Assembly (NCBI RefSeq): GCF_000337335.1
Contig: NZ_AOJN01000047.1
Coordinates: forward strand, 11,387-75,386
DNA length: 64,000 nt
Direction: 5' to 3'
Origin: Halorubrum distributum JCM 10118
GTDB taxonomy: Archaea > Halobacteriota > Halobacteria > Halobacteriales > Haloferacaceae
Shown: piece after piece, positions 1 through 64,000 of the stretch
Position numbering within the stretch: the stretch's first letter is position 1
How the letters are laid out: the number at the start of each line of letters is the position of its first letter
The notes under the pieces: model-generated
The model's input: only the letters and a program-made list of their open reading frames with translations
Databases searched by the model: none
Told to the model about the DNA's origin: nothing
Position numbers and translations under genes: made by a program

Positions 1-16
1 TCTTCGTGGATTTCAT

Positions 17-59
17 CGTCTGCTTGCTGGGTTTTAGACACACCTTCTGCAAGCAGACG
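17..59. repeat. Inverted repeat, 11-bp perfect arms
   Basis: Arms CGTCTGCTTGC (17-27) and GCAAGCAGACG (49-59) are exact reverse complements around a 21-base loop. Seen directly. It could be a terminator hairpin or a remnant of a mobile-element end; nothing nearby decides between these. Confidence 0.5.
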
Positions 60-81
60 TCTCAACTAACCGGCTTTGTGA

Positions 82-285
82 TGTACTGATGTTTGGGATC
101 TGATCGACGAGCGGACAAATGAGCAAACAGAGCCAGCAACGTACAGTTGGGTCCATCTCAACAAGTTCCGCAAATTCGAACTCCACGATCGATGCGTCCC
201 GTGGACGACAGAGGACGAGCTTCGAACCGCGGTTGACGAACTCCCGTCTCCGACACCACGTCCAGAGTGGGAATCGAATAAGTAG
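82..285 (+). pseudogene. C-terminal fragment of an unidentified protein
   Basis: A frame stays open for 67 codons from just after a TGA at 79-81 to a TAG at 283-285 and has no start codon. Its translation looks like real protein: aromatic and charged residues are mixed, it contains WVHLNKFRKFELHDR, and it ends DELPSPTPRPEWESNK. It probably represents the 3' end of a gene whose front was lost during insertion or deletion next to the decayed transposon to its right. The family is not recognised, and a chance open frame cannot be excluded. Confidence 0.3.
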
Positions 286-348
286 GTCACTCGAGGGAAT
301 TCTCAAGCACTGCGGCTGAGTCACCAACAAAGGGCAAATCGGGCGACG

Positions 349-595
349 TGAACTACCCCACCCTACTCAGCGGCTGACGCCGCTTCGTTGAAGGTGGGGC
401 TTCCTGTTTCGATGACGCGCTTTGCAGACACCTGAGTGGTGTCCGTAGGGAGTGCAGTCTCCACAGGCGTAGATAATTCTACTTAATGGTGTGGATTAGC
501 GTGGAATATCCGGTCTGCCATCGGCGGTGGATTGGGTAAGAGTTGTCGGATTCACTCCCGGCGTAAACGCCGGGATTCTCTCCTCAAAGAAAGAT
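349..595 (-). mobile_element. Decayed IS200/IS605-type (IS1341, TnpB) remnant
   Basis: Read on the minus strand, the segment about 370-455 encodes a tail typical of haloarchaeal TnpB proteins (VETALPTDT, then VSAKRVIETGSPTFNEAASA and a TAG), broken upstream by stops. The stop lies inside a nested hairpin at 357-402 (CCCCACC pairs with GGTGGGG, AGCGGC with GCCGCT), the usual right-end structure of IS605-family elements. A second hairpin (CCCGGCG/CGCCGGG, about 557-575) marks the other side. Most of tnpB is missing, so the element cannot move by itself. It abuts the truncated nucleotidyltransferase gene on its right. Confidence 0.55.
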
Positions 596-770
596 AGCCA
601 GTGACGACAACGAATTCGCCGACAACCCCAACCGCAGTGTCAAAGGCGCGTTCAAGTAGTGAGCGGTCCCCCACTGGAAGCAGCGGTTTCGGGCGGCGAT
701 CCGTCAGCGGCCGCATGCGAGTCCCACGGCCGGCCGCAAGCACGACTCCGTACCTGTCTGATGTCGACAA
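552..770 (-). pseudogene. Truncated sugar-phosphate nucleotidyltransferase (N-terminus only)
   Basis: From a TTG at 770 the product begins YGVVLAAGRGTRMRPLT and continues RRPKPLLPVGDRSLLERAF. This is the nucleotide-binding signature (GxGTRMRPLT, KPLLPV) of the glucose-1-phosphate thymidylyltransferase / GlmU-like family, which makes NDP-sugars for glycan synthesis. Family members have about 240-400 residues. Here homology stops after about 57 residues, near 601, where the hairpin end of a TnpB-type remnant begins. The last 15 codons are transposon-derived. No catalytic C-terminal part is found on the other side, so the gene was cut by the insertion and then lost its remainder. Confidence 0.6.
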
Positions 771-851
771 GAGGACAGGGTTTATTGGCTGCGGTCGTCG
801 TCTGCCTGCTCAACAAGAAGCGGCTCCAGTTAGGAGATAGCGACCGCGACG

Positions 852-1352
852 TTACGCGTCTCCAGTGTCCTGAGGCGGAAACAGTGGGGTCGGATCGTCA
901 TGGTCGAACTCAATCCGCTCGTCTCCAGAGAGAGCGTGACAGTAGGTCGTCATCGCGTCACCAGCCCGGACGCGATCAAGCATGCGATCCGCTTCGGTAA
1001 CTCGGTAGTACAGGGGAAGACAAAACACGGTTTGAGTTGTCGTTGCCCGAAACACCAGCGTCAAATAGACAATTCCGTTCTCATGGGCACGGAACGCTTC
1101 GAACTCATCAAACTCATCCATCTCAACTAACTCCACTAACCGTTCAAATTCCGCACCAGACAATAGCACGTCAAGCCCGACCTTCGCATCTGCGGAGTCA
1201 CCGGGTGCGGGGACCGGGACGACGTCACCGGGGACCGGGGCAAACACTGTCCAGCCACGGTCTCGGTACTCTTCAGCGGTCGCACGACACTCCTCAATAA
1301 CCGTGTTCCAAGTATCGTCGTCGTCGGCGAGTGGATGCTCTTCAAAGTCCAT
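852..1352 (-). CDS. Conserved haloarchaeal hypothetical protein (DUF7529-like)
   Basis: This 166-residue acidic, soluble protein starts MDFEEHPLADDDDTWNTV and has no signal peptide or membrane segment. The N-terminal WNTVIEECRATAEEYRDRGW segment, followed by a VFAPVPGDVVPVP stretch, resembles a small haloarchaeal family of unknown function; I recall it as DUF7529, and that name is from memory. It stands alone between the truncated nucleotidyltransferase and a zinc-finger gene on the same strand. The reading frame is intact and codon use looks normal. No catalytic motif is visible. Confidence 0.6.
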   Translation of the reverse strand: MDFEEHPLADDDDTWNTVIEECRATAEEYRDRGWTVFAPVPGDVVPVPAPGDSADAKVGLDVLLSGAEFERLVELVEMDEFDEFEAFRAHENGIVYLTLVFRATTTQTVFCLPLYYRVTEADRMLDRVRAGDAMTTYCHALSGDERIEFDHDDPTPLFPPQDTGDA

Positions 1353-1447
1353 ACACGGCGTAGGCAGTCGACGGCCGGTAAAACTTCCCTCCTATCTATC
1401 GATGTATTGGTGATATCCGGCCACACCACAAGACCCGCAACGGCCAG

Positions 1448-1618
1448 TCACGGCAGATCTTTGTATTGTGTGCCGCACTCTGGACAGGTGCGAAGATCAA
1501 ACACAGTGTTCGAATCAGTCGTCGTGTTTAATACTTTCTCACAGTCTGTACAAGTAAGGCGCTGATAGGTGTCCTTGTATAGGTCATCATCACGGAGTCC
1601 CTTTCGTGTCGACTTCAT
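1448..1618 (-). CDS. HVO_0758-family small zinc-finger protein
   Basis: A 56-residue protein read from the ATG at 1618. An open frame continues upstream but runs into transposon-derived sequence, so the internal methionine (MKSTRKGLRDDDLYKDTYQR) is chosen; it matches the usual start of the HVO_0758 family. Two CPxCG-type pairs, CTDCEK at residues 23-28 and CPECGTQYKDLP at the end, would bind one zinc ion. Haloarchaea encode many such one-domain zinc ribbons, several implicated in regulation or stress; this one's target is unknown. Confidence 0.75.
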   Translation of the reverse strand: MKSTRKGLRDDDLYKDTYQRLTCTDCEKVLNTTTDSNTVFDLRTCPECGTQYKDLP

Positions 1619-1654
1619 GTGATCCTGTGCTCCATCGATCCGGATATAGCCTCG

Positions 1655-2215
1655 GTATTGACATCCTCCTCCGCGTGAACGCGGAGGAATCCCGAGCGGT
1701 GGGATTTCCAGGCTCGCAACCACGGACGCCGCCAGTTTACGGGAACTTGTTTAACCCAGTCGTCGTGGTCGGTGGCTGTCTGGCGTTGACGAGAACGGAG
1801 TTCTCGTTCGCACATCAGAAATCTTCGATTTCTGAGGACGGTGCCAAACCGCCGTTACTCCTATCCTCGATGCCGTTGGCTCCCATCTGTTGTTTTTGCC
1901 AGCAGGGAGTCGCTGACACGTCAGGGGATTCGGAGATATCTTCGGGCTTGCTCAACTGACGGGCACGAGACGAACCCTTCGAGGATTCGCGTTCACCGCG
2001 TCGGCGTTTCGGATACTGTCTCATTGGATTAAGCGGCAAGGCCGCCTCCAAAGGCCGTTCGGAATCCGCCCCGTTCCGACCTGACCTTACCGTTGTGTAG
2101 TGGTTTTTCTCACTTGAACGGATGGGTTGGAAACCCAAAACCTGCTACCGAACCGCTGTTTGATCGCCAGTTGTCGGATTCATCCTGCGGCTGAAGCCGC
2201 AGGTTTTCTCCTCGA
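1655..2215 (-). mobile_element. Second decayed IS200/IS605-type (TnpB) element
   Basis: The segment is bracketed by hairpins. Near 1664-1690, CCTCCGCG(T)/(A)CGCGGAGG is followed on the minus strand by GGATGTCAAT, the classic IS605-type right end. Near 2184-2203, CCTGCGGC/GCCGCAGG forms the other end. In between, the minus strand holds fragments of a TnpB-like tail (TVRSGRNGADSERPLEAALP) interrupted by stops, plus two small perfect hairpins (GAGAAC/GTTCTC near 1794, CAGAAATC/GATTTCTG near 1817). No intact tnpA or tnpB remains. The right edge lies about 85 bases from the start of the peptide-transporter ATPase. Confidence 0.5.
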
Positions 2216-2268
2216 TTCTGTATAATGACAAAAAAAGACAGTGACCCTGATATAGAACGGAAGCCAAA

Positions 2269-2277
2269 ACTATATCC
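2269..2277 (+). promoter_or_regulatory. TATA box of the peptide-transporter ATPase gene
   Basis: ACTATATCC is centred 28 bases before the ATG at 2301, the spacing expected when an archaeal transcript starts at or next to the start codon. No Shine-Dalgarno sequence precedes the ATG, which fits leaderless initiation. Confidence 0.55.
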
Positions 2278-2300
2278 ATTGACAGTCGGATAATCGCCAT

Positions 2301-5012
2301 ATGCCTCCGCTGCTTTCACTTTCTGATCTCCACACCCAGTTCTCGACAGAACGGGGACAGGTAAAGGCAGTCGACGGAATCGATCTCGAAGTTCGCGAGG
2401 GCGAAACAGTCGGTCTTGTCGGCGAATCAGGCTCCGGAAAAAGCGTCACTGCGCTATCAACAATGGGCCTTGTTGATGATCCTGGTGAGATCGTCAGCGG
2501 GAGCGTCGAGTTGACCGACGCGCGACTCGCTGACGAACTCCGTAGCCGGTACGACGCTACCGGGTTTATTTCTGGTGACACAATCGACCTCACCGCCGCC
2601 CCTGAAGAGGCACTCCGGTTCGTCCGTGGCCGGGAAGTGAGTATGATCTTCCAAGACCCGATGACATCACTAAATCCATCGGTAACTGTCGGTGAGCAGG
2701 TCGCCGAGAGCCTCCGTCTCCACCAGTACGGGGGGCGTCGCAAAGACTCCTGGCTCAATGCGGTGCGGGAGATCATTCCGAAGATCAGCCGTGACATAGA
2801 CGAAGAAATTCGTGAAGAGACTATCGAGGTACTCGAGGAAGTGGGTATCCCAGAACCCGGCGCGCGGGTTGACGAGTACCCGCACGAGTTCTCCGGCGGG
2901 ATGCGCCAGCGAGTGCTCATCGCGATCGCATTGGCCTGTCAGCCGGGATTGCTCGTGGCGGACGAGCCGACGACCGCGCTTGACGTCACCATCCAAGCAC
3001 AGATCCTCGATTTGATTGATGACCTCCAAGCCGAGTTGGGGATGTCTGTGTTGATGATCACCCATGACCTAGGAGTCGTTGCCGAAACCTGTGATCGCGT
3101 CGCAGTCATGTATGCGGGCGAGATTGTCGAGGAAGGGCCAGTTGAGGAGATATTCGGGAATCCGTCGCATCCGTACACGTACACTCTCTTGGAGTCGCTC
3201 CCCACCGAAGAGAAAGAACGACTCACACCGATCGAGGGAAACGTCCCTGATCTCATTGATATGCCGACCGGATGCCACTTCGCGCCGCGGTGTCCGTGGG
3301 CAACCGAGGAGTGTACGGACGGCGAGATCCCGTACCTCCAACATGGGGGAGAAGACATCGACCACCGCTCAAAGTGTGTCATGGAGTCGTTCGACACAGA
3401 TGACTACGGCGACGGCGCGGTCTCTCCTGGACGTTCTCGTTCGATCGGCGAGCCGCTCGTTGAAATCGACGGACTCAGGAAGTACTATGAGCAGGCCGAC
3501 AGCGTGCTTGACCGGGTTCTTGGTGCTGACGATCGGAGCGTGAAGGCAGTTGACGGGATCGACTTTACAATAAACCGCGGGGAGACGCTGGGGCTCGTTG
3601 GCGAATCCGGCTGCGGGAAGTCAACTGCCGGTCGAGCGCTGTTACACCTTACCGAACCCACCGACGGACGAGTAGTATTCGCTGGGACTGATCTCACGGA
3701 TCTCGACGGGTCGGAACTACGAAAGACCCGGAAAGATCTCCAGATGATCTTCCAAGATCCGCTCTCATCGCTTGATCCGAGACAAACCGTCGGCCAAACA
3801 ATCCGTGAACCACTATCGATTCACGACCTACCTGAGAGCGACCCGAAGGTCACGACTGAGGCCGCAGTGACAGTCTCTGGGATCGCTCGCGACCGGGTCG
3901 ACGTGACAGTTGACAATGGTATCGACGCTGTCGTTGGCTCTGGTGACGGTGTGGCAACTGCTCACATCGACGTAACGGTCACGGGCGACACGGTTGATGT
4001 CGATGTCCGTGAACACCTCGGCGTCGAGGGGACTGTCGAGCGCACTGACGCCGGCGACATCAAACGGATCTCAGTGAAAGTTTCTGCCGGCGACAGCGAC
4101 CGGCTTCGCCGGCAGCGGCGGGTCCGACAGCTACTAGAGGCAGTTGGGCTTGAGGTGGGACAATACGATCGGTATCCCCACGAACTATCTGGGGGGCAGC
4201 GCCAGCGTGTTGGCATCGCACGGGCGCTCGCAGTTGACCCAGAGTTCATCGTCGCCGATGAGCCTGTTTCCGCACTCGACGTGAGCGTCCAAGCGCAGAT
4301 CCTCAACCTGATGGAAGACCTTCAGGATCGGTTCGATCTAACGTACCTGTTCATCGCACACGACCTCTCGGTGGTACGGCACATCAGCGATCGGGTCGCC
4401 GTTATGTACCTCGGAGAAATCGTCGAGGTGGCCGCCACCAACGAGCTGTTCGCGGATCCACAGCATCCGTACACAAGGGCACTGCTCTCTGCGATCCCTG
4501 AGCCGGATCCGACGGCAGATACAGATGATCGAGTTATACTCGAAGGCGACGTACCGTCGCCGATCGACCCACCTTCGGGATGTCATTTCCGGACCCGGTG
4601 TCCCTCAGTGATCCCACCAGATGATCTTGATATCGAACAGGAGATGTACCGGGCAGTAATGGACTACCGTCAACGCGTCGAGCGAGAGGCGATCGATGTC
4701 GAGACAATTCTCGAGACGGCCGACACCACACCTGAACAGGCGGCAACCGACGGCGGTTCCGCGCCTACCGCTCAAGCTACCGGCGACTCGGTCCCGCTCG
4801 ATGCAGTTGAGGCGGTCCGTAATGCCCAGTTCGATCGACCCCCAGAGGGACGAGCTGGAGAGGTCGTCGATCGCTCTCTCAAGTTGGTGATCGGCGGGCA
4901 GTGGGAAGAAGCAGCAGAGATCTTAGCGGAAACGTTCGCAAGCGTCTGCGAGCGCAAGGATCCAACGCTTTCAGACGGTGACCACCCGGCAGCGTGTCAC
5001 CTGATCGACTGA
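2301..5012 (+). CDS. Dipeptide/oligopeptide ABC transporter, fused DppD-DppF ATPase
   Basis: A 903-residue protein carries both nucleotide-binding domains that energise peptide import. Domain 1 has Walker A GESGSGKS (41-48), signature FSGGMRQR (about 197) and Walker [13 protein letters not shown]. Domain 2 has Walker [10 protein letters not shown] (about 435), signature LSGGQRQR (about 628) and [12 protein letters not shown]. Each is followed by the Cys-rich oligopeptide-transporter tail ([18 protein letters not shown]). About 80-85 extra residues (roughly 515-600), full of DVTV-like strands, sit between the Q-loop and signature of domain 2. A C-terminal extension of about 130 residues ends in a helical region. 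It is the first gene of a four-gene importer set on the plus strand. Confidence 0.9.
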
Positions 5013-5208
5013 ACGGCTCTCTCGTTGGAGCTGTCGTGTTACGCAACTGATCGGGTGCTATGCCGCGACAGCTACACAAGCACAGACCAGCAGGGTGGGA
5101 GAAAATAAGATGGAGAGACAGACTTCGAAAGCAAACAATTAGGTGGATCAGAACAATCTATCCGATTCGTTCGGTAGGTTTATACTGGTAAATGCTCAGA
5201 TAGTATCT
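5013..5208. other. Intergenic spacer with the solute-binding protein promoter
   Basis: This 196-base gap separates the ATPase gene from the binding-protein gene. Apart from the TATA box near its right end, no gene or strong hairpin was seen. The separate promoter suggests the binding protein is transcribed on its own as well, as expected for a protein needed in excess over the ATPase. Confidence 0.4.
5179..5184 (+). promoter_or_regulatory. TATA box of the peptide-binding protein gene
   Basis: TTTATA is centred 27 bases before the ATG at 5209. This spacing supports that ATG over an in-frame upstream start, because the TATA box itself lies inside the longer frame. Confidence 0.65.
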
Positions 5209-6897
5209 ATGTCATCCGGCGACACGGACGTTTCACGGCGAAAGTTCCTTGGAGCTGCTGGCGGCGCCGCAGTGACGGTTGGGCTCGCTGGCTGTTCCGG
5301 TAACGACTCAAACGGTTCCGATGGTTCAGACGGAGCGGACGGCTCCGATGGCGGAGACTCCAGCCTCCTCCGGTATGGCCGCGGAAGCCATTCCGCGACG
5401 CTGGACTTCCAGAACAGCACAAGCGGCGAGGTCGCAAAAGTCACCGAACAGATCTACGACACGCTCGTTAATTTCGAGCCGGGCGAGTCAACGCTCACCG
5501 ACGGGCTCGCCTCGGATTACACGCTCGAAGGCGAGACGGCGTCGCTCACACTGAAGGAGGGAGTTACGTTCCACAACGGCGAAGAGTTCACCGCACAGGA
5601 CTTCGTGGCGACGTATCGCCGCTTCGTCGATTCTGAGTACGAGAACTACGCCGGAGACGACTATGTCTCGGCGTACGGTCCGTTCACGCTTGGCAGCTGG
5701 ATTGATGAGATTCAGGTTGACGGCGACTACGAGCTGACAATTCAGCTCACACAAACGTACGCGCCGTTCCTGCGTAACCTAGCGATGTTCGCAGCCGCGG
5801 TACACTCTGAGGCCGCCATTGAGGAGTACGGAACCGATCTGTCAGAGAACGCAGTCGGGACGGGTGCGTTTGAACTCGACACCCTCGACGACTCTAACGA
5901 ACAGGTTCGACTCACCGCATACGACGATTACTGGGGCGACGGCCCGGAAGTCGATGAAGTCGTATTTGTCACGGTCGGTGAGAACTCCACCCGTGCGCAG
6001 TCGCTCGCGAGTGGTGAACTCGACATCATCGACGGACTCGGCGCACAATCCTCCCAGCAGGTAGAAGGCACTGACGGCGTCGAACTGGTACGCACCGAGG
6101 GTATCAACATCGGCTACATGGCGTTCAACATCGCGGAGGTTGAGGAGTTCCAAGACCGCCGCGTCCGGCAGGCGGTTAGCCACGCGATCAACACCGAAGC
6201 AATCGTCAACCAAATCTACTCCGGCTTCGCGACGGAGGCCAGCCAGCCCCTGCCGCCAAACGTGATGGGTCACAATGACGACCTCGATCCATACGCATAC
6301 GACCCAGAGCAAGCACAGACCTTGCTTGAGGAAGCTGGCTATGGTGACGGATTCTCTTTCGAGCTGGCGACGTTCCAGAACCCCCGCGGATACAACCCCT
6401 CGCCGATCCAGACGGCCGAGACTGTCGCCTCCAACCTCAGTGAAGTCGGCATCGAGGTAGAGATCAATCAGCAGTCGTTTGCTCCATTCCTCGAGTACAC
6501 CGCACAGGGTCGCCACGACGCCTGCTTCCTCGGATGGTACACTGACAACGCGGACCCAGATAACTTCGCGTACGTTCTCCTCCATCCGCAGGTCGAGGAC
6601 AGCGAACTCACCGATGGCCAAGACTGGGTCAGCTTTGACGCTGAGGGGTACAACACAAGTAACCGCTCGGCGTGGGCGAACAGCGAGTACATGTCACTCG
6701 TCGAGGAATCTCAGCAGACAACCACCGAGAGTGACCGCGTAGAGTTGTACAACGAGGCGATGGAAATCGCTCACGACGAGGCACCGTGGGTGTACCTAGA
6801 CTACGCTGAAGAGTTACGAGGAGTGGCCGACAGAGTCAGTGGATTCCAGATTGCCGCGATCAGCGGCCCGTACCTGAACCTGGTCTCGCTGGAGTAG
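5209..6897 (+). CDS. ABC transporter substrate-binding lipoprotein (DppA/OppA, SBP family 5)
   Basis: A 562-residue extracytoplasmic receptor for peptides or related solutes. The N-terminus has a twin-arginine motif (RRKFLG, 10-15), a hydrophobic stretch and a lipobox ending at Cys29 (LAGC), so it is probably exported folded by Tat and lipid-anchored. A flexible Ser/Asp/Gly linker follows. The mature part has family features such as LKEGVTFHNGEEFTAQDF and FLGWYTDNADPDNF. The start is placed at MSSGDTD because a TATA box lies 27 bases upstream. It is followed by both permeases. The ligand cannot be told from sequence; peptides are the default, and nickel, heme and sugars are alternatives within the family. 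Confidence 0.9.
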   Translation: MSSGDTDVSRRKFLGAAGGAAVTVGLAGCSGNDSNGSDGSDGADGSDGGDSSLLRYGRGSHSATLDFQNSTSGEVAKVTEQIYDTLVNFEPGESTLTDGLASDYTLEGETASLTLKEGVTFHNGEEFTAQDFVATYRRFVDSEYENYAGDDYVSAYGPFTLGSWIDEIQVDGDYELTIQLTQTYAPFLRNLAMFAAAVHSEAAIEEYGTDLSENAVGTGAFELDTLDDSNEQVRLTAYDDYWGDGPEVDEVVFVTVGENSTRAQSLASGELDIIDGLGAQSSQQVEGTDGVELVRTEGINIGYMAFNIAEVEEFQDRRVRQAVSHAINTEAIVNQIYSGFATEASQPLPPNVMGHNDDLDPYAYDPEQAQTLLEEAGYGDGFSFELATFQNPRGYNPSPIQTAETVASNLSEVGIEVEINQQSFAPFLEYTAQGRHDACFLGWYTDNADPDNFAYVLLHPQVEDSELTDGQDWVSFDAEGYNTSNRSAWANSEYMSLVEESQQTTTESDRVELYNEAMEIAHDEAPWVYLDYAEELRGVADRVSGFQIAAISGPYLNLVSLE

Positions 6898-6925
6898 TCA
6901 AACACTCCACCTCACCTATCCGTTG

Positions 6926-7945
6926 ATGTTTCCAAAACGATTTGTACTGAAGCGGCTGCTGTTGCTCGTTCCGGTGTTAATTGGAGTGGCGACGCTAGTT
7001 TTCTCTATCCTTCATCTTTCGCCGGGCGATCCAGCACTCACAATCGCCGGGGAGCGCGCAAGCCAAGAGTTTGTTGAGCGCATTCGCGCTGACTTAGGGC
7101 TCAACGATCCGATCTGGGTCCAATATATTGATTTCCTCGGGAACGTCGCGCAGTTCGACTTCGGGGAGTCATATGTCATTAACCGGAACACCAGCGTGCG
7201 GGAAGTACTCACCGACACCCTCCCGGTGACACTTGAGCTGGCGCTGTACGGTCAATTATTCGGCATCCTGTTTGGGATCCCGCTTGGCGTGTTGAGCGCG
7301 GTGAAACAGGACACGATTACCGATCACGCCACGCGGGTCGGCGCGCTTACCGGCATCAGCGTGCCGATCTTCTGGAGCGGCCCATTGCTGATCCTGTTGT
7401 TTGCGCAGGTACTCGGTATCCTCCCAACCAGCGGGCGGATCTCATCAGTGTACAGTGTTGTCGATATCCGCGTTACAGGAATGGTAACAATAGACACTCT
7501 TCTGGCCGGTAATTGGGAGATGTTCCGTTCAGCGGTCAGACACATGCTCTTACCGGCGCTTGTGATCGGCGTGTACTCGATGGCGCTTATTTCACGAATG
7601 ATGCGCTCATCGATGCTAGAAGTCGTCAGGCAAGATTACATGCGTACGGCCCGCGCAAAGGGCCAAGGTGCGAAGATCACCGTGTTGAAACATGGATTTC
7701 GTAACGCCCTGATTCCGGTTGTCACGATTATCGGCATCCAGTTCGGGGGCCTCCTCGGTGGCGCAGTGCTGACCGAGACTGTGTTCGCGATCGGTGGGAT
7801 CGGAACCCTCCTTGTTGAGGCGATCAGGGTCGGCGATTATCCGATTGTCCAAGGAACCGTCCTGACGTTCGCGCTCCTGTTTACGCTGGTGAATCTCATC
7901 GTCGACGTAACCTACTCGTACCTCGATCCGAGGATCCAACAATGA
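6926..7945 (+). CDS. ABC transporter permease, DppB type
   Basis: A 339-residue inner permease starting MFPKRFVLKRLLLLVPVLIG. A TTG directly before the ATG is in frame but the ATG is preferred. About six hydrophobic segments are visible, with the family motif LSPGDPA after the first helix and the EAA-loop region (RMMRSSMLEVVRQDYMRTAR, then AKGQGA) that contacts the ATPase near residues 230-260. The gene follows the binding protein by 28 bases and overlaps the next permease by four bases (ATGA), so the two are cotranslated. It forms the membrane channel with DppC. Confidence 0.9.
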   Translation: MFPKRFVLKRLLLLVPVLIGVATLVFSILHLSPGDPALTIAGERASQEFVERIRADLGLNDPIWVQYIDFLGNVAQFDFGESYVINRNTSVREVLTDTLPVTLELALYGQLFGILFGIPLGVLSAVKQDTITDHATRVGALTGISVPIFWSGPLLILLFAQVLGILPTSGRISSVYSVVDIRVTGMVTIDTLLAGNWEMFRSAVRHMLLPALVIGVYSMALISRMMRSSMLEVVRQDYMRTARAKGQGAKITVLKHGFRNALIPVVTIIGIQFGGLLGGAVLTETVFAIGGIGTLLVEAIRVGDYPIVQGTVLTFALLFTLVNLIVDVTYSYLDPRIQQ

Positions 7946-8871
7946 GCACCGAAACACTCACCGACGGAGAGACAGAGACGAAGAGTCGTGGGTTCATCGA
8001 CCGGGTTCGCGCCTCGCCGTTCCTCTCACAACTGTTGTCGAATCGGCTCGCGCTGGCTGGACTCGGTATCATTGTTGCGATGCTCGTGGTCGCGATCTAT
8101 GCGCGATTAACGCTTGACTTGGAAGTCATCTCTCGATCACAACTCGGTACGAATCCGAACCGCGCCGCTCCGAGTTTGGAGTACCCATTTGGGACCGACG
8201 GGCAGGCGCGAGCCCTACTTCCGCGTGTTGGATACGGCGCGTGGTACGCGATGCTGTTTGGTACGGTGACCGTCGGGGCATCAACGGTGCTGGGAGTTGG
8301 CCTTGGGATTATCGCCGCCTACTACGGTGACATCACCGACAACGTGATCATGCGGACAATGGACGTGCTGTTAGCGTTCCCCTCGCTGCTCTTAGCGCTC
8401 GCACTCGTCTCTATTTTCCCGGACGAACTCGGACTCTGGCGGGCAGTTGCGGCACTCACACTAGTGTACACGCCGCGGTTTGCCCGTGTCGTCCGTGGAG
8501 CCGCACTCACGGTGTTGGAAAATGAATATGTCGACGCGACTGTTGCCCTAGGTGCCGCAGATCCCCGGGTACTCGTCCGGCACGTGTTACCGAATTGCCT
8601 CGCGCCGATTACTGTTCAATCAACACTGAATTTCGGGCTGGCAATAATCGACTTAGCCGCGCTCTCATTCCTCGGGTTCGGTGCCTCTGCCGGCACACCT
8701 TCATGGGGGCTAATGCTCTCAAACGGTGTGAGTCAAGGGCTGCTCACCGGCGTCTGGTGGTGGTCGTTCTTCCCCGGACTGTTCCTCGCACTGACCGTCC
8801 TCGGGTTCAATCTGCTTGGCGACGGGATGCGGGACGCGCTTGACCCCCGGATGCGAGAAGCAGTCGACTGA
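7942..8871 (+). CDS. ABC transporter permease, DppC type
   Basis: A 309-residue partner permease. A short polar N-terminus (MSTETLTDGETETKSRGF) precedes about six membrane helices. The EAA loop reads VDATVALGAADPRVLVRHV, preceded by PRFARVVRGAALTVLENEY, the hallmark of DppC/OppC. The C-terminus GDGMRDALDPR is likewise typical of the family. Its start overlaps the stop of dppB by four bases. With the fused ATPase and lipoprotein upstream it completes a peptide importer. Confidence 0.9.
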   Translation: MSTETLTDGETETKSRGFIDRVRASPFLSQLLSNRLALAGLGIIVAMLVVAIYARLTLDLEVISRSQLGTNPNRAAPSLEYPFGTDGQARALLPRVGYGAWYAMLFGTVTVGASTVLGVGLGIIAAYYGDITDNVIMRTMDVLLAFPSLLLALALVSIFPDELGLWRAVAALTLVYTPRFARVVRGAALTVLENEYVDATVALGAADPRVLVRHVLPNCLAPITVQSTLNFGLAIIDLAALSFLGFGASAGTPSWGLMLSNGVSQGLLTGVWWWSFFPGLFLALTVLGFNLLGDGMRDALDPRMREAVD

Positions 8872-8874
8872 TCA

Positions 8875-9225
8875 ATGTTATTGCCACCGGTTCTTTGGGA
8901 GCGGAGCCGACTCGTTGCTGGCGGTGCTGTCGTCGGGGCCGCTGCCACGCCGGTTTTTGTCGTCGGAACAAACATAATTGGAGGTATTGGGCCACTGGCT
9001 GCCGCCGAAACGGCGTTCGCATTCGGCGGCCTCTGGTTTGGGTTCGCTCTTCTTGGCTGGGCCGGATCTGTGGCGTCCGGCGAAGCTATCGAGGCCACAC
9101 AGGAGTTCCTCGACGGAGACACCGGCTGGACCGAGCAGCGATCACGACGTGCGATGGCGCGAATTGCCGGATTTGGTGCTGGGATGATGTTTGTTGCGCC
9201 AGTTATCGGAACAGCCGTCGGTTAA
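8875..9225 (+). CDS. Small haloarchaeal membrane protein, unknown function
   Basis: A 116-residue protein beginning three bases after the dppC stop codon, hence probably in the same transcript. Three or four hydrophobic stretches are visible (about 14-36, 40-62 and 95-115), separated by an acidic/polar loop containing the ATQEFLDGDTGWTEQRSRR region. No known motif. It may be a passenger of the importer operon; nothing in the sequence links it to transport. Confidence 0.6.
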   Translation: MLLPPVLWERSRLVAGGAVVGAAATPVFVVGTNIIGGIGPLAAAETAFAFGGLWFGFALLGWAGSVASGEAIEATQEFLDGDTGWTEQRSRRAMARIAGFGAGMMFVAPVIGTAVG

Positions 9226-9248
9226 CCGGGCTGTTTCCGCCCAGCCGG

Positions 9249-9692
9249 TCAAACAGGCGCTTCAAGTTCGTCTACCCGCCGCACCCGGTAGAAACGCACC
9301 CATCGCGTTACCACCCGCCAGCACACGACCGCGACGGCCGCTCCGACTGCATTCACGAGTAAGTCACCGAAATCGGCGGTGCGCGCGTCCAGTGTCGACT
9401 GAAGTAGCTCAATACTGCCCCCGTACCCGACGGCAACAAAGAACACGACAACCAACACGGTCCAGTCGCGCCATGACCGGTCTTGGAGCGCGTACGCGAG
9501 CGTCACTGCGAGGCCGGCGTACGCTAGCCCGTGGAGCCACGTGCTGTACGGGAGGATACCGAACGGTCCCGTCCGAATTACTCCACTACCCGGCGGGGTG
9601 ACCACTGAAAAGTAGAGGATCGTCGCCGCAACCGCGACAACGCTCGCTAGTCGGAAGGAACGCGGCACAAGCGGGAGCCGCAAACGACTCAT
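9249..9692 (-). CDS. VanZ-family membrane protein
   Basis: A 147-residue protein read from ATG 9692 (MSRLRLPLVPRSFRLAS). It has four hydrophobic helices and the VanZ-type features PYSTWLHGLAYAGLA (helix with conserved His), then GGSIELLQ and DFGDLLVNAVGA (the E-x-x-Q / R-x-x-x-x-x-D-x-x-x-N-x-x-G pattern). VanZ-like proteins are small integral membrane proteins; bacterial relatives affect glycopeptide resistance, but the archaeal role is unknown. It converges with the plus-strand gene ending at 9225 and is divergent from the DUF4330 gene. Confidence 0.75.
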   Translation of the reverse strand: MSRLRLPLVPRSFRLASVVAVAATILYFSVVTPPGSGVIRTGPFGILPYSTWLHGLAYAGLAVTLAYALQDRSWRDWTVLVVVFFVAVGYGGSIELLQSTLDARTADFGDLLVNAVGAAVAVVCWRVVTRWVRFYRVRRVDELEAPV

Positions 9693-9795
9693 TGTGTCCA
9701 CTCTCCTGAACGACCGACAAAAGCCTACGGGTTCAGGGCGTCGAACGGGTACGCTTTTTACCCGCGCGCCGGTCATCGATGGTAATGCTGCGCTC

Positions 9796-9807
9796 GGAGG
9801 TACCTCC
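9796..9807 (+). promoter_or_regulatory. Shine-Dalgarno sequence inside a perfect palindrome
   Basis: GGAGGTACCTCC lies directly before the ATG at 9808. GGAGG(T) is a strong ribosome-binding site and sets the start of the DUF4330 gene, so this mRNA must have a leader. The 12-base palindrome could fold GGAG on CTCC with a four-base loop and hide the site. Confidence 0.55.
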
Positions 9808-10908
9808 ATGGAGTTGATCGACGACGAGGGGCGGTTGTTCGGCCGCGTTAACGTCATCGACGCGCTCGTCGTGTTGCTGATTGTCGCCGTCGTCGTTGCG
9901 GGTGCTGCGTTCATGTTAACCGACGATTCGGCTCCGGCACCGGAGACAAACACCACCTACGCGACGCTCGATGTCGGCACTGTCTCACCATACGTCGTCG
10001 ACGCAATCGAGGAGGGTGATTCCTATGAACCCGACGGCGCGTCGGCGCTCCGGATAACAGATGTGCATCTCACGCCACAAGGCGAGGACACCCGTGTTGT
10101 CCTCCGCGTGGCACTTGAAGGCGAACGCAACAATCAGGACAGTCTCACGTACGCAGGGGCCCCGCCGCGGCTCGGGCGGACGCTCGACATCACCACCGAC
10201 CGCTACCAGATCGACGGGCAGATCCGTTCTGTGGGCGACAGCGACGCATTGGCCACCGAAAAACAGCGCGTACTCCTGTCCAGTCAGGTCGACGCGGGCA
10301 CCGCAGCGGACGTAACTCCCGGCGATGAGATCCGCCTGAGTGGCCGCACCGTCGCCCATATCGAAGACGTGACCACCTACGCGACCAACCGGTCGACCCA
10401 ACGACAACTCCTCGTCAAGGCGACACTCACAGCCCACCGCCAGCAGGATCGGCTCCGTTTCGGCGACAGTACGGTCAGACGCGGCCAGACAATTACCCTC
10501 CCGACGAGCGATTACACGCTCGAAGGACAGATCGAACAGATCGGTGGCGACATCAATGTGGGTGCGACGACGACGCAGACCGTTACCCTCCGGATGGAAG
10601 AGGTCCGCGAGGACTTCGCGGACGCCATCGAGCCGGGGATGGCCGAGCGCACCGGCGACACCACTATCGCACGCGTCACCGGCGTGGAAACGGAGCCCTC
10701 GCTCATCATCGCCACCGGGGACGACGGCAGCGTCAACATCGTCGATCACCCAGTCAACCGCGAGGTGACAATCACCGCAGAACTCCAGCTGCGGGAGACC
10801 CCAAGTGGGCTCGCGTTCAAGGGCGACCAAATTCGCCAAGGATCGACCGTCACGCTCGATCTCGGCACGGCTACCGTGGAGGCGACAGTCGTCTCCGTGA
10901 ACCGGTAA
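9808..10908 (+). CDS. DUF4330-family membrane-anchored protein
   Basis: A 366-residue protein starting MELIDDEGRLFGRVNVIDAL, the family's standard opening. A single membrane helix (about 15-36, ALVVLLIVAVVVAGAAFML) anchors a large domain of repeated beta-strand units. Three similar blocks can be seen, each with an RxGxTLxxTTDxYxxxGQI-like sequence, suggesting an internally repeated extracellular domain. The upstream in-frame extension is rejected because a Shine-Dalgarno sequence immediately precedes this ATG. The family is common in haloarchaea, often near cell-surface or polysaccharide genes; its role is unknown. Confidence 0.75.
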   Translation: MELIDDEGRLFGRVNVIDALVVLLIVAVVVAGAAFMLTDDSAPAPETNTTYATLDVGTVSPYVVDAIEEGDSYEPDGASALRITDVHLTPQGEDTRVVLRVALEGERNNQDSLTYAGAPPRLGRTLDITTDRYQIDGQIRSVGDSDALATEKQRVLLSSQVDAGTAADVTPGDEIRLSGRTVAHIEDVTTYATNRSTQRQLLVKATLTAHRQQDRLRFGDSTVRRGQTITLPTSDYTLEGQIEQIGGDINVGATTTQTVTLRMEEVREDFADAIEPGMAERTGDTTIARVTGVETEPSLIIATGDDGSVNIVDHPVNREVTITAELQLRETPSGLAFKGDQIRQGSTVTLDLGTATVEATVVSVNR

Positions 10909-11033
10909 CGCACCCAGCGGAGACGGTGGCCACAGCCACCATACACGCGCCGCGAGATCTCCAGTGGGCGTCATCGGCCAACTTCCGGACACAGACGCAA
11001 CACACATGAGGCCGGACGCGAAGGTCCAAACAG

Positions 11034-11684
11034 ATGGGTGACGAGAGGGGGACGGGCACACAGGCCGGAAGCGTGCTCCGGCGAGCAGCCCACCAGTCAC
11101 GTCTGGGCCAGTTGTGGCGTCGAGCGGCCACCGCCGTCCGCAGTTCCTATCTGTATCGCTGGCTCACCGCGGAGCCGGATCCGGAGGTGATCGTGATCGA
11201 CCTGCGGGAGACGTGGACGGTCGACCCGGTCATCCGCCTCCTCGATGCGATCCTCGATCGACTGCTCCCCGCGCTCGACGACTCGCGGGTCGCAGCGGCG
11301 GCCCGCACCGGCGCAGCGTCCACGCTGGCAGCGCCGGCGGTGGTGGGCGGGCTGGCAGTCCTCGTGGCAGGCCTCGCCCTCGTGCTGGTGAGCATCGCGG
11401 CCGGAACCCTCGGCACGACACGGCTCGGCCTCGCGGCCGGCCTCACCGTTGTAGGCGTGAGCGCTACGCGTGAGCGCCGGAGTTGGGCCGAGCTCCGCGA
11501 GACGCGCCCGGTCGAACTCCTGGTTGCCGCACTCGAACCCCCCGAGCCCCCGGACGAGTCGGAGCCAAGCGCAGCCCCAACCGACGGCAAACGAGATCCC
11601 ACGGCAACCGATACTGACGAACCCGACCCCGACCCGCCCGAGCAGGAAGGGGACACTGACAAGCGACCGAACGCCGACCAGTAA
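11034..11684 (+). CDS. Haloarchaeal hypothetical protein with central membrane segments
   Basis: A 216-residue protein from ATG 11034. The N-terminal third is soluble and positively charged. It is followed by a VIVIDLRETWTVDPVIRLLD segment, two hydrophobic stretches (about 103-150, Ala/Val/Leu rich) and a long Pro/Glu/Asp-rich tail that is probably disordered. It lies 125 bases after DUF4330 and 47 bases before uppP on the same strand; similar proteins occur beside DUF4330 in other haloarchaea as far as I recall. No function can be assigned. Confidence 0.6.
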   Translation: MGDERGTGTQAGSVLRRAAHQSRLGQLWRRAATAVRSSYLYRWLTAEPDPEVIVIDLRETWTVDPVIRLLDAILDRLLPALDDSRVAAAARTGAASTLAAPAVVGGLAVLVAGLALVLVSIAAGTLGTTRLGLAAGLTVVGVSATRERRSWAELRETRPVELLVAALEPPEPPDESEPSAAPTDGKRDPTATDTDEPDPDPPEQEGDTDKRPNADQ

Positions 11685-11731
11685 CCCGCAATCGTCGCCT
11701 TTTACCTGTCCACCCGCCTCCGATTTCGATA

Positions 11732-12559
11732 GTGACCACCACGGAGCTGCTCGTTGCGATACTCGCCGGGATTGTTCAGGGCGTCGTCGAGTGGCTCCCC
11801 GTCTCGAGTCAGGGGAACCTCTCGCTCGTACTCACGTTCGTCGGCACGGATCCCGCCGTCGCCGTCCAGCTCGCCCTGTTCCTCCAGTTGGGCACGACGC
11901 TGTCGGCCGCGACCTACTACCGCACAGAGATCGCGACCATCCTCAAAACACTCCCCGGGTGGCGTCCCACGAAAGCGTACGACGGCGACCACGCGATCGC
12001 GACGTACGTCGTCGTGGCGTCGCTGTTCACCGGGCTCGTCGGTATTCCACTATATATCCTCGCCGTGGATCTCGTCAGCGACCTCACAGGCGGCGTCTTC
12101 ATCGCCGCGATTGGCGTCCTCCTCGTGATTACCGGCCTCCTCCAGCGGGCCTCAGATAGCGTCAGCATGGGCGGCCGCGAAACACCGTCGCTCGTCGATT
12201 CGATCCTCGTCGGCAGCGCGCAGGGGTTCGCCATCCTCCCCGGTATCTCGCGGTCGGGCGTGACGGCAAGCACGCTGCTGTTCCGTAGCTACGACCCGCC
12301 GACCGCGTTTCGGCTCTCCTTTCTGCTGTCGATTCCCGCGTCCATTGGCGCCGCCGCGCTCACCGTCGCCGGCGCGGGCGGCCTTCCCGGTATCGCGCCG
12401 GTGCCCGCGGCGGTCGCGCTCGGCGTCAGCGGCGTCGTCGGCTACCTGACGATCGACGCGCTCATGCGCGTCGTCGAGCGGGTGCCGTTCGCGACGGTGT
12501 GTTTCGCGCTCGGTGCGCTCGCGATCGTCGGCGGGGGCGGGATCGCGCTCATCGTGTGA
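11732..12559 (+). CDS. uppP: Undecaprenyl-diphosphate phosphatase-like protein (UppP/BacA)
   Basis: A 275-residue polytopic phosphatase that removes one phosphate from polyprenyl diphosphates, recycling the lipid carrier; in archaea the carrier is dolichol-type. GTG start at 11732. Motif 1 reads GVVEWLPVSSQGNL, where bacterial enzymes have an SSTGH-type sequence, so the usual histidine is Asn here. Motif 2, ILPGISRSG (about residues 170-178), is complete. About eight helices. This Asn variant is, as I recall, usual for haloarchaeal members. It may act in N-glycosylation or S-layer lipid-carrier turnover. Confidence 0.85.
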   Translation: MTTTELLVAILAGIVQGVVEWLPVSSQGNLSLVLTFVGTDPAVAVQLALFLQLGTTLSAATYYRTEIATILKTLPGWRPTKAYDGDHAIATYVVVASLFTGLVGIPLYILAVDLVSDLTGGVFIAAIGVLLVITGLLQRASDSVSMGGRETPSLVDSILVGSAQGFAILPGISRSGVTASTLLFRSYDPPTAFRLSFLLSIPASIGAAALTVAGAGGLPGIAPVPAAVALGVSGVVGYLTIDALMRVVERVPFATVCFALGALAIVGGGGIALIV

Positions 12560-12632
12560 TCTTGTCGGTCCCCCGGCCGTGCTCCGCTCGGCCGACAATG
12601 CGTTTCAATACACCGTTTACACAGTCCAAAAA

Positions 12633-13061
12633 CTACGAATCGCGGTCGCGAAGCCACTGTGCGACTTCCTGCTGGAAGCGCTCGAACCAGAGGAGATCTT
12701 CGTGGAGCACCTCGTAGACCACCTCGTGGTCGACCTCTCCGTAGCGGTGTGCGAGGACGTTTCGGAAGCCGACCGCCTCCTCAATTCTCTCCCGCGTGTC
12801 TTGAGAAATGATGCCCAGCTCTCCCAGTGCCTGAATCTCGTCTTTCGCCGTCCCCCCGGACGAGAGCTCGTTCGCCGCCCGAACGTGTTGCGCGAGATCG
12901 ATACAGGACTGAATTAGATTCATCAGTGTCCGCTCGACCGCCCGCTGGATGACGACGTCCGAGACGTACTCCGCTTTTGAGATCCCTCGCATCTCTTCGA
13001 GGTCGTTCGTGTACTCGTGTGCCTGCCGCAGTTTCGTCGCGACGACCTCCTCGTCGACCAT
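12633..13061 (-). CDS. hepT: HepT-like HEPN ribonuclease toxin (DUF86)
   Basis: A 142-residue, mostly helical protein. The HEPN catalytic motif R-x4-H is present as Arg100-Asn-Val-Leu-Ala-His105, followed by Tyr107, giving the RX4HXY form typical of HepT toxins that cut tRNA or mRNA. The gene starts immediately after the stop codon of the nucleotidyltransferase gene (TAG then ATG), the usual antitoxin-then-toxin order of MntA-HepT pairs. In characterised pairs the MntA partner AMPylates the HXY tyrosine to silence HepT. The reading frame is intact, so the module looks functional. Confidence 0.88.
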   Translation of the reverse strand: MVDEEVVATKLRQAHEYTNDLEEMRGISKAEYVSDVVIQRAVERTLMNLIQSCIDLAQHVRAANELSSGGTAKDEIQALGELGIISQDTRERIEEAVGFRNVLAHRYGEVDHEVVYEVLHEDLLWFERFQQEVAQWLRDRDS

Positions 13062-13502
13062 CTATATGTCTCCCTTTGCGAGCCGATCGACGAATTCCCG
13101 ACGATCCCGCTCCCGTTCGGTGGCGGTTTCGTCGTACTCGGCCTCGACCCGTTCGCGATAGGCGTCGATGTCCCGGTCGTCTCCGACCAGCCGAATCCCG
13201 TCCCGGAGGGCGGCGCGCGCGATCGGGAGTGGCAGATTGTCGATGTCGCTCACGTCGACGAAGGCGTCCGCGTGACTCTGGAGGTCCGCGTCGATCCGGT
13301 TCCGTCGGCGGAACCGCTCCGTGGGAGACAAATCGTCCGGGAACCGGAGGGCGACGTCGGCGTCGGACGACTCGTGGGCGTCGCCGCGGACTCGCGAGCC
13401 GAACAAGACCGCGAAGCGGACGTCCGTCTGCGCGAGATACCGCCGAATCGCCGCCACGTCCACGCCCTCGACGGGCGGTTCCTCGTGGTTCGCTCCCGCC
13501 AT
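13062..13502 (-). CDS. mntA: MntA-type minimal nucleotidyltransferase antitoxin
   Basis: A 146-residue protein from ATG 13502. The nucleotidyltransferase signature G-S-x10-D-x-D is complete: Gly35-Ser36 and Asp48/Asp50 in LFGSRVRGDAHESSDADV. A charged helical C-terminus (RVEAEYDETATERERDRREF) follows. It should AMPylate the tyrosine of HepT encoded directly downstream. Two broken copies of the same gene lie nearby: an N-terminal piece at 14242-14362 and a C-terminal piece at 17343-17474, so this is the only intact copy in the window. Confidence 0.88.
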   Translation of the reverse strand: MAGANHEEPPVEGVDVAAIRRYLAQTDVRFAVLFGSRVRGDAHESSDADVALRFPDDLSPTERFRRRNRIDADLQSHADAFVDVSDIDNLPLPIARAALRDGIRLVGDDRDIDAYRERVEAEYDETATERERDRREFVDRLAKGDI

Positions 13503-13623
13503 ATCGTCCACCAGTACGGCGGGGGACAAAACCGTTTGGTGGCCAGCGAGTGATCCGAGATGAGGTCTCGACGACGATCCGCTGGACCATGCGTTTCAAG
13601 CCGGTACGAGTCGATTCTCCGGT

Positions 13624-13879
13624 ATGGGAATCGTTCGGGATAGCGACCACAGCGACGGGGCGCCGACCGTCGAGGAGACAGGAATTCGTGTCAAGGACAT
13701 CGCGTCCGCGTACGAACACAGCGGGTACAGCCCCGACGAGATCACCCCGGGTACAGCCCCGACGAGATCACCCAGCTGTACCCCGATCTCACGCTCGGCG
13801 GCGTTCACCAAGCGCTCGCGTACTACTAGACCACATCGACGACTTCCGGCCATCGTCCTCCGAGCCGGCCTCCGTATGA
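13624..13879 (+). pseudogene. DUF433 antitoxin gene broken by a 26-bp tandem duplication
   Basis: The frame from ATG 13624 gives VEETGIRVKDIASAYEHSGY and SPDEI, classic DUF433. A 26-base unit beginning GGGTACAGCCCCGACGAGAT is then repeated (13723 and 13749), shifting the frame. In the other frame the family continues TQLYPDLTLGGVHQALAYY to a TAG at 13827. One missing base there would restore YYDHIDDF and an end at TGA 13877-13879, overlapping the ATG of the next gene. DUF433 proteins are antitoxin-like partners of DUF5615 toxins. Two frame lesions make this a pseudogene. Confidence 0.7.
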
Positions 13880-13911
13880 CGCGACCGCTGTACTACGACG
13901 AGGGTGGTTGA
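13876..13911 (+). pseudogene. Stub of a DUF5615 PIN-like toxin
   Basis: An ATG overlapping the expected DUF433 stop (ATGA) opens an 11-codon frame MTRPLYYDEGG. The M-T-R-x-L-Y-x-D-E start matches DUF5615 proteins, whose first catalytic Asp lies there. The remaining roughly 100 codons are gone. Its position after DUF433 supports this reading, but the fragment is too short for certainty. Confidence 0.45.
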
Positions 13912-13966
13912 ATTTGTGCTACGGGTCGGCCCCCTGAGCGGCGATATTACGTTCCACAGCGCCGAA

Positions 13967-14224
13967 ATGAGCGATATGAGTAGTATCGATCTGCCGTCCG
14001 GGGTGCTGGACGCGATCGCGGCACCGCCGGCAGACCGCGAGCCCATCGTCCGGCAGGAGCTCGCCGTCTCGCTGTACCGAGCGGAGTACCTCTCCTTCGG
14101 GACGGCACGGGAGCTGGCCGGGCTCTCGGAGGCGGGGTTCCAACCGCTGCTCGGCGAGCGCGAGGTCGAACGTCACGACACCGCGGCGGACCTCGCGCTC
14201 GACGTCGAGTACGCTCGGGACTGA
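13967..14224 (+). CDS. UPF0175-family antitoxin-like protein
   Basis: An 85-residue protein. The core VRQELAVSLYRAEYLSFGTA followed by RELAGLSEAGFQPLLGERE is the UPF0175 pattern: a degenerate helix-turn-helix that acts as a DNA-binding antitoxin. ATG 13967 is preferred, because GATATTA about 22-25 bases upstream can serve as the promoter; Met at 13976 is an alternative. UPF0175 genes are usually followed by a PIN (DUF3368) toxin gene, but here the sequence downstream is an mntA remnant on the other strand, so it is an orphan. Confidence 0.75.
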   Translation: MSDMSSIDLPSGVLDAIAAPPADREPIVRQELAVSLYRAEYLSFGTARELAGLSEAGFQPLLGEREVERHDTAADLALDVEYARD

Positions 14225-14241
14225 CGGTCGTCTCGAACACT

Positions 14242-14362
14242 CGCCGCGGACTCGCGGGCCGAGCAGAATCGCGAAGCGGACGTCCGCCTCCGCGAGATAC
14301 CACCGAATCGCCGCCACGTCCACGCCCTCGACGGGCGGTTCCCCGTGGTTTGCTCCCGCCGT
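14242..14362 (-). pseudogene. mntA N-terminal remnant (duplicate)
   Basis: This stretch and its flank to about 14403 are nearly the same as the start and upstream region of the intact mntA (13378-13560). The initiation codon is ACG rather than ATG, the active-site Gly-Ser is Gly-Pro (LLGPRVRGE), and homology stops after about 40 codons. It is a dead partial duplicate; the direction is the same as in the intact copy. Confidence 0.75.
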
Positions 14363-14438
14363 GCCGTAGACCGGTGTGGCGGGGGACAAAGCCGTTTGGT
14401 AGCCGGCGAAGGATCGCCGTCACCGACCCGAACAACTA

Positions 14439-14470
14439 TTATGAACGCGATAATATTATCGCACGCATAA
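14439..14470. promoter_or_regulatory. Extended dyad operator/promoter before the DUF234 ATPase gene
   Basis: A perfect 16-base palindrome, GCGATAATATTATCGC (14447-14462), is flanked by a further inverted pair, TTATG (14439-14443) and CATAA (14466-14470), all centred on 14454.5. The AT-rich core could also hold the promoter, and the dyad runs into the A of the start codon at 14470. A symmetric regulator, possibly a product of this island, probably binds here. Confidence 0.6.
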
Positions 14471-15852
14471 TGATAAACCGGGAGGCGGAGCTCGAGTGGC
14501 TCACGTCGCATCTCACGCGCGCGGAGCGACAGCTGCTCGTCGTGTACGGCCGACGGCGGGTCGGGAAGACGACGCTGGTGACGACGGCGCTCGAGACGCT
14601 CGACGACGCGTCGGTCTACTACCTCTGTGACGAGCGGGGCGCGACGCACAACGCCCGCCGGTTCGCGGCACAGTGCGCCGAAACGTTCGACGACGTCACG
14701 CCGGACGTCGACGGGTTCGTCGACGCGTTTCGGTACCTCACGGCCCGCGTCGACGGGCCGTGCGTCGTGGCGTTAGACGAGTTCTCGTATCTCGTCGCCG
14801 AAGACGACACCGTCCCGTCGGTGTTTCAGACCGTCGTCGACGACGTGCTCGCGGGGACGGACGTCTCGCTCGTGTTGTTGGGGTCGTCGATTTCGATGAT
14901 GAAGGAGGGCGTGTTGAGCTACGAGAGCCCGTTATACGGACGCCGGACCGGACAGTGGGAGCTCGCTCCGCTCTCGTTCGCGGACGTTCGCGGGTTCTTC
15001 CCGGACGAGGACCTGGAGACGCAGATCCAAGTGTACAGCGTCCTCGGCGGCGTCCCCGCGTATCTCGAACAGTTCGACCCGGAGCGGAGCCTCCTCGAGA
15101 ACGTCGAGCGGGCCGTCCTCTCGAAAGGCGAGTTCCTATACGAGGAGCCGGAGTTTCTGTTACGGCAGGAGCTTCGTGAGCCTGCGACGTACATGGCGAT
15201 CCTCGAGGCCATCGCCGGTGGCGCCACGCGTGTCACCGAGATCGCCAACGAGATCGGCCGCGACGCGAGCAGTCTCTCCCGGTACCTCCAGAACCTCACG
15301 CAGCTGGCGATCCTCGAGCGAGAACACCCGGTAACGGATCCTGACGGCCGGGGACTGTATCGATTGACGGACGATTTCCTTCGATTCTGGTTTCGGTACG
15401 TGGCACCCAATCGAGGAACGCTCGAACAGGGGCGCACGGAACCGGTCCGGTCGGCGATCGCCGAGACGCTGCCGACGCACACGAGTCGGACCTTCGAGAC
15501 CGTGTGCCAGCAGGCGGTTCGGACGTCGGCGTTTCCCGTCTCCTGCTCGCGAGTCGGCCGGTGGTGGTACGACGGCGAGGAGATAGACGTCGTCGGGATC
15601 AATCAAGAGACCGAGACCCTGTTGCTCGGCGAATGCAAGTGGACCACAGATCCCGTCGGGCGAGCGGTGTTCGACGATCTCACGGCGCTCGAACCGGAGG
15701 TCCGATGGCGGGGACGCGACCGGGATGTACGGTACGCGGTCTTTTCCCGAGCCGGCTTCACCGAGGAGTTACGGACCGCCGTCGACGAGCGATCCGACGC
15801 GTCGCTGTACGGAATCCGAGAACTCACGTCGCTGTTCGACGCCGAACAGTAG
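14470..15852 (+). CDS. Archaeal AAA ATPase with DUF234 nuclease-like C-terminus
   Basis: A 460-residue protein. Walker A is GRRRVGKTT (27-35), Walker B VVALDEFSYL (about 99-108), with a sensor-like LLGSSISMM after it. A winged-helix region (ATRVTEIANEIGRDASSLSR, about 240-275) links to a DUF234 C-terminal domain whose EIDVVGIN and LLLGECKW segments match the D...ExK core of PD-(D/E)XK nucleases. The family is common in archaea, often near toxin-antitoxin or mobile genes, and is thought to act on nucleic acid in defence or element maintenance. The first methionine after the palindromic operator is chosen as start; the frame is intact. Confidence 0.82.
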   Translation: MINREAELEWLTSHLTRAERQLLVVYGRRRVGKTTLVTTALETLDDASVYYLCDERGATHNARRFAAQCAETFDDVTPDVDGFVDAFRYLTARVDGPCVVALDEFSYLVAEDDTVPSVFQTVVDDVLAGTDVSLVLLGSSISMMKEGVLSYESPLYGRRTGQWELAPLSFADVRGFFPDEDLETQIQVYSVLGGVPAYLEQFDPERSLLENVERAVLSKGEFLYEEPEFLLRQELREPATYMAILEAIAGGATRVTEIANEIGRDASSLSRYLQNLTQLAILEREHPVTDPDGRGLYRLTDDFLRFWFRYVAPNRGTLEQGRTEPVRSAIAETLPTHTSRTFETVCQQAVRTSAFPVSCSRVGRWWYDGEEIDVVGINQETETLLLGECKWTTDPVGRAVFDDLTALEPEVRWRGRDRDVRYAVFSRAGFTEELRTAVDERSDASLYGIRELTSLFDAEQ

Positions 15853-15867
15853 CAAGCGATTTCACCG

Positions 15868-15960
15868 CTACCCGACGACGGTCACGGACATCCCAGACAG
15901 CAGTTCCAACCGATCGACCGCTCCGAGCGAAGTTGAGACGGTGGTCTCGACGAGCGCCAT
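15868..15960 (-). pseudogene. Truncated PIN-domain (DUF3368-like) toxin stub
   Basis: An ATG at 15960, seven bases after the stop of the UPF0175-type gene, opens a 30-codon frame that reads MALVETTVSTSLGAVDRLEL. This resembles the first strand and helix of haloarchaeal PIN toxins (VVDTTVLSNLGAVGR-like), with the catalytic Asp changed to Glu. A TAG at 15868-15870 ends it, and the rest of the domain is missing. Position and order fit an antitoxin-toxin operon that lost its toxin. Confidence 0.5.
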
Positions 15961-15967
15961 CCGCCGA

Positions 15968-16264
15968 TTACTCGAGGAACGTTTCCAGCCGATCCTCGCG
16001 GGCGGACTCGCTCAGGAGTCCGGCCTCCCGGTCGATCCCCCGTTCCGCGAGTTCGCGTTTGAAGGACTCAGTCGAGACGCCGGCCAGTTCTGCCCCTCGG
16101 TTGAGACTCACCGCACCGGTGCGGTACTTCTCGACCGCGAGCGAGAGCCGAAGCTCCGGACGCCGACGCAACAGCTCGCGGACGGCCTCCTCGACCACGG
16201 CGTCGGTGTCGTCGTAGCCGCCGGCGGCCGCGATGGCATCGAGATCTGCTCCGAGCCCGGACAT
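15968..16264 (-). CDS. UPF0175-like antitoxin
   Basis: A 98-residue protein from ATG 16264, supported by a TATA box at 16289-16297. The N-terminal half (MSGLGADLDAIAAAGGYDDT, then AVVEEAVRELLRRRPELR) resembles ribbon-helix-helix-type dimerisation. The second half, LAVEKYRTGAVSLNRGAELA and GVSTESFKRELAERGI, is the UPF0175 helix-turn-helix. The stub of a PIN toxin follows after seven bases. The antitoxin remains intact while the toxin is gone. Confidence 0.75.
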   Translation of the reverse strand: MSGLGADLDAIAAAGGYDDTDAVVEEAVRELLRRRPELRLSLAVEKYRTGAVSLNRGAELAGVSTESFKRELAERGIDREAGLLSESAREDRLETFLE

Positions 16265-16288
16265 ACGCGGCGCTACGTCGGAACCACG

Positions 16289-16297
16289 GATAAATAT
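16289..16297 (-). promoter_or_regulatory. TATA box of the UPF0175-like gene
   Basis: On the minus strand the sequence reads ATATTTATC, centred 29 bases before ATG 16264. It lies inside a longer open frame, so it also argues for the shorter start. Confidence 0.55.
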
Positions 16298-16548
16298 GCT
16301 GTCGCGTCCGATCGAGCACCTGTTACGCACGGGGACGAGAGATGCGTCCCGCTTCGATTGTCTCGGAGCGTGACACCGACGGACCCGGGATCGACGCTCG
16401 GTCGCCACCGACGCGAGAGCGTGCGTGTCGCTGTTTGCGAAGCGGACAGTTTGGCCGCCAGTTCGAGTTCGGTGCCAGTCGGAGCGACGATGTCGAGCCG
16501 GCCGTCGTCGGACGATTTGACGGCGTCGATACGAGCGAATCTACGGCT
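16298..16548. other. Non-coding spacer inside the toxin-antitoxin island
   Basis: About 250 bases with no convincing gene on either strand. Short open frames here have the arginine- and serine-rich composition of GC-rich shadows and match nothing recognisable. It may be debris of a lost module. Confidence 0.35.
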
Positions 16549-16971
16549 TCAGTCGCGGGCCACTGACTCCCAGATCGTTTCGTACCCGGCGTCGCGGATG
16601 ACACCGTCGGTCGTGAGGATCGCGTCCGTCTCCCGTGCGCGGTGGCTGGCGACGATCAGCCCGTCGTGGATGCTGAACTCGTCCAGCAGTTGCGCGTACG
16701 TCGCCAGCTCCGGCTCGTCGACGGGGGCGACCGAGACCGGCCCGTTTCCGACCAACGCCTGCCGGGCATCCTCGGGCGTCCCGGTGAGTGTGATCCCTCG
16801 GACGTCCTTGTCGCGGGAGACCGAGTACAGTACCTCGGCGAGAGCCGTACTCGGTGCCTCGATGACCGTTTCCCCGGCTTCTGCCTCGGCGAACACCTGG
16901 TCGGCCCCGTGCGGGAGCGCATCGACGAGATACGCCAGTAGCGAGACGGCGTCGGCGGTGTACGTCGCCAT
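16549..16971 (-). CDS. vapC: VapC-like PIN-domain ribonuclease toxin
   Basis: A 140-residue PIN protein. The acidic active site is complete: Asp7 (YTADAVSLL), Glu46 (ALAEVLY), Asp103 (SIHDGLIVASH) and Asp122 (LTTDGVIRD). It probably cleaves structured RNA such as tRNA or rRNA. ATG 16971 is used: it lies one base after the stop of the AbrB-type antitoxin, so the two are translationally coupled. A longer frame reaching 17088 overlaps the antitoxin gene and is rejected. Confidence 0.85.
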   Translation of the reverse strand: MATYTADAVSLLAYLVDALPHGADQVFAEAEAGETVIEAPSTALAEVLYSVSRDKDVRGITLTGTPEDARQALVGNGPVSVAPVDEPELATYAQLLDEFSIHDGLIVASHRARETDAILTTDGVIRDAGYETIWESVARD

Positions 16972-16972
16972 C

Positions 16973-17233
16973 TCAAGCGTCCTCGTAGTTACGGTCGCGG
17001 CGGTCGCGGACGCGCTGACCCAGTTCCGCTGCGATCTCCTCACGCTTCTCCGCGGAGGTGCCCTCGGGAACGAGCATCCCACGGCCACCAGTGCGGGTGC
17101 GCTTCTTTACAACGATCCCCTCGTCGGTGTCCATCCAGACGACCTCGTCACCGGGCTGTAAGTCGTACTTTTCGCGGAGTTCGTGAGGGATCGTCGCTTG
17201 GCCCTTCTCAGTGACACGCGTGGACTTGCTCAT
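16973..17233 (-). CDS. vapB: VapB-like AbrB/SpoVT-domain antitoxin
   Basis: An 86-residue protein with the swapped-hairpin DNA-binding domain at its N-terminus: STRVTEKGQATIPHELREKY followed by DLQPGDEVVW. The charged C-terminal half (SAEKREEIAAELGQRVRDRR) is the toxin-binding arm. It should neutralise VapC and autoregulate the operon. Two GTAATAC direct repeats lie just upstream and could be its operator. Confidence 0.85.
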   Translation of the reverse strand: MSKSTRVTEKGQATIPHELREKYDLQPGDEVVWMDTDEGIVVKKRTRTGGRGMLVPEGTSAEKREEIAAELGQRVRDRRDRNYEDA

Positions 17234-17238
17234 ATCTA

Positions 17239-17257
17239 GTAATACTTCTCGTAATAC
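17239..17257. promoter_or_regulatory. Direct GTAATAC repeats upstream of vapBC
   Basis: GTAATAC occurs at 17239-17245 and 17251-17257, 12 bases apart, starting six bases before the vapB start codon at 17233. The minus-strand reading (GTATTAC) could supply the TATA box. Direct repeats at this position are plausible binding sites for an AbrB-type antitoxin. Confidence 0.4.
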
Positions 17258-17342
17258 CTTAGTCTTGTGGAGGTCGGACTGTCGCCGTTCAAGCGGTTAC
17301 AACGGGGTAGAAGCAAGCAACACCGACAACCGCGTCGACCAT

Positions 17343-17474
17343 CTATATGTCTCCCGTCGCGAGCCGACCGACGAACTCCCGGCGGTCCTGCTCCCGCTCG
17401 GTGGCGGTCTCCTCGTACTCGGCCTCGACCCGTTCGCGATAGGCGTCGACCTCCCGGTCGTCCTCGGCCAGCCC
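17343..17474 (-). pseudogene. mntA C-terminal remnant with hepT start
   Basis: The minus strand encodes AEDDREVDAYRERVEAEYEE, then TATEREQDRREFVGRLATGD and a TAG, nearly identical to the last 43 codons of the intact mntA at 13062. It is followed by ATG GTC GAC, the hepT start, after which homology ends. The front of mntA and nearly all of hepT are missing. Confidence 0.75.
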
Positions 17475-17583
17475 CGCGAAACGTTCCGGAGATGGTGTTT
17501 GCCGTCGGCACGGTCTCGCGTTCGGTGACGACGACGTGCCCGACGCGATGTCCGACCTCACAATCCACGTTCGTTTGGTTTAG

Positions 17584-18111
17584 TCACGAAAACTCGACGC
17601 GGACAGGCGCTTCGGGCCGGTAGTCATCGAGGGAGCCACCCCCTCGCTCGCCGAGAAAGACGATCGCGTCGAGTTCCCCGCGCGTGAACCGTGCTTCGTA
17701 CGACCAGTGAAGTCCGTCTTCGATGTCGTCGCTCCGCCCATGGAATTCGAAGCTGCCGTGCATATTGTGGTCGAGCCAGAACTCCTCGTCGACGGTCTGG
17801 GGATCCGGTGCTCCAAGACCGATTCCACGTTGGATGCGGTCATCTGGGGCTGCGTCCTCACAATACGAGACGTACTCCTCCCACGAGTCGAACCCGTGAT
17901 CGGCGGCCGCCGTCTGCTTTTCTTCGGGCGTCTTCTCACGGAACTCCCGCTCGCGTCGCAGGAGCCGTCCGTCTGCGGTCAGCTTGTACGCTTGCATGGC
18001 TGGCCGGCCGATATCTTTCGTCTGCCACTCGATATCGGACGGGCTGGCGTCGGCCGGAAACTTCGGCAGCCTGACGCCATCTGCGACCAGCACGACATCG
18101 TACAGGCCCAT
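17584..18111 (-). CDS. Hypothetical soluble protein
   Basis: A 175-residue acidic protein starting MGLYDVVLVADGVRLPKFPA, with later segments YKLTADGRLLRREREFREKT and ARFTRGELDAIVFLGERGGG. No membrane segment, zinc site or known catalytic motif. The opening, with a substantial aromatic and charged body, suggests a genuine folded protein of the kind found scattered in bacteria and archaea. It is not recognised. It marks the right edge of the toxin-antitoxin island and is not obviously coupled to a neighbour. Confidence 0.6.
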   Translation of the reverse strand: MGLYDVVLVADGVRLPKFPADASPSDIEWQTKDIGRPAMQAYKLTADGRLLRREREFREKTPEEKQTAAADHGFDSWEEYVSYCEDAAPDDRIQRGIGLGAPDPQTVDEEFWLDHNMHGSFEFHGRSDDIEDGLHWSYEARFTRGELDAIVFLGERGGGSLDDYRPEAPVRVEFS

Positions 18112-18218
18112 GGCAGGGTATCAGTGAACGCCGACAAAAAACACCCTCCCGGATTAACAGTGAGTGGATTGGTGATCGATGACAATACAGACAGCCCAGA
18201 GAAGCCGACTGCGCCGAC

Positions 18219-18959
18219 TCAGTCCGCGTTCGACGCCGCAGTCGTCGCGCCCGCGCTCAAACCGACATCGCCGCCGTCCTCGTCGACCCCAGACCCCACC
18301 TCAGCCGCCAGCGTCTCCACGTTCGCGAACACGAAGCCCGCGAAGCCGACCCGCAACAGGAGGTCGAGGTACTCTAAGGTCACCGCCGCGGTGAACGTAT
18401 CGAACAGCCCGGCGATCTGTAACATTGCCCACGCGATCAGCACGCCGAACGCGAACAGCGCGAGGTTCCGCGTCTTCTTGTAGAACAGCTCGCGTTCGGG
18501 CGCCTGCCGCGCCGCCGCGCTCGCCACCGGCCCGAAGAACAGCCCGACGAGCGTCGCGTAGCCGACGAGGATCCCGAGGGTGCCCGCCGTCGCGAGCGGG
18601 CCCGCGAACACCTCCGCGAAGTCGTACCCGAGCCGCATCGCGACGGTGAGCGCGACGATCCCCCCGACGTACCGCCGGCCCGCCCCCGAGACGAACGCCG
18701 CGAACCCGAACAGGAACGGGTACGCCACGTAGTCGCTGAGCAGTTGCCCGGCCTCCAGCGTGCCGGCCCCGACGTCGAACGCCCCGATCCCGGCGCCCCA
18801 GCTCGCGATCCCGACGCCCGCGAACGCGACGACCGCGACGAACGGGTAGCAGTACCGCCGCAGGTCGGCGGGCTTGTGCCGCGCCAGCGCGAGCAGCACG
18901 ACCGCGGAGACGGCGTAGATCCCCGCGGAGGCGAACCGCACCGTCGACGGCTCAATCAT
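18219..18959 (-). CDS. Rhodopsin homologue lacking the retinal-binding lysine
   Basis: A 246-residue, seven-helix protein that aligns end to end with sensory rhodopsin II: LRRYCYPFVAV against RRYYVTLVGI, KKTRNLALFA against VRLRNLTVIL, and EYLDLLLRVGFAGFVF against VYLDLVTKVGFGFIAL. The helix-G lysine that binds retinal is Arg203 (codon CGG at 18351-18353). Helix C lost its Arg and counter-ion Asp (Gln72, Ser75), and helix F lost the W..YP..W aromatics. Tyr197 and Asp199 remain. It cannot form a normal retinal Schiff base. The gene follows an HtrII-like transducer with an 8-base overlap, the order known for htrII-sopII. The protein may sense something other than light, or be a structural partner of the transducer. 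Confidence 0.88.
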   Translation of the reverse strand: MIEPSTVRFASAGIYAVSAVVLLALARHKPADLRRYCYPFVAVVAFAGVGIASWGAGIGAFDVGAGTLEAGQLLSDYVAYPFLFGFAAFVSGAGRRYVGGIVALTVAMRLGYDFAEVFAGPLATAGTLGILVGYATLVGLFFGPVASAAARQAPERELFYKKTRNLALFAFGVLIAWAMLQIAGLFDTFTAAVTLEYLDLLLRVGFAGFVFANVETLAAEVGSGVDEDGGDVGLSAGATTAASNAD

Positions 18960-20535
18960 CGGCGCTCACCTCCGCGTCGCCGGCGGCCGGGCTCGCGGCG
19001 GCCGCGACCCCGCCGCCGGCGCCGCCCGCGTCCGCCCGCGTCTCGAACTGGTCGAGCCGCTCGGTGAGCGACGCGGTGCGCTCGGCGAGCGCGGTCGCCG
19101 TCTCGGCGAGGTCGCCGACGGTCTCGGCCGTCTCGTCCGCGGTCTCCGCGAGCGAGCGCGCGCGGTCGGCGGCGTCGGTCGCCGAGCCGTGGACGGCCTC
19201 GACGCGCGCCGCGACCGACTCGATCCCCTCGGCGCCCTCGTCGGTCGCCCGCGCGATGTCCCCCATCGCGACGTCGACGTTCTCGACGGTGCCGGTGAGC
19301 TCCTCGATCGCCTCCCCGGCGGCCTCAACCGCCGCGGTCGTCTCGTCCAGCTCGGTCATCGTCCGGTCCATCTCGCCGGCGACCGCCGACACGTCCTCGG
19401 TCACCTCGCCGATCGTCGCCTCGATCTCGGTCGTCGACTCGCGGGTCTCCTCGGCGAGCCCCTTCACCTCGTCGGCGACGACCGCGAACCCGTCGCCGTC
19501 GCCGCCCGCTCGCGACGCCTCGATCGAGGCGTTCAACGCGAGGATGTTGGTCTGCTCGGCGATGTCGGCGATCACGTCGGTGGTCTCCGCGACGCCGTCC
19601 ATCCGGTCGTCGAGCCCCGTCACGAGGTCGTCGAGCTCCGCGAGCAGGTCGCCGATCGCGGCGATCGCCTCGACCGCCTCGGTCGCCCGCTGTTCGCCCT
19701 CCTCGCCGAGGTCGGCCGCGGCGCTCGCGTCGCCCGCCACCTCGTCGGTCGTCGACGCGATCTCCTCGACGGTCGCCGAGAAGTCGTCGGTGTCGGCGGC
19801 CGTCTCGCGCAGCCGGTCGGTCTGCTCGTCCAGCTCGTCGGCCAGCCCGCGCATCTCGGCGGCCACCTCCTCGTTCATCGCGGCGACCTCGTCGGCCTCC
19901 GCGGCCATCTCCTCGCTCGTCGCCTCCACGTCGCCCGCGAACGACTGGATGTCCTCGACGGTGGTCGAGAGCCCGCCCGTCATCTCGTTGTACGCGGCCG
20001 TGATGCGCTCGATCGCGTCGACGTCGCTCTCCTCGTCGAGCCGGTGGGTGAGGTCGCCGTCGGCGGCGTCCTCCATGGCGCCGCCGATCTCGTCGGCGCG
20101 CTCCAACAGCGTCTCCGACATGGACTCCGCCTCCTCGCGGGCCGCCTCCGCCTCGCTCTGGGCCCGCTCGGACTCGGCGACCGCGTCCCGGAGCGACCGC
20201 CGCGTCTCGTCGAAGGCGGCGAACAGGCGCCCGATCTCGTCGCGGCGGTCGGACGTGGCGCTCGCGTCGAACTCGCCGCGCCCGACCGCCTCGGCGGTCT
20301 CCGTCAGCCGCCGCAGTTCGACCGCGACGTTGCCGACCAGCACGATGCCCAGCAAACCGAGGTTCAGCGTGACGACGACGCCGACCGACGTCAGCGCCGC
20401 CGTCGCCGCCGCCGGCGTGCCGACCGTCGCTACGTGGCCCGCAAAGAGAGCGACGAAGCCGAGCGTCACGGCGAGCGTCAGGATGACGGAGGCGCCGACC
20501 CGTCGCCCGTACCGCGTGGTGATTGCGTTCAACAT
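18952..20535 (-). CDS. HtrII-like methyl-accepting transducer
   Basis: A 527-residue protein with two membrane helices (about 14-34 and 47-70) joined by a very short outer loop, so it has no ligand-binding domain of its own. Two HAMP-like regions follow (about 71-120 and 140-190), then a long coiled coil with the conserved signalling tip DIAEQTNILALNASIEASRA (about 322-345). The layout equals sensory rhodopsin transducers. Asn58 in TLNLGLLG corresponds to HtrII Asn74, which contacts Tyr199 of SRII. ATG 20535 is chosen; the frame extends upstream without homology. It should signal to CheA/CheW, taking input from the rhodopsin-like partner encoded next. Confidence 0.9.
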   Translation of the reverse strand: MLNAITTRYGRRVGASVILTLAVTLGFVALFAGHVATVGTPAAATAALTSVGVVVTLNLGLLGIVLVGNVAVELRRLTETAEAVGRGEFDASATSDRRDEIGRLFAAFDETRRSLRDAVAESERAQSEAEAAREEAESMSETLLERADEIGGAMEDAADGDLTHRLDEESDVDAIERITAAYNEMTGGLSTTVEDIQSFAGDVEATSEEMAAEADEVAAMNEEVAAEMRGLADELDEQTDRLRETAADTDDFSATVEEIASTTDEVAGDASAAADLGEEGEQRATEAVEAIAAIGDLLAELDDLVTGLDDRMDGVAETTDVIADIAEQTNILALNASIEASRAGGDGDGFAVVADEVKGLAEETRESTTEIEATIGEVTEDVSAVAGEMDRTMTELDETTAAVEAAGEAIEELTGTVENVDVAMGDIARATDEGAEGIESVAARVEAVHGSATDAADRARSLAETADETAETVGDLAETATALAERTASLTERLDQFETRADAGGAGGGVAAAASPAAGDAEVSADD

Positions 20536-20739
20536 ACGTGTTGTCTGAAGGAAATAAGACTCCCCACTTAGGAGTGAAGGCCGAATTATACGAGACAATA
20601 ATTTGAGCGGCCGGGCCGCGTTCTCGACCGGCTTCGAGATCCCCGAACGCGACCGTTCGTGTCGCTCGCCCGGTTCCGGATCACGACGGTCAGTCGATCC
20701 GAGGGCCGGGCTTTTCCCCCGGCCGCGCCACCGGCGAGT

Positions 20740-21189
20740 ATGCCCAGCGTCAGCGACACGTACATCGAGAACCGCCAGCGCGTCCAGCCCACCCACACGA
20801 ACAACTACGCCTCCGCACACGGGGGGAACGTCGTCAAGTGGATGGACGAGATCGGCGCAATGTCCGCGATGCGCGCCGCCGGCGAGACCTGCGTCACGGC
20901 CAAGATCAACGGGCTCGACTTCAAGCGCCCGGTCCCGCAGGGCGACACCTGCGTCATCGAGTCGTACGTGTACGCGGTCGGGCGCACGAGCCTCCGGACG
21001 CGGATCCGCGCGTACCGCGAGTCGCCGCGAACCGGCGAGCGCGAACTCACCACGGAGTCGTACTTCGTGTTCGTCGCCGTCGACGCGGACGGGAACCCGA
21101 CGCCCGTTCCCGAACTGGAGATCACGGGCGAGCGCTGCCGCGAGCTCCGCGACGAGGCGCTCGCAGCGGAGCCGGACGAAGATCGGTAG
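20740..21189 (+). CDS. Acyl-CoA thioesterase, hotdog fold
   Basis: A 149-residue protein from ATG 20740. The segment SAHGGNVVKWMDEIGAMSAM matches the conserved G-G-x-x-x-x-W-x-D region of the YciA/acyl-CoA hydrolase family, with Asp as the catalytic acid; VTAKINGLDFKRPVPQGD follows, as usual for the family. It hydrolyses acyl-CoA thioesters in the cytoplasm. The in-frame Met at 20659 is rejected because homology starts at MPSVSDTYIENRQRVQPT. It is divergent from the transducer gene, with about 200 bases between. Confidence 0.85.
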   Translation: MPSVSDTYIENRQRVQPTHTNNYASAHGGNVVKWMDEIGAMSAMRAAGETCVTAKINGLDFKRPVPQGDTCVIESYVYAVGRTSLRTRIRAYRESPRTGERELTTESYFVFVAVDADGNPTPVPELEITGERCRELRDEALAAEPDEDR

Positions 21190-21259
21190 GCGGATCAGAG
21201 TCCCGCTCCGCGGGCCCGAGAGCGACACGTCCATGTGAGCCCGGAGTCGTCGATCGGGC

Positions 21260-21439
21260 ATGCGGAGAGCCGCAGCGGTGCTCCTCGTCGGCCTCGCGGC
21301 GAGCGGGGTGGCGATCGGGCTGTTGACGGCGGTCGGCGCGTCGACGGCGCTGATCCCGACGGCCGCGCTCGGCGCGGCGATCCCGGTGGCGCTAATCTAC
21401 GCCGTCGTGACGGCGGGCGAGGGGGACGCGGCCGGGTGA
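21260..21439 (+). CDS. Small two-helix membrane protein
   Basis: ATG 21260 opens a 59-codon frame ending at TGA 21439. The product MRRAAAVLLVGLAASGVAIG continues with LLTAVGASTALIP and AALGAAIPVALIYAVVTAGE. Two hydrophobic helices are separated by a short turn, with an acidic end. Codon bias fits the genome. Similar tiny membrane proteins are common in haloarchaea and easily missed. The function is unknown. Confidence 0.5.
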   Translation: MRRAAAVLLVGLAASGVAIGLLTAVGASTALIPTAALGAAIPVALIYAVVTAGEGDAAG

Positions 21440-21488
21440 GACCCGTCCACGTCCCGAGTCACGCCCGCCGATCTGTGCCCCGGCGCGC

Positions 21489-22358
21489 TCAGTAGTCGCC
21501 GAGCACGCCGAGCCGCCGCGCCCGCGCCGTCGCGTACTCGAACACGAGGTAGCCGCCGAGCAGGTAGCCGACGGCGACCGCGACGAGCAGCGCCAGGTCG
21601 ACGAGCGGGAACTCCCAGAGTCGGACGCCGTCGACCATCGCGCGCTGGAGCATGGCGCTGCCGTGCGCCAAGGGGAGGACGCGCGTCCACGGCAGGTCGA
21701 AAACGGGCGCCGAGATCAGCGCGACGAAGCCGAACTGAAGCAGGTTGAGCCAGTTGCCGATCCGCTTGTAGAGGACCGTCACCCCGCCCGCGGCGAAGCC
21801 GAGTCCGAGGACAGACGTGATCGACAGCCCCGCGATCGCCACAACCGTCACCGGGGCGAGACTCAGCCGCGTCCCGGTCGCGAGGAGCATGACGGCGAGG
21901 ATCACGGCGCTGGTGAGGAACGTCCGCACCACCTTCGCGACCCCCTTCAGCAGCGCGACGGGCGCGAAGCCGAACGGGGTGGTGATGTGACGCTCGAGGG
22001 TGCCCCACTGCACCTCGCTGCCGATGTCGTTCGACACCGACGAGTACGCGCCCACCGACAGCGTCCAGAGGAAGTAGCCGACGACGATCCCCTCGATCGA
22101 GTCCGTCAGCGCCTGCCCGGCGAGCAGTTGGCCGCCGAGAAACAGCGCGGCGAAAAAGAACAACGACACCACGATCCCCCCGATGGCGTTGGCCGGGTAC
22201 CGCACGAAGATCAGGAACTCCCGGTACAGCACCGCCCGGGCCAAGTGGTAGTAGGTCGCCGGGCGGGGCTGGTCGTCGACGGCCGTCGCGTCACCGGACG
22301 CGCCGTCGGCGGTCGATTCCGCCGTCGACGCCGTCCCCGCGGACGCGTCGCCGCTCAC
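21489..22358 (-). CDS. ABC-2 type exporter permease
   Basis: A 289-residue protein: a disordered Ser/Thr/Asp-rich N-terminus (about 1-32), then six membrane helices. The ABC-2 pattern is visible: an amphipathic REFLIFVRYPANAIGGIVVS start, a long polar loop GSEVQWGTLERHITTPFG (the coupling segment) and a C-terminal helix. The start overlaps the end of the ATPase gene by four bases. The pair exports an unknown substrate, a lipid, drug or polysaccharide. Confidence 0.85.
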   Translation of the reverse strand: MSGDASAGTASTAESTADGASGDATAVDDQPRPATYYHLARAVLYREFLIFVRYPANAIGGIVVSLFFFAALFLGGQLLAGQALTDSIEGIVVGYFLWTLSVGAYSSVSNDIGSEVQWGTLERHITTPFGFAPVALLKGVAKVVRTFLTSAVILAVMLLATGTRLSLAPVTVVAIAGLSITSVLGLGFAAGGVTVLYKRIGNWLNLLQFGFVALISAPVFDLPWTRVLPLAHGSAMLQRAMVDGVRLWEFPLVDLALLVAVAVGYLLGGYLVFEYATARARRLGVLGDY

Positions 22359-23431
22359 GAACCCTCACCCCCGGACGCGGGGCCGGCGGCGCCGAGCCCG
22401 GTCCCGGTGCGCTCCAAGAACACCTCTTCGAGGTCGGGCTGAACCGTCCGAATGTCCGAGACGGTGACGCCGGCCGCCCGCAGCGCGTCGGTCAGGTCGT
22501 AGATCCGATCGCCCCCGGCCGCGACCGTCACCGCGGGCGGGCGCGCGTCGCGGTCGACCCCGACGACCTCGAATCGCTCGCGCAGGTCGGCGACCGTCTC
22601 GGGCGTGAGGTCCGGGCTCGCCACCCGCACCGCGTCGCTCGCGGCCGCGCCGAGCAGCGCCTCGACGGTGTCGTCGGCGACGATCCGGCCGTTCGACAGC
22701 ATGACGACGCGGTCGCACACCGCCTCGATCGTCGTCATGTCGTGGCTGCTGACGACGATGGTGAGCCCCTCCTCGGCCGCGAGCCGGCGCAGCTCCGCCC
22801 GGAGCGTCCGCGCGCTCTCGACGTCGAGCCCGAGCGTGGGCTCGTCGAGGAACACGAGTTCGGCGCCGCCCGCCAGCACGCTCGCGAGCGACACCTTCTG
22901 TTTCATCCCCCGGGAGAGGTCGCGAACCGCCGTGTCGGCCTTGTCCGCGAGGTCGAGCCGGTCGAGCAGCCGGTCGTGGCGCGCCGCCACGGAGTCGGGG
23001 TCGACCCCGCTGATCGTCGCGAAGTACCGCAGGTTCTCCCGGACCGTGAGCCGCCAGTAGTCGTTGCGCGCGCCCTCCAGCATCGCGTCCACGTCGGCGT
23101 ACGCCGCCCGCCGGCCGTCGCGCACGTCGTTCCCGAACACCCGCACCGAGCCCGCGTCGGGGACGACGATCCCCAGCGCGCACTTGATCAGCGTCGTCTT
23201 GCCGGCGCCGTTCGGCCCGAGCAGGCCGACGACCGACCCGCGCTCGACCGTGAGGCTCACGTCGTCGACGGCCACCACCGCGTCGTCGCCGTCGCCGAAC
23301 CGCTTCGTGAGCCCCTCGACCGCGAGCGCCGGCGGGTCGGGCTCGCCGTCGGGCGACTCTGCGCCGCGTGCCGCGTCCGTCTCGTCGCGCTCGCGGGGAC
23401 CACCGCGCGCGCTCGTCGCGCTCCGTGCCAT
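22355..23431 (-). CDS. ABC transporter ATP-binding protein (exporter type)
   Basis: A 358-residue ATPase. Walker A GPNGAGKTT (about residues 75-83), signature LSRGMKQKVSLASVL and Walker B LVFLDEPTLGLD are all intact; a substrate-domain-like tail of about 90 residues follows the core. It energises the ABC-2 permease encoded directly downstream. It starts at ATG 23431, 30 bases from the centre of a palindromic TATA box that also faces the divergent gene at 23488. Confidence 0.88.
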   Translation of the reverse strand: MARSATSARGGPRERDETDAARGAESPDGEPDPPALAVEGLTKRFGDGDDAVVAVDDVSLTVERGSVVGLLGPNGAGKTTLIKCALGIVVPDAGSVRVFGNDVRDGRRAAYADVDAMLEGARNDYWRLTVRENLRYFATISGVDPDSVAARHDRLLDRLDLADKADTAVRDLSRGMKQKVSLASVLAGGAELVFLDEPTLGLDVESARTLRAELRRLAAEEGLTIVVSSHDMTTIEAVCDRVVMLSNGRIVADDTVEALLGAAASDAVRVASPDLTPETVADLRERFEVVGVDRDARPPAVTVAAGGDRIYDLTDALRAAGVTVSDIRTVQPDLEEVFLERTGTGLGAAGPASGGEGS

Positions 23432-23453
23432 CGCCCCGTCGTACGGGCTGCCG

Positions 23454-23467
23454 GCGGATATATCCGC
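23454..23467. promoter_or_regulatory. Palindromic bidirectional TATA box
   Basis: GCGGATATATCCGC is a perfect 14-base palindrome whose centre lies 29.5 bases from ATG 23431 on the minus strand and 27.5 bases from GTG 23488 on the plus strand. Both spacings fit leaderless starts, so one box can serve both directions. Confidence 0.6.
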
Positions 23468-23487
23468 GCTCGGCGGCGATCCCGCGT

Positions 23488-23952
23488 GTGGACCTCGACC
23501 GCTTCGCCGCGGACGTCCCCGAGGATGACGCGCCCGGCGACGCCCGCATCTGCGTCGTCGCCACGCAGCAAGAGACCTTCGAGCGCTGCCGCGCCGGCTT
23601 CTACCCCGCGCCGCGCTCGTACGACCGCACCCGTGCCGAGTTCGAGTACATGGCGTTTTACCGGACCGCGCCGGTGTCGGCGGTCACGCACTACGCTCGC
23701 GTCGTCGACCGGACCGAGCAGACGCGAGGCGAGCCGGGACCGATGGACGAGGCGGACTGGGCGGCGCTCATCGACCCGTTCTCCGAGGAGCGCGTGGTCG
23801 TGATCTTCGAGCTCGACGACCTCGTGCCGCTGGAGCGCCCGGTCGACAACGACCTGAACGGCGTCCGCGGCGCGTGGTATTGTACGGTCGCGGACCTGCG
23901 CACGGCAGAGACGCTCTCCGCGCTCCGGGAGTCAACGGAGACGGGTGCCTGA
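23488..23952 (+). CDS. Conserved haloarchaeal hypothetical protein
   Basis: A 154-residue soluble protein from GTG 23488 (starting (V/M)DLDRFAADVPEDDAPGDA). A longer frame to 23368 crosses the promoter and is not used. The visible core, ICVVATQQETFERCRAGFYP followed by SYDRTRAEFEYMAFYRTAPV and SAVTHYARV, looks like a compact alpha/beta fold with conserved aromatics. No catalytic motif is recognised. It is transcribed away from the ABC exporter and probably from the same palindromic TATA box. Confidence 0.65.
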   Translation: MDLDRFAADVPEDDAPGDARICVVATQQETFERCRAGFYPAPRSYDRTRAEFEYMAFYRTAPVSAVTHYARVVDRTEQTRGEPGPMDEADWAALIDPFSEERVVVIFELDDLVPLERPVDNDLNGVRGAWYCTVADLRTAETLSALRESTETGA

Positions 23953-23970
23953 CGCGGCGGCCGGGACCGC

Positions 23971-24915
23971 TCACCCGCCGTCGGGGCAGACGGACGGCAT
24001 CGCTGCGCGGTCGACGCGCGCGACTCGGTCGTGTGCGGCGGGCGTCGTCGCGGCGTACTCGGGGTGGAGACAGGCGAAAAGCGCCTCCAGCGAGTCGACG
24101 AGCCGGTGGCTCGGTCGGTTGAACAGGCCGTTGCCGTCGACCGCGTAGGCTCGGTCATCGACGACCGCCGTGATCTCGTCGAAGCCGGCGCGGGCGGCGA
24201 GGTCGGCGACCGAGTCGACGGCGCGGTCGCGGTCGAAGCCGCAGGGCGCGACGACGAGCGCCTCGGGGTCGTGCGCGCACACGTCCTCCCAAGACACCGG
24301 CTCTGAAGGGCCGTCGGGCTGGAACGCGGGGTCGCCGCCCGCGAGTTCGACCATGTCGCGCACCCAGTGGCCCGCGCGGATCGGCGGGTCGGTCCAGTCA
24401 AGGACGGCGGTCCGGGGGCGCCCCTCGTCGGCGACGGCGCGCTCGGCCCGCTCGCGGACCGCGTCGACGCGCTCGCGGAGGTCCGCCCGGAGGTCGCTCG
24501 CGGCCGCTTCCTCGCCGACCGCCGCGCCGATCCGCACCACGTCGTCGAGCGCGTCTTCGAACGAGTGCGGGTCGCAGGCGAGTACGTCGGGCGCCGGGTC
24601 GAGGCGTTCGGCGGCGGCTCGGACCTCGCTCGCGTCGACCGCGCAGACGTCGCAGGTGGCCTGCGTGACGAGCAGGTCCGGCTCCAGGTCCGCGAGCCGC
24701 GCCTCGTCGAGGTCGTAGACCGCGCCGTCGACCTCGCGCATCTGTTCGTCGATGTCGGCCGCCGAGCGGTCCGCGTGGTCGACGACCGTGCTCGTCAGCG
24801 TCGGGAGGTCGCGGGCTGCCGGGGGGTGGTCGCAGCTGTGGGAGACGCCGACCGGCTCGACGCCGAGGGCGAACAGCGTCTCCGTGGCGGAAGGGAGAAG
24901 CGAGGCGACGCGCAT
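23971..24915 (-). CDS. BtuF-like cobalamin/metallophore-binding protein
   Basis: A 314-residue protein of the helical-backbone substrate-binding fold: RVASLLPSATETLFALGVEP, GVSHSCDHP, and LVTQATCDVCAVDASEV. These match BtuF-type proteins that bind vitamin B12. There is no signal peptide: the start MRVASLLPSATE is directly the domain, and the upstream in-frame extension is arginine-rich shadow. A cytoplasmic BtuF-like protein has been proposed for corrinoid salvage in archaea, but this is an inference. No permease or ATPase gene accompanies it. Confidence 0.75.
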   Translation of the reverse strand: MRVASLLPSATETLFALGVEPVGVSHSCDHPPAARDLPTLTSTVVDHADRSAADIDEQMREVDGAVYDLDEARLADLEPDLLVTQATCDVCAVDASEVRAAAERLDPAPDVLACDPHSFEDALDDVVRIGAAVGEEAAASDLRADLRERVDAVRERAERAVADEGRPRTAVLDWTDPPIRAGHWVRDMVELAGGDPAFQPDGPSEPVSWEDVCAHDPEALVVAPCGFDRDRAVDSVADLAARAGFDEITAVVDDRAYAVDGNGLFNRPSHRLVDSLEALFACLHPEYAATTPAAHDRVARVDRAAMPSVCPDGG

Positions 24916-24940
24916 GTCTGGCTCCAAGTCGCGCGAGGGC

Positions 24941-25222
24941 CTAAAGTGAGGGGTCCGACGCGCCGACGACGTCCGCGGTCGCCGTTGCGTACGCCGCTGC
25001 GAGGTCGGCGTTCGGCAGCGCGTCGAGCGCGGCCGCACACCCCCACCGGACGCGGTCGCGGCGCTCGCCGGCCGGCAGCTTGTTCGTCGCCACCGTCTCG
25101 GCCGTCTCGAGCAGGGGCCGCGCGGTGTCGACGTCGCCGCGCTCGGCGGCCACGCGGGCCTCCGCGAGCAGCTGATCGAGGCTGGCGCGCACGTCGTGGG
25201 GGACCTCGTCGGAGTCGGTCAC
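24941..25222 (-). CDS. Conserved haloarchaeal hypothetical protein, helical
   Basis: A 93-residue acidic protein beginning at a GTG whose bases overlap the stop of the upstream methyltransferase gene (GTGA), so the two are cotranslated. The sequence looks like a short helical-repeat fold (LDQLLAEARVAAERGDVDTA, then RPLLETAETVATNKL), perhaps TPR-like. Haloarchaeal relatives exist to my recollection, without assigned function. Confidence 0.65.
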   Translation of the reverse strand: MTDSDEVPHDVRASLDQLLAEARVAAERGDVDTARPLLETAETVATNKLPAGERRDRVRWGCAAALDALPNADLAAAYATATADVVGASDPSL

Positions 25223-25887
25223 GGGTCGGTCGCCCCCGACTCGGTGGCGCCCCCGTCGGGCGCCGCGTCCCCTTTTACTTTCGCGAACGCGAACTCGGTG
25301 CTGCTCCCGAGCGGGTCGGTCGCGGTCCGCGTCTCGACGTCGGCGAACCCCGCCGCGCGGAGCTGGTCGAGGGTGCGCTCGCGGCCGGGCGCGGAGAAGA
25401 ACATCTCGCCGCCCATCCAGCCTTGCCGCACCGTCTCGAAGCGGCCGCTCGGCAGCGTCGCGAGGAGCCGGCCGCCGGGGCGGAGGACGCGCGCGAACTC
25501 GTCGTACACGTCCGGGTGGCGCTCGCGGTCGACGTGAAACACCGCGTGGTACGCCGTGATCGCGTCGAAGCGGTCGGCCGCGAACGGGAGCGCGGACATC
25601 TCGCCGTGGACGAGCCGCGCGTCGGGGACGGTTTCGCGAGCGAGTTCGAGGCCGCGTCGGGAGACGTCGAGGCCGACGCTGCCCGGCGGGAGGTTCGCGA
25701 GGGTCCGGGCGCCGTCGCCGCAGCCGACGTCGAGGACGAGCGGGTCGCCGTCGCCGGCCGCGGGGTCGCCGGCGAGCGCGTCGAGCAAGTCGTCGATCAG
25801 CGCCGCGTCCGAGCCGTCGGGGTCGCGGCGGGCGGCGTACGTCTCGGCGACCGCGTCCCAGGCGCGGCGCACCGCGTTGCGGTCCAT
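25219..25887 (-). CDS. Class I SAM-dependent methyltransferase
   Basis: A 222-residue protein. Motif I is VLDVGCGDGARTLANLPP; the acidic motif II region is VGLDVSRRGLELARETVP; FDAITAYHAVFHV and EFARVLRPGGRLLATLPSG are the later methyltransferase_11 features. The substrate is not predictable; small molecules or lipids are usual for this subfamily. It forms an overlapping pair with the helical protein downstream. Confidence 0.85.
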   Translation of the reverse strand: MDRNAVRRAWDAVAETYAARRDPDGSDAALIDDLLDALAGDPAAGDGDPLVLDVGCGDGARTLANLPPGSVGLDVSRRGLELARETVPDARLVHGEMSALPFAADRFDAITAYHAVFHVDRERHPDVYDEFARVLRPGGRLLATLPSGRFETVRQGWMGGEMFFSAPGRERTLDQLRAAGFADVETRTATDPLGSSTEFAFAKVKGDAAPDGGATESGATDP

Positions 25888-25980
25888 ACGGACGGAAGGT
25901 GCGCCAGCGACATGATTGCTCGGGCGAGCCGGTGCCGCGTCGGCCGCGGGGGGCGGCGGTCGGGAACCGGCGGTCGGGAA

Positions 25981-25986
25981 TTTATC
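25981..25986 (+). promoter_or_regulatory. TATA box of the VOC-family gene
   Basis: TTTATC is centred 26 bases before ATG 26010 and fits a leaderless start; it disfavours the longer in-frame start at 25899. Confidence 0.5.
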
Positions 25987-26009
25987 ACGGCGGGGCGCGA
26001 GGCCGACGC

Positions 26010-26378
26010 ATGGAGATTCTCCACACCTGTCTGAACGTGGCGGACGCCGACCGGACCGCGGACTGGTACGTCGACGAGCTCGGCTTCGAGCGGTCGTGGG
26101 AGTTCACCACCGCGGACGGCGACACCCGCAACGTGTACGTCGCGGACGGGAACGGCGTCGAGTTCCAGCTGTCGGACACCGATGGCGAGGCGCCGAGCGC
26201 GGACGGCGACCGCTACGACCACGTCGCCGTCGGCGTCGACGACGTGGACGCGGCGTTCGCGGAGATCGATCACCACGGCGTCAGGGAGGCGCCGACCGAT
26301 CACCCGGAGGCCGGCGCGCGGGTCGCCTTCGTGAAGGACCCCGACGGCCACGTCGTCGAACTGATCGAGCCGCTCTGA
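26010..26378 (+). CDS. VOC-family (glyoxalase I-like) protein
   Basis: A 122-residue single-unit vicinal-oxygen-chelate protein: MEILHTCLNVADADRTADWY, a middle NVYVADGNGVEFQLSDT strand pair, YDHVAVGVDDVDAAF and the metal-ligand strand FVKDPDGHVVELIEPL. His5 or His6-like, Glu and His residues could bind a divalent metal as in lactoylglutathione lyase. The substrate is unknown; haloarchaea lack glutathione, so methylglyoxal adducts of another thiol or a different substrate are likely. Confidence 0.82.
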   Translation: MEILHTCLNVADADRTADWYVDELGFERSWEFTTADGDTRNVYVADGNGVEFQLSDTDGEAPSADGDRYDHVAVGVDDVDAAFAEIDHHGVREAPTDHPEAGARVAFVKDPDGHVVELIEPL

Positions 26379-26413
26379 GCGGGCGTCGCGAACCGCGTTC
26401 GACGGGAATCGGG

Positions 26414-26698
26414 TTAGCGGTCTGCGCGGCGGACCGCAGCGACGACGAGTAACGCGACCGCGACGGCGACCCCGACCGCGCCGAGCGTCTCGGGCGAGAC
26501 CAGCGCCGGCTCGGCGGTCGCGGCGGCGGTGTCGATCGGCTGGTCGGCGGCGATCGGGTTGCCGCTCTCGTCGATGAACGCCCCGTTCACGTCGCCGTCG
26601 TTCTGTGCGAGCGGGCTTCCCGCGAACCCGACGCCGACAGCGAGCAGCAGCGCGACGATCACGACGAGCGTCGGGACACGGACCGAGGCTCGTCTCAT
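26414..26698 (-). CDS. Small exported or doubly anchored protein
   Basis: A 94-residue protein from ATG 26698: MRRASVRVPTLVVIVALLLA is a signal peptide or first helix, a short acidic outer part follows (QNDGDVNGAFIDESGNPIAA), and a C-terminal helix (LGAVGVAVAVALLVVAAVRR) ends in positive charge. The topology fits a small surface protein held by a C-terminal anchor. The family is unknown. Confidence 0.6.
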   Translation of the reverse strand: MRRASVRVPTLVVIVALLLAVGVGFAGSPLAQNDGDVNGAFIDESGNPIAADQPIDTAAATAEPALVSPETLGAVGVAVAVALLVVAAVRRADR

Positions 26699-26753
26699 CC
26701 GGCGATCACTGTCGTGCCTGCGTCGTCGGTTCGGGTGCGGCGGCGTATTGAAC

Positions 26754-26912
26754 TCATGCGTGGAATTCAGTGGCGAAGCTATCGGAGTGAGTACCGCGAC
26801 ACGCATAGTATTTCGCCGATAGAACGACTTCGGTGGGATCCTGAGGGTCGTTCAGGATGGGCCTGAAATCCAAGGCAAACGCGTCGACCGCGTCGGTCGG
26901 GATCCCGGAGTC
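26754..26912 (-). pseudogene. Possible C-terminal remnant of an unidentified gene
   Basis: A minus-strand frame in the 228-base gap ends in a TGA at 26754 and reads DAFALDFRPILNDPQDPTEV followed by VLSAKYYACRGTHSDSFATE. This is more protein-like than GC-rich shadows elsewhere and its composition is less GC-rich. No ATG or GTG suits it. It could be the tail of a displaced gene, or chance. Confidence 0.25.
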
Positions 26913-26926
26913 GATCGGCTCCCGTG

Positions 26927-27961
26927 CTACCCGGCCGATACCTCCGGCGCGGGCCGCGCGAACCAGTACCCGTACCCGAACGGAACGGCGCCGGTCGCGA
27001 CGCCGATCAGAACCGCAAGCGGTCCGAAGATCAGCCCGACGACCCCGAGCGCGCCCGCGATCGCCGCCGTGGCGAGGAGCCCGATTCCGACCGTCGTGCC
27101 GGCGAGCAAGGCCCACCGACGCTGAGCGGCGAGGACGCCGGCGAGGACGCCTGCCGCGACGACCGTCGCGCTCGCGGGACCGGTGACGATGCGGGAGAGC
27201 GAGCCGCTCTCGAACAGGGCGGTGCCGACGAGCGCGACGGGGAGCGCGAGCGCGGCGACAGCGGCGGCTCGGCGCGGGGTGAGGAGGCGGTCGCGCGTCG
27301 GATCGCGGTAGCGGTACGCGAGGAGGCCGAGCGCGACCGCCGCGTACCCGCGGCCGACCGGCGTGAGGACGAAGCCGACGATGGAGCTCGCGACCTGCGC
27401 GAAGACGGCCGCCTCGCTTTCGACCGCGACGGCGTAGTACGCCCCGTCCTGCCGGTACAGTCCCGACCGGAGGGACCCGTTCGTCGCGGTCCCCTCGTCG
27501 ATAGCGGTCCGCACGCCGGACGACGCCGCGGCCGCCGGGCGCGCGACGGCGTCGAACACCGTCTCGGGGCCGGTCTCACGCATCTCGATCGTCGCGTTCG
27601 TCGTCTCGCCGCGCGTCGACAGCGTCCACTCGTAATAGCTCCCGTTGTACGCGACGTACGGCGAGTCGGCGTCGTCGAGCGCGATGTCCAACTCCGGGGA
27701 GAGCGACCCCTCGAACGACCCGGTCGCGGCAGCGGTCCGGACCGGCTCCCGGTGCCGATCGGACGTGTCCGAGAGCCGCTCATCGAGGTCGGTGACGTTG
27801 CGCGCCGCGTCCGCGACCGACGCCGGGTCCTCGCCGGGTTCGACGGCCGTCGCCTCGTAAGTGATCTGCGTGTCGCCCGCGGTTGCGTGAAAGGCGAAGC
27901 TGAGTCCGAGACCGACGACGAGGAGGGCGAGGAGCGCGAGCGTTCGAGTGGAGGGCGGCAC
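26927..27961 (-). CDS. Haloarchaeal membrane protein with extracellular domain
   Basis: A 344-residue protein with GTG start at 27961. An N-terminal helix (TLALLALLVVGLGLSFAF) precedes an outer domain (about 30-180) that contains three possible N-glycosylation sequons (NGS, NAT, NGS), then about five membrane helices in the C-terminal half. An AT-rich element (about 27986-27995) lies 30 bases upstream. The family is conserved in haloarchaea, as I recall, with no known function. Confidence 0.65.
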   Translation of the reverse strand: MPPSTRTLALLALLVVGLGLSFAFHATAGDTQITYEATAVEPGEDPASVADAARNVTDLDERLSDTSDRHREPVRTAAATGSFEGSLSPELDIALDDADSPYVAYNGSYYEWTLSTRGETTNATIEMRETGPETVFDAVARPAAAASSGVRTAIDEGTATNGSLRSGLYRQDGAYYAVAVESEAAVFAQVASSIVGFVLTPVGRGYAAVALGLLAYRYRDPTRDRLLTPRRAAAVAALALPVALVGTALFESGSLSRIVTGPASATVVAAGVLAGVLAAQRRWALLAGTTVGIGLLATAAIAGALGVVGLIFGPLAVLIGVATGAVPFGYGYWFARPAPEVSAG

Positions 27962-28096
27962 GGACCGGAGTACATGATAAGCAGTTGTAAATTTGTGGAT
28001 CGGGAGTCGGGGGAGGCCGAGGCGAGGCGGCCGCTCGGGGTTCGGGCAACGCGCGATAGAAAGTGGGGGTTCGAGGCGGGGTCGTGCCCGACCGCG

Positions 28097-28270
28097 TCAG
28101 TCGTCGGCCGGAGCGCGCGGCTCCGCCGGGGGCTCGGGTTCCTCCGTCTCGTCCGCCGGCTCGTCGACCGCGTCGACGTCGGGAGCCTCGTCGAGTTCGT
28201 CCGCCTCCTCGGACCGGTGACGCGCCTTGACCTCCGTCCACGTGCGCGCCTCGTCGTAATGGTGGCACAT
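28097..28270 (-). CDS. Small acidic haloarchaeal protein (MCHHY type)
   Basis: A 57-residue protein from ATG 28270, MCHHYDEARTWTEVKARHRS, then a Glu/Asp/Pro-rich tail (VDEPADETEEPEPPAEPRAP). The Cys-His-His start could bind a metal. A box reading CTTTTATC lies about 31 bases upstream, arguing for this internal start over an in-frame ATG at 28354. Similar short proteins opening MCHH or MCHY occur in haloarchaea; the role is unknown. Confidence 0.55.
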   Translation of the reverse strand: MCHHYDEARTWTEVKARHRSEEADELDEAPDVDAVDEPADETEEPEPPAEPRAPADD

Positions 28271-28417
28271 GACAACAGGTAACAAGGTATTGGGCGTGAT
28301 AAAAGTCACGCCGATACGGTCGAAATAGGACGCTTGAGCGGTTCTGTCTGCCATGTGCCCGAATGCCCATCGGCGGCTACTAGTCCGTCGACGGCAGCGG
28401 AATCCACGACCGCTCGC

Positions 28418-28778
28418 TTATAAATGAGCGACTACACCTCGGCGATGAACACGACCAAACCTCAGCCGTTCGTTTATAAATTGGCGTCCGTGGATCGACG
28501 GCCAGCACCGCCAAAGCCCCGGCAGACCGTTTATGAATAGCTACTGGCGACTCCGCGATAGACACCTCCAAAGCCCCAGTCGCGAGGCGCTACGCGCCAC
28601 GGGCAACCGGCGGCTTCACCGTCGGTGACTGCCCCTTTGAGTCCCACCCGACCGCGACAGCACAGCACCTCATTCCTCCCCAGCCTCGTCGCTGGCGGCT
28701 GGCGCCGCCAGCGACTCCCTCGCGCGTGCTCCTCGCGCCCGAGGGGCGCTCGGAGGCACGCGCCACCGCTTAAAAATG
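28418..28778 (+). repeat. Dispersed structured element, copy A
   Basis: Three stacked units start with TTATAAAT (28418), TTTATAAAT (28473) and TTTATGAAT (28530), 55-57 bases apart, each followed by a version of CTCCAAAGCCCCAG (best at 28566-28579). Then come three hairpins: CAGTCGC/GTGACTG closing a G-rich loop just before CCCCTTTGAGTCCC; GTCGCTGGCGGC/GCCGCCAGCGAC (about 28688-28713); and GCGCGTGC/GCACGCGC with inner GCGCCC/GGGCGC (about 28722-28763). It ends in CTTAAAAATG. The copies at 31908, 39719 and 53987 share the layout. No open frame is conserved, so a non-coding RNA or mobile repeat is likely. Confidence 0.75.
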
Positions 28779-28819
28779 AAGTCAGTAGCGTCAGCGTGGA
28801 TGACGGGTGTCGCGGCCGT

Positions 28820-29872
28820 CTACGCGTCGCCGTGCGGTTTGACGAGCACCTTGATCGCCTCCCGTTCGTCCATCATGCGGTACCCCTCGGCGACGTCGTC
28901 GAGACCCACCGTCTCGGTGAAGATCGGCGCGGGGTCGAGCGTCCCCTGGAGCACGTCGGCCATCAGCTCCTCGGCGTACGCGCGGACGGGGGCGACGCCG
29001 CCCGCGAGCGTCACGTTCTGCCCGAACATGCCGAACACGTCGAGGCCCTCGTCTTCAACGCCGTAGGGGACGCCGACGTACCCGATCGTGCCGCCGGGGC
29101 GGACGGCGTCGATGGCGGTGTTCATCGCGCTCGCGGCGCCGACGCACTCCATCACGTGGTTCGGCCCGCCGTACGTGAGCTCGCGGATCCGCTCGACGGC
29201 GGCCTCGCCGCGCTCGGAGACGGTCTCGGTCGCGCCGAACTCCTCCGCGAGTTCGAGGCGGTCCTCGTGGTGCCCGACCGCGATGATGCGCTCCGCGCCG
29301 AGCCGGCGGGCCGCGAGGACGCCGCAGAGCCCGACCGCGCCGTCGCCGATGACGGCCACTGTCGAGCCCACCTCGACGCCCGCACTCACGGCCGCGTGGT
29401 GGCCGGTCCCCATCACGTCGGTCAGGGGGAGCAGCGAACGGAGGGTGTCCTCGTCGTCAGCGTGGCGGTCGGGAACGCGAACGAGCGTGCCGTCGGCGTG
29501 GGTCGAACGAACGTACTCGCCCTGGCCGCCGCCGTTGTCGCCGCCCCACGAGTCGCCGTTCTCGCAGGAGGTGTGGAGCCCCTTCCGACAGAACTCGCAC
29601 TCGCCGCAGGAGATCGCGAACGGCGCGAGCACGCGGTCGCCCGGCTCGACGGAGGTGACGTCGTCGCCGACCGCCTCGACGATCCCCATTGGCTCGTGGC
29701 CGACCGGTGAGCCCGCGTCGCGGTCGCTGTCGCCGCGGTAGAACCAGAGGTCGGAGCCGCAGATCGCGGTGTGAGTGACGCGGACGATCGCGTCCGTCGG
29801 GGCCTCGATCTCGGGGCGCGGTCGCTCTTCCACGTCGATCTCGCCGGGGGCGTTGAAGACGGCTGCGCGCAT
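28820..29872 (-). CDS. Zinc-dependent alcohol dehydrogenase (MDR family)
   Basis: A 350-residue protein from ATG 29872 (MRAAVFNAPGEIDVEERPRP). The catalytic zinc region is TAICGSDLWFYRG with GHEPMGIVEAVG; the structural zinc loop has CGECEFCRKGLHTSC (four Cys); the Rossmann motif is VAVIGDGAVGLCGVLAA (about 175-190). It oxidises alcohols or polyols with NAD(P)+. A few residues before Met are in frame (MRSRRTDG) but a TATA-like CTTTT lies about 26 bases upstream of ATG 29872. The 3' end faces repeat copy A. Confidence 0.88.
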   Translation of the reverse strand: MRAAVFNAPGEIDVEERPRPEIEAPTDAIVRVTHTAICGSDLWFYRGDSDRDAGSPVGHEPMGIVEAVGDDVTSVEPGDRVLAPFAISCGECEFCRKGLHTSCENGDSWGGDNGGGQGEYVRSTHADGTLVRVPDRHADDEDTLRSLLPLTDVMGTGHHAAVSAGVEVGSTVAVIGDGAVGLCGVLAARRLGAERIIAVGHHEDRLELAEEFGATETVSERGEAAVERIRELTYGGPNHVMECVGAASAMNTAIDAVRPGGTIGYVGVPYGVEDEGLDVFGMFGQNVTLAGGVAPVRAYAEELMADVLQGTLDPAPIFTETVGLDDVAEGYRMMDEREAIKVLVKPHGDA

Positions 29873-30067
29873 ACCGTCGGTGCGGCGCGAACGCACAAAA
29901 GCGCGGCGTCGTCAGCGCGGAGGTTTCAGCCCGCAGAAACGACAGCGTTCCGACAAAAAATAACGCTTAAACTGCGGCGCTGGCGAGCCGGAGGCGATTC
30001 GAAGAATGACACGGTGCGGCGACGCGAGCGGGGCGACGGATCGACCGGCGAAACGGGTGTTCGAACC

Positions 30068-31147
30068 GTGAGCGACGGCGCGACCCTCCGGATCGTCGAC
30101 GAGCCCGACGACGACCCGGGCGGCGCGGTCCCCGCGCCGGTGCCGCCGGGCGACCCGGAGGCGTGATACGCGCCGGACGTCCGGGCGCAGTACGAGGCGG
30201 CGCCCGGCGTGGTGGCGACCGTCCGCGAGCGCGACGGCGGGCGGTTCGGCTACGACGTCCGCGAGCCGCCGCTGTCGCCCGCCGACGAGCGCGCGCTCGA
30301 CCGGGTCCGCGACCGCTTCTCCGCCGTGCGACACCGCCGCCCGCTCACCCGGGTCGGGGTGGTCGAGCGCGCCGAGCGCGGGTTCGAGCCGAAGTACGCG
30401 ACGGCTATCGACCGGCTGGTCGACGCGAGCGCGGCGGCGCGGCGGCGGATCGACTACCACGCGCTGCGGGAGTTCCGGCTGCTCGGCGAGCTCACGCCGG
30501 TCGCCCTCGACGACCGGATCGAGGTCGCGGACGTGGGCGACGACCGCGAGCTGGTGGTCCACACCGAGACGTTCGCGCCGCTGGAGACCGGGATCGACGC
30601 CGACGCGGACTACGTGGAGCGCGTGGCCGCCGAGCGGCTCGCGCAGTACGCCGTCGAGTTCGCCGGCATCCCGGTCGAGGTCGTCGTCTACCGCGTGGAC
30701 ACCCCGCTGGCGGCGCGGACGCTCGGGCTCGTCACGGGCGCGCTCGACGCCGGCGGCGACGCCGACGCGGTGTTCGAGACGCTCCGGATCGAGGTCGGGC
30801 GCCTGTACAGCGAGCAGCGCGCGCTCCGCTCGTCGATGCAGCCGTACATCGCGGTCGGCTGGGCCGCGGCGGTCCTCGTCGCCGGCGTCGTCGCGGTCGT
30901 GAACACGCAGGTGGTCGACGCCGCGCGGCTCGCGGAGATCGCCGCCGCCTCGGAGGCGGTGACGGAGCCGGAGGGCGTGTATCCGGAACTGGAGCGGTTC
31001 CGGCTGTACGTCGTCACGCAGGCGACGGTGCTCGCGTCCGGGTGGTTCGCCGGCACCGCGGCGCGGGGGCGATATGCGGCCTTGCTCCACTCGGGCGTGC
31101 TCGTTGCGTGCTGTTACGTGGTGTTCACGGTCGGCGGGCTGGTGTGA
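30068..31147 (+). pseudogene. pilB'-'pilC fusion pseudogene (type IV pilus / T2SS)
   Basis: From GTG 30068 the frame reads like the N-terminal part of haloarchaeal PilB secretion ATPases: RIDYHALREFRLLGELTPVA, then RIEVADVGDDRELVVHTETF and YAVEFAGIPVEV. It switches abruptly near residue 220 to the end of a PilC/TadC membrane protein: ARTLGLVTGALDAGGDADAV and FETLRIEVGRLYSEQRALRS, then two or three helices. The whole ATPase core (Walker A/B) is absent. In addition codon 33 is TGA (30164-30166) where relatives have Trp. So a large deletion joined pilB and pilC in frame, and a nonsense mutation followed. Confidence 0.65.
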
Positions 31148-31242
31148 GGCTGCTCGAAGGCCGAGCGAGCGGCGCGCCGCCGCCCGAGCGGACGCGGCGC
31201 CGACACGAGGCTTTTCCACCCTGCCCCCGTAGTTCGAACCCC

Positions 31243-31914
31243 ATGGACGAGAAGACCGCCGAACTCCGCGACCTGTTCGTCGACGCCACCGGCTCGGAGA
31301 CGGTCACCGAACGCCAGGAGGCGGAGCGGGGGACCCTCGTCAATCGCGACGACGCCAGCGAGGGGGTCCGCGACCTCGTCGCCGCGATGCGCGAACGGTA
31401 CGGCTTCTCGACGCCGCTCGACGACGCCGCCTACGCGCTGGTCGCCCGCGGCCGGTTCGACAACGCGGACGACGCGGCGATCGCGGCGGCGATCCGCGAC
31501 GCGCTGCCCGACACGGACGGCGACAGCGACGTCGATCCCGCGGACGTCGACGCCGAAACCGTCCGGAAGGCGCGCTTCGACCTCCACCTCGTGCGCGAGT
31601 CGGACCGGGAGGTCGACGCGGGCGGCGGCGACTCCGATCCCGCGTTCGAGTACGCCGACCTGAAGCGGCTCACCGCGGCCGGGAACTCCATCGTCGAGTG
31701 CGCCGAGGAGTTGGACGCACGGCCCGACACGGTCGCCCGGTACGCCGCCGTCGCGCGGACGGACATCGCCTCCACCCGGGCGAACGACCGCTTCCACGAC
31801 GCGTTCCGCGACCTCCTCACCGACGCCGACATCGAGGGGTCGCTCGCGAGCGACGCCCGCGAGGACGGCCTCCGCGAAGCGACCGAGGACATCGAGACGG
31901 ACGTTTCTTTATAA
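31243..31914 (+). CDS. Conditioned-medium-induced protein 4 (Cmi4)-like regulator
   Basis: A 223-residue acidic protein: MDEKTAELRDLFVDATGSET, VRDLVAAMRERYGFSTPLDD and a C-terminal helix-turn-helix-like part (DLKRLTAAGNSIVECAEELD, ARPDTVARYAAVART). This matches, from memory, haloarchaeal proteins named conditioned medium-induced protein 4. Two HTH-like segments suggest a DNA-binding role. The stop TAA at 31912-31914 lies inside the TTTATAA of repeat copy B, so the repeat forms the 3' end of the gene and may have altered its last codons (DVSL). Confidence 0.6.
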   Translation: MDEKTAELRDLFVDATGSETVTERQEAERGTLVNRDDASEGVRDLVAAMRERYGFSTPLDDAAYALVARGRFDNADDAAIAAAIRDALPDTDGDSDVDPADVDAETVRKARFDLHLVRESDREVDAGGGDSDPAFEYADLKRLTAAGNSIVECAEELDARPDTVARYAAVARTDIASTRANDRFHDAFRDLLTDADIEGSLASDAREDGLREATEDIETDVSL

Positions 31915-32259
31915 GTAGCAGCAGAGGCGCGGATGAGCGGTTCCGAAGCCCCAACCGCTCGCTTATAAATGACTGACTTCGAATCGACGGCGAACACCTC
32001 CAAAGCCCCAGCCGCGAGGAGCCCGTACGCTTGCTGCGCTCCTCGTCACTCGCTTCGCTCGTTCCTGCGGTGCTTGCGTCGCCTACGGACTCCTCGCGGC
32101 TGCCCCTTTGAGTCCCGCCCCACCGCACAGCAGCCGCACCTCACGCCTCCCCAGCCTCGTCAGTCGCCTCCGCTTCGCTCCGGCGACTGACTCCCTCGCG
32201 CGTGCTCCTCGCGCCCGGTGGGCGCTCGGAGGCACGCGCCACCGCGGTTCTGTTTATAA
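31908..32259 (+). repeat. Dispersed structured element, copy B
   Basis: Stacked TTTATAA (31908) and TTATAAAT (31963) units are 55 bases apart. CTCCAAAGCCCCAG follows at 31998. Hairpin 1 is CAGCCGCGAGGAG/CTCCTCGCGGCTG extended by CCGTA/TACGG after one mismatch, then CCCCTTTGAGTCCC. Hairpin 2 is GTCAGTCGCC/GGCGACTGAC. Hairpin 3 is GCGCGTGC/GCACGCGC with inner GCGCCC/GGGCGC. A TTTATAA at 32253-32259 closes it. The left box overlaps the stop of the Cmi4-like gene and the right box is the promoter of the Cas4-like gene. Confidence 0.75.
32253..32259 (+). promoter_or_regulatory. TATA box of the Cas4-like gene, supplied by repeat B
   Basis: TTTATAA is centred 28 bases before GTG 32284, the leaderless spacing. 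It is at the same time the right-hand boundary box of repeat copy B. Confidence 0.6.
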
Positions 32260-32283
32260 GCGAAGCCGCGGCCAGCCCGTCTC

Positions 32284-32979
32284 GTGACCCTCGTTCCGTT
32301 CAGCGACCTGGCCCGCGCGGCGTACTGCCCCCGACAGCTCTACTACGTCCGGCGCGACGACGAGCGGAGCGTCCCGCCGAAGGCGCGCGATCGCATCGAC
32401 CTCGCGTTCCGGTACGACGAACTGGTCGACGCGCCGGAGCGGGTGTTGCGGCAACTGCCGCTCCATCGGTCCCCGGCCGCGTACCGCCGGAATCTGGACC
32501 GACTCCGCGAGCGCGAGGCGTACGACTCCCTCGTCGACCCCGCGAGCGAGCGCGGGTTCCTCTCGGGCAAGGACTGCCACGGCACCGTTCACAAGGTGCT
32601 GGAACCGAGCGGAGAGCCCGACGACCCGGACGAGACGGAACCGTCGCCACCGCCGATTCCGACGCTGGTCTCGTCGGGCGAGCCGCCGGAGAACGGCGTG
32701 TGGGAGCCGCAGGCGGTGCGCGCGGTCGGGCTCGCGAAGGCGCTGGCGTGGGAGCGCGAACGCGAGATCGAGCGCGCGCTGGTCGAGTACCCCGCGGTGG
32801 GCGTCGTGCGCGAAGTCCGACTGACGCTGCGGAAGAAGGCCGCGTATCGCGAGGCACTCCGCGCGGCACGATCGATCGACGGCCCGCCGCCGCGCGTCGA
32901 CGACGACCGGTGTAACGTCTGCGACTACGCGGCCGAGTGCGGCACCCGGCGGCGGTCGCTGCGGTCGCTGCTGGGGTGA
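32284..32979 (+). CDS. Stand-alone Cas4/Dna2-like iron-sulfur protein
   Basis: A 231-residue protein with GTG start. Four cysteines are placed as in Cas4: Cys15 (AAYCPRQLYYVRR) and Cys210, Cys213 and Cys219 (CNVCDYAAECG), expected to hold a 4Fe-4S cluster. Between them lies a region with WEPQAVRAVGLAKALAW and VREVRLTLRKKAAY. The Asp-Glu-Lys nuclease residues are not obvious, so activity is uncertain. No CRISPR repeats or other cas genes are present. Stand-alone Cas4-like proteins are common in haloarchaea and may act in DNA repair or end processing. Confidence 0.7.
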   Translation: MTLVPFSDLARAAYCPRQLYYVRRDDERSVPPKARDRIDLAFRYDELVDAPERVLRQLPLHRSPAAYRRNLDRLREREAYDSLVDPASERGFLSGKDCHGTVHKVLEPSGEPDDPDETEPSPPPIPTLVSSGEPPENGVWEPQAVRAVGLAKALAWEREREIERALVEYPAVGVVREVRLTLRKKAAYREALRAARSIDGPPPRVDDDRCNVCDYAAECGTRRRSLRSLLG

Positions 32980-33018
32980 CGCGGCGCGCGGCGGTCGACA
33001 CCGCCCCGCGGGCCGCGA

Positions 33019-33507
33019 TCAGGGCGAAAAGGAGGTCCCGCACTCGGTACAGGTGAACCGGAACCGGCCCTCGTCGGTGAGTTCCGTGTCGTGGACCCGT
33101 TCTTCGCCGCAGTCGCGGCACTCGACGATCGACTCGATCTGGTCCCAGTCGTGGCGCGCGCCCGGCGCGCCGATCGCCCACGCGACCACCTCCTCGTCGG
33201 CGTCCTCGGCCACGAACCCGGACTGGAACTCGCCGGGCGCGAATCGGATCGCCTCGTCGGGGCCGACCTCGACGCGCTCGCGCTCGCGCCCGACCTCGAA
33301 CGTGGCGGTGCCCGAGCGCACGTAGAATATCTCCTCCTGGTCGCCGTGAGTGTGGAGACCGCCGGAGAAGCCGTCGCCGGGCGCGAGCTCGAAGTAGTTC
33401 ATCGCGACGTGGTCGGCGCCGAGCGCGCGCGAGACCGGCTTTCGGATGTCGTGAACGCCCATCGGGTTCGTGACGACGTCGACGTCGTCGATCGCGGCTC
33501 GCTCCAT
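33019..33507 (-). CDS. Cupin protein with C-terminal zinc ribbon
   Basis: A 162-residue protein. The cupin core is GGLHTHGDQEEIFYVRSGTA (motif 1 with His, His, Glu) and PDEAIRFAPGEFQSGFV (motif 2). A separate zinc ribbon follows: CRDCGEERVHD and FTCTECGTSF. A cupin joined to a zinc ribbon may be an enzyme or a sensor. It stands alone between the Cas4-like gene and the citramalate synthase promoter. Confidence 0.8.
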   Translation of the reverse strand: MERAAIDDVDVVTNPMGVHDIRKPVSRALGADHVAMNYFELAPGDGFSGGLHTHGDQEEIFYVRSGTATFEVGRERERVEVGPDEAIRFAPGEFQSGFVAEDADEEVVAWAIGAPGARHDWDQIESIVECRDCGEERVHDTELTDEGRFRFTCTECGTSFSP

Positions 33508-33622
33508 GCGGGGTCGGTCGCAGGGGTCCCTCCTAACGCTACCGGCGGTCGCATCGAGGATCCCTCGACGAAACCCGGGTCACAGCGAGGATCGCTCGGC
33601 CAAACCTGACGCGACCCGGCAG

Positions 33623-33629
33623 TTTATAC
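33623..33629 (+). promoter_or_regulatory. TATA box upstream of the citramalate synthase gene
   Basis: TTTATAC lies about 31 bases before the ATG of a short upstream frame (33657) and 182 bases before the TTG start of the enzyme, so the mRNA probably has a leader of about 150 bases. Confidence 0.5.
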
Positions 33630-33656
33630 GTGTGTACATCGTTCGCACGGGTACGA

Positions 33657-33737
33657 ATGACGCGAGACACTCGCGATCGTTCGGAGGATAGAGGAAGTCG
33701 CCTCGCGGCGGCTGGCCGCGAAATTCTCCGACGATAA
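33657..33737 (+). other. 26-codon upstream open frame in the citramalate synthase leader
   Basis: ATG 33657 is placed as a leaderless start and encodes MTRDTRDRSEDRGSRLAAAG plus REILRR before a TAA. It contains no run of branched-chain codons, so classical attenuation is not obvious. The frame of the downstream enzyme is also open here from 33661 but lacks a start, so this could instead be the frameshifted front of the enzyme gene. Confidence 0.3.
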
Positions 33738-33807
33738 CGACTCCGGGGCACGACCGCCCCGCGGCGGCACCGACCCCGAGACCACCGCAGAGCCGACGGA
33801 CTCCCTT

Positions 33808-35379
33808 TTGACCCGAACACCACTCACCGACCTCGACGAGGTACAGCTGCTGGACACCACCTTACGCGACGGCGAACAGATGCCCGGCGTCTCCCTGACG
33901 CCCGGCGAGAAGGTCGACGTGGCCCGCGAGCTCGACGCCGCCGGCGTCCACCTGGTCGAGGCCGGCTCGGCGTGCACCTCGGAAGGCGAGCGCGAGGCGA
34001 TCCGCCGCGTCGCCGACGAGGACCTCGACGCGACCGTGACGAGCTTCGCCCGCGGCGTGAAACGCGACGTCGACCACGCGCTCGACTGCGGCGTCGACGG
34101 CGTGAACCTCGTCGTTCCCGCCTCCGACAAGCACGTCGAGACGAAGGTGGGGTCGACCCGCGACGAGGTCGTCGAGACGACGGTCGAACTCGTCGAGTAC
34201 GCCAAAGAGCACGGCCTGTGGGTGGAGGTGCTCGGCGAGGACGGCTCGCGGGCCGACCTCGACTACCTCGACCGCCTGCTCGGCGCCGGCCTCGACGCCG
34301 GCGCGGACCGGATCTGCTACTGCGACACGGTCGGCGCGGCCGACCCCGAGCGCACCGCCGAAGTCGTCTCGCGGCTCGCCGACCGCGGCCCGACGAGCCT
34401 CCACACCCACGACGACCTCGGGTTCGGGCTGGCGAACGTCCACGCGGGGCTGGCGGCGGGCGCCGACACCGTCCACGGCACCGTCCTCGGCGTCGGCGAG
34501 CGCGCGGGCAACGTCGCCCTCGAAGAGGTCGCGATCGCGCTCGGCGAGTCGTACGACGTCGACACCGTCGAGCTCGAACGGCTCTACCGGCTCTGCCGGA
34601 CGGTCTCGGAGGCGACCGGCGTCGCGCTCCCGCCGAATAAGGCCGTCTGCGGCGCCAACGCCTTCGCCCACGAGTCCGGCATCCACACCGACGGCACGCT
34701 GAAGGACGGGACGATGTACGAGCCGTACCCGCCGGAGACGGTCGGCCGCGAGCGCCGGCTCGTCCTCGGGAAGCACGCGGGCCGCGCCGGCGTGAAGGCC
34801 GCGCTCGCCGAGCACGACGTGGCGGTCGACGACGACGAGCTGCGCGAGGTCGTCGCCCGCGTGAAGGAGCTCGGCGAGCGCGGCAAGCGCGTCACGGACG
34901 CCGACCTGCTCGCGATCGCCGACGACGTTCGCGGGCGCGAGCGCGAGCGACACGTCGAGCTCGTCGACCTCTCGGCGACCTCCGGGGGAAACCTCCCGAC
35001 CGCCTCGGTGCGGCTCCGCGTCGGCGACGACGAGCGCGTCGCCTCCGGCACGGGCGCCGGCCCGGTCGACGCGGGGCTTGAGGCGGTCCGCACGGCGCTG
35101 GCGGGCGGCGGGGACGGCGAGCGCGGGAGCGACGACGAACGCGACGGCGTCGCCTTCGAGCTCGACTCCTACCACGTCGACGCCATCACGGGCGGCACGG
35201 ACGCGGTCGTCACCGTCGAGGTCGACCTCTCGCGCGGCGACCGCTCGGTGAGCGTCTCGGCGTCGGACGCGGACATCACCCGCGCGAGCGTCGTCGGGAT
35301 GGTCGACGGGCTTGACCGCCTGCTGGCCGCGGAAGCGGACGCCGCGGACGCCGAGCCGGGCGCCGTCGCCGACGACTGA
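33808..35379 (+). CDS. cimA: (R)-citramalate synthase / isopropylmalate synthase family
   Basis: A 523-residue enzyme (TTG start). The TIM-barrel has LLDTTLRDGEQMPGVSLTP, metal ligands in LHTHDDLGFGLAN, and GVGERAGNVALEEV; the C-terminal LeuA-type regulatory domain spans about 390-510. It condenses acetyl-CoA with pyruvate (citramalate) or 2-ketoisovalerate (isopropylmalate). Haloarchaeal members of this form are usually called citramalate synthase, the entry to the threonine-independent isoleucine route. ilvA, the other route, lies 3 kb downstream. The TTG is used because no ATG or GTG is in frame upstream. Confidence 0.82.
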   Translation: MTRTPLTDLDEVQLLDTTLRDGEQMPGVSLTPGEKVDVARELDAAGVHLVEAGSACTSEGEREAIRRVADEDLDATVTSFARGVKRDVDHALDCGVDGVNLVVPASDKHVETKVGSTRDEVVETTVELVEYAKEHGLWVEVLGEDGSRADLDYLDRLLGAGLDAGADRICYCDTVGAADPERTAEVVSRLADRGPTSLHTHDDLGFGLANVHAGLAAGADTVHGTVLGVGERAGNVALEEVAIALGESYDVDTVELERLYRLCRTVSEATGVALPPNKAVCGANAFAHESGIHTDGTLKDGTMYEPYPPETVGRERRLVLGKHAGRAGVKAALAEHDVAVDDDELREVVARVKELGERGKRVTDADLLAIADDVRGRERERHVELVDLSATSGGNLPTASVRLRVGDDERVASGTGAGPVDAGLEAVRTALAGGGDGERGSDDERDGVAFELDSYHVDAITGGTDAVVTVEVDLSRGDRSVSVSASDADITRASVVGMVDGLDRLLAAEADAADAEPGAVADD

Positions 35380-35440
35380 GCGGCGGCCGTGCGCGCCGCG
35401 TCTGACGAGGTTTTTACATGATGGCGTCCGACCTCGGGGT

Positions 35441-35752
35441 GTGAGCGTCGTCGTCGCGATCAAACCGTCCGCACGCAAGCGGAACGCGAAGGTGGGCAAA
35501 CTCGTCTTCGAGGACGGGACCCGCCACGCGTTCGAGAGCCGCGCGGCCGCCGAGCGCTGGGCGGACGACCTCTCGGCCGGCGACGGCCACGTCTGGGTCG
35601 CGAGCGCGCACCCCCGCGACGACGGCGACGCCGACTGTTACCTCGTCTCCCGGGCGACGAACGCGAAGCTGGAGGCCGCCTACGACAAGCGCCGGCGGCG
35701 GCTCCGCGGCGACGCGGGCTCCGAGCAGGAGTCGCTCGGCGGCGAGCCCTGA
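35441..35752 (+). CDS. Conserved haloarchaeal hypothetical protein
   Basis: A 103-residue basic-rich protein with GTG start at 35441, supported by TTTTTACA (35411-35418) about 26 bases upstream. Segments: VVVAIKPSARKRNAKVGKLV and FEDGTRHAFESRAAAERWAD, then HVWVASAHP and CYLVSRATNAK. It looks like a small alpha/beta nucleotide- or RNA-associated domain, but no family is recalled with certainty. The frame extends upstream through the promoter without homology. Confidence 0.65.
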   Translation: MSVVVAIKPSARKRNAKVGKLVFEDGTRHAFESRAAAERWADDLSAGDGHVWVASAHPRDDGDADCYLVSRATNAKLEAAYDKRRRRLRGDAGSEQESLGGEP

Positions 35753-35783
35753 CCGGCGGTCACTCGTCCGCTGGCGGGTCGCG

Positions 35784-36159
35784 CTACTCGTCCGCTGGCG
35801 GGCCGACGACGTCCCCCTCGAACCCGGAGACCGCCTCCATGACGGCCTCGCGGTCGGCGTCCCCGACGTCGAACTCGCGCAGCGCGTCGTCGAGGTGGGT
35901 CGCGACGATCTCGAACTCCGCGTCGGTGATCGCCAGCTCCTCGTGTGCGGTCGCCATCTCCTCGCCCTCGTACCGGATCGGGCCGCCGGTGACGGCGCTC
36001 AGGAACTTCGTCTGGTGCGAGCGCCTGGTCGGCCATGTCCACGTCGTCGAAGTAGTGGTTCACCCGGTCGTCGGCGAGCACCCGGTCGTAGAACTCGCTG
36101 ACGATCGCGCCGATCGCCGGTTCGCCGCCGAGGCGTTCGTACAGCGTCTCGTTCGACAT
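35784..36159 (-). pseudogene. Truncated haemoglobin (group I) gene with a frameshift
   Basis: ATG 36159 starts SNETLYERLGGEPAIGAIVS and EFYDRVLADDRVNHYFDDVD, typical of trHbN proteins. After DMADQA, near 36025, the frame breaks. One base less restores HQTKFLSAVTGGPIRYEGEE and EFEIVATHLDDALREFDVGD, ending ADE and TAG at 35784. The spanned length (376 bases) is one base more than a multiple of three. Trunctated globins bind O2 or NO at haem. This is either a recent pseudogene or a sequencing error, since both halves are well conserved. Confidence 0.7.
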
Positions 36160-36218
36160 ACGCCGGTGACGGACGCCGGCCGTATCATTGTTCTTCTCCC
36201 CGCGCCGTCCGCGCCGCG

Positions 36219-37655
36219 TCACGGCGAGTCGTCCGCGGGCGAGCCGTCGCCGGACGTCGCGTCGGACTCGGCGCCGGGCCCGGACCCGCGCGCGTCCATC
36301 ATGTCCGCGGCGCGGTTCGCCCAGTCCGTGTACCGGAAGCCGGCGGCGACGACGAGCGCCATCCAGGCGTAGGCGGCGAACACCCCGACGTACGCGCCTT
36401 CGGGACCGAACCCCGCGGTGCGCCCGAGCAGCCACGAGAGCCCCAAGAAGAGGCCGAACATGCCCGAGACGCGCGCGACGAGGGGGATCCGCGTCTCGCT
36501 GGCGCCCTGGAGCGAGCCGGAGAGCGCGGAGAAGCAGGCGAGGGCTGCGCCCGCGACGCCGTACACCCGCGCGAAGTCGACCGCGGACGCGACCGTCGCC
36601 GCGTCGTCGGTGAACACCGGGACGATCCGCGGGGCAGCGACGACGAGTCCGAGCCCGATCGCGCCGACCGTGAGCACGCCGAGGCTCGCGACGGCCCACC
36701 CGTTGAACCGCGCGCCCTCGGGGTCGCCCTCGCCGAGCGCCTGCCCGACGAGGATCGACGCCGCGACGTTGTAGCCGCGCGAGAGCGGTCCGGTCACCTG
36801 CTGGTAGACGCGGCGGCCGATCTGGAAGCCGGCGTTGACCGTCTCGCCGAAGCCGAGCAGCAGGGCGTTGAACGGGAACTCCGCGATCTCGGAGCCGAAC
36901 CCCTCCAGCACGCGGGGGGCGCTCACGACGAGGAGCTGTTTCGCGACAGTGAGGTCGCGCGGCCGCGCGAAGTCCGCGTCGGTCCACGAGCCCCAGATTG
37001 CGAAACAGAGCAGCCCGGCCGTGAGCACGTTGGCGCCCGCGGTGGCGAGGCCGACGCCGACGACCTCCAGCCGCGGGAGGCCGAACAGGCCCAGGCCGAG
37101 GACGACCGACCCCGCGATGTTGACGGAGTTTGCGGCGATGTTGACGTACATCGGCGTCCGGGTGTCGCCGGTCCCTTGGAGCGCGCGGGCGCCGACCAGG
37201 GCGACGTGGCGGGCGGGGGCGGTCGCGAACACGATCGCGAGGTACGTCGAGCCGAGGTCGACGACCGCGGGCGAGGTCCGCTCGCCGACGAGCCGACCGA
37301 ACACGTCGATCGCGAGCTCGCCGAAGAGGAACCCGAAGAGGACGAACGGGATCCCCGCGAGCGCGCCGAGCAGGATCGCCTGCGTCACCGCCTCGTCGCG
37401 GTTCTCCGCGGCGCCGGCGCCGGTGTCCTGCGAGGAGAGCGCGATGGCGCCGCCGCCGAGGCCGAGCCCGATCCGCAGCGGGAACCGGGCGTACAGGTCC
37501 GCGAGGCCGATGGCGACGACCGCGGCCGGCGAGAACAGCGCGGTGACGAGGATATCGGTCGTCCGCATCGCGGTGCGGAACGTCTGCTCGGCCATGACGG
37601 GCCACGCGAGCGAGAACACGCGCTTCCAGACGCGCCGCAGCCGCGGGAAGTCCAT
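36219..37655 (-). CDS. MATE-family efflux transporter
   Basis: A 478-residue protein with about twelve membrane helices in two similar halves. Family features: SLAWPVMAEQTFRTAMRTTD at the N-terminus, ARALQGTGDTRTPMYVNI in the first half, and SGSLQGASETRIPLVARV at the equivalent place in the second. It exports drugs or metabolites, driven by Na+ or H+. The start is ATG 37655; AT-rich GTATTGATATACC about 29 bases upstream is the likely promoter. The acidic C-terminal tail is disordered. Confidence 0.88.
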   Translation of the reverse strand: MDFPRLRRVWKRVFSLAWPVMAEQTFRTAMRTTDILVTALFSPAAVVAIGLADLYARFPLRIGLGLGGGAIALSSQDTGAGAAENRDEAVTQAILLGALAGIPFVLFGFLFGELAIDVFGRLVGERTSPAVVDLGSTYLAIVFATAPARHVALVGARALQGTGDTRTPMYVNIAANSVNIAGSVVLGLGLFGLPRLEVVGVGLATAGANVLTAGLLCFAIWGSWTDADFARPRDLTVAKQLLVVSAPRVLEGFGSEIAEFPFNALLLGFGETVNAGFQIGRRVYQQVTGPLSRGYNVAASILVGQALGEGDPEGARFNGWAVASLGVLTVGAIGLGLVVAAPRIVPVFTDDAATVASAVDFARVYGVAGAALACFSALSGSLQGASETRIPLVARVSGMFGLFLGLSWLLGRTAGFGPEGAYVGVFAAYAWMALVVAAGFRYTDWANRAADMMDARGSGPGAESDATSGDGSPADDSP

Positions 37656-37809
37656 GCGTCGCGTTCGACGAGCCCCCGCGGTATTGATATACCGGAGCCG
37701 GTCGGCGTCGCCGGCACTCGGCGTCGCAGGGGGCCGATCGCATCTCCGACCGACAGCATCGGACGGTGAGCGCCCGAACGTTGAAGCCCGCGAGCGACGC
37801 ACGGCCCCC

Positions 37810-38217
37810 ATGGACGTCTTCGTGTACGGCACGCTGACCGAGCCGGAGCGGGTCGCCGCGGTCCTCGGCTCGTACGTCTTCGTCGGCCCGGCGACGCTCG
37901 ACGGGCTCCGGCTCGTCGAGGGGCGGTACCCGACGCTCGCGCCGGGCGGCGAGACGGCTGGGCGGCTCCTCCGGACGGACGAGGTCGACGCGCTCGACGC
38001 GTACGAGGACGTCGACGGCGGCCTGTACGTCCGCGAGACCGTGCCGCTCGACGCCCCGAGCGAGCACCCGGACACTGCCTCGGTGTACGTCGGCGACCCC
38101 GACCGGCTCGACGCGGACGCGACGTGGCCGGGCTCCGGCCCGTTCGGCGAGCGGGTTCGATCGGTCCTCGACGAGCGCGACGTGCGGGTGCGGCTCACCC
38201 CCCGAGATCCCGTCTGA
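37810..38217 (+). CDS. AIG2-like gamma-glutamylcyclotransferase family protein
   Basis: A 135-residue protein starting MDVFVYGTLTEPERVAAVLG. The Y-G-T-L motif and the LDAYEDVDGGLYVRETVPL segment (catalytic Glu in Y-E-x-V-x-x-x-x-Y-x-R) define the family. It may open gamma-glutamylamines to 5-oxoproline; haloarchaea contain gamma-glutamylcysteine, which is a possible substrate. It is divergent from the MATE gene. Confidence 0.82.
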   Translation: MDVFVYGTLTEPERVAAVLGSYVFVGPATLDGLRLVEGRYPTLAPGGETAGRLLRTDEVDALDAYEDVDGGLYVRETVPLDAPSEHPDTASVYVGDPDRLDADATWPGSGPFGERVRSVLDERDVRVRLTPRDPV

Positions 38218-38301
38218 CGGAGCGATGACGGCGCCGCAGTCGTGCGGTTTCACTTTCGCTCTGGTAGCCTCACCTTTTTGTGTTCCCGTCGCCTCGTTTC
38301 A

Positions 38302-38321
38302 GGTGCACGTCACACGCGTGC
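38302..38321. promoter_or_regulatory. Dyad TGCACG-N7-CGTGCA upstream of ilvA
   Basis: TGCACG and CGTGCA form an inverted repeat in the 268-base region before ilvA. The position, about 165 bases before the start codon, suits a regulator site or a terminator of the gene before. The rest of this region is very GC-rich and holds no gene. Confidence 0.3.
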
Positions 38322-38485
38322 ATTCCCCCCTTATCACCCGTGAGCCGCCGGGCCGTCGACCCGGATCGGCGCGGCGGCCGGGGCGGCGACCGCGGCGCCG
38401 CGGCCGCGACGCGCGGCCGCTTGCCGTCCGTTCTCGCGCGGGGTCGACCGGAACCGATTAGCGGCCGGCGCGGCGACGAGGTGGC

Positions 38486-39697
38486 ATGCTCAGTCTTGCC
38501 GACATCCGCGAGGCGCGCGAGCGGGTCTCGGGCGTCGCCCGGCACACGCCGCTCGAGCGGTCGCGCTCCTTCTCCGAGATGAGCGGCGCGGACCTCCACC
38601 TGAAGCTGGAGAACTTCCAGCGCACCGGCGCGTTCAAGATCCGCGGCGCGATGAACCGGATCCAGACGCTCTCGGACGCGGAGCGCGAGGCCGGCGTCGT
38701 CACCGCGAGCGCCGGCAATCACGCGCAGGGCGTGGCGCTGGCGGCGAGCCGCGCGGGGGTCGACGCCACCGTCGTGATGCCGAAGTTCGCGCCCGTCTCG
38801 AAGGTGAAGGCCACCCGCGGGTACGGCGCGAGCGTCCGCCTGGAGGGCGTCGACTACGACGAGGCGCAGGCGTACGCGCACCGGCTGGAGCAGGAGGAGG
38901 ACCGCACCTACGTCCACGCGTTCGACGACCCGGTCGTGATGGCCGGGCAGGGGACGCTCGGCCTCGAGATCGTCGACGACTGCCCCGAACTCGACACCGT
39001 CGTCGTCCCGATCGGCGGCGGCGGGCTGATCTCGGGGGTCGCGGTCGCGATCAAAGCACAGCTCCCCGACGTGCGCGTCGTCGGCGTCCAAGCGGAGGGG
39101 GCGGCCTCGGCCGCGAAGTCGCTGGAGGCGGGAGAGGTGACGGAGATCGACAGCGTCGACACGATCGCCGACGGGATCGCGACGCGGTCGGTCGGCGAGG
39201 AGACCCTGGAGGTGATGGCGGAGTACGTCGACGAGGTCGTCACCGTCGACGACCGCGAGATCGCCCTGGCCCTCACGCTGCTCTTGGAGCGCGCGAAGAC
39301 GCTCGTCGAGGGCGCCGGCGCGGTCGCGCTCGCCGCGGTGCTCTCCGACGCGTTCGAGTACGACGACGGCGAGACGATCGTCGCCGCGCTCTGCGGCGGC
39401 AACATCGACCTCAACCGCCTCGGCACGGTGATCCGGCGCGGGCTCGTCCAGATGGGCCGGTACCTCAAGATCACGATCGATTTAAAAGACCGCCCCGGCG
39501 AACTGGAGCGCGTCTCCAGCATCGTCGCGCGCACCGGCGCGAACGTGTACGCGGTCCACCACGACCGCACCTCGCGGGACGTGGCCGTCAACGCCGCCGA
39601 ACTCGAACTGGAACTGGAGACCGACGACGCCGAACACGCCGCCGACATCGTGGATGCGCTCGAAGCCGAGGGGTACGACGTGGAGATTCTGTCCTAA
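38486..39697 (+). CDS. ilvA: Threonine ammonia-lyase (threonine deaminase)
   Basis: A 403-residue PLP enzyme that converts threonine to 2-ketobutyrate, the first step of isoleucine synthesis, or degrades threonine. PLP Lys51 in GAFKIRGAMNR, substrate loop ASAGNHAQGVA, phosphate loop VPIGGGGLISGVA. The C-terminal about 75 residues (YLKITIDLKDRPGELERVSS) are an ACT domain that should sense an amino acid, probably isoleucine or valine. With a citramalate synthase gene nearby, this organism has both routes to 2-ketobutyrate. Confidence 0.9.
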   Translation: MLSLADIREARERVSGVARHTPLERSRSFSEMSGADLHLKLENFQRTGAFKIRGAMNRIQTLSDAEREAGVVTASAGNHAQGVALAASRAGVDATVVMPKFAPVSKVKATRGYGASVRLEGVDYDEAQAYAHRLEQEEDRTYVHAFDDPVVMAGQGTLGLEIVDDCPELDTVVVPIGGGGLISGVAVAIKAQLPDVRVVGVQAEGAASAAKSLEAGEVTEIDSVDTIADGIATRSVGEETLEVMAEYVDEVVTVDDREIALALTLLLERAKTLVEGAGAVALAAVLSDAFEYDDGETIVAALCGGNIDLNRLGTVIRRGLVQMGRYLKITIDLKDRPGELERVSSIVARTGANVYAVHHDRTSRDVAVNAAELELELETDDAEHAADIVDALEAEGYDVEILS

Positions 39698-39718
39698 ACC
39701 GGGCGAACACGGTGAGTA

Positions 39719-40080
39719 TTTATAAATAGATCCGCGGTGGCGCGTGCCTCCGAGCGTCCGAAGGACGTGAGGAGCACGCGCGAGGGACGCGGCGACCGGA
39801 GCGAAGCGGAGGGAGCCGCGAGGCTGGGGAGGCGTGAGGTGTGGTTGCTGTGCGGGGCGGGACTCAAAGGGGCAGCCGCGAGGCGGGCGCAGGCGACGTA
39901 AGCACCGCAGGGAGAGAGCGAGTGAAACGAGCGACCGACCGAGGAGCGCAGCGAGCGTGCGCCCGCCTCGCGGCTGGGGCTTTGGAGGTGTTCGCCGTCG
40001 ATCTACCGTCTGTTATTTATAAATGAGCGGCTGGAGTTCCGGAGGTAATTGTCATCGCTCCGCTAACACCGATTTATAAA
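39719..40080 (-). repeat. Dispersed structured element, copy C
   Basis: Same layout as copies A, B and D but on the minus strand: boxes TTTATAAA at 40073 and 40016 (57 bases apart), CTCCAAAGCCCCAG (about 39976-39989), hairpin 1 CAGCCGCGAGGCGGGCGCA/TGCGCCCGCCTCGCGGCTG, a second with CGCGGC/GCCGCG, and a third with GCGTGC/GCACGC and inner CGTCC/GGACG, ending at TTTATAAA 39719-39726. It sits between the 3' ends of two convergent genes (ilvA and the small gene at 40110). Confidence 0.75.
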
Positions 40081-40109
40081 TAACCACCAAAACTGCCACA
40101 AAATTCCTC

Positions 40110-40298
40110 CTATCGCCACTCGTCGCGGGAGACGCAGTCTGACTCGCGGACCGTGATCCACCGGGTGGTCCGCTCGTCCGGGTCGACGTCCCGCTCGAAG
40201 AACGTCACCTCGCCGCCGTCGTCACCGTCGTCGGTCCGTTTACAGACGAGCTCCGGCGAGCCGTCGCGAACACGCGTGGGTGACGTGGACGTGGACAT
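40110..40298 (-). CDS. Small DUF7511-like haloarchaeal protein
   Basis: A 62-residue acidic protein: MSTSTSPTRVRDGSPELVCK and FFERDVDPDERTTRWITVRE. It resembles, from memory, a family of short haloarchaeal proteins with a T-x-W-(I/L)-T-x-(R/D)-x-x pattern (DUF7511). ATG 40298 has GATAATAAC (minus GTTATTATC) 28 bases upstream, a good leaderless promoter. Function unknown. Confidence 0.6.
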   Translation of the reverse strand: MSTSTSPTRVRDGSPELVCKRTDDGDDGGEVTFFERDVDPDERTTRWITVRESDCVSRDEWR

Positions 40299-40421
40299 AC
40301 GTCACAGTTCGCGCTCCGTCGGATAATAACTGTTGGTTTCGGACGCGGAAAAATAGACACTACTGTGGTAGTTAACGCACCACCGACACGCCGAGCTCAG
40401 CGGCGCACCGGGATCCCACGC

Positions 40422-41240
40422 TCAGCGCCGCACCGGCACGCCGCGCTCGTCGAGGTACGCCTTCGTCTCCTCGATGGAGTAGTCGCCGAAGTGGAAGATG
40501 GAGGCCGCGAGCCCGGCGTCCGCGTTCGCCTCGGTGAACACGTCGTACATGTCCTCGGGGCTCCCGCAGCCGGAGGAGGCGATGAGGGGGGTCGAGACGG
40601 CCTCGCCGACCGCCTTCATCAGGGGGATGTCGTAGCCGTCCTTCGTGCCGTCCTTGTCGATGGAGTTGACGAACAGCTCGCCCGCGCCGCGCTCCTCGGC
40701 CTCCTTCGCCCACGAGACGGCGTCGATCCCGGTGCCCTCGCGGCCCCCCTTCTTCGTGCACTCGAACCACACCGTCTCGCCGTCCTCGTCCTCGTAGAAG
40801 TGGTCGCCCGCGTCGTCGTACCGGCGGCGGGCGTCGACCGAGATGACGATGCACTGGCTGCCGAACGCGGCCGCGCCCTCCTCGATGAGCTCGGGGCGTT
40901 CGAGGGCGCCGGTCGTGATCGACACCTTGTCCGCGCCGGCCCGGAGCGTCTCCTTGATGTCCGCTTTCGTCCGGATGCCGCCGCCGACCGTCAGCGGGAT
41001 GAAACACTCGTCGGCGACCGCGTTCACCACGTCGAGCATCGTCTCCCGCCCCTCGGCGCTGGCGGTGATGTCGAGGAAGACGAACTCGTCGGCGCCCGCC
41101 TCGTTGTACTTCTTCGCCAGCTCGACGGGGTCGCCGGTGTACTCCAGGTTCTCGAAGTTGACGCCGGTGTACACCGCGGCGTCGCCGTCGTCGTCGAGGT
41201 CGACGTCGATACAGGGAATGATGCGCTTCGTGAGTCCCAT
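40422..41240 (-). CDS. hisF: Imidazole glycerol phosphate synthase subunit HisF
   Basis: A 272-residue cyclase subunit: [14 protein letters not shown] at the N-terminus with the catalytic Asp, [46 protein letters not shown] with the second Asp, and [14 protein letters not shown] for phosphate binding. With HisH it makes IGP and AICAR in histidine synthesis. About 15 residues in the middle ([15 protein letters not shown]) are the usual haloarchaeal insertion. No other his gene is next to it. Confidence 0.93.
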
Positions 41241-41286
41241 TCGTTGCCGGAGCGTAGGCCGCGCCCTCGGTTAAAATGCCCGGGGC

Positions 41287-42330
41287 TCACTCGGGATCGC
41301 CGTCAGCCTCGATGGCTCCGCTTTCGTCTCCGGAGCGACCGCGCTCGCCCCGCTCTGCCTCCGTCCGCCGGTCGTACTTCGCGACGGCGCGGTCCGCGCG
41401 CGTCGAGATGCCGTTCGGGTTCCGCGCGGGGCTCCGGTCGCGACGCCGCGCGACGAACCCGTCGGAGCACCCGCCGGTGAGTCCCACCAGCACGTCGCGA
41501 CCCGTCGCGGCCCACCGCGAGGGAGTCGACTCGCCGCGGACCACGTCCTTCGCCGCGCCGATGGCGTCGCCGACCGCGTGCGACCCCGTCCGGAGGAGGA
41601 CGGTCGGCCGCACGCCGTAGTTCTTCAGCAGCCGGTAGGCGAGCCCCCGGTACTTCCAGCCCCACTCGTGGGCGCTGCGCCCGCCGTCCGCGGCGGTCGG
41701 GGTCGGGAGCTCCTTCCGCGTGGCCATCGCCGGCCGCCACGCCACCTCGCGGTCCATTCGCGCGAGCCGGTGGGCCGCGTCGCGCGCGCCGCCGACCCGG
41801 AGGTACTCGTCGAAGCCGTCGAGGTCCCGGAGGGCGTCCCGCCGGAACGCGACGTTCCCGCTCTCGAAGTAGGTGACGTCTCTGCCAGCGATCCGGTTGC
41901 GCTCCGGCTCGGTCGGATCGCGCTCCGAGTCGGTCTCCGCCGGTCCCACCGCCTCGGTCTCCGCTCTCTCGGCCGCCTCGCTCGGCGGGATCGGCGTCAC
42001 CGGCCCCGAGACAACGGGGGCCGCGTCGAGGCCGTCGGCGACCGCGTCGCGCCACCCCGGCTCGATCCGGTTGTCGTAGTCCACCAGCGCGACCGCGTCG
42101 CCCGTCGCCACCTCGATGCCGGCGTTGCGGGCGACGTTGACGGTGCGGTCGGAGATCTCGACCAGCACGTCGACGTCGTCGCGGTCGCGCACCATGCCGG
42201 TCGTGCCGTCGGCCGAGGGACCGTTGACCACGATCACCTCGGCGTCGGTGGCGTCGGCCGCCAGCGCGTCGAGGCAGGCGGCCAACCGGTCCCGACCGTT
42301 GAGCGTCGGGACGACGACCGAGAGGTCCAT
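41287..42330 (-). CDS. Family 2 glycosyltransferase
   Basis: A 347-residue GT-A protein: DLSVVVPTLNGRDRLAACLD, VIVVNGPSADGTTGMV, GDAVALVDYDNRIEPGW with a DxD-like metal site, and ESGNVAFRRDALRDLDGFDE. It transfers a sugar from an NDP-donor to an unknown acceptor, probably in cell-surface glycosylation. No membrane helix is evident. The C-terminal about 40 residues are charged and disordered. The next gene, hisF, starts downstream with no link. Confidence 0.85.
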   Translation of the reverse strand: MDLSVVVPTLNGRDRLAACLDALAADATDAEVIVVNGPSADGTTGMVRDRDDVDVLVEISDRTVNVARNAGIEVATGDAVALVDYDNRIEPGWRDAVADGLDAAPVVSGPVTPIPPSEAAERAETEAVGPAETDSERDPTEPERNRIAGRDVTYFESGNVAFRRDALRDLDGFDEYLRVGGARDAAHRLARMDREVAWRPAMATRKELPTPTAADGGRSAHEWGWKYRGLAYRLLKNYGVRPTVLLRTGSHAVGDAIGAAKDVVRGESTPSRWAATGRDVLVGLTGGCSDGFVARRRDRSPARNPNGISTRADRAVAKYDRRTEAERGERGRSGDESGAIEADGDPE

Positions 42331-42416
42331 ACGAGGCGTTATCGGGGCGAGGAGGTAAAAAGGGCAACGTGTGCGTTCGGTGCGGCCCGATCCGGCGCCG
42401 AGCCGACCACGGCCGG

Positions 42417-42478
42417 CGACGGCGGTCCGGAGCCGTTCAGCTGGTCACGACGGCGGTCCGGAGCCGTTCAGATGGTCA
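42417..42478. repeat. 31-bp tandem duplication at the end of the wHTH gene
   Basis: Two copies (42417-42447 and 42448-42478) beginning CGACGGCGGTCCGGAGCCGT and ending GGTCA differ at one base. The right-hand copy covers the last codons and stop of the winged-helix gene, the other lies just past it. Recent replication slippage is likely. Confidence 0.75.
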
Positions 42479-42740
42479 GGTAGTACACCTGCTTGCGCGC
42501 GTCCTTGAAGCTGTACCGCGAGTCGACGAGGTCCTCCTCCTCGAGGCGGTTGAGCGCGTAGCGGACGGTGCGGTCGGGGAGCAGCGACTCCTCGGCGAGG
42601 CCGCCCTGCGAGAGGGGGGCGTCCCCCTCCAGTACCTTCGCGACGAGCTTCGCGCTCGGGGGCAGCTCGCGCAGGCGGTCGCGGTACTCGGTCTCCGACA
42701 GGCGGTCTTGGTCAGCGGTCTCCGCGGGACTGGTACTCAT
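42468..42740 (-). CDS. Winged-helix transcriptional regulator (MarR/TrmB-like)
   Basis: A 90-residue DNA-binding protein. LPPSAKLVAKVLEGDAPLSQ, GGLAEESLLPDRTVRYALN (recognition helix) and RLEEEDLVDSRYSFKDARKQ (wing) form a complete winged helix. Short one-domain regulators of this type are common and conserved in haloarchaea. No effector domain is present. The gene stands alone; target unknown. Confidence 0.8.
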   Translation of the reverse strand: MSTSPAETADQDRLSETEYRDRLRELPPSAKLVAKVLEGDAPLSQGGLAEESLLPDRTVRYALNRLEEEDLVDSRYSFKDARKQVYYLTI

Positions 42741-42891
42741 GTCTCACACGAATCCCGTGGGTAGTGGTAAAGGTTGGCTACATATAGGGGAATTCGCCTG
42801 TGATAATATAATGTGTTAATATCACTCTTCGCCCGGTTATCGTAGACGATCTATCAGGCAGGTTTTCCGACGGCGGCCCGTACGCGGCCCC

Positions 42892-43284
42892 GTGATCCCC
42901 GAGTCCCACGTCGACATCCTCGAAGCCGAGTCGTACGCGCACTTCGCGACCGTCGGGCCGGACGGGCTCCCCCACGTCACCCCGGTGTGGGTCGACCACG
43001 AGGACCGCGAGTACGTCCTCGTCAACACCGCCCGCGGGCGACGCAAGGAGCGGAACGTCCGCGAGAACCCGAAGGTCGGCGTCAGCGTGCTCGACCCCGA
43101 CGACCCGTACCGGTACGTCTCCGTCCGCGGCGAGGCCGAGCTGACCGAGGAGGGCGCGCGCGAACACATCGACGAGCTCGCCCGCCGGTACTTCGGCGTC
43201 GACGAGTACCCCCACCACGACGAGGAGGAGGGCGAGCGCGTGATCGTCAAGATTCCGGCCGAGAACGTAGCAACGAGCGGGTGA
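42892..43284 (+). CDS. PPOX-class F420-dependent or flavin-binding oxidoreductase
   Basis: A 130-residue split-barrel protein with GTG start: YAHFATVGPDGLPHVTPVWV, REYVLVNTARGRRKERNVRE and VSVLDPDDPYRYVSVRGEAE. The TARGRRKERN segment matches cofactor-phosphate binding in F420-dependent members. Haloarchaea make F420, so this is the preferred cofactor. Substrate unknown. Confidence 0.82.
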   Translation: MIPESHVDILEAESYAHFATVGPDGLPHVTPVWVDHEDREYVLVNTARGRRKERNVRENPKVGVSVLDPDDPYRYVSVRGEAELTEEGAREHIDELARRYFGVDEYPHHDEEEGERVIVKIPAENVATSG

Positions 43285-43384
43285 GCGAGGGCCGCCGGCC
43301 GAGCCGTTCCGACGGACACCACCGAGGTCGCCGCCCGCCCGCATCCAGTACGGTTTTGTCGGTCCGGACTCCATCACGGACAAC

Positions 43385-44104
43385 GTGAAGGGACAGGACT
43401 GGTACCAGGCCGACGAGGTCGCCGAGGAGTACGACGACGTCCGGTTCTCCGGCGGCGGACAGCTCATCGATCGCCGGGAGAAGGAGGCCGTCCTCGCCGC
43501 GCTGGGCCCGATCGACCCGGGCCACCGCGTGCTGGAGGTCGCCTGCGGCACCGGGCGGTTCACGACGATGCTCGCCGACCAGGGGGCGGACGTCGTCGGG
43601 CTCGACGTCTCCCGCGAGATGCTCGAACAGGCCCGCGAGAAGGTCGCCGCCGCCGGGCACGCCGACACGGTCGAGTTCCTCCGGGGCGACGCCTCGCGGC
43701 TCCCGTTCCCGGACGACCACTTCGACACGGTCGTCGCGATGCGCTTCTTCCACCTGATGGACGACCCGGTCCCGTTCGCGAAGGAGCTCCGCCGGGTGAG
43801 CCGCGATCAGGTGTTCTTCGACACGTTCAACGGCCGCAGCCTGCGGACGCTGTACACCTGGCTGCTCCCGATGGGGTCGCGGCTCTACTCGGAGCGACAG
43901 GTCGCCGCGATGCTCGGCGAGGCGGGACTCACGCTCGCGAACGAGGAACACGACTTCGTGTTGCCGTACGGCTTCTACCGCGAGCTCCCGGGCGCCGTCG
44001 CGAAGCCGTTCCGGGCCCTCGACGAGCTCGCGGGCGACACGATTCCCGGCGACTACGTCGCCTCGGTATCGTACTGGGACGCCAGGGTGCCGGAGGAGGA
44101 GTAG
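43385..44104 (+). CDS. Class I SAM-dependent methyltransferase
   Basis: A 239-residue protein from GTG 43385. Motif I is VLEVACGTGRFTTMLAD, with VVGLDVSREMLEQAREKV and the LPFPDDHFDTVVAMRFFHLM segment; a long C-terminal part contains LRTLYTWLLPMGSRLYSE. The profile fits UbiE-like or lipid/quinone methyltransferases. The gene is 100 bases after the PPOX gene and ends 15 bases before the TRAM gene that converges on it. Confidence 0.85.
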   Translation: MKGQDWYQADEVAEEYDDVRFSGGGQLIDRREKEAVLAALGPIDPGHRVLEVACGTGRFTTMLADQGADVVGLDVSREMLEQAREKVAAAGHADTVEFLRGDASRLPFPDDHFDTVVAMRFFHLMDDPVPFAKELRRVSRDQVFFDTFNGRSLRTLYTWLLPMGSRLYSERQVAAMLGEAGLTLANEEHDFVLPYGFYRELPGAVAKPFRALDELAGDTIPGDYVASVSYWDARVPEEE

Positions 44105-44119
44105 CCGCCTCGCCGCCGC

Positions 44120-44530
44120 TCAGCCCGCCTCTTCGACGACTTCGCCGACGGCGAAGTTGGACTTCACTTCGGTCACTTCGATCTTCACGCGCTCGCCGAC
44201 CTCGGTGTCGGGGACGATGATCACGTACCCGCGCTCGACGCGGGCGATCCCGTCGCCCTGCTTGCCGAGGTCCTCGATCTCGACGTACCGCATCTCGCCC
44301 GGCTCGACCGGCGGCTGCGGCCCGTCGTCGCTCCGCGAGGGGGAGGCGTCGGCGTCGTCTGCCGACGCCGCGGTCCCGTCGCGGGCGACGAGCGCGACGC
44401 GGTACGTCTCGCCCGGCTCCAGCGATCCGGCGTCGATCTCTCGGTTGGGCACGTCGACGACGTACTCGCCGTCGTCGGCCTCGCGAACTTCCGCGCTGAA
44501 CAGACAGAGGAGCTTCTCGGAGATTTCCAT
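44120..44530 (-). CDS. TRAM-domain protein
   Basis: A 136-residue protein. The C-terminal OB-like TRAM domain is YVEIEDLGKQGDGIARVERG and YVIIVPDTEVGERVKIEVTE. TRAM domains bind RNA, mainly tRNA, and in archaea act as RNA chaperones in cold or stress. The N-terminal half (MEISEKLLCLFSAEVREADD, DGEYVVDVPNREIDAGSLEP) is a conserved haloarchaeal extension. Start ATG 44530; AGTATAGT lies about 30 bases upstream. Confidence 0.85.
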   Translation of the reverse strand: MEISEKLLCLFSAEVREADDGEYVVDVPNREIDAGSLEPGETYRVALVARDGTAASADDADASPSRSDDGPQPPVEPGEMRYVEIEDLGKQGDGIARVERGYVIIVPDTEVGERVKIEVTEVKSNFAVGEVVEEAG

Positions 44531-44652
44531 AGTAGACTCCACCGGAATCTGATCGCGAGCCAGTATAGTTGTACCGCCGACACAGTCAGGCGTCGCGCCG
44601 ACGTCGGTCCCGGCCGACCGAGCGAGGCGTTCGTCACCAGTTGTCGAATAGA

Positions 44653-44659
44653 CATATAT
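44653..44659 (+). promoter_or_regulatory. TATA box of the polymer-forming protein gene
   Basis: CATATAT is centred 27 bases before ATG 44683; it excludes the longer in-frame start at 44569. Confidence 0.55.
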
Positions 44660-44682
44660 GCCTCGACGGAGATACCTCGCGC

Positions 44683-45786
44683 ATGGTCCTCTCAGACGGC
44701 AACGCGCGCCGCCGAATCGCCCTCCTGCTTGCGGCGGTCGCACTCCTCTCGCCGCTCGCTACGGGGGTCGCGGCGGCACAGTCGGTACAGACGCCGTCCG
44801 CCTCCGTGGTCGTCGACGAGGGCGAGACGGTCGACAGTGTCGAGACCGCGGCCGCGACGATCGTCGTGCGCGGCACCGTCGAGGGAGACGTCTCCGGCGC
44901 GGCCGGGTCGATCCGGATCGCCGAGACGGGTCGAGTCGGCGGAAACGTCGACTCCGCCGCCGGAACGGTCAGCATCGACGGGACGGTCGCCGGCGACGTC
45001 GAGGTCGGCGCCGGCGCCTTCGAGCTGACGGAGACCGGGCGGATCGACGGGTCGCTCGACGTCGGCGCGGGCTCGATAACGGTCGACGGCGCGGTCGGCG
45101 GCGATGTCCGCGCGGCCGGCGAATCGGTCGTCCTCGGTCCAAACGCGGTCGTCGACGGCGAGTTCCGATACGACGCCGAGGAGTTCACCCGGAGCTCGAG
45201 CGCGTCGGTCGCCGGCGGCGTCGTCGAGGACCCGAGCCTCGGCGGCGACGGCGGCCCAGGCATCGGCGGCGGGGGATCGTTCCTGCCCTCGTGGGTCGGC
45301 ACCGCCTACGGCGTCGCCGTCAACCTCGCGCTGGGCGCCGTCCTGCTGCTCGTGTTCCCCCGGTTCTCCCGCTCCGTCGGGGACCGCGTCGGCAGCGACA
45401 CGTTCGTCAGCGGCGGAGTCGGCCTCCTCGCGCTCGTCGTCACCCCGCTCGCCCTCCTTCTCGTGGCGATCACGATCGTCGGGATCCCGCTGGCGCTCGT
45501 CGGGTTCGCGGTCTACGGCGTCGCGATCTGGGTCGGGTCCGTCTACGGCCAGTACGCCGTCGGGTCGTGGGTTCTCGACCGGCTCGGAAGCCCGAACCGC
45601 TGGCTCGCACTGTTCCTCGGCGTCGTCGCACTCGCCCTGATCGGGCTCCTCCCGTGGGTCGGCGGGCTCGCGGAACTCCTCGTGCTGCTGCTCGGCCTCG
45701 GTTCGCTCGCGCTCGCGCTGAACGACAGGTACCGCGGTCGCGATTCCGGAGCCGCTTCCGATCAGGAGGCGGTGGCCGCCGACTGA
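44683..45786 (+). CDS. Exported bactofilin-like repeat protein with membrane domain
   Basis: A 367-residue protein. A signal peptide (RRRIALLLAAVALLSPLATG, then VAAAQ) leads to a right-handed beta-helix repeat: successive units VEGDVSGAAGSI, VGGNVDSAAGTVSIDGTVAG, and DGSLDVGAGSITVDGAVGGD, each about 17-19 residues, as in polymer-forming cytoskeletal proteins. A Gly-rich linker joins four or five C-terminal helices (about 215-350). So the beta-helix would sit outside the cell, anchored in the membrane. Haloarchaea encode several of these; the function is unclear. Confidence 0.8.
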   Translation: MVLSDGNARRRIALLLAAVALLSPLATGVAAAQSVQTPSASVVVDEGETVDSVETAAATIVVRGTVEGDVSGAAGSIRIAETGRVGGNVDSAAGTVSIDGTVAGDVEVGAGAFELTETGRIDGSLDVGAGSITVDGAVGGDVRAAGESVVLGPNAVVDGEFRYDAEEFTRSSSASVAGGVVEDPSLGGDGGPGIGGGGSFLPSWVGTAYGVAVNLALGAVLLLVFPRFSRSVGDRVGSDTFVSGGVGLLALVVTPLALLLVAITIVGIPLALVGFAVYGVAIWVGSVYGQYAVGSWVLDRLGSPNRWLALFLGVVALALIGLLPWVGGLAELLVLLLGLGSLALALNDRYRGRDSGAASDQEAVAAD

Positions 45787-45854
45787 CGGCGCGCTCCGGG
45801 ACGGATCTCGCCGCCGGACCAAGGCCTTTGTCGCGGCCCGTCGAACCGGGGCGC

Positions 45855-46760
45855 ATGGACGACATCGATTTCCCCCACGCCGCCGTCTCGCCGCCGATCG
45901 TCACCCCGTTCGACGCCGACGGGAACGTGGACGCCGACGTGCTCGCGGACCACGCTGAGACGCTCGTCGACGCCGGCCTCGACGGGGTCGTCCCCTGCGG
46001 GACGACCGGCGAGTTCGCGAGCCTCACCGACGAGGAACACCGAACGGTCGTCGAGACCGTCGTCGAGGCGGTCGACGGTCGCATTCCCGTGCTCGCCGGC
46101 GCGGCGGACACGACGGTCGCGGGGGTCCGCGACCGGCTCCGATTCGCGGCCGAGGTCGGTGCCGACGCGGGGCTCGTCACCCTCCCGTACTACCACAACT
46201 CGACGGCGCCGGCGGGACAGCGTGCCTTCCTGGACGCGGTCGCCGACGATGCCCCGCTTCCGATCTACCTCTACGACATCCCGTCGACGGTCGGCGAGCC
46301 GATCGCCCCCGACGTCCTCGCGGCCGCCGCCGAGCGCGACTCGATCGTCGGGCTGAAGGACACGAGCGGCGACGTCTCGGCGGTCGACACCGCCGTCGAC
46401 CGGACCCCGGACGAGTTCACCGTCTTTCAGGGCGTCGACGCGCTGTTGTACCCGAGCGCGAGCCTCGGCGTCGACGGCGGGATCCACGCGCTCTCGCAGG
46501 TGATCCCGGAGGTCTTCGTCGCGCTCGGCGAAGCGATCCGCGACGGCGACGACGAGCGCGCGCTGACGCTCCACCGCCGCGCGGTCAGGCCGCTGTTCGC
46601 CCGCTGCGCCGACCACGGCTTCGCGCCCGCGACGAAGGTCGCGGCCGCCCACCGCGGGTACATTCCGGACCCGGCCGTGCGCCCGCCGCTCACGCTCCCG
46701 GACGAGGACGCCCGCGGGGCGATCCGCGCCGACGTGGACGCGGCGCTGGACGTGGTCTGA
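45855..46760 (+). CDS. DapA-family aldolase (dihydrodipicolinate synthase-like)
   Basis: A 301-residue TIM-barrel protein: AVSPPIVTPFDADGNVDADV, GVVPCGTTGEFASLTDEEH, LVTLPYYHNSTAPAGQ, PIYLYDIPSTVGEPI and the Schiff-base lysine in SIVGLKDTSGDVS (about 167). It performs pyruvate aldol chemistry. It could be DapA in lysine synthesis or a sugar-acid aldolase such as KDG/KDGal aldolase; haloarchaea contain several. No other dap gene is near, so the specific reaction is not fixed. Confidence 0.85.
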   Translation: MDDIDFPHAAVSPPIVTPFDADGNVDADVLADHAETLVDAGLDGVVPCGTTGEFASLTDEEHRTVVETVVEAVDGRIPVLAGAADTTVAGVRDRLRFAAEVGADAGLVTLPYYHNSTAPAGQRAFLDAVADDAPLPIYLYDIPSTVGEPIAPDVLAAAAERDSIVGLKDTSGDVSAVDTAVDRTPDEFTVFQGVDALLYPSASLGVDGGIHALSQVIPEVFVALGEAIRDGDDERALTLHRRAVRPLFARCADHGFAPATKVAAAHRGYIPDPAVRPPLTLPDEDARGAIRADVDAALDVV

Positions 46761-46797
46761 GAGGCGACGGGGGCGAAGCGGCGCCGGACTCGGTCCC

Positions 46798-47598
46798 CTA
46801 CCCCCCGCCGATCGGGCCCCCGTCGGCCTCCTTCGGGCCCTCGGAGTCGAAGACGACGACGTCGCCGTCGGCCCGCTCCCGTGCGTTCGGATCGTAGGTG
46901 TCGCGGACGCCGATCGCCTCCTCCAGCTCCCGCACGGCGCGCTCCTTCAGCGCGGCCGCCAGCTCCTCGGCGTCCTCCCGGGAGATGTCGCGGCCGAGCC
47001 CCTCGCACTCGTGGGCGCGAACGACGCCCGCCTCGTCGACCGCCTCGCCCATCGGCTGGCTCGTCCCCTCCAGCGCGACGCTGAACGGGTACGTCCGACA
47101 GATAAGCGGCCGGGCGTCGTGGACCGTACACGCCCCCTCCCCGTCGGACTCCTCGTAGAAGGTACAGTCGCCGCAGTCGTCGGTCGCGAGCGCCCACTCG
47201 AACGTCTCGCCGACCGGGTCGCCGTCCGCGTCGGCGTCGAGGCCGAACGGCATCGGCCGCGCCACGTCGCGCCAGTCGTACCCTTCCCCGAACGCCTCCT
47301 CGGCGGCGTCGGCGACGCGCCGGACCTCGTCCGGGAAGACGGTCGCGGTGTGGGGCTCGCGGTCGGCGTCGCCGACCGCGCCGTCGTCGTGGCACCCGGC
47401 GCCGCTCTCGGCGCTTCCCGCTCCGTCGTCCTCGTCCGCGCCCTCTCCCGCGGGCGCGCCGCCCGGCTCGTCCGGGGCGTAGCCGGTACAGCAGCCGCCG
47501 CAGCGCGTACACTCGAAGCCGATGGACTCGATGGCGTCCGCCAGCTCCGCGACGTCGAGGTCGCGGGCCGCGGCGAGTTCGGCTTCGAGCGACTCCAT
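46798..47598 (-). CDS. YkgJ-family cysteine-cluster protein
   Basis: A 266-residue protein with the YkgJ pattern: CTRCGGCCTGY near residue 30, later a CGDCTFY and CTVHDARPLICRTYPF, and a last HECEG. The eight or so cysteines are expected to bind zinc or an iron-sulfur cluster. An acidic, low-complexity insert (about 44-80, GAPAGEGADEDDGAGSAES) between the first two motifs is unusual in length. The function of the family is unknown. Confidence 0.8.
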   Translation of the reverse strand: MESLEAELAAARDLDVAELADAIESIGFECTRCGGCCTGYAPDEPGGAPAGEGADEDDGAGSAESGAGCHDDGAVGDADREPHTATVFPDEVRRVADAAEEAFGEGYDWRDVARPMPFGLDADADGDPVGETFEWALATDDCGDCTFYEESDGEGACTVHDARPLICRTYPFSVALEGTSQPMGEAVDEAGVVRAHECEGLGRDISREDAEELAAALKERAVRELEEAIGVRDTYDPNARERADGDVVVFDSEGPKEADGGPIGGG

Positions 47599-47717
47599 GC
47601 GACCCGGTTGCGGCGCGACGCGGTTAACGTCGTCTCTTCGAGTGACGCCCGCCTCGGTCGGCGGGCGACGGCCCAGGGGCGAAGGAGCGAAGTGCGCCCG
47701 CTCCCTACAGACCCGGC

Positions 47718-48164
47718 GTGAAGGAGTTCGAGCGAAAACAGCTCCTGGAACGGGTCGAGCGGGAGTCTTCGACGATCGGCGTCGACATCCCGGAGTCGAT
47801 CGAGATCCAGGGCGAGGCGATCGACCTGCGGTCGTTCGTCTTCGAGATCAAGCGCCGCGACTCTGTCCCGCCGGGCGAGCGCGACCGCGTCGAGCGCGCG
47901 AAGCGGAACCTCCGGCGCGAGCGGCTCGACCGGCTCGAATCCATCGAGGAGAACGAGGTGAGCTACGAGGAGGGCGAGCGGCTGGCGTCGTCGATAATCG
48001 GCATCGACCGCGCGCTGGAGGCGCTGGAGGGGCTCGACGCGCCCGATCCGGAGACCGAGGCGAAGCGGCAGGAGGCGGCCGACCAGAAGCGGTGGATGAA
48101 CTTCTTAAAGAAGGCGCTCGGGCGCGAGGACGCCGGCGGCGGGAGCGGCCGCACGCGGTTCTGA
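47718..48164 (+). CDS. DUF5788-family protein
   Basis: A 148-residue helical charged protein from GTG 47718: MKEFERKQLLERVERESSTI, EAIDLRSFVFEIKRRDSVPP, GERLASSIIGIDRALEALEG and a C-terminal KRWMNFLKKALGRE. This is the haloarchaeal DUF5788 family as far as I remember. No catalytic motif. The gene converges with the Rieske gene, with 19 bases between. Confidence 0.75.
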   Translation: MKEFERKQLLERVERESSTIGVDIPESIEIQGEAIDLRSFVFEIKRRDSVPPGERDRVERAKRNLRRERLDRLESIEENEVSYEEGERLASSIIGIDRALEALEGLDAPDPETEAKRQEAADQKRWMNFLKKALGREDAGGGSGRTRF

Positions 48165-48183
48165 CCGGTCTTCTTCGGGAGGT

Positions 48184-48654
48184 TCAGTTCCCGGTGAAAT
48201 CGATCCGCGAGCCGCTGCCGTCGCCCTTCCCCGCCGAGGGGCCGAGCCGGACGAACTCGTAGCCGTCGTCGTCGAGGTACACCGCGTCGCCGTCGACCGT
48301 CACGTCAACCGATTCGAGGACGGCGCCCTCGCAGGGGCCGAAGTTACAGTAGCCGCCGTCGGCCTCGAACGTCGCGCCGTGGGTCTGACAGAACACCTCG
48401 CCGTCGCGCACGAACGCGCCGTCGTCCTTGTCGAGCCGGACGTCCGTCCAGTGTTGACAGTAGTTCCGGAACGCGCGCACCTCGCCGGCGGCCCGCGTGA
48501 GGACCGCCTCGACCTCGGGGTCCCCGTCCTCGCCCTCGCCGAGGTCGCCCTCGCCCTCGTCGACCGACTCGGGGTCGACCGGGCGCAGCGTCGCGAGCAG
48601 CGTGCTCTCCTCGGGAACCTCCTCGACGCCGGCGATCCGGCGGTGCTCGTCCAT
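48184..48654 (-). CDS. Rieske [2Fe-2S] ferredoxin-like protein
   Basis: A 156-residue soluble Rieske domain. The cluster ligands are Cys and His in NYCQHWTDVRL and FCQTHGATFEADGGYC, the usual C-x-H...C-x2-H pair with the second loop G-A-x-F. An acidic insertion (DPESVDEGEGDLGEGEDGDP) precedes the first motif. It is likely an electron carrier to an oxygenase or nitrite reductase; no such enzyme is next to it. Confidence 0.85.
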   Translation of the reverse strand: MDEHRRIAGVEEVPEESTLLATLRPVDPESVDEGEGDLGEGEDGDPEVEAVLTRAAGEVRAFRNYCQHWTDVRLDKDDGAFVRDGEVFCQTHGATFEADGGYCNFGPCEGAVLESVDVTVDGDAVYLDDDGYEFVRLGPSAGKGDGSGSRIDFTGN

Positions 48655-48741
48655 GTCCGTGCGAGGCCGGCGACCGGCTTGAACGTTGTGCGTTCCCGCG
48701 TCGAGGACGACTTCCCCGGTCCGACGCGGGCCGGAGTCCCC

Positions 48742-49341
48742 TCAGACCCCGAGCCACTCGTCGTCGCGCACCTCGTAGCCGTGTTTCCGACAGTACTTCG
48801 CGGCCTGTCGGCGCACGTCTCGCGACCCGGGGACCGTCTCCTTCTCCGCGATCCGGTCGGCGACCCAGTCGGCGATCGCGCGGACGCCCTCCTCGTCGTC
48901 GAGCTCGTCGACGTCGCTCAGCGCGCGGAAGGTCCGCTCGAACGCCTCGTGTTGCGACCGGCCGAACTCCTCGTTCTCGAGCGTCGCGGCCGCCTCGACG
49001 ACCCGCTTCATCGCGGCCGCGACCGCCGGGCGACGGACGCGCTCCCGGACGGTCGCGGGCGTGTCGAACGCCTCCATGTCGGCGTCGGGGAGCAGGTCGG
49101 CGACGGCGTACACGCGGGTCGACGATTCGAGTTCGCGCTCGCCGACCTCGGCGACGATCTCGCGGCCCGTCGCCGGGAACGTCAGCGGTTCGAGCGCCGC
49201 CTCGAACTCGTCGACCTCGTCGGGGTCGATCGGGGGCTCGGCCTCGTCGCCGCGCTCCAGCTCGGCCTCGACGTCGCGCTCGCGCTGTCGGCGGTCCTCG
49301 TCTGCGGCCTGTTTCTCTCGTCCGTCCTTGTCGTCTGCCAT
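48742..49341 (-). CDS. Haloarchaeal hypothetical protein (DUF5789-related)
   Basis: A 199-residue acidic protein: a charged N-terminal helix (RRQRERDVEAELERGDEAEP), then FEAALEPLTFPATGREIVAE and MEAFDTPATVRERVRRPAVA, a pattern recalling DUF5789. A C-terminal domain has YCRKHGYEVRDDEWLGV. No membrane segment or metal site. The gene lies alone between the Rieske gene and the pab operon, on the same strand. Confidence 0.65.
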   Translation of the reverse strand: MADDKDGREKQAADEDRRQRERDVEAELERGDEAEPPIDPDEVDEFEAALEPLTFPATGREIVAEVGERELESSTRVYAVADLLPDADMEAFDTPATVRERVRRPAVAAAMKRVVEAAATLENEEFGRSQHEAFERTFRALSDVDELDDEEGVRAIADWVADRIAEKETVPGSRDVRRQAAKYCRKHGYEVRDDEWLGV

Positions 49342-49419
49342 CCACCGTCTACGGCTCCCGGCGGGATAACGGTGTGGTCAAAATTGGCGGCGAAACCGCT
49401 TCTGCGGCGGGAAATCCGA

Positions 49420-50361
49420 TCACAACCGCTCGCCGTCGTAGGACCCCTCCTCGATCCGCCGGTCGAACAGCCGCGAGAGGAGCGTCGTGAGCGGCCCGGC
49501 GACCCCCTCGCCGTCGCCGTCGACCGCGATGCCGTCGACGGTCGCCACGGGTCGGATCTCCCACGTCGAGTTCGTGAGGAAGACCTCGTCGGCCTCGCGG
49601 ACCGCGTCCGGCGCGTACGTCCCCTCCTCGACCGGGATCCCCTCCGACTCCGCGACCTCGATCACGGTCCGTCTGGTGACGCCGGGCAGGATCGGCCCGT
49701 CGAGCGAGGGGGTCTTGAGGGCCGTCCCGTCGACGAAGAAGAGGTTCGCGGTCGCGCCCTCGGCGACGTTGCCGTCGGGGTCGAGCATCAGCGCCTCGTC
49801 GGCGTCGGTGACGCGGAGCTCCAGGCGGGCGAGGATTCCGTTGAGGTAGTTGTGCGTCTTCGCCGCGGCCGGGATCGCGCGGTCCGCGACCTTGCGCGTC
49901 TTCGTCGTCTGGAGCGCGGCGGGGCCGTCGTGGACGGGGTCGCTCCCGACGCCGCCCCGCGGGAGCGGCTTCGCGATGACGACGACGGTGGGGTCGACCT
50001 CGGGCTGCGGGTCGAGCGTGCCGGGCTGGACCCCCCGCGAGATCGAGAGCTTCACGTACGCGTCCGCGAGGTCGTTCGCGGCCAGCGTCTCGTCGACCCG
50101 CCGCTTCAGCTCCGCGTCGGCGACCCCGTGGTCGAGCGCCAGCGTCTCGCAGGTGTCCGCGAGGCGCTCCGCGTGCGCCTCCCACCGGAAGACGTCGCCG
50201 CCGTACGCGCGCATCGTCTCGAAGGCGGCGTCGCCGTAGGCGAACCCGCGGTCCTCCACCGAAACGGTCGCCTCCGGGGCGGGGACGAGGTCGCCGTCGA
50301 CGTGGTACCGCAGCGGGTCGTCGTCGCCGGCCGCCTCGGACCCTTCGCCGTCGTCACTCAT
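49420..50361 (-). CDS. pabC: Aminodeoxychorismate lyase (class IV aminotransferase)
   Basis: A 313-residue PLP enzyme. SVEDRGFAYGDAAFETMRAY, the PLP lysine in PAAAKTHNYLNGILARLEL, and NVAEGATANLFFVDGTALKT mark the class IV fold. It is the third gene of pabB-pabA-pabC (overlap of 8 bases with pabA), so it should split 4-amino-4-deoxychorismate into p-aminobenzoate and pyruvate. Relatives act as branched-chain or D-amino-acid aminotransferases, but context strongly favours PabC. Confidence 0.88.
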   Translation of the reverse strand: MSDDGEGSEAAGDDDPLRYHVDGDLVPAPEATVSVEDRGFAYGDAAFETMRAYGGDVFRWEAHAERLADTCETLALDHGVADAELKRRVDETLAANDLADAYVKLSISRGVQPGTLDPQPEVDPTVVVIAKPLPRGGVGSDPVHDGPAALQTTKTRKVADRAIPAAAKTHNYLNGILARLELRVTDADEALMLDPDGNVAEGATANLFFVDGTALKTPSLDGPILPGVTRRTVIEVAESEGIPVEEGTYAPDAVREADEVFLTNSTWEIRPVATVDGIAVDGDGEGVAGPLTTLLSRLFDRRIEEGSYDGERL

Positions 50362-51007
50362 GCGCTTCGCACCCCTCCACGAAGTTCCGGACCATGCGCT
50401 TCCCGCGCGGCGTGAGGATGCTCTCCGGGTGGAACTGGACGCCGACGTGGGGCTTCTCGCGGTGGCGCACGCCCATCACGACCTCTCGCTCCTCGTCGGT
50501 GCGCGCGGTCTCGACCAGCTCGTCCGGGAGGTCCTCGCGCTCGACGCACAGCGAGTGGTAGCGCCCGACGCGGAGGCGGTCGGGGAGGCCGGCGAAGACG
50601 CCCTCGCCGTCGTGGCTGATCGTCGAGGGCTTCCCGTGGACGACCTCGGGGGCGTGGCCGACGCGGCTCCCGCGGCTCGCGCACAGCGCCTGATGGCCGA
50701 GACAGACGCCGAACACTGGCCGGTCGAGCTCGAAGACCGCGGTCGAAATCCCCGCCTCCGCGGGGGTGCCCGGGCCCGGCGAGACGACGACGCCGTCCGG
50801 GTCGAGCGCGCGGATCCCCGCGAGGTCGACCGCGTCGTTCCGCCGGACCGTCACCGCGCCGGCGACCTCGCCGACGTACTGGACGAGGTTGTACGCGAAC
50901 GAGTCGTAGTTGTCGACGACGAGGACCCGCGCGTCGGACTCGCCCGCGCCGGGGCGCCAGCCGTCCCTCCCCTCCGTCGGCTCCGAGTCAGTGCTGCCGC
51001 CCGTCAT
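50354..51007 (-). CDS. pabA: Aminodeoxychorismate synthase, glutamine amidotransferase subunit
   Basis: A 217-residue class I amidotransferase: [32 protein letters not shown], the nucleophile Cys in [11 protein letters not shown], and [18 protein letters not shown] with the His-Glu pair. It gives ammonia from glutamine to PabB. It could serve anthranilate synthase as well (TrpG), but overlap with pabB (4 bases) and pabC supports the pab role. Confidence 0.9.
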
Positions 51008-52743
51008 CGCTCGACCGCCTCCTCGGTCGGCTCGTCGGCCTCCCCGATCGCCTCGCCGACCGCCATCCCGCCGGCGGCGAGCGCCTCGTCGACGGCGCTC
51101 ACGAGGGCGCGGGCCTTCGCGAGCGTCTCCTCGTACTCGGCGTCCGGGTCGGAGTCGTGGACGATCCCGGCCCCGACCCGGAGGTGGTACTCGGCGGCGT
51201 GGCGCACCAGCGTCCGAATGACGATGTTCAGCGTCGCGCGCCCGTCGAACCCGGCGGCGAACATCGACCCGGTGTACGGCCCCCGGCGCGTCGGCTCCAG
51301 CTCGTCGATTATCTCCATCGTCCGCGGCTTCGGCGCGCCCGTGATGGTCCCGCCGGGGAAGCAGGCGGCGACCGCGTCCGCGAACCCGGCGTCCGGGCGG
51401 GCCTCCCCCTCGATCAGGCTCACGAGGTGCATCACCTCGCTGTAGCGGTCAACGCGGCGGTACTCCGCGACGTCGACGGTGCCGAACCGGGACACCTTCC
51501 CGAGGTCGTTGCGCTCTAAGTCGACCAGCATCGCGTGTTCGGCGCGCTCCTTCGCGTCGCCGGTCAGCTCGGTCTCCAGTCCGGCGTCCGCCGCCTCCGA
51601 GTCCCCCCGCGGTCGCGTCCCCGCGATCGGCTCCGTGACGAGCCGCGCGCCGCGCTCGGGGTCGTCGGTCGGCTCGCGTTCCAGGAGGAGCTCCGGGCTC
51701 GCGCTCACGAGGTCGACGCCGCTCGGCCGGTCGGACTCGGTTTCGCCGGTCCCGGCCTCTCCGCTCCCGCCGAACTCGATCAGCCCGGAGTACGGCGCCG
51801 GGTTCACCTCGCGGAGCGCGTCGTACGCCTCGACGGCGTGGACCGCGGCCGGCGCGGTGAGCCGCTGGGAGACGTTCGCCTGGAACGTGTCGCCCTCGCG
51901 AATGTATTCCTTGACCCGCCGGACCGCGTCGGCGTACCCCTCGCGGCCCACGTCGCTCTCGAAGGTCGCGCTCTCGGCGGTCGGGTCCGGCGCCGGTCCC
52001 GCTGCCGGATCGCCGTTCTCGATCCGGTCTATCAGGTCGGCGGCCCGCGTCCGCCCCTCGTCGAACAGCGCGTCGAGCGCGTCGCGGTCGTCGTCTGGGT
52101 CGTCGAGCCCCGCCGGCACCCGGGGACAGGCGGTGACGCGGAGCGTGACGGTCCCGTCGACGTCACCGTCGCCGCCGTCCACCGGACACTCCCACGCCGC
52201 GATCCGGTCGAAGAGCGCGGCCCGGAGCCGCGGGAGCCCCCGGTCGTCGACCGCGCCGGGGCCGTCGGGCGCCGCCGGCGGGAAGTCCTCCAGTTCGCGG
52301 GCGGCGTCGTAGGAGAGCCAGCCGAACGCGCCGCAGGGGTACGGCACCTCGCAGTCCCCGCGGGCCAGCCGCTCGCCGTCGAGGACGCCCTCCAGCGCCG
52401 CGAGCGAGGGCGAGGGGCGCCGGTAGTCGCCCGCGGCCCCGGAGTCGTCTCCGTCGCCGGACCGCTCCGGGCTGCTGTCAGATCGCTCCGGGTCGCCGTC
52501 CGCGACGACCGCTTCGCCGGAGACGGTCAGCCGCTCGACCGGGTCGACGCCGAAGTACCCCCACCCGGACTGGCCGCCGGTCGTCTCGTAGAAGACGCCG
52601 CCGGGGCCGTCGCGCGCCCGGCGGTAGGCCGCGAAGGGGTCGTCGACGGCGACCCGGAGTTCGACCGGTACCCTCGCGCCGTCCGGCGCCACGGCGGCGA
52701 CCGCGCGGAACCGGTCCCGGTCGGTGTGTACCGTTCGCCTCAT
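51004..52743 (-). CDS. pabB: Aminodeoxychorismate synthase, chorismate-binding subunit
   Basis: A 579-residue chorismate-utilising enzyme. The core has [74 protein letters not shown] and [20 protein letters not shown]. The PIAGTRPRG and the K in APKxR favour PabB over TrpE; context agrees. ATG 52743 is used ([18 protein letters not shown]); an in-frame start at 52827 gives a Ser/Arg-rich shadow. It is first in the pab operon leading to p-aminobenzoate for folate- or methanopterin-like cofactors. Several acidic insertions are typical of haloarchaea. Confidence 0.9.
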
Positions 52744-52799
52744 GGAACCCTGTTCGGCGGGGGCGGTGAAACAGTTGCGGTCGTCGGAACCGGCCGACC

Positions 52800-53375
52800 T
52801 CAGAACTCGCTCGCGCGGTCGATCCACGTCGCGGCGCGCTTCTCGCCGACGCTCGTCCCCTCGGCCACCGCGGCGGCGTCCGCGCCGGCGAGGTCGTCGA
52901 CCGTCTCGATGCCGATCTCCGCGAGGCGCTCGGCGTACGCCGGGCCGATCCCCTTGATCTCCTCGACGCTCGGGCCGCGGTCGCCGTCGGCCTCGTCGGC
53001 GTCGGCGGCCGCCTCGTCCTCGGCGTCGTCGACGTCGGCCTCGCCGTCCTCGGCCGCCGCGGCCTCCGCCGGTTCGGCCGCCGTCTCGGCGTCGCTCGCG
53101 GCCGCCTCCTCGCCGACGAGCGACTCGGTCGAGGCGGCGGCCTCCGTCTCCGCGGCGACCGGCTCGTCGTCCTCATCTGCCTCGTCCGCCGCGGCGGCCG
53201 CCGACCCGGCCTCGTCCGCCGGTTCGTCGTCCGCATCGGGCGCCTCGGCGGCCGGCTCGGACTCGGCCGCCGGCTCCGATTCGCGCTCGACCGTCACTTC
53301 CGTCTCGCCGGACTCGCGCTCGCCCGAACCGCTCCCGAATCCGAGCTTCTCTTTGAGCTTCTGGAGTAGAGCCAT
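52800..53375 (-). CDS. Helix-hairpin-helix protein with long acidic linker
   Basis: A 191-residue protein. The N-terminus ([20 protein letters not shown]) is followed by about 110 residues made almost only of Glu, Asp and Ala, then a C-terminal double helix-hairpin-helix: [20 protein letters not shown] and [20 protein letters not shown]. HhH motifs bind DNA non-specifically; DUF4332-like relatives act in DNA repair or chromosome binding. AT-rich ATATTTAA (53397-53404), about 25 bases upstream, is the promoter. It diverges from the CopD-like gene with about 100 bases between. Confidence 0.8.
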
Positions 53376-53448
53376 TGCCGGCGGCTACACGTGCGAGATA
53401 TTTAAAAACCGTCTCCGACGCAACCGCCCGCCGCCGCCGTCCCGCCGG

Positions 53449-53455
53449 TTTATAA
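53449..53455 (+). promoter_or_regulatory. TATA box of the CopD-like gene
   Basis: TTTATAA is centred 28 bases before ATG 53480 and sets that start as leaderless. Confidence 0.6.
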
Positions 53456-53479
53456 GTGGGGCCGGCGCCTTCCGACCGT

Positions 53480-53938
53480 ATGGACGTTCTCAATCCGGTC
53501 ATGTGGTCGGTCCACGTCGGCTTCGCCGTCCTCTGGGTCGGCAGCGTGCTGTTCGTCACCCTCGCGATCCTCCCGCCCGCGCTCCGCGGCGACATCGGCG
53601 GCGACGCGCTCGGCTCGGTCGTCGGCCGCCTGCGCTGGATCACCCGGATCGGCGCGGTCGCGTTCGTCGCCACCGGCGGCCACATGGCCGGCACGCTGTA
53701 CACGTTCGAGGGGCTGACGGGGTCGCCCCGCGGCCACCTCGTGTTGACGATGCTCGGCCTGTGGTTCGTCGGAACCGGGCTCGTCGAGGTCGCCGGCTCG
53801 AAGCTGGCCGACGGCCTCGACGCCGGCAAGCTCCGGGAGCCCGCTCGCGACGCGAAGCCGTTCCTCTACGGCGCGTCCGCCGTCTCCGTCGGGCTGATCG
53901 TCACCGCCGGGCTGCTCGCGAGTCCTGGATTGTTTTAA
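53480..53938 (+). CDS. CopD-like four-helix membrane protein
   Basis: A 152-residue protein with four helices: VMWSVHVGFAVLWVGSVLFV, a second with WITRIGAVAFVATGGHMAGT, then HLVLTMLGLWFVGTGLVEVA and LYGASAVSVGLIVTAGLLAS. His residues in helices 1 and 2 suggest haem or copper binding as in CopD/DUF2269-type proteins. The gene ends at 53938, about 50 bases before repeat copy D. Confidence 0.75.
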   Translation: MDVLNPVMWSVHVGFAVLWVGSVLFVTLAILPPALRGDIGGDALGSVVGRLRWITRIGAVAFVATGGHMAGTLYTFEGLTGSPRGHLVLTMLGLWFVGTGLVEVAGSKLADGLDAGKLREPARDAKPFLYGASAVSVGLIVTAGLLASPGLF

Positions 53939-53986
53939 CGAGGCTTAGTTCGGGTAGTCGGGTTCCTTTAAGATGTCATCGACAGC

Positions 53987-54327
53987 TTATAAATAGCTAA
54001 TAGCAGATCGGCGGCGAATAGCTCCAAAGCCCCAGTCGCTCGCTTATAAACGGCTGACAACAGATCGGCGGAGGATACCTCCAAAGCCCCAGCCGTGAGG
54101 CGGGCGCACGCTCGCTGTGTTCCTCGGTCGCTCACTCCGGTACTTGCTTCGCCTGCGCCCGCCTCACGGCTGCCCCTTTGAGTCCCACCCCGCACCGCAC
54201 AGCGCCTCACACCTCCCCAGCCTCGTCAGTCGCCGTCGCTTCGCTCCGGCGACTGACTCCCTCGCGCGTGCGACTCGCGGCCTCCGGCCGCTCGTCGGCA
54301 CGCGCCGCCGCAGTTCTATTTATAAAT
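53987..54327 (+). repeat. Dispersed structured element, copy D
   Basis: Stacked boxes TTATAAAT (53987) and TTATAAA (54044) are 57 bases apart, each followed by CTCCAAAGCCCCAG (54022 and 54079). Hairpin 1 is the 19-base CAGCCGTGAGGCGGGCGCA/TGCGCCCGCCTCACGGCTG, with T-A pairs where copies B and C have C-G. Hairpin 2 is GTCAGTCGCCG/CGGCGACTGAC; hairpin 3 is GCGCGTGC/GCACGCGC with inner GCGGCC/GGCCGC. It ends in TTTATAAAT (54319-54327). It lies between the 3' ends of convergent genes. Confidence 0.78.
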
Positions 54328-54342
54328 AGTTGCGCCGCCGCC

Positions 54343-55167
54343 TCACTCCAACTCCGCGCGCAGCGCCGCGTTCATCGCGTCGACCGGCGCGTCCTCGCCG
54401 GTCCAGATCTCGAACGCCTCGACCCCTTGGTACAGCAGCATCCACGCGCCGTCGACGGTCGTCGCGCCCGCGGCGGCGGCCTCGCGCAGCAGCCGGGTCT
54501 CGATCGGCGCGTACACCGCGTCGAGGACCGCGAGGTCGCCGTGGAGGTGGTCTGCGGGGACCGGCGTCTCCTCGGGCGCCTCCATCCCGACGCTCGTCGC
54601 GTTGACGAGCAGGTCGGCGGTCGCGACGCGGTGAGCGAGGTCGTCGAGGCCGCCGCCGGTCGCGTCCGGCACGTCCGCGGCCAACTCCGTCGCGCGCTCC
54701 GCGGTGCGGTTCGCGACGTGGACCGCCGCACCTGCGTCGGCGAGGGCGAACGCAGCCGCCCGTCCCGCGCCGCCCGCGCCGACGACGAGCGCGTCGCGCC
54801 CGTCGACGGGCACGTCGTGGTGCGCGAGCGCCCGCGTCACCCCGGCCGCGTCGGTGTTGTGGCCGCGCGGCCGCTCGGCCTCGCCGGCCCGGACCGGCCC
54901 GTAGTCGACCGTGTTGACCGCGCCGATGCGCTCGGCGAGCGGGGCGGGGTCGACCGCGTCGAGGGCGTCGCGCTTGAACGGCACCGTCACGTTGAGCCCC
55001 GCCACGCCGAGGTCGGCGGCGCCGGCGATCGCCGCGGCCGCGGCGTCGGCGTCCGGCTCGAAGGTCACGTACCGCCCGTCGAGGCCGAGCGCCTCGTAGC
55101 CAGCCTCGTGCATCGGCGGTGACAGCGAGTGGCCGACCGGGTTCCCGATCAGTCCGTACACGTCCAT
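54343..55167 (-). CDS. aroE: Shikimate dehydrogenase
   Basis: A 274-residue enzyme: [38 protein letters not shown] with the catalytic Lys, [22 protein letters not shown] with the Asp, and the NADP motif [17 protein letters not shown]. It reduces 3-dehydroshikimate to shikimate on the way to chorismate, also the substrate of the pab operon 2 kb away. Its 3' end faces repeat copy D. Confidence 0.93.
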
Positions 55168-55239
55168 GCCCGCTCACGCGGCCGCGACCGACAAAAGGCG
55201 GTCGGTCGCGGTCCCGGTCCGCCGGTTCCGACCGGGGAT

Positions 55240-56376
55240 TCACTCCCGCCGGCCGTCGGCGTCCCGCTCCGCGTCGATGACGTCTTCGAGGGTCTCGGTG
55301 CCGACGTCGCTGGCGACCTTGACGCCGACGAGCGACACGACGATGCCGCCGACGATGAACGCCGCGAGCTGCTGGACCGGGGTCATCGTCATCCCGTACA
55401 TCGACAGCGGCTCGTGGATCGCCTCCTGCGCGAGGAAGTAGCCGGCGAACCCGCGGACGACGAGGGCGACCGCGGCGATAACGAACGGGAGGTTGAGGTA
55501 CGGCGTCCGGATCCCCTCGTCGCGGATCAGCTCGTCGAGGAGCCGCCCCACGGCCGCGGTCACGCCGGCGACGGCGAACCACGGGACCGCCGCGTAGGCG
55601 AACTCAACGACCTCGACGATCCGGGGCGACCCGGGGCCCAGGTCCGAGGCGGCGAGGAAGCCGAAGAACCCGCCGACCAGCGCCAGCCCGCCCGCCACCA
55701 CGTACGTCACGACCGACACCTGCCCGGCGTACAGCGCCTCGCGGACCCGCTCGGGCATGCCCGCCACGAACCGGTCGATCGCGAGTCCTTTATAAAGGAG
55801 CGCGGCGCCGAGCAGCCCGGCGACGCCCGCGATCGCCTCGCCAGCGGAGAACTGGGAGAACAGCACTGGCAAGAGCAGCAGCGCGACGCCGATGGGGACC
55901 AGCACCGTCGACCGCAGCTGCTCGTCGGCGAGGAACTGCTTCAGCAGGTAGTAGGTGGACTCGATGTCGCGGGCCTGCCGGACGACGACGCGGTCGACCG
56001 AGTCGACCGGGATCCGCGACTCCACGACCGGGAGGACCCGTTCGTCCTCCGCGGAGTCGACGACGACGATCGCGGCCCGCGGGTCGTACCGGTCCACGAG
56101 GTCGTCGAGCTGGGAGGCGATGGAGCGGTCGGCGCCGACCGCCGTGTCGCTCTCGGCGGAGACGACCGCCACCACCGACTCCTCGCGCTCGTCCCTGAGG
56201 TCGCGCGCGACGCGCAGCGACTCCAGCAGGCAGTTCACGCTGGCGTCCTCGGGGTCGTCCAGCCCGGCGTCCGTGACCAGCGACCGGACGGCCTCCCAGC
56301 CGGCGACCGGCATCGGGACGTTGGTGGCGCGACCGATCGCCCCGGACCGGTCGACGCAGATGACCAGCGTCGTCAC
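55240..56376 (-). CDS. DUF373-family membrane protein
   Basis: A 378-residue protein with GTG start at 56376: (V/M)TTLVICVDRSGAIGR opens an N-terminal cytoplasmic Rossmann-like domain (about 1-130, EESVVAVVSAESDTAVGADR, RAAIVVVDSAEDERVLPVVE). About six helices follow. This is the archaeal DUF373 pattern: a soluble domain that may bind a nucleotide plus membrane helices. An in-frame Met at 56670 belongs to shadow sequence. Confidence 0.82.
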   Translation of the reverse strand: MTTLVICVDRSGAIGRATNVPMPVAGWEAVRSLVTDAGLDDPEDASVNCLLESLRVARDLRDEREESVVAVVSAESDTAVGADRSIASQLDDLVDRYDPRAAIVVVDSAEDERVLPVVESRIPVDSVDRVVVRQARDIESTYYLLKQFLADEQLRSTVLVPIGVALLLLPVLFSQFSAGEAIAGVAGLLGAALLYKGLAIDRFVAGMPERVREALYAGQVSVVTYVVAGGLALVGGFFGFLAASDLGPGSPRIVEVVEFAYAAVPWFAVAGVTAAVGRLLDELIRDEGIRTPYLNLPFVIAAVALVVRGFAGYFLAQEAIHEPLSMYGMTMTPVQQLAAFIVGGIVVSLVGVKVASDVGTETLEDVIDAERDADGRRE

Positions 56377-56461
56377 GTGTCGTTCCACACCGCGGCCGGA
56401 CAAAAATCCTCCCCGTTGGCCGCCCCGCGGCGTTCGGTCTCCCCAGCCGCTCTCTCGCCCG

Positions 56462-57397
56462 CTATCGGAGTTCCACGTCGATGTCGCCGCCGTCGTCGAC
56501 GAAGGCGTCCGAGACGCCGCTCCCGGCGGCGAACGCGACGCGCTCGGCGCCGATGCCGAGCCGCTCTGCGAGCCCCCGGTCCGGGGTGAACTCCCGGACC
56601 GCTGGTTCCGTCCCGAGCAGGTCGGCGAGCCGGTCCTCGACGTCGTCCTCGGTGCCAAGCTCGTCGACAAGCCCGATCTCCGCGGCGTCGTCGCCGAGGT
56701 ACACCCGCGCCTCGGTCTCGCGGATCTCCTCGGGGTCCATGTCGCGGCCCTCGCTCACGGTCTCGACGAACTGCTCGTAGTAGCCGTCGATGATCCCCTG
56801 GAGGTACTCGCGCTCGTCCTCCTCGATCTCTTTCAGCGGGACGCCGGCGTCCTTGTACTCGCCGGCGGTGAACTGCTCGTAGGAGATGCCGAGCTTGTCC
56901 GCCAGCCCCTTGGCGTTCGGCCGGGACCCGACGACGCCGATGGAGCCAACGAGGCTGGCGTCGCGGGCCCACAGCTCGTCGCAGCCGCTCGCGATCCAGT
57001 AGCCGCCGGACGCGCAGAGGTCGGTCGCGTACGCCACCGTCGGCCCGTCGAAGTCGGCGGCGGCCCGCCGAATGTCGTCGCTCGGGACGACCTCGCCGCC
57101 GGGCGTGTTGAGCTCGACGAGCAGCGCCTCGACGTCCTCGTCCTCGTTGGCCGCCTCGATCTGCTCGACCACGTCGTCCGCGGTCGCGCCGCCCGGGCCC
57201 GACAGCGGCGAGGGTCGCCCCTGATTCCGCCGGATCGGTCCCGACACGGTCACCTTCGCCGTGTTGTACTCGTCCGCGTCACCGAACCGCCCGCCGGTGA
57301 GGCGCCCGAGGAGCGCGCGGCCCGCGATCGTCGTCGCCGCACCCACCGCGGCGGCCGCGAGCAGCCCCTTCCGTCCGTTCGTCGGCGCGTCGTCCAT
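56462..57397 (-). CDS. sppA: Signal peptide peptidase SppA (S49 protease)
   Basis: A 311-residue serine protease. N-terminal membrane helix (KGLLAAAAVGAATTIAGRAL); the Ser nucleophile in CASGGYWIASGCDELWA, the strand VEALLVELNTPGGEVVPSDD and ASLVGSIGVVG. The general base Lys should lie in AGEYKDAGVPLKEIEEDERE. It degrades signal peptides or other membrane-bound fragments. TTTATAAG at 57421-57428 lies 27 bases upstream. Confidence 0.9.
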   Translation of the reverse strand: MDDAPTNGRKGLLAAAAVGAATTIAGRALLGRLTGGRFGDADEYNTAKVTVSGPIRRNQGRPSPLSGPGGATADDVVEQIEAANEDEDVEALLVELNTPGGEVVPSDDIRRAAADFDGPTVAYATDLCASGGYWIASGCDELWARDASLVGSIGVVGSRPNAKGLADKLGISYEQFTAGEYKDAGVPLKEIEEDEREYLQGIIDGYYEQFVETVSEGRDMDPEEIRETEARVYLGDDAAEIGLVDELGTEDDVEDRLADLLGTEPAVREFTPDRGLAERLGIGAERVAFAAGSGVSDAFVDDGGDIDVELR

Positions 57398-57420
57398 ACC
57401 AGCGATTGACGGCGCACGCG

Positions 57421-57428
57421 TTTATAAG
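57421..57428 (-). promoter_or_regulatory. TATA box of sppA
   Basis: Read on the minus strand as CTTATAAA, centred 27 bases before ATG 57397. Confidence 0.6.
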
Positions 57429-57553
57429 CCGTGGCCGGCGCCGACCGTCGCCGCCGGCCCCGGCTCGATCGTCGCGGCCGCGACGCTGCCCGTCACGCCA
57501 CTCGTCGCGAAAAACCGCAGAAAACCGCGTCGGAACCGGGGGACTCGACCGAC

Positions 57554-58477
57554 TTACAGGAGGCCGGTCTTCTGGAGCTTCATCAGGTCCTCGGTGTCGA
57601 GCGTCTCGCCCTCCTTGAACTTCTGATAGATCTCCTCGGCCTCCTCCTTCTCCTCTTCGCGCTTCTCGGCGCGCTCGTCCTGCCGCTCCTCCTCCTCCTT
57701 CTTGTCGAGCTCGCGCAGGCGCTTCTGGACGCGGACGAAGTCCTCGTGATGGCGGTCGGCCGCCTCCTGGGCCTCGACGAAGAGCTCGTGCATCTCGTCG
57801 GCCTCGTCGCGGATGTCGTCGGCCTCGCGGTAGGCCTCGATCATCTGGTTGTGGTGCTCCTGGGCCTTGTCCGCGAGCTCCGTCACCTTCTGGTGGTGCT
57901 GGGACGCCTCGGATCGGACCTCCTCGGCCTCCTCGACGAGCTCGTCGAGCTCGCTCGTGTCGTCGACCTTCTCCTTCTTCTCGGCGAGCTTCTCGCGTTT
58001 GTCGTCGATCTTCTCGATGAGCTCGCGCTCGTCTTCCGCGTCGAGCACCTCGGTCTGCTGGCGGAACTCGAGGTCCTCGATCTCCTCTTCGAGCTCCTCG
58101 ATGGACTTGCCGGAGCCGAGCTCGAGGTCCTGTTTGAGCTCCTCGACCTCGTCGAACAGCTCGTTGGCCTCGGCGTTGAGCTCGTTGCGCTTGTCCTTGT
58201 GCTCCTGGACCTGCTCGTTGAGCTCGTCGCGCTGCTCGCGGTGTTCCTGGGCCTCGTCGACCTTCTCGCGCGTCTTCGCGTTGAGGTCGTCGCGCTTGGA
58301 GGCGCGCTCGGACGCCATCTGGTTCAGCTCGTTGCGTCGGTCTCGCAGCTGGCCGGCGCGTTTGATGAGCTGACCCTTGGAGCCGTTCTCCAGGTCGTCC
58401 TCAGAAAGGTCCACGTTGTCCGCCTCGTCCATCGGTTCCACGTCGTACTGCTCGATGACTTCTTCTTTCGTTACCAT
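57554..58477 (-). CDS. Archaeal long coiled-coil protein
   Basis: A 307-residue protein made almost wholly of heptad-type Glu/Lys/Leu/Arg repeats: LIKRAGQLRDRRNELNQMAS, EVEELKQDLELGSGKSIEEL, EEEERQDERAEKREEEKEEA. The C-terminus has a short globular end (YQKFKEGETLDTEDLMKLQK). A family of such coiled coils is conserved in most archaea without known role; an SMC-like scaffolding function has been guessed. No ATPase motif. Confidence 0.8.
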   Translation of the reverse strand: MVTKEEVIEQYDVEPMDEADNVDLSEDDLENGSKGQLIKRAGQLRDRRNELNQMASERASKRDDLNAKTREKVDEAQEHREQRDELNEQVQEHKDKRNELNAEANELFDEVEELKQDLELGSGKSIEELEEEIEDLEFRQQTEVLDAEDERELIEKIDDKREKLAEKKEKVDDTSELDELVEEAEEVRSEASQHHQKVTELADKAQEHHNQMIEAYREADDIRDEADEMHELFVEAQEAADRHHEDFVRVQKRLRELDKKEEEERQDERAEKREEEKEEAEEIYQKFKEGETLDTEDLMKLQKTGLL

Positions 58478-58725
58478 TTGTTATCTCTCCATCACCGCTC
58501 CGGCGATAGCGGACGCTCGCTGTGGTGCGTCGGGCCGTCTGCAAGAACTCCCGTTCATTTCAGCGTGCGATTCCACCAGCGCCAGAGGCGTTCTGGTACC
58601 CGCAACTACCCCCGGCCGATACATAAATACTTCGGTGATTTTCGTGCGTACCGGTGCCACGGCGCGTGTACCCGACGATTCTTGTGGTTACCGTTCACAC
58701 GGGTCCGGGGATCGACGGCCGCCGA
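58478..58725. other. Intergenic region upstream of the coiled-coil gene
   Basis: About 250 bases, somewhat AT-richer than the neighbours. ACATAAATAC near 58621-58630 might be part of a promoter. No gene or strong hairpin was seen. Confidence 0.35.
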
Positions 58726-59403
58726 TCAGGACTCGCCGGCGTCCCCGACCTCGTACGAGAGGACGACCCCGTCGTCGAGTCGTTCCGTCTCCGCGAGCGT
58801 CAGTTCTGGGAACCCCTCGGTGAAGCCGGCGCCGTCCGCCAGCGTAGGGGCGTCGCGGCCGCCGATCACGAGCGAGCCGACGTAGACGTGGAGCTCGTCC
58901 ACCACGCCGGCCTCGAAGCAGGAGAAGATCACCTCGCCGCCCCCCTCGACCATCAGGCGGTCGACGCCGCGGTCGGCGAGCGCATCGACCCCCTCGGCGA
59001 CGTCGACGCGCTCCTCGCCGGCCACGATCACCTCCGCGCCCGCGTCGGCGAGCGCCTCCCGTCGCTCTCGGTCGGTCGCGGCCGAGACGAGCAGGTACGT
59101 CGTCGCCGCGTCGTCGAGGATCCGGGCGTCGGTCGGCGTCCGGCCGGTGGAGTCGACCACCACGCGGGCAGGGTCGCCGGGTCGCCCGTTCCGCAGGCGC
59201 TCGACGCGGCGGTCCTCCTCGTCGAGCGTGAGGCGCGGGTCGTCCGCGAGGACCGTCCCGACCCCCACGAGCACCGCGTCCGCGGCCGCCCGGACGCGGT
59301 CGACCCGATCGAAGTCCTCGGGCCCGGAGATCCGGAGCTGTTCCCGGCGGCGGGTGGCGAGCTTCCCGTCGACGCTCTGGGCCGCGTTGACGACCACGTG
59401 CAT
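58726..59403 (-). CDS. arfC: 2,5-diamino-6-(ribosylamino)pyrimidinone 5'-phosphate reductase
   Basis: A 225-residue RibD C-terminal-domain reductase: MHVVVNAAQSVDGKLATRRR, AAADAVLVGVGTVLADDPRL, VDRLMVEGGGEVIFSCFEAG and VDELHVYVGSLVIGG. In archaea it reduces the ribosyl group early in the riboflavin and F420 pathway. ATG 59403 is chosen; an in-frame start at 59466 gives extra residues without homology. Confidence 0.88.
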   Translation of the reverse strand: MHVVVNAAQSVDGKLATRRREQLRISGPEDFDRVDRVRAAADAVLVGVGTVLADDPRLTLDEEDRRVERLRNGRPGDPARVVVDSTGRTPTDARILDDAATTYLLVSAATDRERREALADAGAEVIVAGEERVDVAEGVDALADRGVDRLMVEGGGEVIFSCFEAGVVDELHVYVGSLVIGGRDAPTLADGAGFTEGFPELTLAETERLDDGVVLSYEVGDAGES

Positions 59404-59498
59404 ATGCGAGGGTCGTCCGGACGCGGAATGGTCGTTTCGGTCGGGTGGCGGTCGATCCCGTCCCAACGCGTATCCGGCGCGAGACCGAACCGACCCCC

Positions 59499-59624
59499 AT
59501 GAGAACGTCGACGATTCTCATCCTGGTCGGCGCGCTCCTGTTCGTCCTCCCGGTCCCGGGCACGTTCGTCCTCGGGGCGCTGGTCGCGCTCGCGGGCCTC
59601 GCCGCTCGCCTCTTCGGGCTCTGA
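59499..59624 (+). CDS. 41-residue membrane protein
   Basis: ATG 59499 to TGA 59624 encodes MRTSTILILVGALLFVLPVP then GTFVLGALVALAGLAARLFG and a final Leu. Two hydrophobic stretches with a Pro-Val-Pro-Gly turn. It lies divergently from arfC and 39 bases before the VOC gene. Such transmembrane micro-proteins with a Pro-Gly turn occur in many haloarchaea; function unknown. Confidence 0.55.
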   Translation: MRTSTILILVGALLFVLPVPGTFVLGALVALAGLAARLFGL

Positions 59625-59663
59625 CCCGACACGGTTTAGCCGGCCCCGACCGAGCGCCCACCC

Positions 59664-60083
59664 GTGTCCGACCCAACCGCGCACCACGTCGGGATCACCG
59701 TGTCCGACCTCGACCGCGCCGTCGAGTTCTACGCCGAGACGTTCGACCTCGACGTCGTCGCCGAGTTCACCGTCGGCGGCGACGCCTTCGCCGAGGCGGT
59801 CGCCGTCGACGGCGCCGCTGCCGAGTTCGCCCACCTCGACGCCGACGGCGTCCGCGTCGAACTCGTCGCGTACGACCCCACCGTCGACTCCGGCGGCGAC
59901 CCCGAACTGAACCGGCAGGGGGCCACGCACCTCGGGCTCACGGTCGACGACGTCGAGGCGTTCTACGCCGACCTCGCGGACGGCGTCGAGACGCTGAGCC
60001 CGCCGCGGACGACCGAGAGCGGGACGACCGTCCTGTTCGTCCGGGACCCGGAGGGGAACCTGATCGAGGTGCTGGACGCCTGA
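59664..60083 (+). CDS. VOC-family protein (methylmalonyl-CoA epimerase-like)
   Basis: A 139-residue protein with GTG start: AHHVGITVSDLDRAVEFYAE, GVRVELVAYDP, THLGLTVDDVEAFYADLADG and the final metal strand LFVRDPEGNLIEVLDA. His in THLGL and Glu in LIEVL would bind metal. Family members isomerise or epimerise CoA esters or detoxify. It is not linked by overlap to a pathway gene. Confidence 0.82.
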   Translation: MSDPTAHHVGITVSDLDRAVEFYAETFDLDVVAEFTVGGDAFAEAVAVDGAAAEFAHLDADGVRVELVAYDPTVDSGGDPELNRQGATHLGLTVDDVEAFYADLADGVETLSPPRTTESGTTVLFVRDPEGNLIEVLDA

Positions 60084-60121
60084 GGAGCGTCCCGGACCGC
60101 GCGGGCGGCCCCCGCGGCGGC

Positions 60122-60328
60122 CTACCCCGCCATCGACTCGCGGAGCACGAGCAGCGACAGCGGGACGCTCGCCGCGACGAGTCCGTACACGCCGCCGAGG
60201 ATCGGCTCGACGCCGAACTCGGGCGCGAGCAGGTAGCCGCCGGCGAACCCGACCGGGTCGCAGACGACCGCGACGAGGAGTAGCCGTGCCTGAAACGAGA
60301 GCGCGTCGAACCACGCGAGGAGGGCCAT
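60122..60328 (-). CDS. Small two-helix membrane protein
   Basis: A 68-residue protein: SFQARLLLVAVVCDPVGFAG, GYLLAPEFGVEPILGGVYGL and VAASVPLSLLVLRESMAG. Two or three hydrophobic stretches. The family is not recognised, but codon bias is good and the frame is intact. It lies between the VOC gene (converging) and metG. Confidence 0.55.
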   Translation of the reverse strand: MALLAWFDALSFQARLLLVAVVCDPVGFAGGYLLAPEFGVEPILGGVYGLVAASVPLSLLVLRESMAG

Positions 60329-60411
60329 TACGAACGGTCCTGCGCTCCGCGATCAGATAAAAGTTCGAGCGGACGCGCGGGTCCGGCGGCTGTCGCGGCC
60401 CCGTGCGGCCC

Positions 60412-62553
60412 TCACTTCACCTTCGTACCCGGTCCGGCGTCCTCGTAGGTGGTGAGGAGGTCGGCCTCCTCGCCGGCCGCGAGGACCATCCCGTTCGACT
60501 CGACGCCGAACAGCTCGGCCTTCTCCATGTTCGCGAGCACGATCACCTTCGTGTCGGGAAGGTCGCTCACGTCGTGGAGCTGCTTCAGGCCCGCGACGAT
60601 CGTTCGGGTCTCGGCGCCCAGATCGACGGTGAGCTTCACGAGGTCGTCGGCGCCCTCGATCCCTTCGGCCGCCTCGATCCGCCCCACGCGGATGTCCAGT
60701 TCCTGGAAGTCGTCGAAGCTGATGCGGTCGTCGCTGAGGGGTTCGATGTCGGTCATGTCGGTGTCGTCGGTGTCGTCGTCGTTCTCGTCGGCGGCGCTTC
60801 CGTCTGCCTCGCCGCCGTCGTCGTCGCTCTCGTCGCCGTCGCCGTCCTCCGACTCGGCGACGCGCGCTTCGAGCTTCTCGTTCAGGTCCTCGACGCGCTC
60901 GTCTTCGACCTGTTCGAACAGCTCGGTCGGCTCGCTCAGGTCGCCGGCGGGCCCCTCGCGGGCGGCCTCGACGGTCGCCTCGTGGACGGTGCCGGGCTCG
61001 CCGAGCTGGGCCCAGAGCCGCTCGCTCTTCTCGGGGGCCAGCGGCTCGAAGAGGACGGCGATCGCCTTCGCGAGCGCGACGCAGTCGTAGATGACCCGTT
61101 CCGCCTCCGCGGGCTCCTCGTCGACGAGCTTCCACGGCTCGTTGCGCTGGATGTACTCGTTGCCGTAGCGCGCGAGGTCGGTGACGGCGTCGCCCAGCGC
61201 GCGGACCGAGTAGTCGTTGACCGCGGCCGCGAACTCCTCGACGGCCTCGTCGATCCGCGCCGCCACCTCGTCGCTCGGGGCGTCGGCGTCGGGGCCGTCC
61301 TCGTAGTTGCGGTGGGCGAAGAGCAGGGAGCGGTAGAGGAAGTTGCCGACGGTGCCCACGAGCTCGGTGTTGACGCGCTCGGCGAACTTCTCCCACGAGA
61401 AGTCGACGTCCTGTTGGAACCCGCCGTTGGTCGCGAGGTAGTAGCGCAGCGGGTCGGGGTGGAACCCCTCGTCGAGGTACTCGTCGGCCCAGACCGCGCG
61501 GTCGCGGCTGGTCGAAAAGCCCTTGCCGCCGAGCGTGACGAACCCGCTCGCCATCACCGCGCGCGGCTCCGCGTGGTCGGTCGCCTCAAGCATCGCGGGC
61601 CAGAAGATGGTGTGGTGCTGGATGATGTCGCGGCCGATCACGTGAACGATCTCGCCGCCCTCGGGGTGGTCGTCGCTCACGCCCTCCTTCCAGGCGGCCT
61701 CCCAGTCGAACGCGTCGGCGCCGACGCGCTCGGAGTACTGCTTCGTCGAGGAGATGTACTCGATCGGGGCGTCGACCCAGACGTATAAGACGAGGTCCTG
61801 CGGGTTCTCCCCCGGCAGGTCGATCCCCCAGTCCATGTCGCGGGTGATACACCAGTCCTGAAGCCCCTGCTCGATCCACTCGCGGGGCTGGTTGCGGGCG
61901 TTCGAGGTGCCCTCCAGGCGGTCGAGGAAGTCGGAGAGGTAGTCAGCGAACTCGGAGACCGCGAAGAACTTGTGGGTCCGCTCGCGGTACTCCGCGGGGT
62001 TGCCGGTGATCGTCGATTCGGGATCTTCGACCTCGCCGGGTTCGAGGTGGCGCTGGCACCCCTCGTCGCACTCGTCGCCGCGGGCGTGCGCGCCGCAGTA
62101 CGGGCAGGTCCCCTCGACGTAGCGGTCGGGGAGGTACTGGTCGTCGACGGGGTCGTACGCCACCATGATCTCCTTCTCGTAGAGGTGGCCGGCCTCGTCG
62201 AGGTCGCGGACGAGCTGCTGGGTGATCTCGGTGTTCGTCTCGTCGTGGGTGTGGCCGTAGTTGTCGAAGTCGACGTTGAACTTCGGGAACGTCTCGGCGT
62301 AGCGCTCGTGCCAGTCGAGCGCGAACTCCTCGGGGGAGACGCCCTCCTGCTCGGCGTTGACCGCGACCGGCGTGCCGTGCATGTCGGAGCCGGAGACGAA
62401 TGCGGTCTCTTGGCCGAGCCGTTCGAGCGCGCGGCTGTACACGTCGCCGCCGACGTAGGTGCGGAGGTGACCGATGTGGAGGTCGCCGTTGGCGTACGGC
62501 AGTCCACAGGTCACCACCGCCGGGCGATCGGTGGGGAAGTCGTCGTGGCTCAT
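60412..62553 (-). CDS. metG: Methionyl-tRNA synthetase with C-terminal tRNA-binding domain
   Basis: A 713-residue class I synthetase. HIGH motif at 26-29 (GDLHIGHLRTYVGGD); zinc knuckle CPYCGAHARGDECDEGC; the KMSKS-like loop is GKGFSTSRDRAVWADE. After the anticodon-binding helices an acidic linker (about 560-610, Asp/Glu/Ala-rich) leads to a C-terminal OB-fold tRNA-binding domain, DIRVGRIEAAEGIEGADDLV and VIVLANMEKAELFGVESNGM. ATG 62553 begins the catalytic domain. An in-frame extension to 62820 is low in similarity and skipped. Confidence 0.93.
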   Translation of the reverse strand: MSHDDFPTDRPAVVTCGLPYANGDLHIGHLRTYVGGDVYSRALERLGQETAFVSGSDMHGTPVAVNAEQEGVSPEEFALDWHERYAETFPKFNVDFDNYGHTHDETNTEITQQLVRDLDEAGHLYEKEIMVAYDPVDDQYLPDRYVEGTCPYCGAHARGDECDEGCQRHLEPGEVEDPESTITGNPAEYRERTHKFFAVSEFADYLSDFLDRLEGTSNARNQPREWIEQGLQDWCITRDMDWGIDLPGENPQDLVLYVWVDAPIEYISSTKQYSERVGADAFDWEAAWKEGVSDDHPEGGEIVHVIGRDIIQHHTIFWPAMLEATDHAEPRAVMASGFVTLGGKGFSTSRDRAVWADEYLDEGFHPDPLRYYLATNGGFQQDVDFSWEKFAERVNTELVGTVGNFLYRSLLFAHRNYEDGPDADAPSDEVAARIDEAVEEFAAAVNDYSVRALGDAVTDLARYGNEYIQRNEPWKLVDEEPAEAERVIYDCVALAKAIAVLFEPLAPEKSERLWAQLGEPGTVHEATVEAAREGPAGDLSEPTELFEQVEDERVEDLNEKLEARVAESEDGDGDESDDDGGEADGSAADENDDDTDDTDMTDIEPLSDDRISFDDFQELDIRVGRIEAAEGIEGADDLVKLTVDLGAETRTIVAGLKQLHDVSDLPDTKVIVLANMEKAELFGVESNGMVLAAGEEADLLTTYEDAGPGTKVK

Positions 62554-62886
62554 GTGGTGTGTGTATGTCGTGTGTCGGTCGATCGGGTCTAAAGCCCGCT
62601 GGTTCGGGGCCGTCGCCGGCGCGGCGATCGGTCGCGGTCGCGGATCGCCGTCCGCTCCGCGGCTCGCGCGATCGACGGCCCGGACGCTGCGGAGGGCGAC
62701 GGGATTCGCCGCCGCGTCGGCGCCGGCCGCGTTACCGGCCGACGGCGACGCGACGGGTCCACCCGTCGCTAAAAGGAGCGCATCCGCATCTCGGACCGTC
62801 GACGCCGTGTCACGCTTCACGCTTCGGACGGTCCCGTCTAAAAAGCGTCGCCCCGAGCCGGGTTGACGGCGGTCTCGGCCGAGGCC
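62554..62886. other. Non-coding spacer of 333 bases upstream of metG
   Basis: No gene is convincing here. A long frame joined to metG exists but is arginine/alanine-rich shadow. Two short A-runs (about 62769-62775, 62838-62845) might be part of promoters or of a termination site for the neighbouring gene. A leader regulating metG is possible, but no T-box or other known riboswitch pattern was seen. Confidence 0.35.
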
Positions 62887-63339
62887 TCAGGGCTCCATCG
62901 CCCGCTCGGCGCGGCCGGTGAGTCGGTCCGGATCGAGCCGGTAGAACTCGAACGTCACCTCGCTCGTCGGCTCGCCGAAGACGTCGACTATCGGAATCCG
63001 CTCCGTGCGTTCGAGGCCGGCGAGCGACTCCGTCGAGTCCGCGTCGTCGGTGGTCGACACCAACCGACCGCTCGCCACCACGCTCTTCCACCGTCCGTTC
63101 GCTTCCCCGTAGGTGACGAACGTGACGCCGCGGTCGGTAGGGTTCGCCTTTCCGCTCTCTTTCCCGACGGCGAGGCGGAAGTAAAACACCTCCTCGACCG
63201 GGTCGTACCCGTACGACACCGGCACCGAGTGCGGGGGCTCGTCGCGGGCCGTCGACAGGGAGAGGACCCCCGTTCCCGACCGCCCGAGGAACTCGTCGCG
63301 CTCGTCGTCCGCCATCCGAACCGCGTCCGTGCTCTCCAT
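62887..63339 (-). CDS. Pyridoxamine 5'-phosphate oxidase-family protein
   Basis: A 150-residue split-barrel protein: MADDERDEFLGRSGTGVLSL, PHSVPVSYGYDPVEEVFYFR, RLAVGKESGKANPTDRGVTF and a C-terminal VTFEFYRLDPDRLTGR. The pattern fits the pyridoxamine 5'-phosphate oxidase-like (FMN or haem binding) superfamily, similar to Nim or HugZ. Substrate unknown. CATTAGC about 24 bases before ATG 63339 may be the promoter. Confidence 0.8.
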   Translation of the reverse strand: MESTDAVRMADDERDEFLGRSGTGVLSLSTARDEPPHSVPVSYGYDPVEEVFYFRLAVGKESGKANPTDRGVTFVTYGEANGRWKSVVASGRLVSTTDDADSTESLAGLERTERIPIVDVFGEPTSEVTFEFYRLDPDRLTGRAERAMEP

Positions 63340-63418
63340 ACGCGATCGTCGTGGCGTACGCTAATGAATACCAACCACGGTCCGGGCGGGCGGACCGCTT
63401 CGTCCCGCTGCGCCCCGC

Positions 63419-64000
63419 CTACAGGATCTCGCGGACGATCGCGGCCGCCTCGGACGCCGTCGGCGCGAGCACGTACACGATCGGCTCAATGCCGACCGCG
63501 CCGGTCTGGTACAGGACGAGCGTTTCGCCGTCCGCCGGGAGGTCGGCGGCCGCGACCGCGTCGGCGACCGCCTCGCGCGTCGGTCGCTCCGCGTCGAACT
63601 CCACGGTCGGGTGGTCGGCCGCGAGCGTGTCGACCGTCTCCGGGTCGTAGCGGAGGTTCACCGCGCCCCGGACGGGGGCGCCCGCCTCGCGGGCCGCGAG
63701 CAGCACCGTCGCGACGTGTTCGCTCACGCCGAACTCCGGCTCCCCGGGCACCATCGCCCGGCCCTTCACGTCGACGAGCCGGCCGGGGACCGCGGCGACG
63801 TCGTCGACGGTGGCGGCGTCGGCGAGGCACTCGGCGACGTTCGCGCCGACGTTCGGGATGAGCCCGGCGAAGCCGGAGGCGTTCGTCAGGGTCCGAAGGC
63901 CGCGCCGGACCGAGGTGAGGACGCGCTCGCGCTCGCGAAGCCCGCTGTCGGGGTCGTGGACCGAGAACTCCACGTCCGCCTCGGCGAGCGCGGGCATCGC
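63419..64000 (-). CDS. ThiN-domain transcriptional regulator (ThiR), N-terminus beyond the window
   Basis: The visible part, 193 codons, is a ThiN ligand domain: LRTLTNASGFAGLIPNVGAN, VDDVAAVPGRLVDVKGRAMV, PGEPEFGVSEHVATVLLAAR and the final YQTGAVGIEPIVYVLAPTAS. ThiN domains bind thiamine phosphate. In archaea a front HTH turns this into a repressor (ThiR) of thiamine genes. The frame stays open to base 64000, and the first Met (63997) lies where a linker would be, so the HTH part is presumably outside. The domain alone also occurs at the end of ThiD-ThiE-type enzymes. Confidence 0.82.
   Translation of the reverse strand, partial: AMPALAEADVEFSVHDPDSGLRERERVLTSVRRGLRTLTNASGFAGLIPNVGANVAECLADAATVDDVAAVPGRLVDVKGRAMVPGEPEFGVSEHVATVLLAAREAGAPVRGAVNLRYDPETVDTLAADHPTVEFDAERPTREAVADAVAAADLPADGETLVLYQTGAVGIEPIVYVLAPTASEAAAIVREIL

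Follow-up and report, generated by a model that had tools for sequence, protein, structure and literature searches.

PilB and PilC are the ATPase and the membrane anchor of archaeal type IV pili, and in Haloferax volcanii the pilB3-pilC3 and pilB1-pilC1 pairs are intact and needed for adhesion (PMC6491452). Interruption of a haloarchaeal pilB has been described for Halobacterium salinarum NRC-1 and 63-R2, where two reports place a 10-kb integrative element in pilB2, with genes for CopG, a terminase, a primase and an integrase and an 8-bp direct repeat (PMC4292770, PMC10264941); the second of these also discusses repeat-mediated deletion at that repeat. Other protein-gene targets are listed in a review of archaeal tyrosine recombinases, in which a word search found neither 'pilus' nor 'ATPase' (PMC8371274).

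The window, i.e., the whole 64,000-nucleotide stretch of DNA analyzed here, contains at 30068–31147 a haloarchaeal pilB reduced to its first 209 codons, joined in frame to a pilC of which about the last 150 codons are left. The frame runs from a GTG at 30068 to a TGA at 31145–31147 and in translation is interrupted solely by a TGA at codon 33. Its parts, all on the forward strand, are the following:

30068..30694, + strand: pilB 5' remnant, codons 1–209 of about 800, GTG start (protein identity to relatives)
30164..30166, + strand: TGA at codon 33 where relatives have a Trp codon (comparison with relatives)
30209..31147, + strand: longest post-stop open frame (312 aa, from a GTG), sole candidate for a fusion product
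30684..30695, + strand: joint of the deletion, lying on an imperfect direct repeat of 12 bp (blastn blocks of relatives' loci)
30695..31147, + strand: pilC 3' remnant of about 150 terminal codons, continuing the frame of the pilB remnant (protein identity)
30845..30901, + strand: hydrophobic, membrane-helix-like stretch in the PilC remnant (hydropathy peak)
31076..31132, + strand: second hydrophobic, membrane-helix-like stretch in the PilC remnant (hydropathy peak)

Codons 1–209 align with the N-terminus of PilB from relatives (91–97% protein identity to the closest intact relatives over 209 residues) and codons 210–359 with the C-terminus of PilC (94–99% to the closest relatives across 150 residues); among named records, the closest PilB proteins come from Halorubrum species. 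This bears out the first-pass annotation, made from the letters alone, which had described a frame that begins as PilB and ends as PilC. From sequence comparison we consider it very probable that the fusion is a young pseudogene, produced by recent and ordinary gene loss, rather than a working fusion, because the ATPase core is gone.

The joint was located by blastn of the window against the loci of 12 relatives. In ten of these the blocks end at 30695 and resume at 30684, in one (L032) the block boundary lies at 30681, and in one (L033) no block was obtained. The distance between repeat copies that has collapsed here is 3233–3452 bp in nine relatives and 7010 bp in L029, the latter including inserted DNA, and 3.2–3.5 kb is missing relative to close Halorubrum relatives, which have both genes whole. 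The two-block alignments thus agree with the deletion fusion that had been proposed, with loss of the ATPase core and most of PilC; the predicted size of ~3 kb compares with about 3.4 kb, and the predicted position near 30700 with 30684–30695. Microhomology, which had been suggested as a check, is present as the 12-bp direct repeat, whose pilB and pilC copies agree at 11 bases in most relatives. Both copies there read TCGTC(T/G)ACCGCG, and the window joint retains the T of the pilB copy. Of randomly drawn joints between pilB and pilC of L023, 0.75% had at least 6 identical bases, and among 5,139,670 pairs of 12-mers from these genes 459 differed by at most one base. The phase of the repeat preserves the reading frame, which would be expected of one junction in three by chance. 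In whole-genome searches with the post-stop frame as query, 51 of 59 genomes matched, own included, and close relatives did so at two places ~3.7 kb apart, with query residues 1–177 in the PilB frame and about 151–326 in the PilC frame.

In the lineage of this strain a deletion of ~3.4 kb between short direct repeats in pilB (around codons 206–209) and pilC has taken the whole PilB ATPase core and most of PilC, and the change from TGG to TGA at codon 33 is a second lesion in the same gene. As the species is represented by a single strain, the deletion could be confined to this culture. Loss of the pilus or secretion machine that this pilB-pilC pair serves would follow in the strain, and the fused product, which lacks the ATPase and keeps only the end of PilC, probably could not assemble a pilus. 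Homologues elsewhere in the genome may represent the remaining assembly systems; they are a pilB paralogue of 664 aa, an ATPase-like protein of 1085 aa and an ATPase of 557 aa that is probably of archaellum type.

Upstream, the spacer between a dehydrogenase gene and pilB (29872–30068) is variable, and relatives have 0 to 5 kb of differing genes in its place, nearly all on the other strand. Loss of pilin genes along with the pair was considered and rejected, as the intervening genes vary and nearly all likely ones lie on the other strand. A dispersed repeat of ~300 bases occurs in the window at 31948–32241 and 39719–40045, both matching the same place of L026 in opposite orientation; the second copy also matches several relatives downstream of pilC at about 79–84% identity.

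Among 52 Halorubrum genomes, own included, a PilB ending at residue 210 was found in the own genome only. The lesion is private and close relatives carry intact syntenic orthologues, as expected of a recent deletion pseudogene. A stable functional fusion should be common to several species; the PilB-PilC architecture was found in none of the 51 other genomes, and a conserved fused family, i.e., the kind of intact protein family that the first-pass annotation had named as evidence against its reading, was rejected. Some PilC matches cross the joint of the query numerically (e.g., G019, 18–198 at 58%; G009, 12–198 at 42%); full-length PilC frames and a separate PilB match in these cases indicate alignment run-on, and they were rejected as true fusions. 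An order-wide search covered 293 genomes at an E limit of 1e-70 and scored three candidates in each; as a distant remnant of 210 residues might escape it, it was excluded as a count against the fusion.

By our reading of the genus search, PilB is full length or in two adjoining pieces in 38 of 52 genomes, split by inserted DNA in six (G003, G009, G018, G021, G024, G075), runs off contig ends in two (G002, G014) and was not found at threshold in five (G008, G010, G031, G062, G068), the remaining genome being that with the fusion. The 38 include G023, with an apparent frameshift near the PilB N-terminus, and four full-length rows with a stop inside the match (G015, G027, G059, G071) that probably reflect run-on past the end of the gene. 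In the five genomes without pilB, pilC was missing or partial too (G008 at L033 8040–8213), although the absence of PilB from G010 is weak given that this genome is only 84% complete. Since pilB was not found in these five further genomes, its loss at this locus is recurrent in Halorubrum. Apparent frameshifts, which may be lesions or sequencing errors, were also seen in pilB of H. kocurii (L061 4902–5527) and in pilC of Halorubrum sp. GN11 (L059 1550–2000).

Inserted elements, most of them with an integrase, interrupt the orthologous pilB at three sites within its ATPase core (L029 6920–10539, L032 5742–10469, L078 4023–11504, L079 4723–14525, L080/L081, L082/L083, L095 and L096), with direct repeats of 8–15 bases. 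Tyrosine recombinases were found in six of eight genomes with split pilB, their subfamily going with the site; no integrase for G075 or G250 was found in the sequence examined. In G021 and G024 the inserts measure 3.6 and 4.7 kb, have a lower GC content (49 and 53%) and carry a tyrosine recombinase (PF00589, E 2e-35 and 1e-33), and where pilB encodes NYLNP its two pieces share a direct repeat, of 15 bases in G021 and 14 in G024. In G003, G075 and G250 pilB is broken directly after the codons for KTTLxNA, which we take to be the P-loop motif; repeats of 8–12 bases occur there, and each end of the insert has a CTACTAGTAG-like motif on its inner side (in G250 only in part). The pilB halves of G075 are on two contigs. 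At its left end, the insert of G105 matches that of G003. In G009 and G018 the break is at NTGHG with 8-base repeats. The integrases form close pairs, i.e., G003 with G105 (851 bits), G009 with G018, the latter spread over two frames, and G021 with G024. In a further genome, G305, pilB is split by ~30 kb (L091 3937–19001, L092 1–15426); an L029-type integrase lies close to the left end, and no direct repeat was found at this gap. G105, G250 and G305 lie outside Halorubrum. The L078 integrase had no match in phage records or viral contigs, and the L029 integrase only matches below 60% identity in phage records. In contrast to the orthologous pilB, the 664-aa paralogue was matched without a break in all 52 Halorubrum genomes (split in 6/52 vs. 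0/52, Fisher p 0.027; split, missing or fused in 12/50, leaving out G002 and G014 with pilB off the contig end, vs. 0/52, p 9e-5; both uncorrected for relatedness).

As all three integration sites of the relatives fall within the stretch deleted here, an integrase-bearing element might first have interrupted pilB, with the deletion then removing both the element and the core of the gene. No element sequence remains at the joint, however, and the joint lies on a repeat of pilB and pilC that needs no element, so that we regard such a prior insertion as very unlikely.

The next explanation to be weighed is a new functional protein of 312 aa, starting from the GTG at 30209, that would place the N-terminal domain of PilB on a PilC membrane anchor and perhaps act as a dominant interfering subunit. 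The predicted restart from a GTG or ATG past the stop holds for GTG (30209, 30212, 30326 and 30359 are in-frame starts within 120 codons) and fails for ATG, of which that stretch has none in frame. The frame has remained open for all 326 codons after the stop and encodes a conserved protein sequence, as a selected fusion product would, which counts against a pseudogene; the openness of the frame apart from codon 33 had been pointed out before. The two membrane-helix-like stretches also favor a functional protein. However, the ATPase core and most of PilC are missing. Intact PilB of L023 has 801 aa with the T2SSE domain at 413–599 (E 1e-20), and this entire region is deleted from the fusion; the 326-residue post-stop frame matched no Pfam family with an E value of 1 or below, T2SSE (PF00437) included, and has no P-loop GKT or GKS left. 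The fusion shares the N-terminal region of PilB orthologues and lacks their T2SSE ATPase domain. Full PilC has roughly 700 residues, of which about the last 150 are left, and the remnant is no full-length membrane protein. Pfam and NCBIfam searches of the fusion remnant gave nothing useful, and a sigma-70 promoter and terminator scan was uninformative, its models being unsuited to archaea. The stop after codon 32 removes the natural start, and the protein is absent from the 51 other Halorubrum genomes.

The age of the lesion bears on the same question. Codon comparison used the ungapped pieces, 17 left and 19 right, of 22 named loci, and codon 33, TGA here, reads TGG in all 17 relatives whose left piece is free of gaps, in agreement with the Trp-to-stop change noted at first pass. 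Against 15 relatives picked for pieces aligning without gaps, the terminal branch of the window has 21 synonymous and 5 non-synonymous changes, the stop included, within the range of the terminal branches of other genomes (18/3 to 33/19). The fusion has 298 synonymous and 776 non-synonymous sites, for which about 55 non-synonymous changes would be expected under neutrality throughout. At sites invariant in 8–9 close relatives, the private changes of the window are 12 synonymous and 1 non-synonymous, the latter being the stop. As a rough bound, the neutral part of the terminal branch would be about a tenth at most. Since the remnants are without detectable neutral drift, the loss is presumably recent. 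The low non-synonymous count fits recent loss and is also compatible with selection on the fused product; use of the product is thus conceivable because both readings predict few amino-acid changes. Of the two options originally offered, very recent loss is favored, a recent event yielding the same low change counts without any function, and we consider a functional 312-aa protein highly improbable.

Least credible is an artefact of assembly or sequencing, with the organism itself lacking the deletion, the stop or both: the genome is a 3.3-Mb draft in 68 contigs (99.6% complete; the window is on contig C47), and the joint and base 30166 are read from the assembly, but a repeat with 11 of 12 bases alike is too short for an assembler to collapse 3.4 kb, the contig is continuous with synteny kept on both sides of the joint, and searches with intact PilB and PilC of L023 found the lost stretch nowhere else in the own assembly. 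These searches returned the remnants and, for PilB, only paralogues at 30–33% identity, and translocation of the missing part was rejected.

Taken alone, the young pseudogene is one more recent gene loss, and it matters mainly as a pointer to the neighboring pattern, in which site-specific integration and loss have repeatedly struck a pilus ATPase gene in Halorubrum and in some other haloarchaea, and a pilB paralogue in the same Halorubrum genomes is untouched. Tentatively, and with more doubt than confidence, we suggest that selection in haloarchaea repeatedly favors inactivation of the pilB-pilC locus, with the fusion as one instance, and that integrases evolved toward the conserved ATPase motifs of pilB. 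Shut-off of the pilus would then possibly bar competing viruses, or be reversible by excision. If selection drives the pattern, a cost of the pilus, with virus entry as one candidate, is testable across interrupted, excised and intact strains. One pilB insertion, that in pilB2 of Halobacterium NRC-1, is already in print, and a literature search limited to non-subscription papers recognized none describing the wider pattern.

Pseudogenes formed by microhomology deletion have lost the DNA between short direct repeats. The fusion shares this short-repeat loss with them in general, and its joint happens to be in frame. Haloferax volcanii resembles the present case in having adjacent ATPase and membrane-anchor genes, with several paralogous pairs per genome (PMC6491452); it has five pairs (pilB1–5), and the likeness is drawn by gene pair, not by assigned orthologue. 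Although the lesion in Halobacterium pilB2 is an insertion and that described here is a deletion fusing pilB to pilC, both loci present a haloarchaeal pilB inactivated in single strains (PMC4292770, PMC10264941).

Follow-up and report, generated by a model that had tools for sequence, protein, structure and literature searches.

In the haloarchaeal core promoter, a TATA box lies about 27 nt before the start of a leaderless gene. In Haloferax volcanii, 72% of the protein-coding transcripts are leaderless (PMC4983044). Several kinds of repeats are known from the spaces between genes. The bacterial REP, BIME and REPIN elements have no open reading frame, occur in about 100 or more intergenic copies, form hairpins and favour gaps between convergent genes over gaps between divergent ones; REP and BIME are defined as high-copy intergenic palindromes away from promoters, with a short palindromic unit of 20–40 nt and an association with a RAYT (REP-associated Y1 transposase) gene. 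The PATEs of the haloarchaeon Haloquadratum walsbyi (PMC3119063) are non-coding, have palindromes near their ends, lack a target duplication and exist as heterogeneous copies. MITEs are short, non-coding and numerous. Here we compare with these systems a repeat located between a Cmi4-like and a Cas4-like gene in a window of 64 kb (the whole stretch of DNA analysed), which is part of a 3.3-Mb haloarchaeal genome.

The Cmi4-like gene (31243..31914, + strand) encodes 223 amino acids ending in EATEDIETDVSL, and no Pfam family matched this protein. Homologues throughout the order conserve this protein, and its C-terminal residues directly before the stop, GLxxATExxETDVSx, hardly vary. The gene closes with GTT TCT TTA TAA, so that its last leucine codon and its TAA stop lie in a TTTATAA box at 31908–31914, which is also the first box of the leading unit of the repeat. 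A second TTTATAA, the 3′ box of the repeat, is found at 32253–32259. It precedes the GTG start (32284) of the Cas4-like gene (32284..32979, + strand, expected to be leaderless) by 28 nt when counted from the box centre and by 31 nt from its first base. Both box positions given in the original prediction, the first with the stop codon and the second 28 nt before the GTG, were confirmed from the letters. On both strands of the window TTTATAA occurs 20 times, compared with 0.05 expected from shuffles, and 16 of these 20 fall inside four copies of the repeat: copy A (about 28400..28783, +), copy B between the two genes (31908–32259, +, with a homologous core of 303 nt at 31943..32245), copy C (39717..40079, −) and copy D (53967..54328, +).

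The core is preceded by one to five units of 57 nt, each carrying TTATAA at a fixed place. The second unit of copy B has an internal TTATAAAT box at 31962..31970, 36 nt before TCCAAAGCC, while the first box is situated 33 nt before TCCGAAGCC, a distance of 36 nt in most orthologues. The 36-nt spacing to TCCAAAGCC that is seen inside arrays recurs for this first box in 7 of the 12 orthologous copies in the same orientation; as read from the letters, the first box of copy B is close to the register of the 57-nt unit. At the other end of the repeat, a survey of 70 copies from seven genomes found a TTTAWA box no more than 22 nt after the core in 39 copies, most often 7 nt after it, which identifies the last box as a common part of the repeat.

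Of 60 related genomes, 53 encode the downstream protein. Cas4 models match it only below their cut-offs, and its gene adjoins the Cmi4-like gene in most haloarchaeal families read; it seems likely to be a housekeeping nuclease rather than a CRISPR gene product. The spacer between the last box and the GTG (32260..32283, + strand), which contains GCGAAGCCGCGGCCA, is conserved in relatives with and without the repeat and belongs to the host sequence. Its form CGAAnCCGCGGCCA is kept across the genus and recognisable in other families; a regulator could bind there, or the spacer could be a downstream element of the Cas4-like promoter. Further along the window, an Rfam leuA-Halobacteria RNA (RF03001, 73 bits) matches at 33677–33729 (+), directly upstream of a 2-isopropylmalate-synthase-like gene at about 33808–35379.

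The original prediction was that insertion of the repeat had given the Cmi4-like gene a new stop and the Cas4-like gene a new promoter, and a comparison with relatives lacking the repeat had been proposed. We carried out this comparison. Three loci of the genus are free of the repeat, with gaps between the two genes of 93 nt (L015), 96 nt (L029) and 104 nt (L106). The order of the genes, the C-terminus of the Cmi4-like protein and the position of its stop are unchanged in these loci and in about ten other families. With or without the repeat, the protein ends in ETDVSL in every genus locus read in which its gene lies upstream on the same strand, and in outgroup families it ends at the matching residue (ETDVSF, DVSF, DVDF, DLSM and the like). 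Elsewhere in the order the two genes are still neighbours in most families, often with a gap of 32–118 nt. Each locus of an initial set of 30 from the genus has a TATA-like box between −28 and −31 relative to the Cas4-like start, and boxes in several outgroup families occupy a similar place (TTTAAAT at −31, TTTATAT at −31, CTTATAC at −28). The last box of copy B lies exactly at the position of this TATA-like box in repeat-free relatives. Hence the two boxes do coincide with a stop and a promoter, but neither signal is new: relatives without the repeat have the same stop in the same place and mostly carry a TATA-like box equally far from the Cas4-like start. The three repeat-free loci and the other families rule out that the insertion created either position. 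This comparison of loci shows that the stop and TATA-box positions of both flanking genes are ancestral, and we regard it as highly probable that copy B entered a gap between genes that were already neighbours.

Although no signal position was created, the bases at both positions look repeat-derived, and to this extent the proposal that the repeat reshaped its neighbours would hold. The box is a perfect TTTATA in 14 of the 15 genus loci with an abutting repeat end and in none of the 15 without (Fisher p = 2e-7, before allowing for shared ancestry), and in 13 of these 15 fused loci the Cmi4-like gene closes with TTATAA or TTATAG; these counts represent two clades, not 15 independent events. Promoter boxes without an abutting repeat are mostly CTTATCA, CTTATAC or CTTTTCA, and the Cmi4-like gene in the other adjacent loci of the genus ends in CTGTAG (three loci), CTATAA, CTTTAA and once TTATAA. 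Such an ending is very rare here: TTA accounts for 1.2% of leucine codons, TTATAA closes only 7 of 524 called genes, and the seven contigs concerned include six carriers whose Cmi4-like gene ends in this way. In L025 and L028 the repeat stops short of the GTG by 96 nt, and the promoter position is occupied by a separate CTTATA box. The same gap in L014, L016 and L017 contains the repeat in reverse orientation; its outer box falls on the promoter position, at the 36-nt spacing of the unit. The reversed repeat in these three gaps represents either a second insertion or an inversion. In a FastTree phylogeny of the two proteins the forward-fused, reversed-fused and distal loci form three groups, and the repeat-free L015 falls inside the reversed group (group support 0.999; weak within). 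Judged from these distributions, the terminal TTATAA boxes of the repeat probably replaced the bases at both signals without moving them, in two clades that carry the repeat in opposite orientation. A new stop and promoter would likewise account for the coincidence of the boxes with the signals and for the far commoner TTATAA/TTATAG stops and perfect TTTATA boxes of fused loci, but with stop, C-terminus and box distance equal in repeat-free loci of the genus and in other families, we consider this origin very unlikely.

Alternatively, TTATAA might be a true target site, ancestral at both stop and promoter, with the element inserting between or at such sites. The Cmi4-like gene of L029 ends in TTATAA, yet this locus has no repeat; such an ending can therefore occur without the repeat, or the one in L029 can be a relic. 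The occurrence of both orientations in the same gap, with boxes in register, would also fit a target site. L015, however, has CTGTAG and CTTATCA although it belongs to the reversed-element group of the tree, and the empty alleles elsewhere argue in the same direction. At three sites with empty alleles, whose flanks have diverged, neither a target duplication nor TTATAA was seen; for copy A, three relatives lack the copy and no target duplication is left. Insertion with duplication of TTATAA was rejected on these grounds, and an ancestral target site appears unlikely.

We return to overwriting in place. Besides L029, the outgroup loci L107 and L114 count against it, since each has a full box (TTTAAA or TTTATA) but no repeat; so does the finding that, where empty alleles were read at other sites, the junctions are not located at TTATAA. 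The repeat would have entered the gap between two long-standing neighbours, and its TTATAA ends were probably attached without a seam to the last codon and stop and to the TATA position, with short TTATA matches serving for recombination or deletion; presumably only those junctions survived that kept the protein and the promoter spacing. Since most protein-coding transcripts of H. volcanii are leaderless, the distance of 28 nt from box centre to GTG would suit a leaderless promoter, and by its spacing to the start codon the putative Cas4-like promoter fits this haloarchaeal type. It resembles the core promoter also in that the box position is kept in relatives, and differs from a plain one in that the bases of the box in fused loci match the repeat's own terminal box. 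The repeat may have given the Cas4-like gene a stronger TATA box without creating either signal. Taken together, ancestral signals whose bases were overwritten by a structured intergenic repeat are, in our judgement, very probably the best explanation of this locus.

The wider suggestion that such repeats rewire haloarchaeal genes as a mechanism found no support as a general rule. Among the 70 copies from seven genomes, L032 is the only one besides the copy-B orthologues in which the 3′ box lies 29–31 nt before a start codon; in other copies with a downstream gene on the same strand, the right-end box is 79–194 nt from the start. On the evidence of these 70 copies we rejected the idea that the right-end box generally serves as the promoter of the gene that follows. 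At L032 (G000:C39, about 75378–75682) a right-end TTTAAA box precedes an ATG by 29 nt, and this is possibly another fused promoter. Convergent genes flank 17 of the 41 gaps that contain a repeat, compared with 29 of 272 long gaps without one (p = 5e-6), and divergent genes flank 4 of 41 compared with 104 of 272 (p = 2e-4), counts that include orthologous, non-independent gaps and genes called by a simple codon model. The excess of convergent and the shortage of divergent gaps suggest that the repeat tends to avoid promoter regions; its placement, mainly away from divergent promoters, would be in the manner of bacterial REP and BIME elements.

A covariance model of helix P1 (described below) gave at least 139 matches in the own genome (E ≤ 0.01) and at least 113 in the one-contig genome G027 (E ≤ 1e-8), from which we estimate roughly 110–140 copies per Halorubrum-like genome. 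At E ≤ 1e-4 the model matched at least 156 of 243 genomes, and at least 58 of the 78 haloarchaeal genera sampled; its E-values are rough, and caution is called for with weak matches in distant, GC-rich genomes. Identity is 82.4% between orthologous copies, 82.5% between copies within a genome and 81.8% between unrelated copies. Orthologous copies are thus no more alike than others, which points to exchange between copies or to saturation. Plasmids and viruses were considered as vehicles of spread and set aside, as eight plasmid records had only partial matches, the best-matching plasmid copy coming from Halorubrum salinarum, in line with a genus that looks like Halorubrum, and no phage match was found. 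One copy on a Halobaculum plasmid retains the flanking motifs although its P1 stem differs in sequence. L102, a Halobaculum plasmid, has two model matches, at 1472–1591 and 1817–1937, on opposite strands and about 230 nt apart. In Rfam 15 no family matched any of four copies even at E ≤ 1, and a search of the open-access literature found no paper on this repeat family. The repeat is apparently a large undescribed feature of haloarchaeal genomes.

Three helices were recognised in the core, all given on the + strand. P1 (32003..32110) pairs AAAG CCCC AGCCGCGAGG with CCTCGCGGCT GCCCC TTTG, P2 (32158..32190) pairs GTCAGTCGCC with GGCGACTGAC, and P3 (32197..32239) pairs GCGCGTGC with GGCACGCGCC around an internal TC/TC loop. 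Covariation was 0.304 for P1 (0.093 shuffled) and 0.219 for P2/P3 (0.080 shuffled), with slid controls of 0.01–0.08; changes on both sides of a pair were seen in 9 of 21 pairs of P1 and in 10 of 22 of P2/P3. The inner stem of P1 is interrupted at regular intervals by pyrimidine–pyrimidine mismatches, and the TC/TC loop of P3 was invariant in 44 of 44 copies. Self-correction of a palindrome was judged an unlikely source of the covariation, because the mismatches are invariant and the surrounding pairs change. Fixed mismatches among changing pairs suggest that a folded single strand is under selection. The repeat may thus be kept as a structure-forming unit, either as folded RNA or as folded single-stranded DNA. 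More broadly, we tentatively propose, at somewhat less than even probability, an undescribed, order-wide family of selected structured nucleic acids with at least 100 copies per genome, invariant mismatch motifs, TATA-bearing units and TTATAA ends that can be grafted onto a stop or a TATA box.

As for the acting strand, the opposite strand folds better in 58 of 58 copies (mean −164 versus −135 kcal/mol), and the pyrimidine mismatches of the + strand correspond to tandem G–A pairs on it. Wobble pairs, as G–U on the + strand (167) versus A–C (34), come mostly from a few columns and leave the strand unsettled. The better folding of the opposite strand speaks against an RNA gene in which the TATA units drive a structured + strand RNA ending after P3, with the right-end TTTATAA as a terminator tail instead of a promoter. 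Such a gene would explain why TTATAA is placed exactly 36 nt before TCCAAAGCC in 29 of 44 units, and why three helices covary; as the right-end box is also missing from 31 of 70 copies, we find this reading rather doubtful. About equally doubtful is a non-autonomous mobile element that moves as folded single-stranded DNA by means of an IS200/IS605-type transposase, like the PATEs of Haloquadratum. Two Y1 transposase (Y1_Tnp) genes are present in the genome, the three empty sites lack a target duplication, and the near-terminal hairpins often have loops of 3 nt (P3, 24 of 39); on the other hand, the divergence of about 18% between copies, found for orthologous and other pairs alike, argues against a recent burst, and no conserved target oligonucleotide was found for the repeat.

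The claim of rewiring thus shrinks to the probable overwriting in place of two old signals, and the repeat itself is the larger find. Should it be transcribed, few structured RNAs known from an archaeon would exceed it in number, and if it acts as DNA, it would be an archaeal counterpart of BIMEs. Either way, the effect of such repeats at gene boundaries becomes testable. With Rfam RNA families it shares a conserved structure with compensatory changes, though the four copies searched match none of them. Like MITEs it is short, non-coding and present in many copies, but it lacks the target-site duplication, and apart from the palindromic TTATAAAT noted at both ends no clear terminal inverted repeat was seen. 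With PATEs, compared by their description, it has in common the haloarchaeal host, the heterogeneous non-coding copies and, in P1–P3, the palindromes near the ends without target duplication typical of PATEs and IS200/IS605 elements. It differs from them in its internal covarying architecture and in copies that are about 80–90% identical across the genus, some at orthologous positions. A PATE-type target oligonucleotide was not seen: the nearest candidate, the right-end TTTAWA, occurs in the 39 of 70 copies noted above, and TTATAA is absent from the empty alleles read. With the REP, BIME and REPIN elements of bacteria the repeat shares the copy number, the hairpins, the lack of an open reading frame and the preference for convergent over divergent gaps, and it consists of high-copy intergenic palindromes away from promoters. 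It is archaeal, however, and instead of a short palindromic unit it has a core of about 300 nt with three helices and 57-nt TATA-bearing units. As to a RAYT gene, the analysis found the two Y1_Tnp genes of the genome. In its spread the repeat resembles both PATEs and REP/BIME elements, and it matches only part of the definition of either.
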